Made by a program: the position numbers and the translations under genes. This document shows positions 1 to 36,623 of a DNA stretch of 36,623 nt, piece after piece. The notes under the pieces were generated by a model. The model was not told the DNA's origin. It searched no databases and saw only the letters and a program-made list of their open reading frames with translations. Source of the DNA: Clostridiales bacterium (lineage in GTDB: Bacteria > Bacillota > Clostridia > Tissierellales > GPF-1). The stretch covers positions 1-36,623 of the forward strand of contig JABXKS010000095.1 in assembly GCA_013619125.1 (NCBI GenBank), given 5' to 3'. How positions within the stretch are numbered: position 1 is the first letter of the stretch; every line of letters starts with the position of its first letter.

Positions 1-1
1 C

Positions 2-112
2 CGCGTGATCGCGCTGACGCCCAATGGAATTGTGGACCAGGTTAGCAGTTTTGATGACTTCTTTGAAAATGAAGATATCCAAAATAGAATCACCAAATTA
101 AATCAAGCATAA
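2..112 (+). CDS. 3' end of an unidentified protein (partial)
   Basis: An open frame runs from the window edge to a TAA at 110-112 and gives 36 C-terminal residues ending in ITKLNQA. The tail is acidic, with a DDFFENED stretch. I do not recognise the family, and too little is visible to assign a function. A strong intrinsic terminator follows directly, which supports this being the true end of a rightward gene. The start lies outside the window. Confidence 0.55.
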   Translation, partial: RVIALTPNGIVDQVSSFDDFFENEDIQNRITKLNQA

Positions 113-126
113 AGAATCAAGCATAT

Positions 127-176
127 AGAATGCCTGGAAAGAAAGTTACTTTCTTTCCAGGCATTCTTTTTTTCTA
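127..176 (+). terminator. Strong rho-independent terminator
   Basis: A near-perfect 20-bp inverted repeat (127-146 against 148-167) is followed by a run of T on the + strand. It lies 14 bases after the stop of the left-edge gene. The leftward gene at 182-808 converges on it, but the minus-strand side has no clean T run, so it mainly serves the rightward gene. Confidence 0.9.
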
Positions 177-181
177 TGTAC

Positions 182-808
182 TTATCCCATTGGCAGAACA
201 TCCACTACACGCACATAAATAGAGCCCGGATAACCATCATAGGTTTCCATCAGACGTTGAATTTCCGCCTCGTCGGAGATCCGTTCCACAACAACCCGCG
301 CGCCCTTGTATTTCGTTCCTTCGTATGGCGTTTCCTTTTCAGGATATGAAACCAAAACCGTGATCACAGCCCAATCCCGTTCCAGCAAGTTTTCAGCCGT
401 TTGATTCTCTGCCAGTCCAAAGACCAATACTCCTTCTTCCACATAACCTGGAATAACGAAGGCGGAATTCGGAGAATGATCGCGATTAACCGTTGCAACC
501 ACCGTAGCTGCTCTAAATTCGGCTATTGCGGACCATAATTCCTCATCAGTCAAAGAATCCGCTTCATAGTAGTAGCTGCCAGAAGCATGCGCCAAGGTAT
601 CAATCGGCGGCGGGCCCGGATCCTTTTCACCCTGTATCACACGACCATCAGCTTTTTTCGTCTCTTCCACTGCGGCATCATCCGGTGTTTTGCCATATCC
701 CCCACCGGTTTCTCCTTTATTGCCTTGCGCAAAACCCGAAGCAGCCGCAAAAAGAATTAGTACGACCATAATAATTGCCAAACCCATCCATTTTCGATTT
801 CTTTTCAT
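182..808 (-). CDS. Exported pyridoxamine-5'-phosphate-oxidase-like (FMN split-barrel) protein
   Basis: A 208-residue protein with a basic N-terminus, a hydrophobic stretch (residues about 9-24) and an AxGFAQG-like cleavage region, so probably secreted; no lipobox cysteine is seen. A low-complexity linker with a GPPP stretch follows. From about residue 88 the pattern 'ATVVATVNRD.SPNSAFVIP' with 'LVFGLAENQTAENLL' resembles the flavin-binding split barrel of pyridoxamine phosphate oxidase-like proteins. Family proteins bind FMN, F420 or haem; which ligand applies cannot be read here. The start is supported by an AGGT box 6 bases upstream. The leader contains a c-di-GMP riboswitch (888-960), so expression probably follows the second messenger. 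An exported split-barrel protein is unusual, since most relatives are cytoplasmic. The substrate is unknown. Confidence 0.7.
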   Translation of the reverse strand: MKRNRKWMGLAIIMVVLILFAAASGFAQGNKGETGGGYGKTPDDAAVEETKKADGRVIQGEKDPGPPPIDTLAHASGSYYYEADSLTDEELWSAIAEFRAATVVATVNRDHSPNSAFVIPGYVEEGVLVFGLAENQTAENLLERDWAVITVLVSYPEKETPYEGTKYKGARVVVERISDEAEIQRLMETYDGYPGSIYVRVVDVLPMG

Positions 809-860
809 TTTTTACCTCGCTTTCTCATAAAATTTGTTCCAACTTTGCAATTCTTTACCA

Positions 861-892
861 ATAAAAAACTGCCCATCTCTCGATGCGCAGTT
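861..892 (-). terminator. Riboswitch expression-platform terminator
   Basis: On the minus strand AACTGC-G-CATC, loop GAGA, GATG-G-GCAGTT form a hairpin (867-892) followed by T's (861-866). It lies between the aptamer and the gene at 182-808. Its 5' arm overlaps the 3' end of the aptamer, whose GGCTAACTG can pair with CAATTGGC at the aptamer's 5' side. Aptamer closure would therefore compete with the terminator, which predicts an ON switch with c-di-GMP. The direction of control is inference. Confidence 0.75.
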
Positions 893-960
893 AGCCGATC
901 TCCGTTCCCGAAGACACTTCACTTTGCGTCCTACCCTTACAGATAGTTTGCCAATTGTTT
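888..960 (-). ncRNA. Cyclic di-GMP-I (GEMM-I) riboswitch aptamer
   Basis: The minus strand shows the GEMM-I landmarks in order: GGCAAAC; a short stem CTATCT/GGGTAG capped by a GTAA (GNRA) tetraloop; GGACGCAAAG; then a second stem region with TCTTCG and CGGAGA; and a closing segment GGCTAACTG. The string GGACGCAAAG together with the GNRA-capped stem is highly characteristic of this class. The second half (P3) departs more from the usual consensus. The aptamer is followed by a terminator and then the exported split-barrel gene. Confidence 0.8.
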
Positions 961-1006
961 CACATACTTCTTACCCAATAAATTCCCCACTTATTTAAAA
1001 AGAACC

Positions 1007-1034
1007 AGTTTACACTTTCTCAGGAAGAAAACAA
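1007..1034 (-). promoter_or_regulatory. Possible promoter for the riboswitch-controlled gene
   Basis: On the minus strand TTGTTT (1029-1034) and TAAACT (1007-1012) are 16 bases apart. They lie after the pdu operon terminator and before the riboswitch aptamer. The match to the vegetative sigma consensus is moderate. Confidence 0.4.
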
Positions 1035-1061
1035 CCCCCGAGGGTGCAGAAATATTGTCGT

Positions 1062-1088
1062 AAAAAAAGGAATCCAACTTCGGATTCC
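1062..1088 (-). terminator. Terminator of the pdu operon
   Basis: The minus strand reads GGAATCC-GAAGTT-GGATTCC followed by seven T's, just after the stop codon of the last operon gene (1097-1099). This is a typical intrinsic terminator and marks the operon end. Confidence 0.9.
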
Positions 1089-1096
1089 CATCTTTT

Positions 1097-1639
1097 CTAC
1101 ATTTGTTCAAGGAGCGCTTTGCTTGGTTTTGCAATGACATACGCCGATACCCCAAATTCTTGATAAAGCGCATGTTGCCGGATCGTATCCACGGCTTGGT
1201 TCACAGCTGCTGTTTCTCCCGTAAAAGTCAAAAGAACTTTTCCTGCGTTTCCGACACTTCTTTTCAGATTCATCAACTCCACACGTCCCCCTTTGGCGGC
1301 TAAATCCGCCAAACGAACGCCGGCAACCAAGTTTTTGGTCTCGATGATACCCAAGCTTTTTACAGTTCCTTCAAAAGGAGCAACACCCATCGCCCCAATC
1401 ACTTGATCAGACAACTTGTAAATTTCATCCTTCGCGATCAATCGCTCTCCCGCAACCTGTGCGCCTGTCGTTGCCGCGGCAGTTACCGCAGCTGACTCGC
1501 CGGTGTAGAGAATGAAAAACCATCCCGGGCAGATCGGCTTCGCTTCCAACAAATCAACGGGTGCAGCCTTTGCGATTGCATCCGCAACCACAAGCCCCAA
1601 TCCCATATCCTTTAGTTCCATCAATCCGATTGCCTTCAT
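1097..1639 (-). CDS. Second PduT-like tandem BMC-domain shell protein
   Basis: A 180-residue protein with two BMC domains in tandem: the first starts at AIGLMELKD (residues 3-11) and the second at SLGIIETKN (about residue 94). This is the BMC-T (pseudohexameric trimer) layout. PICPGW places Cys37 where PduT has the Cys38 that binds a [4Fe-4S] cluster in the trimer pore. A strong GGAAGGAG box precedes the ATG, and the gene follows pduT by 19 bases as the last gene of the operon. It differs from its neighbour by a Trp after CPG and by much sequence elsewhere, so it is a diverged paralogue rather than a fresh copy. It probably forms a second redox-active or gated pore. Cluster binding is inferred from the conserved cysteine only. 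Confidence 0.85.
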   Translation of the reverse strand: MKAIGLMELKDMGLGLVVADAIAKAAPVDLLEAKPICPGWFFILYTGESAAVTAAATTGAQVAGERLIAKDEIYKLSDQVIGAMGVAPFEGTVKSLGIIETKNLVAGVRLADLAAKGGRVELMNLKRSVGNAGKVLLTFTGETAAVNQAVDTIRQHALYQEFGVSAYVIAKPSKALLEQM

Positions 1640-1658
1640 CAGATCTCCTTCCCGCCCC

Positions 1659-2207
1659 CTATAATAAGGAGTCGATCAATTCTTTGCTTGGCGAGGAAAT
1701 GGTTGTCGCGTAGAGTATCTCACCCGTCATTTGATATTCATTCAAGCAGGCTTGTACCGCCGCCTTAACTGCTGAGATTTCTCCCGAGAAAAGCACAAAT
1801 CCCTTTCCTCCGAGACCCCGCGCAATCCGTATCTCAATCAAATCAACCTTCGACGCTTTCGCTGCCGTATCCCCCACCATCACTGAAGTGATGGCTGACA
1901 TGGTCTCCACCACACCAAGGGCGGATACCGAACCAATCTCGCTGGTCGCCGTCAAAGCGCTCATCACGCTAGGATGGGCATTGGACAGCACATAGGCATC
2001 AATCAAAAAGAAGTCTCCAACCCGTTCACCCACGGCAATCGCCGTTTTTACTGCAGATAGCTCGCCGGTAATCATGCTGATATATTTTCCGGGACAAAGG
2101 GCTGTCGCTAGAATCAATTCCACATTGGCCGATTTTAAAATCTCATCGGTTGTCTCCATGCCTTTGGCAATACTTTTAAATTCCAATAATCCGATGGTTC
2201 GTTTCAT
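1659..2207 (-). CDS. pduT: PduT, tandem BMC-domain shell protein with Fe-S cysteine
   Basis: A 182-residue protein with two BMC domains, beginning TIGLLEFKS and (about residue 95) ALGVVETMS. The motif ALCPGKY carries Cys38, the position that in PduT binds a [4Fe-4S] cluster at the centre of the trimer. The SIAKGMETTDE and NAHPSV stretches closely resemble Salmonella PduT. Its ATG overlaps the pduS stop (ATGA), so the two are translationally coupled. This fits the known PduS-PduT partnership, in which electrons are thought to pass across the shell. Start and length agree with the family. Confidence 0.93.
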   Translation of the reverse strand: MKRTIGLLEFKSIAKGMETTDEILKSANVELILATALCPGKYISMITGELSAVKTAIAVGERVGDFFLIDAYVLSNAHPSVMSALTATSEIGSVSALGVVETMSAITSVMVGDTAAKASKVDLIEIRIARGLGGKGFVLFSGEISAVKAAVQACLNEYQMTGEILYATTISSPSKELIDSLL

Positions 2208-3556
2208 TGATCCATCCCCCCTTGTCTTTCTTTTCGAATCAAGACCGATTCATCGCCGAGGGCGATCACCTTTCCACTAATACTGGCATGAATATTCGAT
2301 CCCAATTTTCCTTCCGGAATCTTGGCAATCAAATCTCCTCTTTTCACCTGGTCACCCGCCGCAACAACGGGAACAGACGGTGCGCCGATTCCTTGTGAAA
2401 GTGCGATTCGAACTTCTTCCACCGCCTCTGGATTCTCTCGAATCGGAGCTGGCACATCATAGATCCGAAGCCCCAGATTTCCGATTAATCGATGGGTTGG
2501 ATAATTTCGGTACTCCCGAAACGCCCGCGGCGCTTCCGGTGCTTTGTTGTGAGAGTTTTTAATTCCCATTTCCCGCAATTGACCTTTCAAAGAGATATTG
2601 AGCTTCCATGGCTGTAAATTCATAATGCACGCCGTTTCACAAAGTCCGCATTCACAGCAAAGATAGGCTTCATCCAAGCTGGCGCTGGCATCCCCAAGGG
2701 ATTGATAGCTTGCCATCCGCATCAATTTTGCTGGGTGCAAATCATGCCCCAGTTGATAGCGCGGACAAATATCCGTACAGAGATTGCAGTGGCAGCAAGC
2801 GATCTTCGCCTCTTTCAGCATTTGAGAAATGCTCTTTTTCTTCGCTTGAATCCTTACGTGATCGGCCGGCAAAACGATATAGCCCTTGGAGGCTTTTTTT
2901 ACCGTTATCATCTCGGGATCTTCAATGAGTTTCCCCATCATTGGACCTCCGTCAATCACGGCATAAGGCTCAACCGATACGCCACCCGCCCATTTGATTA
3001 GGGTTGGAAGTGCTGTGCCGACGGGCACCGCGTAGGTTCCCGGATTTTTCACTTCTCCGGTGATCGTCACATAGGTTTCCGTGACGGGTTCTCCGTCAAA
3101 GGCTTTCGCAAGATTTAAGAGGGTTTCCACATTAACAACGATCACACCCACTTGCAACGGAATTCCGCCCTCGGGCACAACTTTACCAACGGTCTCGTAT
3201 ACCAGGACCTGTTCGTCCCCCGCTGGATACATGTTTGGCATGGCATGAACACTGATCCGCGGAAAATTCTGGACCGCGGTATTCAAGGCTGCAATTGCGC
3301 CATGGTATTTCTCTTTTAAACCAAAGATTCCCTGTTTTGCACCGATAGCTTCGACCCATTGATCCAGGGTTTTCACCAGAATATCTGCGTCACGCTCCAT
3401 CAATTGCTGATCCACCCGTAAAAGGGGTTCGCATTCCGCGCCATTGACGATCAAATATTCTGCTTCCGCATTCAGTTTGACATGGGTAGGAAAGCCGGCA
3501 CCTCCGGCGCCGACAATCCCTGCATCTTGTACTTGTTGAATCCAGTCATTCTTCAT
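2204..3556 (-). CDS. pduS: PduS, RnfC-like Fe-S flavoprotein (cobalamin reductase)
   Basis: A 450-residue protein of the RnfC/NuoF-like type. The N-terminal GAGGAGFPTHVK is the glycine-rich nucleotide/FMN-binding loop. About residues 160-195 (YVTITGEVKNPGTYAVP) form an SLBB domain. Two ferredoxin-type motifs follow, CCHCNLCTDICP near 253 and CCECGLCETAC near 300, enough for two [4Fe-4S] clusters. The C-terminus has a barrel-sandwich-like segment (GDQVKRGDLIAKIPEG). The family reduces corrinoid cofactor and may move electrons through PduT. It lies 9 bases after pduP and shares an ATGA with pduT. Length and order match the family. Confidence 0.93.
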   Translation of the reverse strand: MKNDWIQQVQDAGIVGAGGAGFPTHVKLNAEAEYLIVNGAECEPLLRVDQQLMERDADILVKTLDQWVEAIGAKQGIFGLKEKYHGAIAALNTAVQNFPRISVHAMPNMYPAGDEQVLVYETVGKVVPEGGIPLQVGVIVVNVETLLNLAKAFDGEPVTETYVTITGEVKNPGTYAVPVGTALPTLIKWAGGVSVEPYAVIDGGPMMGKLIEDPEMITVKKASKGYIVLPADHVRIQAKKKSISQMLKEAKIACCHCNLCTDICPRYQLGHDLHPAKLMRMASYQSLGDASASLDEAYLCCECGLCETACIMNLQPWKLNISLKGQLREMGIKNSHNKAPEAPRAFREYRNYPTHRLIGNLGLRIYDVPAPIRENPEAVEEVRIALSQGIGAPSVPVVAAGDQVKRGDLIAKIPEGKLGSNIHASISGKVIALGDESVLIRKERQGGMDQ

Positions 3557-3565
3557 GGTTGCCCC

Positions 3566-4969
3566 CTATCGGATGGCAAAGCCATCAACCAAAACACATC
3601 GTCGTTTCCGTGTAAAGGCACTGGCACTTGTTAAGCCTTCACCCGTTGGACCCGCAATGGTAAATGTAGTGTAGCCTTCTCCGCCAACGCCAATTCCCGC
3701 ATAGGAAGGGCCATTTTTCACTAAGATGGTGGTTTGAATCACCCGTGCGAATTCCGTTAAGGTATCGATATTCTTTGAATGAATCATGGCAGTATGGCGA
3801 AGGCCACGCTCCAGTTTCACCCCAAGCTTCATCGCTTCCTGTACATCACCCACTCGAATAATCGGCAGAATCGGCATCATCAATTCCTCTTCCGCAAAGA
3901 CATGGTTCCCAGGTGTTTCGCAGATAATCGCGCGAATCTCTTCTCCCGCGTCAATCCCGATTTCCTTTAGAATCACATGCGCGTCTTTTCCGATAAACGC
4001 CTTATTCGGCGCACCAGTTTCCGTCACAACCAAATCACGCAAGCGTGTAATGGTTTCTCGGTCTTCGATTAAATAAGCACCGTATTTTTGCATCTGAAAA
4101 ATAAGATAATCCGCGACTTGATCCACCACAATGCATTCCTTTTCCGCAATGCACGGCAGATTGTTGTCGAAACTACAGCCATCGATAATAGCCTTTGCCG
4201 CTTTCTCAATGTCCGCCGTTTCATCCACAACTACCGGTGGATTCCCAGCGCCAGCGCCAATGGCCTTTTTCCCGGAGGAAAGTACGGCACGAACAACCCC
4301 AGGGCCACCCGTTGCGCATAGCATAGAGACAAGCGGATGTTTCATCATGCGACCGACCGCTTCCATACTCGGTTCCGCCACCGTAACAACCAGATTCTCC
4401 GGTGCCCCCGCTTTTATCAAGGCTTCGTTGATCCAGACAACGGTGTCGATACTGATATTTTTCGCTCCAGGATGTGGACTGAAAACCACAGAATTTCCTG
4501 CCGCCAGCATACCAATACTATTGCACATAATCGTTTCCGTTGGATTGGTTGACGGGGTAATTGCACCGATGACGCCAAAGGGAGCAAACTCCAGAAGTGT
4601 GAGTCCGCGATCCCCTGTAAAGACACCGGATTGCAGATCTTCCACCCCCGGTGTCTGATCCAATACCAATTGATTTTTAATCACTTTATGAGGAAAATTC
4701 CCCATACCTGTTTCTTCTGTAACGCGCCTAGCCATCTCATCCACCTTTGTTCGTAAGTGGGCTCGAATCGCATCGATAAACCGCTGTCGGTCTGCCAATG
4801 TATATTCAAAATACTCCCTCTGTGCCTTATGCGCAGCTTCAACAGCATCATCCATGCTCTCAAAAATCCCAGGTCGATGAGTCGGTCGACAGGTTTGATC
4901 GGGTGTCTGATTTAATTGCTGAATCACCATTCTGGTGATCTGTTCAATCTCTTTTAAGGTTGATTCCAT
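3566..4969 (-). CDS. pduP: PduP, CoA-acylating propionaldehyde dehydrogenase
   Basis: A 467-residue aldehyde dehydrogenase that oxidises propionaldehyde (or 3-hydroxypropionaldehyde) with NAD and CoA to the acyl-CoA. The active-site cysteine is in DNNLPCIAEKE; GAITPSTNPTET and GAGNPPVVVDET are family motifs. The start is placed at the ATG preceded by AAGGAG. A longer frame starts 48 bases upstream but lacks a site. The chosen start exposes ESTLKEIEQITRMVIQQL, an amphipathic helix like the PduP encapsulation peptide. The first 26 bases overlap the end of pduO. It acts inside the compartment, upstream of PduL. Confidence 0.95.
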   Translation of the reverse strand: MESTLKEIEQITRMVIQQLNQTPDQTCRPTHRPGIFESMDDAVEAAHKAQREYFEYTLADRQRFIDAIRAHLRTKVDEMARRVTEETGMGNFPHKVIKNQLVLDQTPGVEDLQSGVFTGDRGLTLLEFAPFGVIGAITPSTNPTETIMCNSIGMLAAGNSVVFSPHPGAKNISIDTVVWINEALIKAGAPENLVVTVAEPSMEAVGRMMKHPLVSMLCATGGPGVVRAVLSSGKKAIGAGAGNPPVVVDETADIEKAAKAIIDGCSFDNNLPCIAEKECIVVDQVADYLIFQMQKYGAYLIEDRETITRLRDLVVTETGAPNKAFIGKDAHVILKEIGIDAGEEIRAIICETPGNHVFAEEELMMPILPIIRVGDVQEAMKLGVKLERGLRHTAMIHSKNIDTLTEFARVIQTTILVKNGPSYAGIGVGGEGYTTFTIAGPTGEGLTSASAFTRKRRCVLVDGFAIR

Positions 4970-5954
4970 CTTTCGTGCTCCTTTCCCCCAAGATACGCGA
5001 AAGCGCTGTTTTCGCAATCGCTATGTCCTCTTCTACGGTTCCACCGCTGACACCCAAGGCGCCGATCACACGCTCATTGTGAAGGATCGGAATACCGCCT
5101 CCGAAGAGAACCAATTTCCCTGGGTGAGTGTTTTCAATGCCGTATAACATCGCTCCCGGTTGCGCCAATTCGCCTACCGTTTCTGTCGGTAGCCGAAGTG
5201 CTGTAGCCGTAAACGCCTTTCCGCGCGCAATGGCAATACTACCAAGTAAAGCTTGATCCATTCGCGCCTCTGCAACAGGATTTCCACCCTCGTCACAAAC
5301 CGATAATACAAATTCTACTTGTCCTTCTCGTGCCGCTTCAATCCCGGCGGCAATAATTTCCTGAGCAAACGCCAGGGTCATCTTTTCGGGCACCCAAATT
5401 CCGGTCGCAAGGGCCTTTGCCGCAATCGCTTCAATCTGATCCCATTGATCCACCATCCTAGCCAAGGTAAAACAATAATCCGAGACTCGGTTGAAATATT
5501 GCAATAAGACCGGGCGAATCGGCTGTTGTCCCGACAAAGCAATCAACCGTCGCTCGCACCTACGCAAAATTGTTCGCGCTTGATGCAGGTAAGCCGATGA
5601 AAGATTTTCACCAGGATGCACAAATGCCCGAAGGGGTGTCAAGTATCGATCATACTCGTCAATCCAACCTTCCAGCCGTTTCACGTCCCTATCTTCAACT
5701 TTTTGGATCAACCGTGCTCTGCCCTTTTCATCGCTGGCAACTTCCGCGCCCGCCAAGAAGAGGTCTTCCTGAATCGCATCCAACTGCGCTTTCATCGAAC
5801 TTTGTGTGATCGACGCCTTCGCAATTCCTAAGACCGAACTGCCTTCATCAATTGTCCCGTAGGTTTCAACCAACAAATCTGCTTTCCCGATCCGAGATCC
5901 GCCAAACAAGCCCGTGGAACCGGCATCTCCTGTTTTTGTATACACTTTTGACAT
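4944..5954 (-). CDS. pduO: PduO, ATP:cob(I)alamin adenosyltransferase with HbpS-like domain
   Basis: A 336-residue two-domain protein. Residues about 1-180 carry TKTGDAGSTGLFGG (ATP loop), RRCERRL and NRVSDYCFTLAR, the signature of PduO-type adenosyltransferases that make the adenosylcobalamin used by the diol dehydratase. From about 200 to the end lies the PduO C-terminal/HbpS-like (DUF336) domain, with EGGNPVAEARMD-type and GGGIPI.....VIGALGVSGG motifs; in relatives it binds haem or corrinoid. The start is placed at the ATG with AGGTGATG before it, 4 bases after the pduN stop. An ATG ten codons upstream is possible but lies inside pduN. It overlaps pduP by 26 bases. Confidence 0.93.
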   Translation of the reverse strand: MSKVYTKTGDAGSTGLFGGSRIGKADLLVETYGTIDEGSSVLGIAKASITQSSMKAQLDAIQEDLFLAGAEVASDEKGRARLIQKVEDRDVKRLEGWIDEYDRYLTPLRAFVHPGENLSSAYLHQARTILRRCERRLIALSGQQPIRPVLLQYFNRVSDYCFTLARMVDQWDQIEAIAAKALATGIWVPEKMTLAFAQEIIAAGIEAAREGQVEFVLSVCDEGGNPVAEARMDQALLGSIAIARGKAFTATALRLPTETVGELAQPGAMLYGIENTHPGKLVLFGGGIPILHNERVIGALGVSGGTVEEDIAIAKTALSRILGERSTKDGINLKRD

Positions 5955-5958
5955 CTCA

Positions 5959-6231
5959 TCACCTACCGTATACTTTGACTTCATCTACGATTGCGACAAT
6001 CGCATAATCCACTGGCGCGCCCTCATGATTTGCAACCAATCGAGCCGCCCCTCCGCGACAGGCCAATACAATTTCTCCATCGCCTGCCCCAAGGCTGTCT
6101 ATTGCAACAATCGTCTCACCCTTTGGATCTCCTTCCGGTGTAAGCGGTGTCAGAATGAGTAATTTTTCCCCCACCAAACGATCATCTTTTGTTGTTGCAA
6201 CAACATTACCAATCACTTTTGCTAGGATCAT
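5959..6231 (-). CDS. pduN: PduN, EutN/CcmL-family pentameric vertex protein
   Basis: A 90-residue protein starting MILAKVIGNVVATTKDD, the standard opening of EutN/CcmL vertex proteins, with LLIL.PLTPEG, AIDSLGAGDGEIVL and a C-terminal VDYAIVAIVDEV strand. Family members form pentamers that cap the vertices of the polyhedral shell. A GGAGGG box supports this start. A longer frame adds nine residues but would bury the site. The ATG overlaps the preceding stop as ATGA. Confidence 0.95.
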   Translation of the reverse strand: MILAKVIGNVVATTKDDRLVGEKLLILTPLTPEGDPKGETIVAIDSLGAGDGEIVLACRGGAARLVANHEGAPVDYAIVAIVDEVKVYGR

Positions 6232-7016
6232 TTTATCCCTCCGTCCACCCAAACCCATTGGATTTGGTTTTTTTTAAGTTCCTCATCCGCCAAGGCAGTG
6301 AGGATCGTTCCCCGCGGAATCTGAATTTGCTCCACTCCGGATAAATAAGGAATCACATCTCCCCGGGTAATCACTCGCTTATCAATCCGCGCAATTCGGC
6401 ATAATTCCGGCAATGTTTTCACACCGTCCGACTGCACCGAACCGCGGGCTTGTTCCGGACTCGCCACTTTCGCGAAAATAAGATCGCGATACAGTTCATC
6501 GCTCTTGCACCAGCGAACCCCAAAGCTTTCCAACGTATGAATCACACGACGGCTCATTTCTTTCATAGCCATCGGCGCTTTTTCCCGCAACGAAAAGTCA
6601 CATGCGTCCTTTGAGGCCCAAACTTCCTTGCCTTGCGACAAAGCGGAACCAATCAAATAGGCCGCCGGAGTGTCCCAAATCATTTTTGCGATCTTGCTCG
6701 CAGTCGTGATGGTCATTACCGGAACCAAAATTCGATTGTGCTCCATCGCGAGGAGCTTGGCTGATCCAAAATTGCTGTCTAATGCTTCTGCGCTCATCGG
6801 CAGAAAATCCAATGTTCCAATTTGCCGCGCAGCTTCCGTTACCACAGTTTCTGTCGTCCAGCCACCACGCTTCAAATTTTCCGCCACACGAATGCCAGCC
6901 GAACGTCCCATGGTACCGCCTGTATAAATCAAAAGAGCCTTCTTTTCAGACACGTCTTTCTGATCGATGCGCACCAGCACTTCCTCTACGATGCGATCAA
7001 TCAACGTTTCTGTCAT
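6228..7016 (-). CDS. PduM-like protein with an inserted flavoprotein domain
   Basis: A 262-residue protein. The start at MTETLIDRIVEEVLVRI has GAGGAGGTGG upstream and opens with an amphipathic helix like those of PduM and other Pdu cargo. The middle (residues about 27-185) resembles the flavoprotein (FMN-binding Rossmann) family: LLIYTGGTMG, then NRILVPVMTITTASKIAKMIWDTPAAYLI, then GKEVWASKD. The end (about 210-262), VITRGDVIPYL...IPRGTILTALADEEL, resembles the C-terminus of PduM, a small luminal protein of unclear role. I read it as a PduM-type protein carrying a flavin module, as at the same place in Listeria-type pdu operons. Flavin binding and any redox role are inference. It shares an ATGA with pduN. 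Confidence 0.7.
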   Translation of the reverse strand: MTETLIDRIVEEVLVRIDQKDVSEKKALLIYTGGTMGRSAGIRVAENLKRGGWTTETVVTEAARQIGTLDFLPMSAEALDSNFGSAKLLAMEHNRILVPVMTITTASKIAKMIWDTPAAYLIGSALSQGKEVWASKDACDFSLREKAPMAMKEMSRRVIHTLESFGVRWCKSDELYRDLIFAKVASPEQARGSVQSDGVKTLPELCRIARIDKRVITRGDVIPYLSGVEQIQIPRGTILTALADEELKKNQIQWVWVDGGIK

Positions 7017-7846
7017 GGTGCCACCTCCTCGTCCATCCCCCAAGCAATCCCAATGGGTGTCACAAGCAGGGGAAATTTAGGTTTTATGACTGAAATTCCC
7101 AATATCCTTTCAAAATCTTTTTCAAATTCTTCAAAAGTAGCCGCTCCACCTACCACATAGACTTTTGATACACCGTGCCCATCGATGGCACGCTTAACAA
7201 TCGTCGCCATCTTTTCAACAACAGGGCGTACCAACGGGTACAACTCTCGTTCTTGTTCACCGGAACGCTTGCGCACTTCCGCCTCTTCAAAAGAGATGCC
7301 GTAATTGCCGGCAATCACCAAACTCATATGGGTGCCGCCTGTGGGTTCATCTGCCACCGCAACAACCTTCCCATCATGAAGAATGCTGATTCCAGTTGTA
7401 CCACCGCCCACATCAACCACCGCGCCTTCGGTAATCCCCAAGACGAGAGCTGCCGCTGTCGGTTCATCCAATACCCTTGTCACCTCAAAGCCCGCCGACT
7501 CAACCACATTGGTGATCGCGCGGGTGTCTCCCGAAGCGATTCCGGGCGGTATTGCTGTCGCCGCTTCTGTCAGCTGGATACCCAACTGACGCTCCACCTC
7601 TGTCTTTAATCGCTTCACAATGCGTACCGCGCCAATATAATCGACGACAATTCCATCCTTCACAACCGAAGCCGCTTCCGCCGCCCCTGCAATGGGATGA
7701 TTGTTTTCATCCACCACGGTAATCACAATATTTGCGGTTCCCAAGTCGACTCCAACTTTGATTTTTTTTGGCGCCTCTTTTACTTCCTCTGATTGTATCA
7801 ATTCATGAAAGGAAGTAAGATATTCATTGATCCGCATTAAATCCAT
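7013..7846 (-). CDS. eutJ: EutJ-like actin/Hsp70-fold ATPase
   Basis: A 277-residue protein with the actin/Hsp70 nucleotide-binding pattern: VGVDLGTANIVITVVDE (phosphate 1), VLDEPTAAALVLGI, VVDVGGGTTGISI (phosphate 2) and VYVVGGAATFEEF (adenosine motif). It matches EutJ, which occurs in eut and Gram-positive pdu operons and is thought to be a chaperone-like or activating factor; its exact task is not established. The start is uncertain. An ATG at 7855 overlaps the pduL stop (ATGA) but touches the AGAGG box, whereas the ATG at 7846 has 9-base spacing. It overlaps the next gene by 4 bases. Confidence 0.88.
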   Translation of the reverse strand: MDLMRINEYLTSFHELIQSEEVKEAPKKIKVGVDLGTANIVITVVDENNHPIAGAAEAASVVKDGIVVDYIGAVRIVKRLKTEVERQLGIQLTEAATAIPPGIASGDTRAITNVVESAGFEVTRVLDEPTAAALVLGITEGAVVDVGGGTTGISILHDGKVVAVADEPTGGTHMSLVIAGNYGISFEEAEVRKRSGEQERELYPLVRPVVEKMATIVKRAIDGHGVSKVYVVGGAATFEEFEKDFERILGISVIKPKFPLLVTPIGIAWGMDEEVAP

Positions 7847-7851
7847 AGGTT

Positions 7852-8481
7852 TCATCCTCTTTTTATAATCTTCACATACGATCCAGTCGTCAGTGAGAAT
7901 CCATTGGCTTCATCAACATCCACATGCATTTCCATAGCAAAATTTGGCGATACACGCAAGAGCACATGATCCAATTGCCCGCCCCGTTTTCCCGGTACAA
8001 CCACAGAAACAATCTCTCGATCGATAAATCCGTGACGATCCGCGTATTCCTTTGGCATATGAACATGCCTAAGGGCCGCGATGGCACCTTGTGGAATCTG
8101 AACACTTCCAACAGGACCCACCAAAAGTAACCCTGGCGATGCATCCAGAATTCCCGATTCTCGCACGGGCGGTTTTACCCCAATACGAAATCCATCCGTA
8201 ACCGAAAGTTCCAATTGTGTCGCGCTTCTAAGGGGGCCTAGGATCCGAACCTTGTCGAATCGTCCCTTTGGTCCCTCCACCGCGATACATTCTTTGGCTG
8301 CATATTGTCCCGGTTGCTTCAAATCTTTCAGTTTTGTCAATGTCGCACCACGTCCAAAAAGCTGAAAAAAGTCCGCTTCACTAAGATGGATGTGGTGGTT
8401 GGAAACTCCAACCTCCACATATCCCAGCTCATTCATGACTCGATCCACGCATTCTTTGACGAAAGTTTCTTCTCTCGTCAT
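7852..8481 (-). CDS. pduL: PduL, phosphate propanoyltransferase
   Basis: A 209-residue PTAC enzyme converting propionyl-CoA and phosphate to propionyl-phosphate, which recycles CoA inside the compartment. The duplicated barrel is marked by the metal-binding histidines in VSNHHIHLS, RHVHMP and MEMHVDVDEAN, and by KECIAVEGPKG and VRILGP. The N-terminal ETFVKECVDRVMNELG looks like an encapsulation helix, as known for PduL. The site upstream (TAGG) is weak. It lies 8 bases after pduJ. No propionate kinase (pduW) is present here, so the phosphate must be cashed in by a kinase encoded elsewhere. Confidence 0.95.
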   Translation of the reverse strand: MTREETFVKECVDRVMNELGYVEVGVSNHHIHLSEADFFQLFGRGATLTKLKDLKQPGQYAAKECIAVEGPKGRFDKVRILGPLRSATQLELSVTDGFRIGVKPPVRESGILDASPGLLLVGPVGSVQIPQGAIAALRHVHMPKEYADRHGFIDREIVSVVVPGKRGGQLDHVLLRVSPNFAMEMHVDVDEANGFSLTTGSYVKIIKRG

Positions 8482-8489
8482 CGGTTAGC

Positions 8490-8765
8490 CTACTTTCTTT
8501 GTGGTAAGATTTTTTCCGTATCCGCATGCGGACGAGGAATAACATGTACAGATACCACTTTACCTACTCGCTCAGCTGCCGCTTTACCAGCATCCACTGC
8601 GGCCTTTACCGCACCAACATCACCACGAACCATCACGGTTACCAGTCCGGAACCGATCTTTTCGTAGCCCATCAATTCGACATTTGCTGCTTTTGTCATT
8701 GCGTCAGCTGCTTCAATTGCGCCAACCAACCCTTGTGTTTCTATCATACCTAATGCTTCACCCAT
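8490..8765 (-). CDS. pduJ: PduJ/PduA-type BMC-H shell hexamer
   Basis: A 91-residue single BMC domain: [45 protein letters not shown] and [18 protein letters not shown] are all canonical. Such hexamers tile the facets and have a central pore for small polar metabolites. The position between pduK and pduL is that of pduJ. GAGGAAGTG precedes the ATG, 2 bases after the pduK stop. It is very similar to the PduA-type protein at the start of the operon. Confidence 0.93.
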
Positions 8766-8767
8766 GA

Positions 8768-9406
8768 TTACACTTCCTCTCCATAATGGTTGCAGTTTTT
8801 ACGTGGCTCGCCCTTACTTCTTGGACAAGTCGGATCCTTGCAAAGATTACAGGTCACCTCCGCTTTTGGAGCCTCTTCCTCCTGCAAATCTTCAGCTTCC
8901 GCCTTCATCGCGGCCGCTAAATCCAACTTTCCCTTTTGGGGCTTACTCGATTTAGTTTCCTTCTTCGGTTGTTCAATCGGTTCCGATTGCTTTACCGGTT
9001 CCGATTGTTCGACCGGCTGCTCAATCGTCTCTGGTTTGCTTTCGGGTGCTATTTCTGGTTTGCTTTCGGATTTTTCTTGGTCTGTTGACGTTTTTCCCTT
9101 TTTTTTCTCCGGAAAATTTTTACCAACAGTATCTGGTGAAAATATCAGCATGTCGAGGGCTTCCGCCGGTCGTGCAATAACCTTCACACTGACCACTCGA
9201 TTCACCCGCTCCGCTGCTGCTTTTGCCGAACTAACCGCGGCTTTTACAGCCCCGACGTCTCCGGCAATCTTCACCGTTACCATGCCAAATCCTTTGCTTA
9301 ACTCGATTCCAATCAGTTCAACATTAGCAGATTTCACTGCCGCATCCGCCGCCTCAACAGCGGCTGCCATTCCTATGGTTTCGATTAATCCCAGCGATTT
9401 TTTCAG
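8768..9406 (-). CDS. pduK: PduK-like BMC shell protein with long disordered, cysteine-tipped tail
   Basis: About 212 residues. A BMC-H domain ([22 protein letters not shown] to VIARP, residues 1-90) is followed by a Lys/Glu/Pro/Ser-rich, apparently disordered segment (about 95-180, with repeated EQ-SEP units). It ends in a cysteine cluster, [10 protein letters not shown]....KNC, typical of PduK and perhaps metal- or Fe-S-binding. Start: an ATG at 9427 overlaps the pduH stop as ATGA, but the only good site (AAAGGAGG) lies after it, 8 bases before a CTG at 9406. That CTG gives the expected KKSLGLIET beginning, so I prefer the CTG start. PduK is a minor shell protein; in Salmonella its loss affects compartment organisation. 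Confidence 0.85.
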
Positions 9407-9423
9407 AAGGATCCCCTCCTTTC

Positions 9424-9768
9424 TCATTCATCGCGCATAGGCATTCGTTTCACGAGCCTCGCGCTATTATTGCCAAAAATTCTGGCCCGCTCATCCGAAC
9501 TTCGTTTTGGAAGCCGTATATACGGACTGTGAATTTCGAGTTTTTTGTGATGCAAGGCAAAATTGCCCGCCGCATCCATGCCTATTCCCACTTCCAGTTT
9601 TGATCGTTCCGCCGCTTCATACGCCATCTTTTCAACCGATTCATCGTCAGTTTCCATAATCGATACCGGCACCTGTTCTTCTTCAATGCCATACAGGACC
9701 TGCATCAGACTTGGATGACGCGCGTTGCCCCGCGCGACTAGCACTTCAATTTTCGGTCGATTATCCAT
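9424..9768 (-). CDS. pduH: PduH, diol dehydratase reactivase small subunit
   Basis: A 114-residue protein of the PduH/DdrB family, with IEVLVARGNARHPSLMQVLYGIEEE and VEKMAYEAAERSKLEVGIGMD. With PduG it forms the ATP-dependent reactivating factor that swaps damaged cobalamin for fresh adenosylcobalamin in the dehydratase. The start overlaps the end of pduG by 8 bases. Its stop overlaps an ATG of the pduK frame as ATGA. Confidence 0.93.
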   Translation of the reverse strand: MDNRPKIEVLVARGNARHPSLMQVLYGIEEEQVPVSIMETDDESVEKMAYEAAERSKLEVGIGMDAAGNFALHHKKLEIHSPYIRLPKRSSDERARIFGNNSARLVKRMPMRDE

Positions 9769-11584
9769 GGCGCTCTTCCTCCTCAGCGAGGATCAATCCT
9801 GTTGCTACCGCATTCCTTGGGCCCTCCGTGCCGCGAATATTTCCGCGTCCGGCTACCACGCCGAATTTCGACAAAGCATCCGTTACCAATTGTGGCACTT
9901 CAAAATCGAGAGCCGATCCACCCACGAGAACCACGTATTCAATGTCTCGCAGATTGCCCGTCAAACTCACGGATTTCAAGGCGCGAAGCGCGTTGACTAC
10001 AAATACTTTGCGCTTGGCATCCCGACGAACCTCCCGGATCCTTTCCATAGAAAGATCTCCAGGCAAGGGTATCATCATGCCCTCTTTCAAAATTGCCACT
10101 CTGGCATAGACCTTCGGATCGATGGGCGTATCAAAGAATTGTACACTTCCCCCTTCATGGCGAATATGAAAGAGGCTTTCCCCTTTTGCCAAAGGATACT
10201 TTTTAATATCCTCGGCAAGTTCAGGTCCTTCCAGTCCCAGCTCCGTCTGAATCAAGAGAGTCACCATATTCCCGGCACCCGCCAAATGAATCGATTGAAT
10301 CTCTCCATTTCGATTGATGATAGAAGCATCCGTAGAACCCGCTCCCATATCCAAAATCGCCAATGGCGCTTTGGTTCCAGGGGTTGTGAGGGCGCCGCGA
10401 ATCGCCATGTCAGCTTCCACGCCACCTACGGCTACGTGAACCTTCAAGTCTTTGCTTATGGCATCAGCAATCGTCTGCATCTGCAGTTTATCCGCCTTTA
10501 CCATGGCCGCCACGCCTACCGCATTCTCCATGGCAAATTCGCCAGCCAATCCGCCTTTTACGGCTTGTGGCACAAAGGTATCGACAGCCAATAAGTCTTG
10601 AATCTTAATCTGTGTAGCAACTTGACCCGTCAGATTTGCCATAACTTGGCGAACCCGTTCCAGCATGCCCCCTGCATTGGTGCCCGGTTCTCCCTTAATA
10701 TCTGTAATCGGCATGCACGAGCTCACACAACTCATCATCTCTTCAGCGCCCGCTTCTACGTCTACTTCCGATCGTTTGGTTTGTCCGATGATTCTGATTT
10801 TCCCAGCCGGGATATGCTTCGCTCGCACATCTCCCGCCGGAGTTTTGATCACCACGGCTGAACGATTCCCAATCAAGGCTCGTGCAATCGGCACGATCGA
10901 CTTGGTTTCCTCCGGACTCAACCCGAATACCGTCGCAATCCCATAGGGATTGGAAAGGACTTCAATAACGCTCCCGGGTCCAGCCACCTCAACGGATGTC
11001 AGCATCCGCTGTGGAATTTTCTCAAATAAAGTTACCTCGTCAATGATTGGAATCTTCTCGTCCAATCGATTATGAATCAATACCGCATCATCATATTGGG
11101 CAATGACCCCTTGAACCTGATATCCGTTCTGCGTCAAACGATTGATCTCCGTGGCAGCCTCTTCAAAATCAATTTCTCGATCCACCAAAGCAATGATCGG
11201 GTTCTTTTGATCCCCCGCAACAATCTCATGCAAGGGAATGGAAATGCCAACACCGACGCCGATCCCACCAGGGGTCGACGGATTATGACCAATCATTGTT
11301 GATTCGGTAATGATTGTTTCCGTAATGGTTTCCATGGCAACATCACCAATAACTGGTGCTGCTTCATTGATCCGAATTTCTGAAATCGAGGATACCGGAA
11401 CACCCGCGTGGTTGGCAGCCATCTTTAAAGACGCATAAACTCCGCGAAGATTATCCTTAGTTCCCTTGATTCCAGTCGTATTCACAATGCCTGTCGCCTC
11501 AAAGGTAAGAGATTCGCCCTCGATTTTCGCAAGGGCGGTTTCAGTTGTTGCATTTCCAATGTCAATTCCAGCAATCCATGCCAT
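9761..11584 (-). CDS. pduG: PduG, diol dehydratase reactivase large subunit
   Basis: A 607-residue protein of the DdrA/PduG family with an actin-like ATPase fold. MAWIAGIDIGNATTETALA is the phosphate-1 loop, APLAILDMGAGSTDASII the second, and VVLVGGSALDFEVP the adenosine motif. TGIVNTTGIKGTKDNLRGV, HNPSTPGGIGVGVG and SSCMPITDIKGEPGTNAGGML are family blocks. It works with PduH to release inactivated cobalamin from PduCDE. AAAGGAGG precedes the ATG, 17 bases after pduE. Length is normal for the family. Confidence 0.96.
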   Translation of the reverse strand: MAWIAGIDIGNATTETALAKIEGESLTFEATGIVNTTGIKGTKDNLRGVYASLKMAANHAGVPVSSISEIRINEAAPVIGDVAMETITETIITESTMIGHNPSTPGGIGVGVGISIPLHEIVAGDQKNPIIALVDREIDFEEAATEINRLTQNGYQVQGVIAQYDDAVLIHNRLDEKIPIIDEVTLFEKIPQRMLTSVEVAGPGSVIEVLSNPYGIATVFGLSPEETKSIVPIARALIGNRSAVVIKTPAGDVRAKHIPAGKIRIIGQTKRSEVDVEAGAEEMMSCVSSCMPITDIKGEPGTNAGGMLERVRQVMANLTGQVATQIKIQDLLAVDTFVPQAVKGGLAGEFAMENAVGVAAMVKADKLQMQTIADAISKDLKVHVAVGGVEADMAIRGALTTPGTKAPLAILDMGAGSTDASIINRNGEIQSIHLAGAGNMVTLLIQTELGLEGPELAEDIKKYPLAKGESLFHIRHEGGSVQFFDTPIDPKVYARVAILKEGMMIPLPGDLSMERIREVRRDAKRKVFVVNALRALKSVSLTGNLRDIEYVVLVGGSALDFEVPQLVTDALSKFGVVAGRGNIRGTEGPRNAVATGLILAEEEERHG

Positions 11585-11601
11585 GAGATTGCCTCCTTTG
11601 C

Positions 11602-12102
11602 TTAAACTCGCAATCTACCGCGTTGGTCATACAATTCTGCGGCTTCCCGCACAAATCCGCCGTTGATCGTCGCTTTGTATTTATTTTCCAATTCATCTGC
11701 AATCGAAATCAATTCCGCTTTGGTTGATCGATACGGGCGAAGCGCATTGTAAATTTCCAACACACGCTCATCCGGAACCGCAATCAATTCAGCTGCTCGA
11801 CGTAGATTTCGCGCAAAGGCGTCCCGACCGACAGATTCAGCGATCTGCGCTTGCATTTCGAGTGTTTCCGGACGGATTTTGCAATCATCTGCCGTAACCT
11901 CTCCATTCATAACGCGGTCCAAGGTAATCTCGCTTAATACTTTCCCTGTTGGAGATTTAATTTGGTCTGCTCGTTTTTCGCTCAATGGATAATCATTATC
12001 AGCTGTCGCAGTGTTGCCATTTACCGACGCTGGCGCGCCGCCGCTCATCTGTTTCATCACTTCTTGAACGATGTTCTCTAACATATCTTTTTGATTCATC
12101 AT
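11602..12102 (-). CDS. pduE: PduE, B12-dependent diol dehydratase small subunit
   Basis: A 166-residue small subunit; YPLSEKRADQIKSPTGKVLSEITLDRVMNGEV and the later DAFARNLRRAAELIAVPDERVLEIYNALRPYRST are characteristic. The N-terminal QKDMLENIVQEVMKQM is an amphipathic helix. Two ATGs stand in tandem after GGGGGTG, and the second (12099) has the better spacing. It is part of the PduCDE heterohexamer that converts 1,2-propanediol to propionaldehyde, or glycerol to 3-hydroxypropionaldehyde. Confidence 0.95.
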   Translation of the reverse strand: MMNQKDMLENIVQEVMKQMSGGAPASVNGNTATADNDYPLSEKRADQIKSPTGKVLSEITLDRVMNGEVTADDCKIRPETLEMQAQIAESVGRDAFARNLRRAAELIAVPDERVLEIYNALRPYRSTKAELISIADELENKYKATINGGFVREAAELYDQRGRLRV

Positions 12103-12110
12103 TTCACCCC

Positions 12111-12773
12111 CTATGAAAACTTCACATCAAGTGCCACGGGTTTCGCATGTGGAACCACATGCTCCGTTTCCTTGATATGCAACAAAGCCGCGATCGCTTG
12201 GTACTTAGGTCGTGCCATTTGATCATTCATTGTTGGTACTGGTGCAGGTGATTCGCCTTTCGCGTATTTCGCGGCATTTTTGCCAATCATACGATAGACT
12301 TTTGCATCCAACAATGGTGCCTGCGGGAATAGTTCCAAGTTACTCAATTGCATCAAATCTTTTTGATGAATAACCGTGGTTCCCTTTGATTGGATACCAA
12401 TGCCAATGCCGGATCCGCTTAATTTTGATGCGCGATGTGCGATCATGGCAACATCCGAGGTATGAGTCACACGAATCACACGCGCTTTCATTCCCTCTTC
12501 TTCAATACCTGCGATCACTTGACGCAACACTTCTCTGTGCGGCATATGAATGATCGTTGCGGTTTGAAATTTTCCAAATGCAGGAGCAACAGCAATCACA
12601 ACTTCATCACTTTTTCGCCCTTCTTCTGCAACGGCGCCTTCTGTCAAGGTCAATCCACCTGTATCAGGGATCGCTTTTGTTTTTATGCCAACAGCTGCTC
12701 CCTCGTTTTCGAATTGATAATTCTTGAGTACTTCTTCAATGACGCTTCGAACTAGGTTCTCATTAATTGTCAT
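12111..12773 (-). CDS. pduD: PduD, B12-dependent diol dehydratase medium subunit
   Basis: A 220-residue medium subunit with [69 protein letters not shown] and [21 protein letters not shown], all conserved in the family. The first 20 residues ([17 protein letters not shown]) form the kind of helix that targets PduD, and with it the dehydratase, into the compartment. AAGGGGGG precedes the ATG, 12 bases after pduC. With PduC it forms the cobalamin-binding interface. Confidence 0.95.
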
Positions 12774-12785
12774 CTCGATCCCCCC

Positions 12786-14453
12786 TTACTCAAAGTCCGA
12801 CGCATCGATCGCGTTCGGAATATTTTGAATTTGATCCCATCGTTCTGGGCTGATTTGGTATCCAGTTCCCGGTCCATGGTAATCATTTCGGTCATTTACC
12901 GCACTGATTACATGGAAGTTCTCATCAATAATGGCTGAAGTGTGGAGGTGATCGCCAGAAACGCGCATCTTCATCATGTTCAGCAAGTGACCAGCCACAT
13001 CTTCATATCCGCCGTTATGAAGCGCTTTCACTACATCGATTCCAGTAATGTTGCGTTCCATCATTTCTTGTGCAGATTTTAAATCCTCAACGACATTCCG
13101 GTCCGGCATATCTTTTGAGCCATGGGCGTAGGTCGCTGCTTCCACTTCCTCATCCGTGATTTCTGTCAAACCGAGCTCTTTAAAGACTACTTGCAAGACT
13201 TTCGCCGCTTTGTTTCTAATCTTGACAACTTCCTCTTCTGTAACAGGTCGAAGACCGCCATCGACCTTCAAATCGCGTTGAATGATGTTGTAGTCATCAT
13301 AATCATCCGCATCGAAGTTCGAACCAGCAAACATATTGTCATAGTTTGGTGTTGCACTGTATCCAGAAAAGATAAAGTCAGTGCCTGGAATCATTTGCAT
13401 CAAGGTTCTAGCTGTTCTTCGAATTGGGGAATGAGAGAAGGTTTGATCATTGCCCGATGCTACTTCCAAATCCAGCATGGTTGTAATTACATTCTCTGCC
13501 AAAACCGCGCGAATCCCTGATGGAACCGCACCCGGAACACCAATACAACTGATAGAACCATTTTGCAAGCCCTGAACACCGGCTGCTTTTGTAATGTAAA
13601 TGCAACGCGCTTCCAGATAAAGCATGGATTTGCCTTCCGCATAGCCCATCAAAACTTCTGAGCCTGTTCCGGAAGTAAATCGCATCTTCAATCCGCGTGA
13701 CGCGTATGCTGATGCCAAAAATGCTTTTGACCATGGCGTGTCATCGCCATCGACAAAAACTTGCTCTGTGCCATAAACCGATACAGTCTCTGCATATGCA
13801 GTCAATCCACGCATGCCGAGTCTTAATTCCGTTGCTTCTTCAACCGCACATTGAGTCAAAACGCCTGGACGTCCCACTTGCGATCCAACCAAAAGAGAGA
13901 GCGCATTAAACGGTGCGTATCGAACAACGCCAACAGTTGTTTCATGCTCATCAAATCCACGAAGCGCAGCTTCCGCTGAATCTGCCGCAATTTGAACCGG
14001 ATGATCCTTTAGATTCGTAACGTGACATTGGTTTGATGGTGTTTTACGTGGTCGCATTTTTGTCAACGCCATCATCATTTCGAGGACATTCATTTTACCC
14101 AAAACTTCTGCCGCTTTCGCAGGCGTCATGGCGATGGTGTATTTGACCATCTCATCACGAGACACATTAACATCAACCAACATTTTCGCCAAATCTACAG
14201 AAGGAATTGCTGAAACTTCTTCCGCGCGGGAAAGTTCGATCCCGTAATCTGCGATAAAGGTATCAAGTAGATCAAAATCTGCTCGTTTCTTTCCATCCAT
14301 TTCCACAACTTTGCCATTTTGAACCTTTATGCTCGGTTTCGGGTCATTGGGGCCATCCATGGCAATCAAGCCGACTTCTGGCCACTCCTTAATAAACCCA
14401 TCCTTATTGACATCGCGTTCTGCTAGTACTTGAAAACGTTTTGATTTCTTCAT
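12786..14453 (-). CDS. pduC: PduC, B12-dependent diol/glycerol dehydratase large subunit
   Basis: A 555-residue TIM-barrel catalytic subunit. The active-site residues known from Klebsiella diol dehydratase sit in visible blocks: QCHVTN (His143), DEHETTVG (Glu170), YGTEQVF (Glu221), VQGLQNG (Gln296), NDQTFSHS (Asp335) and FSGYS (Ser362). Length equals that of characterised enzymes. Sequence alone does not decide between propanediol and glycerol; the full pdu shell favours propanediol. It follows pduB by 19 bases with a good GGAGGAAG site. Confidence 0.96.
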   Translation of the reverse strand: MKKSKRFQVLAERDVNKDGFIKEWPEVGLIAMDGPNDPKPSIKVQNGKVVEMDGKKRADFDLLDTFIADYGIELSRAEEVSAIPSVDLAKMLVDVNVSRDEMVKYTIAMTPAKAAEVLGKMNVLEMMMALTKMRPRKTPSNQCHVTNLKDHPVQIAADSAEAALRGFDEHETTVGVVRYAPFNALSLLVGSQVGRPGVLTQCAVEEATELRLGMRGLTAYAETVSVYGTEQVFVDGDDTPWSKAFLASAYASRGLKMRFTSGTGSEVLMGYAEGKSMLYLEARCIYITKAAGVQGLQNGSISCIGVPGAVPSGIRAVLAENVITTMLDLEVASGNDQTFSHSPIRRTARTLMQMIPGTDFIFSGYSATPNYDNMFAGSNFDADDYDDYNIIQRDLKVDGGLRPVTEEEVVKIRNKAAKVLQVVFKELGLTEITDEEVEAATYAHGSKDMPDRNVVEDLKSAQEMMERNITGIDVVKALHNGGYEDVAGHLLNMMKMRVSGDHLHTSAIIDENFHVISAVNDRNDYHGPGTGYQISPERWDQIQNIPNAIDASDFE

Positions 14454-14472
14454 CTTCTTCCTCCTTTACTGC

Positions 14473-15261
14473 TTAAATATATGGAGTGGTAGCGGATTTG
14501 CATTCCTCGCCCATGGTCTCAAGAAGCTTGATTCCCACTTCTTTCGCCGTCAGAACCGCTTGCCGTACCGCACCTGAATCACCCGTGATAAACAGAATCA
14601 CTTCATTCGAGAAACTGGTTGTTGAAGGAGATGCATAGTTCAAAACTTCCACGTTTGCCGCTTTAACAGCCGCATCAGCAGTAACCACGCCAATAGCCGC
14701 CGGTGCGCCAACAATCAAACCAAAGGCTTTCCCAATCGGAGCGCCCCATGCTTTATTGCAGGCATAACTTGCGCGTGCTGTATATTGAAGTTCCATATAA
14801 CCTACTTCATTGCCCCAAACATCACCAAAGGTGCGTTCGATTTCTTTCAGAGTAACTTCAACTGCTCTTCGCACGTCAGATACGTCTTCAGCGCCAAAAA
14901 CAATCAAGTTGCCGTGACCCGCTCCGCCTTTGGTATCGCGAGGCAATTCAATGGAAACGATTTCTGTGTTGGTCGCTTTAACCGCTTCGTCAGCCGCCAT
15001 AATATGAGGACCCGCTCCTGAACGTGCGCCGATAATACCGATAGATCGATATTTCTTGTCCAATTTCATCGCTTCTTGCAATTGATCATCTACATTGGCA
15101 ATGACCAAACCAATGGTATCGCCGATTTTAGATGCACCGACAAACTCAGTTAAATTGCATCCGATTTTTACAGGTGCTGATACTGGTGCTGCCGGCGAGT
15201 CTGCGCCACCGAGTTTTTTCATAACTTCTTCTACCATTTTTTCCATTAATTGATCTGACAT
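14473..15261 (-). CDS. pduB: PduB, tandem BMC-domain (BMC-T) shell protein
   Basis: A 262-residue protein with two fused BMC domains (about 45-150 and 155-255), including SIGIIGARSGAGPHIMAADEAVKATNTEIVSI-type and AIGVVTADAAVKAANVEVLNY blocks. It forms pseudohexameric trimers with gated pores. The N-terminal SDQLMEKMVEEVMKKL resembles the cargo-type helices. In Salmonella PduB this region links cargo to shell and a shorter PduB' starts after it. No ATG or GTG near the equivalent place is visible here, so only the long form is expected. Second gene of the operon, 21 bases after pduA. Confidence 0.95.
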   Translation of the reverse strand: MSDQLMEKMVEEVMKKLGGADSPAAPVSAPVKIGCNLTEFVGASKIGDTIGLVIANVDDQLQEAMKLDKKYRSIGIIGARSGAGPHIMAADEAVKATNTEIVSIELPRDTKGGAGHGNLIVFGAEDVSDVRRAVEVTLKEIERTFGDVWGNEVGYMELQYTARASYACNKAWGAPIGKAFGLIVGAPAAIGVVTADAAVKAANVEVLNYASPSTTSFSNEVILFITGDSGAVRQAVLTAKEVGIKLLETMGEECKSATTPYI

Positions 15262-15282
15262 ATTCTTCCTCCTATTCCCAAC

Positions 15283-15561
15283 TTATTCTGCTTTTGGCAG
15301 GATCATTTCCACATCTGTATGTGGACGTGGAATCACGTGAACAGAAACAACTTCGCCAACACGATCTGCCGCAGCCGCTCCTGCATCCGTCGCCGCCTTA
15401 ACAGCGCCAACATCACCGCGAACCATCACCGTTACCAAACCGGATCCGATCTTTTCATATCCAACCAAAGTAACGTTGGCTGCCTTGACCATTGCATCCG
15501 CCGCTTCCACAGCGCCGACAAGCCCTTTTGTTTCTATCATGCCCAATGCTTCTTTAACCAT
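15283..15561 (-). CDS. pduA: PduA, BMC-H shell hexamer (first gene of the operon)
   Basis: A 92-residue BMC domain protein: [47 protein letters not shown] and [21 protein letters not shown]. It forms the main facet hexamers with a pore for propanediol. Two in-frame ATGs exist; the second (15561) has 7-base spacing from AAAGGAGG and is chosen. The first lies 1 base from it. The operon promoter region lies upstream (15562-15770). Confidence 0.95.
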
Positions 15562-15635
15562 TACCATTCCTCCTTTGCGATTTTGGCTTCTACGCCATTC
15601 TTCTATATGCTACCAAATAACGCTTTCCTCCCCTC

Positions 15636-15681
15636 AATAAAGAGAAGTTCTCTTCTTATACTATTTGACAATTCGCCCCAA
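15636..15681 (-). promoter_or_regulatory. Putative pdu operon promoter region with palindrome
   Basis: On the minus strand a TATAAG (15655-15660) has a poor TTGGGG -35 match 15 bases upstream, fitting an activator-dependent promoter. Just downstream, near the expected start of transcription, lies a 7-bp inverted repeat AAGAGAA-N-TTCTCTT (15640-15654), with further AT pairing outside it. It could be an operator or a 5' hairpin. No B12 riboswitch or other known leader RNA is seen in this 200-base gap. Confidence 0.35.
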
Positions 15682-15767
15682 GGATTTTACTCTCCTCTAG
15701 CACTTTATTGCATTTGGAAAATGGACACATACTTTCACCCTGCCTAATGATTTTCCGATTCTTCAGC

Positions 15768-15793
15768 AAAAAAAAAGACCCTCATTGAGGGTC
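15768..15793 (-). terminator. Terminator of the two-component operon, overlapping its stop codon
   Basis: On the minus strand GACCCTC-AAT-GAGGGTC (15777-15793) is followed by nine T's. The stop codon of the response regulator (15782-15784) lies inside the hairpin. It separates this unit from the pdu promoter. Confidence 0.9.
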
Positions 15794-16816
15794 CGCTTTT
15801 TTCCGTACGCGATTGCGATATTGTGAAGGAGTAACCCCCTCGATTTTCTTAAATACCCGCGAAAAATAGTTGGGTTCATTAAAACCAAGTTCATAAGCGA
15901 TGGCGATCAGATTTTCATCCGTATACTTGATTCGATCCTTCGCCTCTTCCATTCGGCACCGCGTTAAGTAGGTAGAAAAATTTTCACCCGTCTCTCGCTT
16001 GAACAATTTGCTCATATAATGCGCGCTCAGATTCATATAATCCGCAACCCGCTGCAGAGAGGGATTCTCTTTGTAGTAGCGATTGATGAAATTGACCGCA
16101 AATTCAATCTCCATATCGAAACAAGAGCTCTTTTTTTCAATGATCCAATCAAAGATTGCTTGGAGCACCACTTCCATATACTGCGTCGTTGCCATCTTAT
16201 CGCGCTGATAAAAGGAAGCCTCAAAGCCTTCCAAATCCATGCCTTCCATTTTAATATCCAATTCATGGCCCTGCTCGATCAGGCTCATAAATAGATCTCT
16301 GAGGTGGCTTCGCTCTGATTCTCGATCCTCATGGGCAAGGCGACAATACTGCAGAAAGGCTTCCCTTGCCTTTTGATAATCGCCAAAAACAATCTGCTGA
16401 CTCATCGTATGCATCACCTTCTTCAGGTTTGCATCAAAGCTAAGATGATTCTCCTGCAAGGATCGTTGAATCACTTCGACCACTTCATCAGGTTTCGGCG
16501 GTTTCAAAATATAATCCTTTACTCCGAGCTTAACAGCACGCTGCGCAAAGGAAAAATCGGCATAAGCCGTCAAGAAGACAACCGCAGGATCACGTGTTCC
16601 GTCCAAAATAAGAGAAGCCGCTTCCAAACCGTCCATAATGGGCATTTTGATGTCCAGAATAATCAAATCCGGATAATGCTCTTCATACATTTCCACCGCT
16701 TCTTTCCCGTTTTTTGCTTCCAACATTTCAACCAGGCCAGGAAACTTCCTGAGAATGATCATCTTCATGGATTGGCGAACTAGGACTTCATCATCAACGA
16801 TCAAAATCTTCCACAT
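15782..16816 (-). CDS. Response regulator, REC domain plus AraC-type DNA-binding domain (YesN-like)
   Basis: About 344 residues. The N-terminal receiver (1-120) has ILIVDDE, the phospho-acceptor Asp in LIILDIKMPIMDG, the Thr in VVFLTAYA and the Lys in DYILKPP. A helical linker follows. From about 240 lies a double helix-turn-helix AraC domain: LQRVADYMNLSAHYMSKLFKRETGENFSTYL and IAIAYELGFNEPNYFSRVFKKIEGVTPSQYR. It overlaps the 3' end of the kinase gene by about 23 bases. Two ATGs stand in tandem, and the second has better spacing from AAGGAG. It is the likely activator of the pdu promoter lying just downstream of its terminator. Confidence 0.9.
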   Translation of the reverse strand: MWKILIVDDEVLVRQSMKMIILRKFPGLVEMLEAKNGKEAVEMYEEHYPDLIILDIKMPIMDGLEAASLILDGTRDPAVVFLTAYADFSFAQRAVKLGVKDYILKPPKPDEVVEVIQRSLQENHLSFDANLKKVMHTMSQQIVFGDYQKAREAFLQYCRLAHEDRESERSHLRDLFMSLIEQGHELDIKMEGMDLEGFEASFYQRDKMATTQYMEVVLQAIFDWIIEKKSSCFDMEIEFAVNFINRYYKENPSLQRVADYMNLSAHYMSKLFKRETGENFSTYLTRCRMEEAKDRIKYTDENLIAIAYELGFNEPNYFSRVFKKIEGVTPSQYRNRVRKKADPQ

Positions 16817-18047
16817 CATCTAACTCCTTATTCTTCGGTATTTTCATGACTATGGTCGTACCTTTGTCTTGTGTGCTCTTGACCATTAAATCCGCTTCGG
16901 GTCCAAATAAATGTTGCAAGCGTTTATAGGTGTTCCAAATCCCAATCGAATCTGTCGTCTGCCCCTTTTTTTCCTTCATCTGCTGAATCTCTTTCAATCG
17001 AGACCTCGACATCCCGATCCCGTCATCAGTGACAGAGACTTCCACCCGATTGTTAAAATCAAGGGCTCGAATTCGTATCACACCGCCGTCTTCTTTAGGG
17101 AATATCCCATGATTGACTGCATTGCCTACCAAAGGTTGAATACTCATAAAGGGCACCCGTACATCCATCAAGGCATCATCCACTTCCCATTTCACCTTGA
17201 TCCCATCGCTTAGGCGTATATTTTGAATCTTTAAGTACTTCTCCGTATAATCCAATTCATCCTTGAGCATCACCGTCTGCTCCATATTTCGCTTCAACGT
17301 GTAACGGAGCATCTCTGAAAGAGCATAGACCATCTCCGAGGTCTTCGGCGCGTCTTCGATCAGAGCGAGAGAATTTATCGAACTCAATACATTAAAGAGA
17401 AAATGCGGATTGACCTGATTTTCCAACGCCTTCAATTCGGCTTCCTTCAGGGCTTTTTCCAATTCCATCCGTGCTTCCATTTCCTCAATCAGCTTGATGT
17501 TCTTCTCATTGAGTTTTTCTTGACTTAGGGTCAGCACGCTTTGTTCGACAATATAATTCGTAATAACAAACATTAATTCCGCAGCCGCTTTAATCTTGCG
17601 AACAGAAACCGCTTTGTTCTCTGCATACAATTGAACCAACTCGGGTTCCTTTTTCCATTCCTCGGAACGCATGCCCTGATCTTTCAACCAGGAAGGCGGC
17701 TCGCCCTTCACCTGTACCTGTCCCGCCAATAGGGCACCTATGAATTGCCCCTCGAATAGAATGGGTGCCGCAAAATCGACAAGACCCGTATGGCAATAAT
17801 AGATATACGGCTTATGGATCCGTGCCGCTTCCAATCCCCCATGAGCATCAGAATGAAAACATCGGAAACACTCTTCCCGCTCCCGCATAGCAGCGCAAAA
17901 CGGTGAGAAGTTGCTATATGCTGTAATCGGCGAACCGGTATAATCAACCGTTACAGCAGCCAATCCCGTCACCTCACAAAAACGATCTTGTATTTCTTGG
18001 AGTTTTTGAATATCGACAACATCTTCAAGACGAAATCCTTTGTTCAT
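16794..18047 (-). CDS. PocR-domain sensor histidine kinase (LytS/YesM type)
   Basis: About 417 residues. Residues 8-165 form a PocR-type ligand domain (LQEIQDRFCEVTGLAAVTVDYTGSPIT, then CF.CFHSDAHGG and YYCHTGLVDFAAPI), as in the propanediol regulator PocR. A coiled segment (about 185-215) leads to a His_kinase domain with the phospho-acceptor in NPHFLFN and to an HATPase with PLVGNAVNHGI and VTDDGIGMS. No membrane segment is seen, so it probably senses cytoplasmic diol or a related signal. AAGGGAG supports the ATG at 18047; a frame extending upstream lacks a site. It is co-transcribed with the response regulator. Confidence 0.9.
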   Translation of the reverse strand: MNKGFRLEDVVDIQKLQEIQDRFCEVTGLAAVTVDYTGSPITAYSNFSPFCAAMREREECFRCFHSDAHGGLEAARIHKPYIYYCHTGLVDFAAPILFEGQFIGALLAGQVQVKGEPPSWLKDQGMRSEEWKKEPELVQLYAENKAVSVRKIKAAAELMFVITNYIVEQSVLTLSQEKLNEKNIKLIEEMEARMELEKALKEAELKALENQVNPHFLFNVLSSINSLALIEDAPKTSEMVYALSEMLRYTLKRNMEQTVMLKDELDYTEKYLKIQNIRLSDGIKVKWEVDDALMDVRVPFMSIQPLVGNAVNHGIFPKEDGGVIRIRALDFNNRVEVSVTDDGIGMSRSRLKEIQQMKEKKGQTTDSIGIWNTYKRLQHLFGPEADLMVKSTQDKGTTIVMKIPKNKELDDVEDFDR

Positions 18048-18093
18048 ATTATCTCCCTTCACTTCTATCGATTCCCATTTTGTTTTGGTCTGC

Positions 18094-18122
18094 AATAAAA
18101 TCTTATCAGATTTGTTTGTGAA
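18094..18122 (-). promoter_or_regulatory. Possible promoter of the two-component operon
   Basis: On the minus strand TTCACA (18117-18122) and TTTATT (18094-18099) are 17 bases apart, upstream of the kinase gene. The match is moderate. Confidence 0.35.
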
Positions 18123-18148
18123 AGCCTAATGGAAAACGATACCAAAAC

Positions 18149-18164
18149 GACAAAATGACAAAAT
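18149..18164. repeat. Tandem GACAAAAT direct repeat between kinase and ParA genes
   Basis: Two perfect adjacent copies of GACAAAAT lie in the 192-base divergent region, preceded by a similar CCAAAAC. This could be a regulator binding site serving either direction. The function is not known. Confidence 0.4.
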
Positions 18165-18210
18165 ATTGTTCGTTTCGGTCAAGAAGCTTTCCTAATATTC
18201 ACCGTTTATT

Positions 18211-18219
18211 TGCTATCAT
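18211..18219 (+). promoter_or_regulatory. Possible extended -10 promoter of the ParA gene
   Basis: TGCTATCAT gives a TGnTATCAT extended -10 about 20 bases before the ATG. No clear -35 is visible. Confidence 0.35.
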
Positions 18220-18239
18220 TAGATTAAGGAGGAAGGATT

Positions 18240-18998
18240 ATGACTGTCATCGCGATCTACAACCGAAAAGGAGGTGTCGCCAAAACCACAACAGCTATCA
18301 ACTTAGCTGCTGCATTGGCGAACAATCAAAAACGTGTGCTCTTAATCGACAACGCCCCTCAAGCAAATGCAACCGCTGGGGTTGGTGTCAATCCATCCGC
18401 ACAATCAGGAATCGCCGCCTGGTTGACGGACCGCATGCCGGTAGAGAAGGTACTGATCCGTGAGGTATACCAAAACCTGGATCTGATTCCAAGTGATTAT
18501 TCCACAAACACCCACTCAAACCTTATAGATCGTTTCAGTTTGTCGAGTCATTTATCTCTCCTTACCATTCGCTATGATTTCATTGTTATTGACAATGATC
18601 CCACACTTGACCTTCTCACCGAAAATGCGTTATACGCGGCGGACACTGTTTTAATTCCCTTGCGAATCGATAAGTTCGCCCTGGATGGTTACCGAGAACT
18701 GCGGCGGCATCTGAAGGACTTTGAGAAAGAAACCCATTCGCATCTCCCTATACTTGGCATCCTTTTAACACAATATGAGTCTCGAACCCGTGTTATGAAA
18801 GGCATGCGCAAAGAGTTAGAAACCTCTCTCGGCGACCTGGTCTTTCAAACCACCATACGAAAAAACATTCAATTGGTTGAAGCGCCCTTCCTGGGACGGC
18901 CTATTTTTGATTACGCGCCTCGTGCAAAAGGCGCCATTGACTATGAATCCTTAGCTCAAGAGGTTTTACAACGCACAAAAAAGCAGGCTGTTTCGTAA
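18240..18998 (+). CDS. ParA/Soj-family ATPase in the pdu locus (candidate compartment-positioning protein)
   Basis: A 252-residue Soj-length ParA ATPase. The deviant Walker A is RKGGVAKTTT, with signature Lys10 and Lys15. The A' loop reads LLIDNAPQAN, where Soj has DxDPQGN. Walker B reads IVIDNDPTLD, where Soj has IDCPPSLG. RKNIQLVEAPFLGRPI matches the DNA-binding/dimer region. Ala39 therefore replaces the aspartate equivalent to B. subtilis Soj Asp40, whose change to Ala gives a hydrolysis-poor, DNA-bound dimer; an extra Asp sits near Walker B. No parB, parS, replication or conjugation gene is near. Flanked by the pdu regulators and pduUV, it resembles McdA-type ATPases that space carboxysomes, so a role in distributing Pdu compartments is my inference. 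AAGGAGG precedes the ATG. Confidence 0.85.
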   Translation: MTVIAIYNRKGGVAKTTTAINLAAALANNQKRVLLIDNAPQANATAGVGVNPSAQSGIAAWLTDRMPVEKVLIREVYQNLDLIPSDYSTNTHSNLIDRFSLSSHLSLLTIRYDFIVIDNDPTLDLLTENALYAADTVLIPLRIDKFALDGYRELRRHLKDFEKETHSHLPILGILLTQYESRTRVMKGMRKELETSLGDLVFQTTIRKNIQLVEAPFLGRPIFDYAPRAKGAIDYESLAQEVLQRTKKQAVS

Positions 18999-19013
18999 AG
19001 AAACGCCTGCTTT
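18980..19013. terminator. Bidirectional terminator between the ParA gene and pduV
   Basis: AAGCAGGC, a one-base bulge, GTTTC, a short loop, GAAAC and GCCTGCTT form a long hairpin with an A run on the left and a T run on the right, so it can act in both directions. The ParA stop codon (18996-18998) lies in its loop. Confidence 0.9.
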
Positions 19014-19014
19014 T

Positions 19015-19467
19015 TTATTTCTTTTTTTTCAGATGAATCATCTGTTCCAACTCCAGCAATTCCTCTCTCAAGGCCTCGAGCCCTTCTCCGGTGTGGTTGC
19101 TGATGGGAAACCATCTCCAAATACCCAACTCCTGCATCCGCTTGGATACCCGCAACAAATCCGCTTCTTCTGTATCAATCTTGGTTGCAATTCCGATCAC
19201 TTCGGTTTGAATCAAGCGCCGGTATTCCAAGTGGTTGCCCAGCATCGGCTTCGTCGCGTCAACAACCCACAGTACCAACTCCACTTGATTCGTCAGCTGT
19301 AAAAGCCTGCGAAAAAACCCTTGGTTTTCAAACATTTCCCCAGGAGTATCCATCCAGTCGCCATAAATCACGCATCCTGTTTTTTCTTCCCAGATCCGAT
19401 CCTGTGTCAATCGTTGTATCAAACTTGTTTTCCCTGCACCTACTACACCCAAGCATAAAATCTTCAT
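19015..19467 (-). CDS. pduV: PduV/EutP-family small GTPase
   Basis: A 150-residue P-loop GTPase: GVVGAGKTSLIQRL (G1), MDTPGE (G3), ATKID (G4) and PISNHTGEGLEAL (G5-like). EutP/PduV proteins associate with the outside of compartments, and PduV has been linked to compartment movement in engineered E. coli. The start is set at the ATG overlapping the pduU stop (ATGA); a frame six codons longer has no better site. The C-terminal KKKK lies next to the terminator. It lies convergent to the ParA gene. Confidence 0.9.
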   Translation of the reverse strand: MKILCLGVVGAGKTSLIQRLTQDRIWEEKTGCVIYGDWMDTPGEMFENQGFFRRLLQLTNQVELVLWVVDATKPMLGNHLEYRRLIQTEVIGIATKIDTEEADLLRVSKRMQELGIWRWFPISNHTGEGLEALREELLELEQMIHLKKKK

Positions 19468-19805
19468 GTGCGGCTCACTTGGCATCCGGTGAAGCCTAAT
19501 TTTTCCGACAACACTGATACCACCGAACGCAAGGAGGCTTCAACTGACGCCACCTCGCCTCGAACGACGACAGATCCACTGAATCGATCGACGTAACACA
19601 ATGAAATTCGCCCCGCCTTTGTCGCCAAATCGCCTGCAAGAATCGCACCTTCACCCGGCGTGATCGTTAAAATACCCAATGACTGCCCATAGGCTTCAGG
19701 AAACCCGAGCTTGTCGCATAATTCTCGCTGCGGTTTTGCTATAACATGTGCCAAAGTAATCTGTTTCCCTGGCACATATTCTTGAATCACTCGTTGTTTT
19801 TCCAT
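19464..19805 (-). CDS. pduU: PduU/EutS-type circularly permuted BMC shell protein
   Basis: A 113-residue protein starting MEKQRVIQEYVPGKQITLAHVIAKP, the beta-barrel-forming N-terminus of EutS/PduU, followed by SLGILTITPGEGAILAGDLATKAG and YVDRFSGSVVVRGEVASVEASL. These hexamers carry a plug-like barrel over the pore, and PduU is known to contact PduV. The pair is expressed as its own unit, about 4 kb from the pduA start and on the same strand as the main operon. AAGGGGG precedes the ATG. Confidence 0.92.
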   Translation of the reverse strand: MEKQRVIQEYVPGKQITLAHVIAKPQRELCDKLGFPEAYGQSLGILTITPGEGAILAGDLATKAGRISLCYVDRFSGSVVVRGEVASVEASLRSVVSVLSEKLGFTGCQVSRT

Positions 19806-19824
19806 GAGGTTCCCCCTTGTTTTT

Positions 19825-19853
19825 AGTGTAGCAATGGCTAGACCAAAAATGAA
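19825..19853 (-). promoter_or_regulatory. Possible promoter of pduUV
   Basis: On the minus strand TTCATT (19848-19853) and TACACT (19825-19830) are 17 bases apart, with a TG one base before the -10 (extended -10). The start codon follows closely. Confidence 0.4.
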
Positions 19854-19953
19854 TAAAGGTTATCGTCCAGTTCCTATACTTTCCGCCCTTTTTATTTTAC
19901 TTTGATTTTTTGCCTTTTTTTTCCACTCCAGACTTTTCTGACGGCTTCCTATT

Positions 19954-19962
19954 TGATATGAT
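19954..19962 (+). promoter_or_regulatory. Extended -10 promoter of the AraC-family gene
   Basis: TGATATGAT (TG-n-TATGAT) lies 38 bases before the ATG. The 12-mer TTGATATGATAG recurs at the same place before the PAS gene (22615-22626). An alternative reading is TTGATA (19953-19958) with TATATT (19975-19980) at 16-base spacing. Confidence 0.45.
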
Positions 19963-19999
19963 AGGGGTGTATCTTATATTCTCTTATAAAGGAGAGCTT

Positions 20000-21187
20000 A
20001 TGGAAACCTTAGAATCATTAATTCGATTGTTCCGATTCGCCACAAAAATTCCCGTTCACTGGATTTATAAAAATAAAATTTTACTGGCCGAGGAACCCAA
20101 TCAACACGACCCCTTAATAGAAACACACAGAAAAATTATTTTGAGTTTCCCTATGAAACTATCCGAATACGATAAGCCTGATCACCGCACAACAGAATTG
20201 AATGAAGCTTATTTTGCATTGCCTGCAAATGGCGGCTTGCTTGTCTTCGGCCCCATGCTGTTGCACCGTCCCACCGAGGAGAAAATCAGATTGCGCTTGA
20301 AGGGAACCAATCTTCCCTACGGACAATTGCCAACCCTCCGTCAATACGACTATGAACTGGCCGTAACCGGTGACGTGCAGCGATATTATTATGGCTACCT
20401 GGCTTGGAATATTTTCAGAAAGGAATTACTTTCATTCCAAACCACCATTGAAACTGATCCGATAGAGCTTCCAAAACCGGCACTTGCCGATTTCCCAGCA
20501 AACGACAACGTAGAGCAATATGTATTGGAAGAAAAAATGATGAAAGCCATTCGTCACGGACAACCCGAGATCGTCAAAAAAGCACTCTTTCACTATCAAA
20601 AACCGGGCTTTGATGGCTCACATCCAAATATGAAACTCTTACGTGCTGAGAAAAATCGACTAATCTCGACGGCAACCCTGGCGGCGCGTGCTGCCATTCA
20701 AGGCGGTCTTAGCGAAGAGCAAGCCCTGCAGCTGAAAGAGACTTATATTCAGCAGTCTGAAAAAGAGATGTCCTTCGATCCAGTTCGAATGCTTCACCTG
20801 ACTTTGGTCATTGATTTTGCCAACCAGGTCAATCAGAAACAAACCGGAACCTACTCTTCCTTGATCCTACGGGCAACCCATTTGATTGAGGAAAACAAAA
20901 CCAGAAACTATCTATTGAGCGAATTGGCCCAAGAGCTAAATCTTCATCCCAGTTACCTGTCACGCCTCTTGAAAGAAGAGACTGGAATGTCTTTTAAGCG
21001 CTATCTTACCCATATCCGCATGGAGACCGCAAAACAGATGCTCCAAAATCCCATCAACAGCATCATGGAAATTTCCCTTTATCTGGGCTATGGTGGTCAA
21101 AGCCACTTCACACAAGTCTTTCGAACAGAAACGGGCTTGACTCCCCTACAATTTCGAAAGCAGTTGTTGCTTCATAAGAAAAAATAA
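20000..21187 (+). CDS. AraC-family transcriptional regulator
   Basis: A 395-residue protein whose last 100 residues form a classic AraC DNA-binding domain: LLSELAQELNLHPSYLSRLLKEETGMSFKRYLTHIR and IMEISLYLGYGGQSHFTQVFRTETGLTPLQFRK. The N-terminal about 280 residues lack a receiver motif and are an unassigned sensor region, with similarity in layout to cytoplasmic YesN-like regulators. The start is set at the ATG after AAAGGAG; an open frame extends 30 codons upstream without a site. It is divergent from pduUV, so it may regulate that unit or the pdu operon, but the target is not shown by sequence. Confidence 0.85.
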   Translation: METLESLIRLFRFATKIPVHWIYKNKILLAEEPNQHDPLIETHRKIILSFPMKLSEYDKPDHRTTELNEAYFALPANGGLLVFGPMLLHRPTEEKIRLRLKGTNLPYGQLPTLRQYDYELAVTGDVQRYYYGYLAWNIFRKELLSFQTTIETDPIELPKPALADFPANDNVEQYVLEEKMMKAIRHGQPEIVKKALFHYQKPGFDGSHPNMKLLRAEKNRLISTATLAARAAIQGGLSEEQALQLKETYIQQSEKEMSFDPVRMLHLTLVIDFANQVNQKQTGTYSSLILRATHLIEENKTRNYLLSELAQELNLHPSYLSRLLKEETGMSFKRYLTHIRMETAKQMLQNPINSIMEISLYLGYGGQSHFTQVFRTETGLTPLQFRKQLLLHKKK

Positions 21188-21190
21188 AAC

Positions 21191-21237
21191 AAGAGAAGCG
21201 AAGGGGCTATCCGTTCACCATCCCCTTCGCTTCTCTT
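21191..21237. terminator. Bidirectional terminator after the AraC-family gene
   Basis: AAGAGAAGCGAAGGGG pairs perfectly over 16 bp with CCCCTTCGCTTCTCTT (21222-21237) across a 15-base loop. AT-rich runs flank both sides, between two convergent genes. Confidence 0.85.
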
Positions 21238-21243
21238 TGCCTT

Positions 21244-21888
21244 TTACTTTTGCATTTTTGACAAAATCATTTTTTGCCGCCTCATAATCCCCGCCTGATC
21301 CGCTATCGGGTTGCAAATGCTCGGTGCTCGGGGTATTGCTGCCAAAACCGCGCACTCTTCTCTTGTCAATTCGGAAACAGATTTTTGAAAGTAAATCTCC
21401 GCCGCTTCTCCAATCCCGTATGCACCCTCTCCAAAATAAACGAGATTCAAATACATGGTCAGTATCTCCTGTTTCGAGTACAAAGCTTCCAGCTCGACCG
21501 CCAACACCATATCCTTGATCTTTCGCTCCATGGTGCGTTCGGGTGATAAAAATAAGTTTTTTGCCAATTGTTGCGTCAACGTGCTACCGCCTTCCACAAT
21601 GCTCCCGGCTTGAATATCTACAATCGCAGCACGCGCAATCCCAAGCGGGTCAATACCAAAATGATAGTAGTATCGATGATCTTCTGCGTTCACGATTGCC
21701 TCATATAACTCTTCAGGAATCTCATCGTTCTCCACATACTCGCTTCTCTTTTGCTGAATCTGCTCCGGAATCCGACTATTCAATTGAAATTCTGCTTGTT
21801 TGATGCTGCCGTTGATCCACCCCACTAAAACAATCAACAATAAAAAAAGGGCTACCAGAATCTTTTTCATTTTATATCGTTTCTTCAT
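21244..21888 (-). CDS. mtgA: Monofunctional peptidoglycan glycosyltransferase (GT51)
   Basis: A 214-residue protein with one N-terminal membrane segment (about 8-25) and a GT51 domain. EDHRYYYHFGID holds the catalytic Glu, followed by GGSTLTQQLAKN, KIKDMVLAVELE, EILTMYLNLVYFGEGAYGI and AVLAAIPRAPS. It polymerises lipid II glycan strands outside the membrane. No transpeptidase domain follows, so it is the monofunctional type. AGGAGG lies 8 bases before the ATG. Monocistronic by appearance. Confidence 0.93.
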   Translation of the reverse strand: MKKRYKMKKILVALFLLLIVLVGWINGSIKQAEFQLNSRIPEQIQQKRSEYVENDEIPEELYEAIVNAEDHRYYYHFGIDPLGIARAAIVDIQAGSIVEGGSTLTQQLAKNLFLSPERTMERKIKDMVLAVELEALYSKQEILTMYLNLVYFGEGAYGIGEAAEIYFQKSVSELTREECAVLAAIPRAPSICNPIADQAGIMRRQKMILSKMQK

Positions 21889-21957
21889 CGGAATTCCTCC
21901 TAAGACAACGATACAAAGAAAATCTTACCCGGAACCCTTTTCTTTCTTACGAGTTTC

Positions 21958-22503
21958 TTAATTGTTAACTTGGTTGACACGTGGATAGACTCGTACAGCC
22001 GTCCACGCGACGATAACGAGAACGATCATATCCTTCACGACAAAGGGAATCAAACCTGCCTGAAGCGCCGCCAGCATGGTCATTGTCTTTCCAAAATACA
22101 AATTCACAATACCATAGAGATACAATACGCCAACAACATACACCAATGTCAGACCCAAAACACTCCAACCAAGTACCCCCGAAAAGGTCACTTTCCCCAT
22201 TCGCTCCACACCGTATCCAATCACCGTCGCACAAAGCAAGAATCCAATCAAATACCCAAAAGTCGGTTGAAAAATATAGGTGATCCCACCGCCATAAGCA
22301 AAGATTGGGATCCCGATCAATCCAATCATCAAATAAAGCAATTGTGACATCATCGCATTTTTTGCCCCCAAAAAAATACCAGCATACACGACAAAGGCCA
22401 ATTGCATGGTAATCGGAACCGGCGGTATGGGTATTTTAATAAATGCCCCAATCGCAGTAAGGGCTGTAAATAATGCAATTAAAATCATATCTCTCGTTTT
22501 CAT
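21958..22503 (-). CDS. bioY: BioY biotin transporter substrate-binding (S) component
   Basis: A 181-residue membrane protein with about six hydrophobic segments. ALTAIGAFIKIPIPPVPITMQ and the GGGITYIFQPTFGYLIGF block are hallmarks of BioY, the biotin-specific S unit of ECF transporters. No EcfA or EcfT genes are in the window, so it would use a shared energising module or act alone. The start is the ATG after GGAGG; a frame five codons longer buries this site. Promoter and BirA operator lie directly upstream. Confidence 0.94.
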   Translation of the reverse strand: MKTRDMILIALFTALTAIGAFIKIPIPPVPITMQLAFVVYAGIFLGAKNAMMSQLLYLMIGLIGIPIFAYGGGITYIFQPTFGYLIGFLLCATVIGYGVERMGKVTFSGVLGWSVLGLTLVYVVGVLYLYGIVNLYFGKTMTMLAALQAGLIPFVVKDMIVLVIVAWTAVRVYPRVNQVNN

Positions 22504-22533
22504 TGTAAACCTCCACATAATAACTTGTTTACA
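22504..22533 (-). promoter_or_regulatory. BirA (biotin repressor) operator of bioY
   Basis: An inverted repeat TGTAAAC-N16-GTTTACA (22504-22510 and 22527-22533) matches the BirA operator half-sites TTGTAAACC/GGTTTACAA with the 14-base spacing between 9-mers seen in Gram-positives. It lies between the -10 box and the start codon of a biotin transporter gene. Confidence 0.85.
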
Positions 22534-22561
22534 TTAAAACAAACCCGTCCACATTTGTCAA
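22533..22561 (-). promoter_or_regulatory. bioY promoter
   Basis: On the minus strand a consensus TTGACA (22556-22561) and TTTAAT (22533-22538) are 17 bases apart, directly upstream of the BirA operator, which would cover the transcription start. Confidence 0.75.
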
Positions 22562-22615
22562 CCAAAATTATAATGATAGTTTACGTACCAATTCCTTTTC
22601 CCAGCTCCTTCCTTT

Positions 22616-22624
22616 TGATATGAT
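22616..22624 (+). promoter_or_regulatory. Extended -10 promoter of the PAS-protein gene
   Basis: TGATATGAT, an extended -10, lies about 30 bases before the ATG. It shares TTGATATGATAG with the promoter at 19953-19964. Confidence 0.45.
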
Positions 22625-22653
22625 AGAGAAAAGGTAATAAGGAGGGAAGTCCA

Positions 22654-24534
22654 ATGAAGCACTCACCGTTTTCCATGAACGCAACCTTGGCACTGAATGA
22701 TACCCATTACTCGATTGAAAGTCTGCTTGAATCCAGCACTCTTGGCTTTTTTATGATTCAATTTCCCAATACTTTCACCCTCTCCATCCGAGAACGTTCC
22801 AGAGAAGACTTTCTTAGGCGTCAAGCCTCCACATATGATGGATTCATTTACCAAATTCATCCAGATGATCGATCACGAATCGATCGCCGTTTCCATGCTG
22901 CAGAGCTCAATAGCGTGGTTTCAACCGTCATCTTTCGCATGCTCCCTCACGGTTCCGATGAAATCCTATGGTTGCGGGCACATTTTCATGGCCTCCCAAC
23001 GGGCGAAATCCTTGGCTTATTAGAGGATATTTCTCAGCAAAAATATCATGGTGTTGCCTATCAAAGCGTTCAAAAACGCATGAATACCGCGATCGATTCC
23101 GCCCGAATGGGTGCCTGGGAGTGGTTCGCGGATGGAAATCGTGTCTTTTTATACGGCTTCCTCTTCGATGAATTGGGTCTTTCTGCAACAAAACACCCCT
23201 TTGATCTTGAAATGGCTCAAAAATTACTTCATCCCCACGATTATGACCGCGTCCTAGCCCTGACCAAGAAATTTTGGAAATCTCCCCACGGCACTTTTCA
23301 TTTGGAATTTCGCATCAAGGGAAAGAACAATCAATGGATCTGGGTTCGACTGATCGGCCAGGTATTCCTCTTTAAGGATGACCGCCCATCCCGAATGAAT
23401 GGCATTCTCCAAAATATAACGGAAGAAAGAACCAAAGAACAATTGCGAACCCTTTTAAAAATCGGAAATGTCGGTTATTTTGAATACTATCCCGATCGCG
23501 CAGCCCCCTTTTACTTAGATAAATCGGCTAGGCAAATGCTGGAGTTAAACACAAATCATCCGGATCCCAAGACCTTGATTCATAAAATTCGCTCCCCTCG
23601 CGCAGCTCTGGTTTTTGAAGATCTGACCGCAAAAATTCATGCCACCTCCGACACCCTTTTCAGTTATCAGTTCGCCTTTCAACTGACTCATGAAGAGCGA
23701 TGCATGCAACTCGAGTGTATCTCACGAAGGAATCCTCAGGGAGAAGCCTACTTGGAAGGATTCTTAATTGATCAAAGTGAAAAAAGAAAAAACGAACGTG
23801 TCATTCGAGAAAATCAAAAACTTTTTGATCGAATTACACAGTACAGCCCCATCGGGATCATCTTACTCAATGACAAAGGATTTATCCAATATATCAACCA
23901 GGATGCCGCAACTCGGTTCGAGTACCCCCGCTCCGGATTGCTCCATCATCATCTGACCGAATTTGTCCATCCAGAATTGTTGCCAAAACTCTTTCATTTG
24001 ATCGATCGCATGCACAAGTCAAAACCAACGGGATATAAAGAACGACTTCTCTTTGTTACCAAAATGGGTGCTCGCCTATGGATGGATTTAACCATTTCAT
24101 ACATCGATCATCAGGAGGAAAATCCAGAACTTTTAATAATAATGGAAGATATTTCAGAGAAAATCAAGAATCAGCAATCCTTGATTCAATTAGAACAAAA
24201 ATATCTCTTTCTCTTTCAAGCGACACCGGTCGCATTGGGTATCTTTAATTTCAATAGTGAAGCCCTTATCATCAATGAAGCCTTTACCGAGCTCTTGGGC
24301 TATACAAAATCAGAATTAATCGGAAAACGCTTTGAAGACCTTTCCCATCCCGAAGACAAGGAAAACTTTCGAACGCTTTACCAATCCCTTTTTGAGGGAA
24401 CCGCTCAGCATTTTGTTACACAAAAACGCTATATCCATAAAAATGGGAGCCTGGTTTCCGTGGATATCAATCTCAAACTTGCAGATGACGGACTCAACGA
24501 ACCTGTTGTCATCGCAACCATCAGACCCCTTTAA
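22654..24534 (+). CDS. Multi-PAS sensor protein without an output domain
   Basis: A 626-residue soluble protein made of about five PAS modules (roughly residues 20-130, 145-260, 265-380, 390-505 and 510-626). The ends of PAC segments are visible as EILGLLEDISQQK, MNGILQNITEERTKEQ, LEGFLIDQSEKRK and LLIIMEDISEKIKN. The last module begins FLFQATPVALGIFNFNSEALIINEAFTELLGYTKSELIG. No kinase, GGDEF, EAL, methyl-accepting or DNA-binding domain follows; the stop is clean and a terminator comes next, so the protein is not obviously cut by the window. It probably works by contacting a partner. AAGGAGG precedes the ATG. Confidence 0.85.
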   Translation: MKHSPFSMNATLALNDTHYSIESLLESSTLGFFMIQFPNTFTLSIRERSREDFLRRQASTYDGFIYQIHPDDRSRIDRRFHAAELNSVVSTVIFRMLPHGSDEILWLRAHFHGLPTGEILGLLEDISQQKYHGVAYQSVQKRMNTAIDSARMGAWEWFADGNRVFLYGFLFDELGLSATKHPFDLEMAQKLLHPHDYDRVLALTKKFWKSPHGTFHLEFRIKGKNNQWIWVRLIGQVFLFKDDRPSRMNGILQNITEERTKEQLRTLLKIGNVGYFEYYPDRAAPFYLDKSARQMLELNTNHPDPKTLIHKIRSPRAALVFEDLTAKIHATSDTLFSYQFAFQLTHEERCMQLECISRRNPQGEAYLEGFLIDQSEKRKNERVIRENQKLFDRITQYSPIGIILLNDKGFIQYINQDAATRFEYPRSGLLHHHLTEFVHPELLPKLFHLIDRMHKSKPTGYKERLLFVTKMGARLWMDLTISYIDHQEENPELLIIMEDISEKIKNQQSLIQLEQKYLFLFQATPVALGIFNFNSEALIINEAFTELLGYTKSELIGKRFEDLSHPEDKENFRTLYQSLFEGTAQHFVTQKRYIHKNGSLVSVDINLKLADDGLNEPVVIATIRPL

Positions 24535-24581
24535 TAACAACACATGAACCAATGTTCAAACAAATGAATAGAACGCAAGAA

Positions 24582-24619
24582 AACAAGAACTCTGATACGT
24601 TCAGAGCTCTTGTTTTTTT
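24582..24619 (+). terminator. Terminator after the PAS-protein gene
   Basis: AACAAGA-CTCTGA pairs with TCAGAG-TCTTGTT across a short loop with one mismatch, followed by a run of seven T's. Confidence 0.88.
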
Positions 24620-24655
24620 GTTCCATAAAAATACAAACAAATACTTGGTTTCTTA

Positions 24656-24684
24656 TTGACAAGCTTCACCCAACGGCGTATACT
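24656..24684 (+). promoter_or_regulatory. Promoter of the arsR-like operon
   Basis: TTGACA (24656-24661) and TATACT (24679-24684) are 17 bases apart, a near-consensus vegetative promoter ahead of the ArsR-family gene. Confidence 0.8.
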
Positions 24685-24693
24685 ACAAATGAT

Positions 24694-24731
24694 CATATTC
24701 CATTATCGGCATATGTCAATTTAGTCATATG
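24694..24731 (+). repeat. Three CATAT repeats at a 16-bp period, probable ArsR-type operator
   Basis: CATAT(T/G) occurs at 24694, 24710 and 24726, exactly 16 bp apart; the second and third are CATATG. They lie between the -10 box and the start codon of an ArsR-family regulator, where an autoregulatory operator is expected. Confidence 0.55.
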
Positions 24732-24740
24732 GAGGCCTCC

Positions 24741-25127
24741 ATGCAAACAAATCTATTAAAAGCCCTTGGTGATGATACCCGATTGCGAATTCTGCGGCTG
24801 CTTCTGATTCAGCCCTTTTGCGTAACTGAGATCATGCATCTTTTGGACTTGACACAAACCAATACATCCAAGCAATTGGGGAAACTGAAAAAGACAGGTA
24901 TTATTGAAACCCGTCGAAACAATGGATTTACCTATTATCAATGGTCAACTCGTTTTCAATCGGAAGAAACAGAATGGACAAAGGCAATCACAAAGATGCT
25001 AAACGCCTCGTCGATCTCTCCCGACGATCGTGAACGAACCCAAACATACTTGGACGGAAATTACGGCTGCAAAGATTTGATGGTAGATGATACCCTCCTT
25101 CGACAGCTAGAAGAATTCAAAAAATAA
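24741..25127 (+). CDS. ArsR-family winged-helix repressor
   Basis: A 128-residue ArsR/SmtB-type regulator: LLKALGDDTRLRILRLL, FCVTEIMHLLDLTQTNTSKQLGKLKKTGIIETRRNNGFTYYQW. The usual ELCVCDL metal motif is reduced to PFCVTEI. The only cysteines are Cys27 and Cys110, so the inducer site is atypical and could use these two. The start is the ATG after GGAGG; an ATG four codons upstream would place the site inside the gene. It is first in an operon with a permease and two thioredoxin-like proteins, which it probably represses. Confidence 0.88.
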   Translation: MQTNLLKALGDDTRLRILRLLLIQPFCVTEIMHLLDLTQTNTSKQLGKLKKTGIIETRRNNGFTYYQWSTRFQSEETEWTKAITKMLNASSISPDDRERTQTYLDGNYGCKDLMVDDTLLRQLEEFKK

Positions 25128-25142
25128 AGGCAGGCGATATTT

Positions 25143-26111
25143 ATGTTTACTTGGTTAGACAACCTCATTACCCTATTTGTGGAAGGTCCCCTCGGACTAT
25201 CCCGGGCAACCGCGTTGGGCGATAGCGTCCATTTCTTTTTCTTCGATGTAATCAAGATCATCATTTTATTAAGCTTTATGATCTTCACCATTTCCTATAT
25301 CAGAAGCTATTTTCCACCAGAACGCACCAAACAAATGCTTGAAAAAGTCGGCGGACTAAAGGGTCATATCCTGGGCGCCTTGTTGGGCATCGTAACACCA
25401 TTTTGTTCCTGTTCTTCCGTCCCGATTTTTATCGGTTTTGTCGAGGCAGGCGTTCCATTGGGTGTTACCTTTTCCTTTTTAATCACCTCGCCCATTGTCA
25501 ATGAAGCGGCTTTTGCCATTCTCTTGGCTTCCTTCGGTTGGAAGCTCGCCCTGCTCTACGTGGTTTGCGGTGTTGCAGTCGGCGTCATCGGTGGAATCCT
25601 GATCGGTGTATTGAAGCTGGAATCCCAGGTAGAGGAATACGTCTATCAGATGCAGATGGGACATGCTGACATCCCTGACATGACAAGTTCAGATCGTGTT
25701 CATTTTGCGATTGATCAGGTGAAGGAAATTATTGAACGAATCTGGCTCTTCTTATTGATCGGAATCGGTCTTGGCGCAGCCATTCATGGCTGGGCGCCGG
25801 AAGCTTGGTTATCTGCTAATGCAGGACCGGACAATCCTCTCGCCGTTATCTTTGCGACGGCTGTCGCCATTCCACTTTATTCCAATGCCTTGGGTACCAT
25901 TCCCATCGCGGAAGCTCTGATTATGAAAGGGGTCGGCATCGGCACCGCCATTGCTTTTATGATGGCAACAACTGCTCTGTCCCTACCGGAAATGCTCTTG
26001 TTGCGCAAGGTCATTAAACCCAAATTAATTTCAGTCTTTGTCGCCATTGTCGGGACCTCTATTATCTTAGTCGGCTACCTGTTCAATGCAACCGCACATC
26101 TTTTAATTTAA
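25143..26111 (+). CDS. ArsP-like permease (DUF318 family)
   Basis: A 322-residue integral membrane protein with about eight hydrophobic segments. TPFCSCSSVPIFIGFVEAGVPLGVTFSFLITSPIVNEAA is the hallmark of the DUF318/ArsP family, some members of which export trivalent organoarsenicals. The two cysteines of CSCS are candidate metalloid ligands. The second half has IPLYSNALGTIPIAEAL, a repeat-like counterpart. It lies 15 bases after the ArsR gene and before two CxxC mini-thioredoxins, a common arrangement. The true substrate cannot be told from sequence. Confidence 0.88.
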   Translation: MFTWLDNLITLFVEGPLGLSRATALGDSVHFFFFDVIKIIILLSFMIFTISYIRSYFPPERTKQMLEKVGGLKGHILGALLGIVTPFCSCSSVPIFIGFVEAGVPLGVTFSFLITSPIVNEAAFAILLASFGWKLALLYVVCGVAVGVIGGILIGVLKLESQVEEYVYQMQMGHADIPDMTSSDRVHFAIDQVKEIIERIWLFLLIGIGLGAAIHGWAPEAWLSANAGPDNPLAVIFATAVAIPLYSNALGTIPIAEALIMKGVGIGTAIAFMMATTALSLPEMLLLRKVIKPKLISVFVAIVGTSIILVGYLFNATAHLLI

Positions 26112-26144
26112 TCCGTTTCTATGCTGACTTGAGAGGAGAAAACA

Positions 26145-26372
26145 ATGAATATTAAAATTTTAGGTACCGGATGTAAAAAATGCAAAAAACTAGAGGCCAA
26201 CGCGCGCGAAGCCGTTGAAGAGCTTGGGCTTGATGCCGTCATCGAAAAGATCGAAGACATCCAAGGCATTATGAGTTATAAGGTGATGTCCACCCCAGCC
26301 TTGGTCGTCGATGAAAAAGTTGTATCAGCTGGCAAGCTCCTTTCTACAAAAGAAATCAAAGCGTTTTTGTAG
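26145..26372 (+). CDS. Small thioredoxin-fold redox-active disulfide protein (copy 1)
   Basis: A 75-residue Thioredoxin_3-type protein: MNIKILGTGCKKCKKLEANAREAV with a CxxC active site at residues 10-13 and the cis-Pro motif MSTPALVVDEKVV. It probably donates or accepts electrons for the adjacent permease system or for metalloid handling. AGGAG precedes the ATG, 33 bases after the permease. It is paralogous to the next gene. Confidence 0.88.
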   Translation: MNIKILGTGCKKCKKLEANAREAVEELGLDAVIEKIEDIQGIMSYKVMSTPALVVDEKVVSAGKLLSTKEIKAFL

Positions 26373-26475
26373 AAAGCATCGTCTCAACGATCGTACTCCC
26401 TCTTAAGCAATCTACGCTGAAGAGGATACATAGATAAAAACAATGACTCAACTTACCCGTAAAGGAGAAAATACG

Positions 26476-26703
26476 ATGAACATCAAAGTATATGGCATGG
26501 GATGCAAAAATTGCGAAATCGTCCATGAAAATGTAAAAAAAGTGGTTGCGGAAATGAATCTTGACGCAACAATTGATTACATCACCGAACTGCAGGAAAT
26601 TTTAGCAGCCGGAATCATGGCGACTCCAGCTCTCGAAGTGAACGGTAAAGTCGTTTCAAAAGGCAAGGTTTTAAAACCGAATGAAATCAAAAAGTTTTTA
26701 TAA
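26476..26703 (+). CDS. Small thioredoxin-fold redox-active disulfide protein (copy 2)
   Basis: A 75-residue paralogue of the preceding protein: MNIKVYGMGCKNCEIVHENVKKVV with CxxC and the cis-Pro motif MATPALEVNGKVVSKGKVL. The start is the ATG after AAAGGAG; a frame eleven codons longer lacks a site. The 103 bases between the copies hold nothing recognisable. It ends at a terminator, closing the operon. Confidence 0.87.
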   Translation: MNIKVYGMGCKNCEIVHENVKKVVAEMNLDATIDYITELQEILAAGIMATPALEVNGKVVSKGKVLKPNEIKKFL

Positions 26704-26711
26704 GCAAGCCC

Positions 26712-26746
26712 ACCCCTCTTCGCAATAGCGATGAGGGGTTTTTTTA
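26712..26746 (+). terminator. Terminator of the arsR-permease operon
   Basis: ACCCCTC-tt-CGC, loop AATA, GCG-at-GAGGGGT, then a T run. Confidence 0.9.
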
Positions 26747-26822
26747 CGTCTTAATTTATTAACAAATACCCGATTCCAAATGTGATAAAATAAATAAGAA
26801 TTCAATGAAAAAGAGGTGTCCT

Positions 26823-27554
26823 ATGAAAAAACTGCTTGGCTGCATTCGCCGTGCCGATACCGACTATGGCATGATTGTAGAAGGCGACCGCGTCGCAGTC
26901 GGTCTATCCGGTGGCAAAGACTCCATGGCATTATTAAAAGCCATGAAACTGTATCAATATTTTTCCCCAAATAAGTTTGAATTGGAAGCCATCATGATCT
27001 CGAAGGGATTTGATAATTTCGATACACAACCGGTTCAAGATTGGTGCGATTCCCTTGAAATTCCCTTGACGATTGTCGAAACGAATATTGGTAAGATCGT
27101 TTTTGACGAACGGAAAGAAAAAAATCCTTGCTCCCTTTGCTCGAAGATGAGAAGAGGCGCATTGCACAATGAAATGAAGAAACGCAACCTAAATGTTCTT
27201 GCTTTGGGCCATCACTTGGATGATGCCATCAATACCCTGTTTATGAGCCTCTTCTATGAAGGGCGCATGCACACCTTCTCTCCACTCACCTATTTGTCCC
27301 GCAAAGATGTTTGGGTGATCCGTCCCATGATTTACGCGGAAGAGCGAGACGTCATTCATGTTGTAAAAACCCATGAGGTACCGGTGGTAAAAAGCCCGTG
27401 TCCCGCGGATAAAAATACCGTACGCGAAGAGATGAATACCCGCATGACCGCACTCTATAAGGAGATGCCTGCGGCGAAACAGAACATATTAAATGCCATA
27501 AAAAATGGCGACCAGATGGAATTGTTCTTCCATACGGTGAAACGACACAAATAG
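26823..27554 (+). CDS. ttcA: TtcA-like tRNA thiolation enzyme
   Basis: A 243-residue PP-loop ATPase: VGLSGGKDSMALL, then CSLCSKMRRGALHNEMKKR and a third cysteine in KSPCPADKNT. This CxxC plus C set holds the Fe-S cluster in TtcA, which makes 2-thiocytidine at tRNA position 32. ALGHHLDDAINTLFMSLFYEG is the family's second block. Gram-positive members are less well studied, so the exact base is not certain. The start is the ATG after AGAGGTG; an ATG six codons upstream has no site. It lies 33 bases before the next gene and may be co-transcribed with it. Confidence 0.88.
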   Translation: MKKLLGCIRRADTDYGMIVEGDRVAVGLSGGKDSMALLKAMKLYQYFSPNKFELEAIMISKGFDNFDTQPVQDWCDSLEIPLTIVETNIGKIVFDERKEKNPCSLCSKMRRGALHNEMKKRNLNVLALGHHLDDAINTLFMSLFYEGRMHTFSPLTYLSRKDVWVIRPMIYAEERDVIHVVKTHEVPVVKSPCPADKNTVREEMNTRMTALYKEMPAAKQNILNAIKNGDQMELFFHTVKRHK

Positions 27555-27587
27555 ACGACGGCAATCGCCGCCGAAAGGAGAAAAGCC

Positions 27588-30431
27588 ATGAAAAAGCTTT
27601 TAACCGTGGGATGTTTATTGTGTAGCATACTTCTCGCGGCAGCCTCAGCTGCTGCGTTTTCTTTGTCTACCGATCCCTATGCACAAACCCAATCAACATC
27701 CTCCCTGGCAAATGGCATGGAATTAACGACCATGGAACGCTTTACCCAAGACGGGTGGCAAAGGATTCATGTAGTGACCGTCGACTTGACAGCACCCAAT
27801 CTGTCCCCAGCCCTATTGACCCCCGAATCTGGAATCGGATCGAGGGAACGTGTCAGTGAGATGATTGAGGAATCGAATGCCATCATCGGTGTAAATGGAG
27901 ATTTCTTCTACAAGAATATCAACTACTCCCCGATTGGTGCCATGATAGATCAAGGCCAGTTACTGACCAGCAGCATCCCCTTTGATTATCGTACCGCAAG
28001 CACGAACACAGAACCCATGATTATGGCTAATTCTCTCCATGATCTTGCCTTCGACACCCTCGTGCCCGCTCTTTCGGTTACCATAAACGGGAAAAACTGG
28101 GCTTTGGATGGATGGAACAAAGCTTCGAGCCAATACCTTGGACTATTCGCCTATGATCCAAAATGGGGAACGAATTCCATTGGCACCCAGGCTTCAAATC
28201 TTGTAGAAATTGTAGTCGTTAATAATAGAATCAGTGAAATTCGCAAAGGACAGTCGGCAACAACCATTCCGAGCAATGGCTTTGTTTTGGCGCAAAGCTC
28301 CAACAAAATCGCTCCACTTTTGCAAACCATCTCCGTTGGAGACCGCGTCAGCGTGACCACGAGCCCATCTCTTAGAAACATTGAAATGGCTCTCGGTACA
28401 GGTGGACTTTTGTTGGAGAATGGACAAGTTTTATCAAAATTTTCTGTCCCCATCAATGGCCATCACCCAAGAACCGCAATGGGACTTTCAAAAGATGCAA
28501 ACACCCTCTACCTAGTTGCCGTTGAGGGTCGTTACGGCGCTTACCGCGGTATGACACAATCAGAATTGGCTTCTTTTATGCGCGAACTTGGCTCTTATAC
28601 AGCCGTTAATCTCGACGGCGGCGGCTCAACAACCCTCGCCTATCAATCACCGGCCTATTTGTCACCCATCCTGATCAATCGCCCCTCAGATGGCAGCGAA
28701 CGACGGGTCGTGAATGGCTTCGGAATGACGGACAAGAATCCCGCAGGAAGTCTGTCTTCCATATTGATCGAACCGAGTGAAGGTCCTTATCTTCCTGGTA
28801 TGCCCATTTCCCTCACTCTTAAAGGGATTGACAATGCTGGACACCAGATGACTGTCAGCTCCTTTAAGTATGCGACGGAAGGAGTTGCTACCCGCTGGAA
28901 AAACGGCGCCATAATCCCGGAAAGTTCAGGACTTCTTACGGTGCGCGTCACAAGCGGATCCATTGAAGGCGAAAAAACCATTTGGATTGACGGCCCGATT
29001 CAAACCCTGAATAGCCAGCAAACTAGAATGATTCTGGCACCGAATCAAACCCTTGATCTCGCTGACTACCTGGCACCTTTAATTGGGAAAAATAGTGAAG
29101 GGATCACCAGAACCTTATCCCCATCAGATTGGAAACTAACAACAATCGGGGGCATCGGTAGCCTGAATGGAACACGCTTTACGGCATCTGCCTTATCAAG
29201 CACCGGGGGAATCACCATCGAATACGAAAACGCACGACTGACGATTCCGGTACTTGTCGGTGTTCAAGAAACAGTTATTCATCCCTTTGATGATCTTTCT
29301 GCTTTTTCCAACACGCAACCCTTTTACATCAAACAATTGCCGACTCGAACCTCTATTACGGATCCAGACAACTATGTCGATGTTGCTGGCGAAATCACCG
29401 AAGGCGTAGCGCCCGGCACCACAAGCCTTGCCTTGCGATATGACTTTGCACATACTTCCGAGAACCGCAGTGCCGATCTATTGCTTGGGGATCACGGTAT
29501 CAAACTTGGCTTTCGACCGGACGGCATCAGCTTCTGGTGTTATGGAGACGGACAGGGCTCCCTTGTAAAAATAAAAGTCAGCGATGGATACGGAAAGAAT
29601 TTCTATCTTCCCATCACGCGCGTGAGCTTTACAGGATGGCGAAAGGTCAGTGTCACCCTGCCAGACTTTATTCAAGGACCCATCACAGTCAAGCGCTTGT
29701 ACCTCTATGAAGATCAGCCAGAAAGCCGTTACTCAGGTCTCGTGAGGTTTGATCAGTTAATGAGTTTCCGTGCTTTGAACGCGGAGCTAACGGCCCTGCC
29801 GGCATCGACAACACTTCCTTTGAGCATCCCATCCCTGAACCCAAGCATCTCGAGTTCTGAGCGATTTTTGGTTGCCTGTGGGATTGATGAAACCGATACC
29901 TTCCTCAGCCAATTGCTGGCTCCTAAATTGGAGACCGCCATGTCGCAAGGAAAGGTGGGAATCTATCTGACACCGATGACAAGAGAGGTTCACACGCCTC
30001 AAATTGGATTCTTGGATCCAAAAGATTCCGCTTATGCTTTCCAATATGGTAATGTTCAAATGATTCAGCTGGATATCACAGGCGGTGGACTGCGCACCAG
30101 CGATAAAAATGGCTGGCCGCTACTCCTTAAAAAGCTAAGAGAATCATCCGAACCAAATCTGATCATCTTGCTTTCAGATTCCCTAGCCGCCTTTACCGAT
30201 GATAAAGAACGCGATCTATTCCTGGACGTGATCAACGAAGCAACTCAATTTGAAAGAAAAATGATCATCATGCCGGGAAAAGAAGCAGAAATCACAAAAG
30301 AATCCGGCATCTTCGCCATCACCCTCGAACAGCCTGACCGTCTTAGTACAATCGAAGCGGCAGAATACCAAGTGCTGGAAATTCAGCTGGGCGATGAGTT
30401 CGGCCTTGGCTTCACAAATCTCTATCAATAA
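27588..30431 (+). CDS. Exported NAGPA-domain (phosphodiester glycosidase family) protein
   Basis: A 947-residue secreted protein with a signal peptide (residues 1-24, ending ASAAAF). Residues about 90-390 form a NAGPA domain (IIGVNGDFFY, HPRTAMGLSKD, YTAVNLDGGGSTTL), a family acting on phosphodiester-linked sugars or on cell-wall polymers. About 395-560 look like immunoglobulin/Big-like beta repeats, and about 560-735 like a carbohydrate-binding jelly roll (FDDLSAF...FDQLMSF). The last about 200 residues recall a degenerate metallophosphatase-like domain (MIQLDITGGGLRTSD.NGWP). It probably works on cell-envelope glycopolymers. AAAGGAG precedes the ATG, and no sorting motif is seen. Confidence 0.82.
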   Translation: MKKLLTVGCLLCSILLAAASAAAFSLSTDPYAQTQSTSSLANGMELTTMERFTQDGWQRIHVVTVDLTAPNLSPALLTPESGIGSRERVSEMIEESNAIIGVNGDFFYKNINYSPIGAMIDQGQLLTSSIPFDYRTASTNTEPMIMANSLHDLAFDTLVPALSVTINGKNWALDGWNKASSQYLGLFAYDPKWGTNSIGTQASNLVEIVVVNNRISEIRKGQSATTIPSNGFVLAQSSNKIAPLLQTISVGDRVSVTTSPSLRNIEMALGTGGLLLENGQVLSKFSVPINGHHPRTAMGLSKDANTLYLVAVEGRYGAYRGMTQSELASFMRELGSYTAVNLDGGGSTTLAYQSPAYLSPILINRPSDGSERRVVNGFGMTDKNPAGSLSSILIEPSEGPYLPGMPISLTLKGIDNAGHQMTVSSFKYATEGVATRWKNGAIIPESSGLLTVRVTSGSIEGEKTIWIDGPIQTLNSQQTRMILAPNQTLDLADYLAPLIGKNSEGITRTLSPSDWKLTTIGGIGSLNGTRFTASALSSTGGITIEYENARLTIPVLVGVQETVIHPFDDLSAFSNTQPFYIKQLPTRTSITDPDNYVDVAGEITEGVAPGTTSLALRYDFAHTSENRSADLLLGDHGIKLGFRPDGISFWCYGDGQGSLVKIKVSDGYGKNFYLPITRVSFTGWRKVSVTLPDFIQGPITVKRLYLYEDQPESRYSGLVRFDQLMSFRALNAELTALPASTTLPLSIPSLNPSISSSERFLVACGIDETDTFLSQLLAPKLETAMSQGKVGIYLTPMTREVHTPQIGFLDPKDSAYAFQYGNVQMIQLDITGGGLRTSDKNGWPLLLKKLRESSEPNLIILLSDSLAAFTDDKERDLFLDVINEATQFERKMIIMPGKEAEITKESGIFAITLEQPDRLSTIEAAEYQVLEIQLGDEFGLGFTNLYQ

Positions 30432-30497
30432 ATATAATTCCTCCGATTTGAGTCAATCGCCTTAAAACGGACATCTAAAAAAAGAGATCCTTGAACG

Positions 30498-30540
30498 AGA
30501 GCTAATTTTCTATATTCATAGGGAATTAGCTCTTTTATTT
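30498..30540 (+). terminator. Terminator after the NAGPA-protein gene
   Basis: AGAGCTAATT pairs with AATTAGCTCT (30524-30533), with an inner CTAT/ATAG pairing, followed by TTTTATTT. Confidence 0.85.
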
Positions 30541-30563
30541 GTCTATTGCGCGTATATTTAGGG

Positions 30564-30645
30564 TATATTGTACGCGTAAAAACATGGTAAAACCGAAGGA
30601 CCAATAAACCCGCAATCCTTGATGGTTGTGGGGTTATTGTTTTTT
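30564..30645 (+). ncRNA. Possible small RNA ending in its own terminator
   Basis: A TATATT box (30564-30569, weak TTGTCT 19 bases upstream) is followed by about 70 bases without a coding frame. They end in a long imperfect hairpin (30602-30618 with 30624-30639) and six T's. Since an upstream terminator has already closed the previous gene, this second terminator suggests a separate short transcript. It does not match a riboswitch class I recognise. Confidence 0.3.
30602..30645 (+). terminator. Second intergenic terminator
   Basis: CAATAA-CCC-CAA-CC pairs with GG-TTG-GGG-TTATTG with small mismatches, followed by TTTTTT. Confidence 0.75.
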
Positions 30646-30658
30646 ACGACCACTGTAA

Positions 30659-30702
30659 GTTTAATGTAAATTTAATCTTCTGTTAAACTGGACTTAAAGC
30701 GC
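30659..30702 (+). promoter_or_regulatory. Pho-box-like array: four TTAA repeats at 11-bp period
   Basis: TTAA cores stand at 30661, 30672, 30683 and 30694, exactly 11 bp apart, and the array ends directly at the -35 box. This phase and placement match the direct repeats bound by PhoP/PhoB response regulators. The target operon makes glycolipids, which fits phosphate-sparing lipid exchange. Binding is inference. Confidence 0.6.
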
Positions 30703-30731
30703 TTGACATACAATGATTTCAGCAAGATAAT
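30703..30731 (+). promoter_or_regulatory. Promoter of the glycosyltransferase operon
   Basis: TTGACA (30703-30708) and GATAAT (30726-30731) are 17 bases apart, about 80 bases before the start codon. Confidence 0.8.
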
Positions 30732-30775
30732 ATACCCATTGGTTTTAAACGACGTTCGTGTCGTTAAAAACAACC

Positions 30776-30798
30776 GAAATGATCGATGAAATCATTTC
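30776..30798 (+). promoter_or_regulatory. Leader hairpin just before the ribosome binding site
   Basis: GAAATGAT, a 7-base loop and ATCATTTC form a perfect 8-bp stem ending two bases before the AAAGGA site. A second, weaker stem (ACGAC/GTCGT) precedes it in the leader. Either could modulate translation. Confidence 0.4.
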
Positions 30799-30812
30799 AG
30801 AAAGGATCTGCT

Positions 30813-32996
30813 ATGAAAACCATTTTGCTTTTAACCGCTTCAACCGGTGGTGGTCATAACCAAGCGGCAAACGCTCTGAAAGAAATCTACAGCCAACAAG
30901 GCTATCAAGTTGAAACCATGGATATCTTTAGGGACAGCAATGAAAAGCTGGATTCTATTATGGTGGAAGGGTACGCCTTTTTGGCGACAAAAATGCCAAA
31001 AACCTATGGAGATCTCTATTGGCTCTCCAATCGAAAAGCTGTAAACAAACCCTTTTGTGACGTAATCGCACGGAAGGTCTGGCGAAGTCTGAACCAAAAA
31101 ATCCTAGAAACGAATCCCGAATTGATCGTCTCCACGCATCCCTTTGCCGTTGAAATCATGGCAAAGCTGAAACGACAGACACGTCTTCGTTGTCCCTATC
31201 TCGCCGTGGTCACTGATTTTATCGCCCATCAAACTTACCTAAGCCCGGCTGTTGATGGCTATATTGTCGGTAGTGAATGGACGAAACAAGATTTGATTCA
31301 GAAAGGCATTCCTTCAGAGATCATCCATGCATACGGAATCCCTACAAGAAAAGAATTCTATACCCCGTCAATCGGACGAGGATTCTCCGGAGAGATGAAA
31401 GTCTTAGCCATGGCAGGGTCGCTTGGTCTGGAAGAAATGGCTGATTGCCTCGATGTCTTGCTATCGGATACCCACTCAAATGTAACTGCCGTATGCGGCA
31501 ACAATCAAGCCTTATACGATCTCCTACTCCATCAGTTTCCTCAAGAAATCAAAGAAGAACGTTTAACCCTATACGGATTCACAAAAAATATCCGTGAATT
31601 GATGGACACCCATGACTGCATCATCACAAAACCCGGCGGGCTGACGACAACAGAATCCATTCTTCGTCAAATCCCCATGATCATTCCCTTTATGATTCCG
31701 GGACAGGAAGCCGAAAACACGGAGTTTTTAGTCGAAGAGGGCATGGCAATCCATGTTCAATCCGCAGACGACTTGGCCGAACAAATTCACCAATTGGAAC
31801 GCCATCCACACCGCCTTCCCCTTATGCGCGCCCGCATGAAGGTGATTGCCCAGACATACTCGCCCGCTGCGATCTTCGCTTTATCGGATCGAATGATCCA
31901 GAAACAGCATGAAAAAGTACTGATTTTCAACGCCGGGTTTGGCGCCGGCCATCAAATGGTCACAGATGCCATTGAAGAAGAGTTTTCTGCGCATTTTCAA
32001 ACTGCATCCATAAAAGAGATTGATTTGATGGAATGGCTAATGCCTCAATTCTCTCAGTCCATCTATCATGGGTATCGCTATTTTGTAAAAAATTATGAAT
32101 CTCTTTACAATCGATTCTACGAAGAAAAAGAGACCGATGATCTCTCTTCAATGTTATTTGCCAAACTCGCGCAAAAAAAGGCGAGTCGATTGCTGGCGAA
32201 AGAAACACCAGCCTTATTGATCTCCACCTTCCCAATCTGCACCCAGGTGCTTGGGACTTGGATTGAAAAGAAGGGCAGTAAAATCCCGCTGATTACGGTT
32301 ATTACCGACGTCACCTCCGCTTCGGAATGGATCCATCCCGCCGTGACTCATTACTTGGTTGCCAGCGAAAGCGTTGAGAGCGAGCTGATCAAAAAAGGCG
32401 TCGATCCAAATCGAATTTCTGTTACGGGGATCCCTGTGCGTCGCGCGTTTCAATTGCAGAAAAAAAGAGAAGTGCGAAGAGTACACGCGCCCATTCGGCT
32501 TCTTGTCATGGGTGGCGGATTGGGTCTTCTACCGGAAGACCATACCCTATATCGCTGGCTCTCAGATGACACAAGCATCGATGCAACCATAATTACCGGA
32601 CACAACCATAAAGCCTTCCAGAGCCTGAAGAGCCTCTATCCCAGCCTAACCGTCAAGGGATTTGTCCACGATGTCGCAGGAGAAATGAAACAAGCTGACC
32701 TGCTTTTGACAAAGCCAGGCGGAATTACGCTGTTTGAGGCAATCCATGTGGAGATCCCAATTCTTGCCTATCGCCCAACCCTTGGCCAGGAACAAAAGAA
32801 TGCGAAATTCATCGAAAAAATGGGCATCGGCCAAAGTGTCTTCACAACAGGAGAAATATTAAAGGCCATTGACACCTACAAGTCGAATCAAGCCATCTAC
32901 CAGGCACGCTCTCAAATGGCAACGATCCATACAGGACTAAGCGATGCGAGCGAAGAAATCTGGCAGCAATTACTTGAAAACCGTTTCAATGTATAA
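30813..32996 (+). CDS. Tandem-duplicated UgtP/MGDG-synthase-like glycosyltransferase
   Basis: A 727-residue protein formed by two complete copies of a GT28/MGDG-synthase-type enzyme. Copy 1 (1-365) has LLTASTGGGHNQAANAL, the acceptor-side VETMDIF, and CIITKPGGLTTTESILRQIPMI with the GQEAENTEFL loop. Copy 2 (about 368-727) has LIFNAGFGAGHQMVTDAI, IKEIDLMEWL, LLLTKPGGITLFEAI and GQEQKNAKFI. Single-copy relatives add glucose or galactose to diacylglycerol at the membrane. Both halves keep the KPGG sugar-nucleotide motif, so both may be active, perhaps making a diglycosyl lipid in one chain. AAAGGA supports the ATG at 30813. First gene of a four-gene envelope operon. Confidence 0.88.
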   Translation: MKTILLLTASTGGGHNQAANALKEIYSQQGYQVETMDIFRDSNEKLDSIMVEGYAFLATKMPKTYGDLYWLSNRKAVNKPFCDVIARKVWRSLNQKILETNPELIVSTHPFAVEIMAKLKRQTRLRCPYLAVVTDFIAHQTYLSPAVDGYIVGSEWTKQDLIQKGIPSEIIHAYGIPTRKEFYTPSIGRGFSGEMKVLAMAGSLGLEEMADCLDVLLSDTHSNVTAVCGNNQALYDLLLHQFPQEIKEERLTLYGFTKNIRELMDTHDCIITKPGGLTTTESILRQIPMIIPFMIPGQEAENTEFLVEEGMAIHVQSADDLAEQIHQLERHPHRLPLMRARMKVIAQTYSPAAIFALSDRMIQKQHEKVLIFNAGFGAGHQMVTDAIEEEFSAHFQTASIKEIDLMEWLMPQFSQSIYHGYRYFVKNYESLYNRFYEEKETDDLSSMLFAKLAQKKASRLLAKETPALLISTFPICTQVLGTWIEKKGSKIPLITVITDVTSASEWIHPAVTHYLVASESVESELIKKGVDPNRISVTGIPVRRAFQLQKKREVRRVHAPIRLLVMGGGLGLLPEDHTLYRWLSDDTSIDATIITGHNHKAFQSLKSLYPSLTVKGFVHDVAGEMKQADLLLTKPGGITLFEAIHVEIPILAYRPTLGQEQKNAKFIEKMGIGQSVFTTGEILKAIDTYKSNQAIYQARSQMATIHTGLSDASEEIWQQLLENRFNV

Positions 32997-33015
32997 AAGA
33001 GAAAGGAGGATGATG

Positions 33016-33729
33016 ATGCGGATATTATTGATCTCAAGCATCACAATCATTTTAAGTTACCAATTGGTCCCAAATCTCATTGAGCGACATTTCAATCCGC
33101 ATGTCATTCGTCGTTTTTCAACGCAGAAAAATGAGATCGCTCTGACCTTTGACGATGGACCCAGCCCGGTCTATACACCTGATCTCTTGGATCTCCTGAA
33201 AGAGCAGGGCGTTCACGCAACCTTTTTCCTTGTCGCAGAAAATGCGCAAGCACACCCTGAAATCGTAAAGAGAATGGCGGAAGAAGGCCATGCCATCGGA
33301 CTTCACTCTCTGAATCATCGCGGGTTTTGGCTGGAAACACCAAAACAGACCCGTCTGGATTTTGAAGAATCGCTTCAAATTTTTCAAGACCTGAATATCG
33401 AGCTTATAGGCTTTCGACCGCCTTGGGGAACCTTCAATGCCCTCACCCGTCATTACGCGAGTAAAGCCGGACTCCCCATCTACCTGTGGAGCCGAAATGC
33501 AAAGGACTGGGAGATCGAAACACAACCGTCCGATATCGTCTCGAGAATCACACAAAACCTCACTGCAGGGGAAATCATCGTCCTGCATGATGCCGGTGGT
33601 GATCCACAAGCGCCCGAGCATACCATTGAAGCCTTGGGTACAATCCTGCCTCAAATGAAAAAGACTTTCCGCTTTATCCCTCTAAAAGGAGGCGAATCCC
33701 GTGAACTGGATACAACACCTGTTTCATAA
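33016..33729 (+). CDS. Polysaccharide deacetylase (NodB family), membrane-anchored or secreted
   Basis: A 237-residue protein with an N-terminal hydrophobic segment (about 2-18) and a NodB domain: ALTFDDGPSP (catalytic Asp-Asp), GLHSLNHRG (metal His pair), IGFRPPWGTFN, LWSRNAKDWE and GEIIVLHDAGGDP (catalytic His). It removes acetyl groups from peptidoglycan or another N-acetyl glycan outside the membrane. Three ATGs stand in a row after AAAGGAGG and the third has the best spacing. The open frame extends back into the previous gene without a site. It overlaps the next gene by 29 bases. Confidence 0.9.
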   Translation: MRILLISSITIILSYQLVPNLIERHFNPHVIRRFSTQKNEIALTFDDGPSPVYTPDLLDLLKEQGVHATFFLVAENAQAHPEIVKRMAEEGHAIGLHSLNHRGFWLETPKQTRLDFEESLQIFQDLNIELIGFRPPWGTFNALTRHYASKAGLPIYLWSRNAKDWEIETQPSDIVSRITQNLTAGEIIVLHDAGGDPQAPEHTIEALGTILPQMKKTFRFIPLKGGESRELDTTPVS

Positions 33730-34198
33730 GCTGGACCAACACATTATCCATAAAAATCATTGGCTTCACATTCCGGAAGCACCTTCTTTTTACGGAGTAG
33801 AACGTCCATACAAAGGCGCGCCTCTTTCATTTGAATCGATAACCCTGAATCCAGGTGATCGGATTGTGGAGCTTCATCTCGACAACAAAAAACTGATGGC
33901 AGAAGGGTTGACTCCCCCACAATTATTCCGTAGAATCCGGCTAGAAGTTCAAATCCTGAAACTTCTCCTCCCACAAAGGTATCCCGATGCAAAAGGGTAT
34001 TACGGGGTGAGTGTCTTTGGACCACTCTTAAGACGGCTGGGTTTTGAACTCCATCCCTATCCAAGGATGATTCAAGGCTTCTTTATTGGCCTGTGGGAGA
34101 ATGGAATCCGCTGGATCCACGGCAGTGCATTCAAGTGGCACTCTCCCCATGTCCTATTTCTGGGATCCGCGAATCAAGAAACGAGGCAAAAACCATGA
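33701..34198 (+). CDS. YkoP-like protein of the deacetylase operon
   Basis: A 165-residue protein starting with GTG after AAAGGAGG. It has GDRIVELHLDN, LFRRIRLEVQILKLLLPQ and YYGVSVFGPLLRRLGFELHPYP, resembling the Bacillus YkoP-type proteins that are often next to, or fused to, polysaccharide deacetylases. The biochemical role is unknown. It has no signal peptide or membrane segment. It overlaps the deacetylase by 29 bases and the next gene by 4 bases (ATGA), so the three are translationally coupled. Confidence 0.72.
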   Translation: MNWIQHLFHKLDQHIIHKNHWLHIPEAPSFYGVERPYKGAPLSFESITLNPGDRIVELHLDNKKLMAEGLTPPQLFRRIRLEVQILKLLLPQRYPDAKGYYGVSVFGPLLRRLGFELHPYPRMIQGFFIGLWENGIRWIHGSAFKWHSPHVLFLGSANQETRQKP

Positions 34199-35094
34199 AG
34201 CAGAAAATCTTTCTGATTTTACCTATTATTTTGCTCTTGATCACGGGGATCCTCCTTGGAACCAATCCAGAATTTCCAGGTATTCTTACAGCCCTAACCA
34301 TGGTGGGGCAATACTACAGCGCTATTACACCCTTTGCATCGGGGGGGCAGCCCGCGCAAATCCTCTCCATGACAGCAAAAAAAATACCCATTGGGCGGGC
34401 GACTTCCTTACTGATGGTAAAATTTCTAATTTATCAGATCTGCGTCGTGCTTTACGCCTTTGGCTTTTTTGCATGGGAATATCGATTTGTACGCGCTACT
34501 CTAGCCACTAGTTTTCCTTGGATTTTGCTGGGTTTGATTCTCAACGGCTTATTGATTCTTCTGATCTTCCTCTCGCTTATCAAGCGACCTTGGTTGGAGC
34601 GCCAAATCAACCGGCTGCTGACTTGGCTTGGCGGGGAAAAAAGGAACTTCAAAGAAAAACAATGGAAAAACAAAATACATCAAAGCCTTGATGATTATGA
34701 ACAGAGCGCGAAGGCTGTAAAAGATTCTCCCATCCTTGCCGGAAAAGTGTTTATCCTGACACTCCTGCAATTGACCGCTTTTTTCGCGGTGTCATGGGCA
34801 ATCTATCACTCCTTTGGGTTTTCTCATACCGGGATTCCTAGGATTTTGGCTTTGCAAGCCCTGCTCTATATGGCGATCTCCTTTATACCAACCCCAGGGA
34901 ATGCCGGCGCTTCAGAAGGCGGATTCATTCTGGTCTTTCAATTGCTCTTTTCTGGCGCTACCTTGATGCCAGCCATGCTACTCTGGCGATTGATCACCTA
35001 TTACCTCAATCTTCTTTTCGGTGGCATAGTCACCCTCTACGACCATTGGGAGTGTTCACAATTGATCACAAAAAAAGCATCATCCGTCGGATGA
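34195..35094 (+). CDS. Flippase-like membrane protein (UPF0104/LPG-synthase transmembrane family), short N-terminus
   Basis: A 299-residue polytopic membrane protein. VGQYYSAITPFASGGQPAQI near residue 40 and SFIPTPGNAGASEGGF near the end are hallmark blocks of the UPF0104/MprF-transmembrane family, thought to flip lipids or lipid-linked sugars. The first block normally lies 80-90 residues in, after two or three membrane helices; here only one helix precedes it, so one or two helices appear to be missing. The start (ATGA overlap with the YkoP-like gene) is well fixed. The last codons and stop lie in a terminator palindrome shared with the convergent gene. Confidence 0.82.
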   Translation: MKQKIFLILPIILLLITGILLGTNPEFPGILTALTMVGQYYSAITPFASGGQPAQILSMTAKKIPIGRATSLLMVKFLIYQICVVLYAFGFFAWEYRFVRATLATSFPWILLGLILNGLLILLIFLSLIKRPWLERQINRLLTWLGGEKRNFKEKQWKNKIHQSLDDYEQSAKAVKDSPILAGKVFILTLLQLTAFFAVSWAIYHSFGFSHTGIPRILALQALLYMAISFIPTPGNAGASEGGFILVFQLLFSGATLMPAMLLWRLITYYLNLLFGGIVTLYDHWECSQLITKKASSVG

Positions 35095-35101
35095 TGCTTT
35101 T
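35073..35101. terminator. Bidirectional terminator carrying both convergent stop codons
   Basis: AAAAGCATCATCC-GTC-GGATGATGCTTTT is a perfect 13-bp stem with a 3-base loop. The stop codons of the rightward gene (35092-35094) and the leftward gene (35080-35082) both lie within it, and each strand encodes the residues KASS-x-G before its stop. Confidence 0.93.
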
Positions 35102-36585
35102 AAATATGTGACAAGAGCTTCCACAATCTCCGCCTGAAAACACACGCCTTCTTTCGACTGCAGAAAATCCAACGCTGCTTCCTCTGACATGGCCAAACGA
35201 TACGATCGATCCGATGTCATCGCATCGAACACATCCGCAACCGCAATCACTCGCGCTTCATATGGGATTTCCATACCCTTTAATCCATCTGGATACCCAC
35301 TCCCATCAATCCGCTCATGATGGTGTAGCACCCAAGTACGAATGCGATGGAACTCTCGAGATTCCATTAATAAATCATATCCTTTTTTCGGATGTTCTTT
35401 CATCCGCTCATACTCGCGTTCTGAAAAACGGCCGGGTTTATTCAACAATTCTTCCGCGATCGCGATTTTCCCCATATCATGAAGCAATCCAGCGGAATGA
35501 ATTTCATCTGCGTTTTCCAACTCCAAGACCAAAGCAATTCCTTTCGCGTATTCTGCAACTCGCTCCGAATGCCCTCGGGTATAAGGATCCTTCTGTTCCA
35601 GCACCTTGATCAGCAAGCTGTAAAGTTCCCGCACATGTTCCGACAATTCATGGTTTCGCTCCTCGATCGTGTCGGTCAGATGATTAACTGCCCCACCCAG
35701 ACGATCAAATTCATAATAGTCCGTTTCCTGAATTTTTCTGCTATAATCACCTTCGATGATCTGCTTGATTTCTCCTTCAAATACCACAATCTGATGATGC
35801 GCTTCAAGAATCATGGGTTTTAAGCGATAATGCATGATCCATGCAAAAAAAAGCAGAACGGCCAAGGTTGTGATCCCATAGGACCAATAAAAATATTCAG
35901 ACAGAGACTTCATGTTGAAGGTATAGGTCAAATATGCATGAACATTTTCATCAATGGGCACAGAGAAGATCAGCCTCTTCCAATGAAATATATCACGATT
36001 CACATCGATATTCTCCTTCGTGATCTGAATATTCTCGACTAAATTACCTTCCAGATAGAACGCCAGCTCTTCCAGGTTTTCTTGATGAATTGGAACAGAC
36101 ATAAACACCAAATAATCATCAATCTGATCACTTGCGGTATACCACAGTTCATCGCCCACCCAGCGGAAACTATGATCGTACATAATTTTACTGTGACTCA
36201 CCTCGAGCAATTCCTTGGGAATTTCCCTACCCTTATAAAGATAGTCCGACGCTCCCGGTTCGCGAATCAGAATCCGCACATCAGGAAAACCAATAGTCTT
36301 GACCCGCTGTGCAAAGAGCTGCTCCAACTGCTCACCATCTCCGTTCCGAAATATGCTTTGTGTATTGGAACATAGGGACCAGCGGGAAACACGGACTGCA
36401 GCGTCTTCTTTGAAAATCCCCAAATAAGATTCAGTCATCTGCTTATTATGCGCCACGAACCGATCGAGATAGAGCCGACTTGTGATCGTGATTGATATGC
36501 TAAAAAAAACAATCAATCCAATAATAAACAATCCTAAGCCGAATGCGATTTTTCTATATTTTTGATATAAAAATGAATTTTTCAT
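35080..36585 (-). CDS. Membrane HD-GYP domain protein (probable c-di-GMP phosphodiesterase)
   Basis: A 501-residue protein with a membrane helix at 13-36, an extracytoplasmic sensor region (about 37-235), a second helix (about 238-258), a HAMP-like segment (about 260-315) and an HD-GYP domain (about 320-495). RGHSERVAEYA, LLHDMGKIAIAEELLNKPG, HHHERIDGSGYPDGL and VADVFDAMTSDRSYR give the full metal-binding and GYP set, so it is likely active on c-di-GMP. GGGGTG precedes the ATG. It ends inside the shared terminator with the convergent flippase-like gene, overlapping it by 15 bases. It may influence the c-di-GMP read by the riboswitch at the other end of the window, but no link is shown. Confidence 0.9.
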   Translation of the reverse strand: MKNSFLYQKYRKIAFGLGLFIIGLIVFFSISITITSRLYLDRFVAHNKQMTESYLGIFKEDAAVRVSRWSLCSNTQSIFRNGDGEQLEQLFAQRVKTIGFPDVRILIREPGASDYLYKGREIPKELLEVSHSKIMYDHSFRWVGDELWYTASDQIDDYLVFMSVPIHQENLEELAFYLEGNLVENIQITKENIDVNRDIFHWKRLIFSVPIDENVHAYLTYTFNMKSLSEYFYWSYGITTLAVLLFFAWIMHYRLKPMILEAHHQIVVFEGEIKQIIEGDYSRKIQETDYYEFDRLGGAVNHLTDTIEERNHELSEHVRELYSLLIKVLEQKDPYTRGHSERVAEYAKGIALVLELENADEIHSAGLLHDMGKIAIAEELLNKPGRFSEREYERMKEHPKKGYDLLMESREFHRIRTWVLHHHERIDGSGYPDGLKGMEIPYEARVIAVADVFDAMTSDRSYRLAMSEEAALDFLQSKEGVCFQAEIVEALVTYLKASSDG

Positions 36586-36623
36586 AAAAATACACCCCAG
36601 TTAATTATTTAACATAATAATAT

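Follow-up and report, generated by a model that had tools for sequence, protein, structure and literature searches.

Operon and promoter region

The window, i.e. the whole stretch of DNA analyzed (36,623 bp), is contig C95 of the 3.42-Mb draft genome of a Clostridiales bacterium (G000) and was compared with two congeneric genomes (G001, G002). On its plus strand it carries an operon headed by a gene for a 727-amino acid protein (30813–32996), in which two GT28 glycosyltransferase halves of the MGDG synthase type (MGDG_synth) are fused, with the motifs kept in both halves. The protein passed the PF06925 cut-off with two stretches (217.8 vs. 25 bits), in agreement with the earlier note, which had described the first gene of the operon as MGDG-synthase-like. 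ATG 30813 was taken as start codon because a congeneric match begins there and a GAAAGGA stretch lies ahead of it. Downstream follow genes for a polysaccharide deacetylase (PF01522; ORF limits 32944–33729, true start probably near 33013), a YkoP-domain protein (PF22790; 33701–34198) and a flippase-like membrane protein (LPG_synthase_TM; PF03706, TIGR00374; ORF limits 34093–35094), all on the plus strand. Elsewhere, the window contains a c-di-GMP-I riboswitch (883–962, minus strand; RF01051, 50.2 bits, cut-off 35) and, at 24729–26703, consecutive genes for an ArsR-type regulator, an ArsP-like permease and two small CxxC-motif proteins, which may form an export cluster linked to metalloids or thiols.

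The tandem GT28 fusion in one chain was present in all three genomes of the genus examined, and seven genomes from other families (G010, G012, G013, G026, G028, G041, G057) encode the two halves as adjacent genes. The order synthase-synthase-deacetylase-YkoP-membrane protein was read from open frames, without profile search, at the loci L138, L139 and L140, and partial versions of it were read at L141–L143. The window protein belongs to the same GT28 fold family (PF06925) as the UgtP-type diglucosyl-diacylglycerol synthases and the plant MGDG synthases, and its matches in the PDB were 9wde and 4wyi. It differs from both types by its two fused halves and by scores below the NCBIfam equivalog cut-offs for UgtP (399 vs. 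500 and 292 vs. 557 bits), and since it falls below these cut-offs, its lipid product is one that we infer.

Upstream of this gene, four 7-bp units with a period of 11 bp form an array at 30660–30699: TTTAATG (30660–30666), TTTAATC (30671–30677), GTTAAAC (30682–30688) and CTTAAAG (30693–30699). Their TTAA cores start at 30661, 30672, 30683 and 30694, i.e. at the exact 11-bp spacing reported before. The exact pattern of four TTAA cores separated by N7 occurs at one place in the draft genome, with about 0.0005 occurrences per genome expected under independence, as estimated from a 139-kb sample. The four-core pattern never appeared when the 381-bp intergenic region was dinucleotide-shuffled 20,000 times, and three cores appeared in 16 of the shuffles. 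Arrays with two mismatches were no commoner than those of a reversed-pattern control (5 vs. 8 in G000, 11 vs. 19 in G001, 11 vs. 16 in G002), so that the 11-bp period by itself is unremarkable and the claim stands on this one array and its conservation. Another two-mismatch array (C31, G002:C20) was rejected, lying partly within the end of an upstream coding frame. Also, a palindromic reading as two head-to-head pairs (TTAA is the same on both strands) was dropped as unneeded given the direct-repeat relatives of the array.

The array precedes the orthologous gene in both congeneric genomes of the set of relatives. Identity over 30660–30699 was 35/40 to G001 and 36/40 to G002, while the four-fold degenerate sites of the gene were identical at 98/247 and 147/262 positions, respectively, i.e. 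at 40–56%. Across the three genomes 27 of the 28 unit columns are invariant and 5 of the 12 spacer columns; judged by unit columns far more constant than spacers, the array is under selection. In G002 the locus is split, with an exact 33-bp repeat over units 1–3 on both arms (C47:4036–4068 and C18:15666–15698; loci L062, L068, L177 and L178). As read by eye, one arm adjoins an IS21-type transposase frame and the other an island containing transposase-like and PHP/ATPase-like frames. We read the split as an insertion that spared the operator at the operon.

Directly behind the array, TTGACA (30703–30708) and GATAAT (30726–30731), 17 bp apart, form the promoter that the earlier note had claimed at this position (P2, 30703–30731, plus strand), agreeing with the promoter consensus at 11 of 12 positions. 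Both hexamers are retained in G001 and missing in G002. Common to all three congeners is ACATA-S-AAT, and in each of them CTTAAA of unit 4 lies 10 bp from TACAAT (30709–30714, plus strand; TAGAAT in G001). This hexamer, kept in the three congeners and at a distance enriched in other Clostridia (see below), is proposed as the −10 element of a regulator-dependent promoter P1, which we infer to be overlapped by P2 in two of the three species. Between promoter and start codon, the leader contains two inverted repeats (30744–30800) that may form RNA hairpins; both persist in G001 with changed letters, and the shorter leader of G002 is devoid of them.

The array might also act as an AT-rich, helically phased UP element aiding RNA polymerase at P2, with no regulator involved. 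Units 3 and 4 would be placed relative to P2 as a UP element is, and P2 is close to consensus as described above. However, G002 keeps the array and has no P2, the flanks of the units are conserved letter by letter, and closely similar sequences stand ahead of regulator operons, which makes a UP element extremely unlikely and a regulator-bound operator the preferred reading.

Comparison with pst promoters

The earlier note had taken the array for a PhoP/PhoB box by which phosphate starvation would switch on the operon. In the genus, the pst cluster has the order regulator-kinase-pstSCAB-phoU, contiguous in G001 and G002 and on two contigs in G000; its regulator is PhoB-like yet remains under the PhoB cut-off (242 vs. 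296 bits). As read by eye, the pstS promoters of the genus contain units CTTTACA, CTTWACA, a degenerate third unit and CTTAACR, spaced at a period of 11 bp; a −10-like hexamer follows 10 bp past the last unit. The array is alike in its 11-bp repeats, in unit number and in the 10-bp gap to the −10 hexamer, whereas its units (TTTAATG/TTTAATC/GTTAAAC/CTTAAAG) differ and are without TTWAC. Thereby, of the initial reading the promoter-proximal OmpR/PhoB-type site of 11-bp period is retained, and its identity as a Pho box is not.

A four-unit pst box, TTAACA-N5-TTAACA-N5-TTAAC followed by CTNAACA, was found in 30 of 31 pstS upstream regions, the exception being L084. All 22 aligned pst boxes carry C in both unit 1 and unit 2, at positions occupied by T or A in the array. 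A C after TTAA, as in the pst-type TTWAC, occurs in none of the four array units on the plus strand and in one of four on the minus strand (TTAACA). With a pst matrix, the pst boxes of the genus, which had helped to train it, reached 24.1–31.7 bits, and the arrays reached 7.5 (G000), 3.5 (G002) and 6.0 bits (G001, minus strand).

Two models were used for searches, R1 built from the array and R2 from the 22 aligned pst boxes. R2 located pst in the three genomes (E 8e-6 to 3e-5), and the array was absent from its genome-wide matches; since scoring in that search covered 150 of 799 first-look candidates, the argument is carried by the R2 searches of window and loci. In these, neither the window nor any of 25 homologous glycosyltransferase loci gave a match at E ≤ 10, and with filters switched off the score at 30500–30900 was 4.7 bits or less. 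Conversely, R1 matched no pst box over 34 loci. By its sequence, the array is not a Pho box, a reading rejected on the unit sequence, with its missing invariant C, and on the lack of cross-matches between R1 and R2; PhoP/PhoB as regulator and phosphate as signal are left unsupported.

A true PhoP/PhoB site with relaxed units, through which phosphate starvation would induce the operon, would account for the geometry that the array shares with the pst promoters. Moreover, each array unit agrees at five of six positions with TTHAHA, the consensus of Bacillus subtilis PhoP, and the 7.5 bits of the array are the top score of the pst matrix in the window. Against such a site stand the much higher scores of the pst boxes on the same matrix, the missing C, the failure of R2 to match the locus and the conservation in the congeners of just those letters in which the array departs from pst boxes, so that we consider it unlikely and retain an operator of a different OmpR/PhoB-family regulator.

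Pho-box-like repeats precede single UgtP-like genes of another genus and family, at L033:1413 (20.7 and 14.2 bits), L032:2588 (minus strand; 10.9 and 4.4 bits) and L034 (14.7 bits), none of them among the R2 matches listed. These loci would be a better place to seek phosphate-controlled glycolipid synthesis.

Related promoters and the candidate regulator

A first contig scan using the whole fusion protein gave no match; relatives were collected with the first synthase half, taking the best 80 of 145 in the named genomes searched. Runs of at least three exact TTAA cores at 11 bp were present within 300 bp upstream of 6 of the 80 genes, one of them in G002, compared with 0.13 expected from shuffles. 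Of 82 upstream regions, 19 (including three from the window genus) had three TTAA-like units with exactly N10 to a −10 hexamer, against an expectation of 0.3. When periods and gaps (the latter from 5 to 16) were scanned at 79 clostridial loci outside the genus, the combination of period 11 and gap 10 was found at 16 loci, reported as 11 sequence clusters because several of the 79 come from one genome or from close kin, and each of the remaining 83 period/gap cells contained 0–5 loci. At the other 63 of the 79 loci no such array was present within 320 bp; scored with the forward matrix described below, they had a median z of 0.48, and two reached 3. Counted over the last three units at 17 selected loci, three of which belong to the genus, the base following TTAA was T 21, G 16, A 10 and C 4 times (n = 51), unlike the C of the pst boxes.

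Searched against the three genomes of the genus, R1 returned the three orthologous arrays plus a partial copy in G002 (E 8e-8), and weak matches on contig C60 of G000 (E 0.13), at two sites in G001 (0.34, 0.53) and at one in G002 (1.9), of which only that on C60 was operator-like on reading. Over 63 homologous loci it gave two matches, neither at an array (L241 252–283, L231 4211–4284). With its tandem 11-bp units, fixed distance to the −10 hexamer and conservation, the array is predicted with near certainty to be an operator of an OmpR/PhoB-family response regulator.

At two Fusibacter loci (L226, L240) and one of UBA6806 (L233), the gene preceded by the array has an OmpR-type regulator and then a kinase-like frame downstream, with the Pfam check covering L226. 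Among 14 regulators of G000, the one on contig C121 was the best match to the L226 regulator (47%, 207 bits; next 179). In a tree of 41 regulators, from which those on C93 and C61 were excluded and which was midpoint-rooted for drawing only, it was the sole one of 13 G000 proteins in an ArlR-like clade (15 rows, support 94/93), and PhoP was placed in a separate group (97/91). Its receiver matched that of ArlR (6is1) with 143 bits over 117 residues, above the YycF receivers; the name ArlR-like is due to this receiver match, and among PDB matches over the full length, RegX3, MtrA and PhoP of Mycobacterium score higher.

The C121 operon has the order DUF4342-DUF4342-regulator-kinase, and its counterpart in Tissierella sp. 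P1 is DUF4342-regulator-kinase. With the sequence TCTAATGAAATTTTAATCTTCAGTTAATAATCTTTTAAT-N10-TATTAT, the Tissierella regulator promoter is close to the array, and it was the single match of R1 over 32 regulator loci (E 0.88). In Clostridium aestuarii, TTTAATCAAATTTTAATTT is common to a regulator promoter and a glycosyltransferase promoter. The site of the C121 operon itself consists of TTTCAT-type units (TTTAAC/CTTCAT/TTTTTT/TTTCAT), and its promoter is conserved in the three congeners (53/55, 50/55) and reaches z 4.17 with the forward matrix described below. A link of an ArlR-like system or of DUF4342 to UgtP-like synthase operons was not found in the open-access literature, among the matches listed.

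The likeness between both groups of promoters was computed in two directions. The forward matrix was built from 10 glycosyltransferase promoters of other genera; as these had been picked by a TTAA-based scan, its cores are biased; the scan treated ArlR-like regulators no differently from the others. Counted as ArlR-like were regulator matches of at least 205 bits, minus L263 (the gene of the query itself) and L269 (window genus). Of 11 ArlR-like regulators, 8 had z ≥ 2.5 within 1 kb upstream and the remaining three stayed below, and of 17 other regulators 1 reached that value (one-sided p 1.8e-4; medians 3.0 vs. −0.01). L285, the single exception, stands in the tree inside the ArlR-like clade, a placement that is unsure because of its long branch. 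On the promoters of the window genus the forward matrix gave z values of 2.85, 3.57 and 0.44 (G002), and on pst regions a median of 1.2 and a maximum of 3.7.

Eight regulator-operon operators of other genera served for both the reverse matrix and a model R3. The reverse matrix ranked the array highest in the window, and all three species had their arrays among the six best entries of 313 kb of genus sequence (partly overlapping). The best entry was a site on contig C84 before a gene for a 70-amino acid membrane protein, and a G001 site was fifth; the C60 site, before a gene for a 90-amino acid membrane protein, and the C121 promoter ranked lower, amid unrelated sites. For R3, the array was the only match in the window (E 0.0016, over units 1–3), the best match in G000 (E 0.47; 150 of 559 first-look candidates scored) and, with its two copies, the best two matches in G002 (E 0.18, 0.19), the genome-wide E-values being non-significant alone. 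The G001 copy and the C121, C84 and C60 sites were not among the R3 matches listed. When R3 was run over 66 of the 82 glycosyltransferase loci, C. aestuarii, G000 and G002 gave the top three matches, and over 49 loci with pst or other regulators none of nine weak matches was at a pst box. Set aside were matches at G000:C125, G001:3418703 and G002:C9, which represent one orthologous promoter without the array; of the other R3 matches, those at L301, L305 and L308 are located within open frames.

Another OmpR-family regulator might use the array instead, for example the VanR-like one on contig C36 (L111 in G000; also L149 and L150), whose own promoter has CTTAAA and TAAAA stretches at 11 bp, partly conserved in the three congeners, and resembles units 3–4 of the window array (NTTAAA-N5-CTTAAA). 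This regulator falls outside the ArlR-like clade, however, and units 1–2 (TTTAATG/TTTAATC) are closer to the operators of ArlR-like regulators, so that control by it appears very unlikely. The likeliest regulator of the array, and probably the one driving this glycolipid/envelope operon from the predicted operator, is the ArlR-like regulator encoded on C121.

Proposed control and known systems

Regulators of the OmpR/PhoB type recruit RNA polymerase from sites just ahead of the −10 region. With four units on one helix face and the last one 10 bp before the −10 hexamer, the array would be such an operator. The phosphorylated C121 regulator would bind there in response to an envelope-type signal and activate the glycolipid operon from P1, with TACAAT as the −10 hexamer used, and the overlapping consensus promoter P2 would provide a basal level in the species having it.

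Operator-like sites with TTTAATC/TTTCATC units and 10 bp to a −10 hexamer were also seen on C84 (L113:1419–1473) and C60 (L125, around 2744, minus strand), and the genes for the 70- and 90-amino acid membrane proteins are possible further targets. We tentatively suggest, as a wider reading of these sequence comparisons that is quite possible, that the level of membrane glycolipids is set throughout the Clostridia by an ArlR-like two-component system, whose genes accompany those for DUF4342 proteins or the synthase gene itself, via a four-unit operator of the TTTAAT type, the regulon here comprising the fused synthase operon, the C121 operon and the two membrane-protein genes. If true, this would be a phosphate-independent envelope-homeostasis regulon for glycolipids. 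For the glycolipid/envelope operon of many Clostridia, the guess of a phosphate switch is replaced by a specific and testable regulator.

TTAA cores are known from several regulators, among them PmrA with the site YTTAAK. The window array resembles the CiaR promoters of streptococci, which, according to PMC3091779, have NTTAAG-N5-TTTAAG and a −10 region ten bases after the last repeat. The final G, given there as an invariable feature of CiaR sites, is missing from the array units (TTTAAT, TTTAAT, GTTAAA, CTTAAA); some relatives have it, for example C. aestuarii (GTTAAG-N5-CTTAAG-N10-TATACT). The SaeR site GTTAAN6GTTAA (PMC5083920) and the CtrA site TTAA-N7-TTAA (PMC9437464) have the core and the 11-bp period of the array in other lineages and with other regulators, the comparison concerning spacing alone. 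Since TTAA cores at 11 bp thus serve CiaR, SaeR and CtrA, the regulator cannot be read from the core; it is the letters following the core that identify it and distinguish the operators of one OmpR-family regulator from those of another. ArlRS of Staphylococcus aureus, whose ArlR receiver is similar to that of the C121 regulator (6is1, 143 bits over 117 residues), controls the envelope glycosyltransferase gene tarM through MgrA, according to PMC11708061, and control of an envelope glycosyltransferase is likewise what we propose for the window operon.
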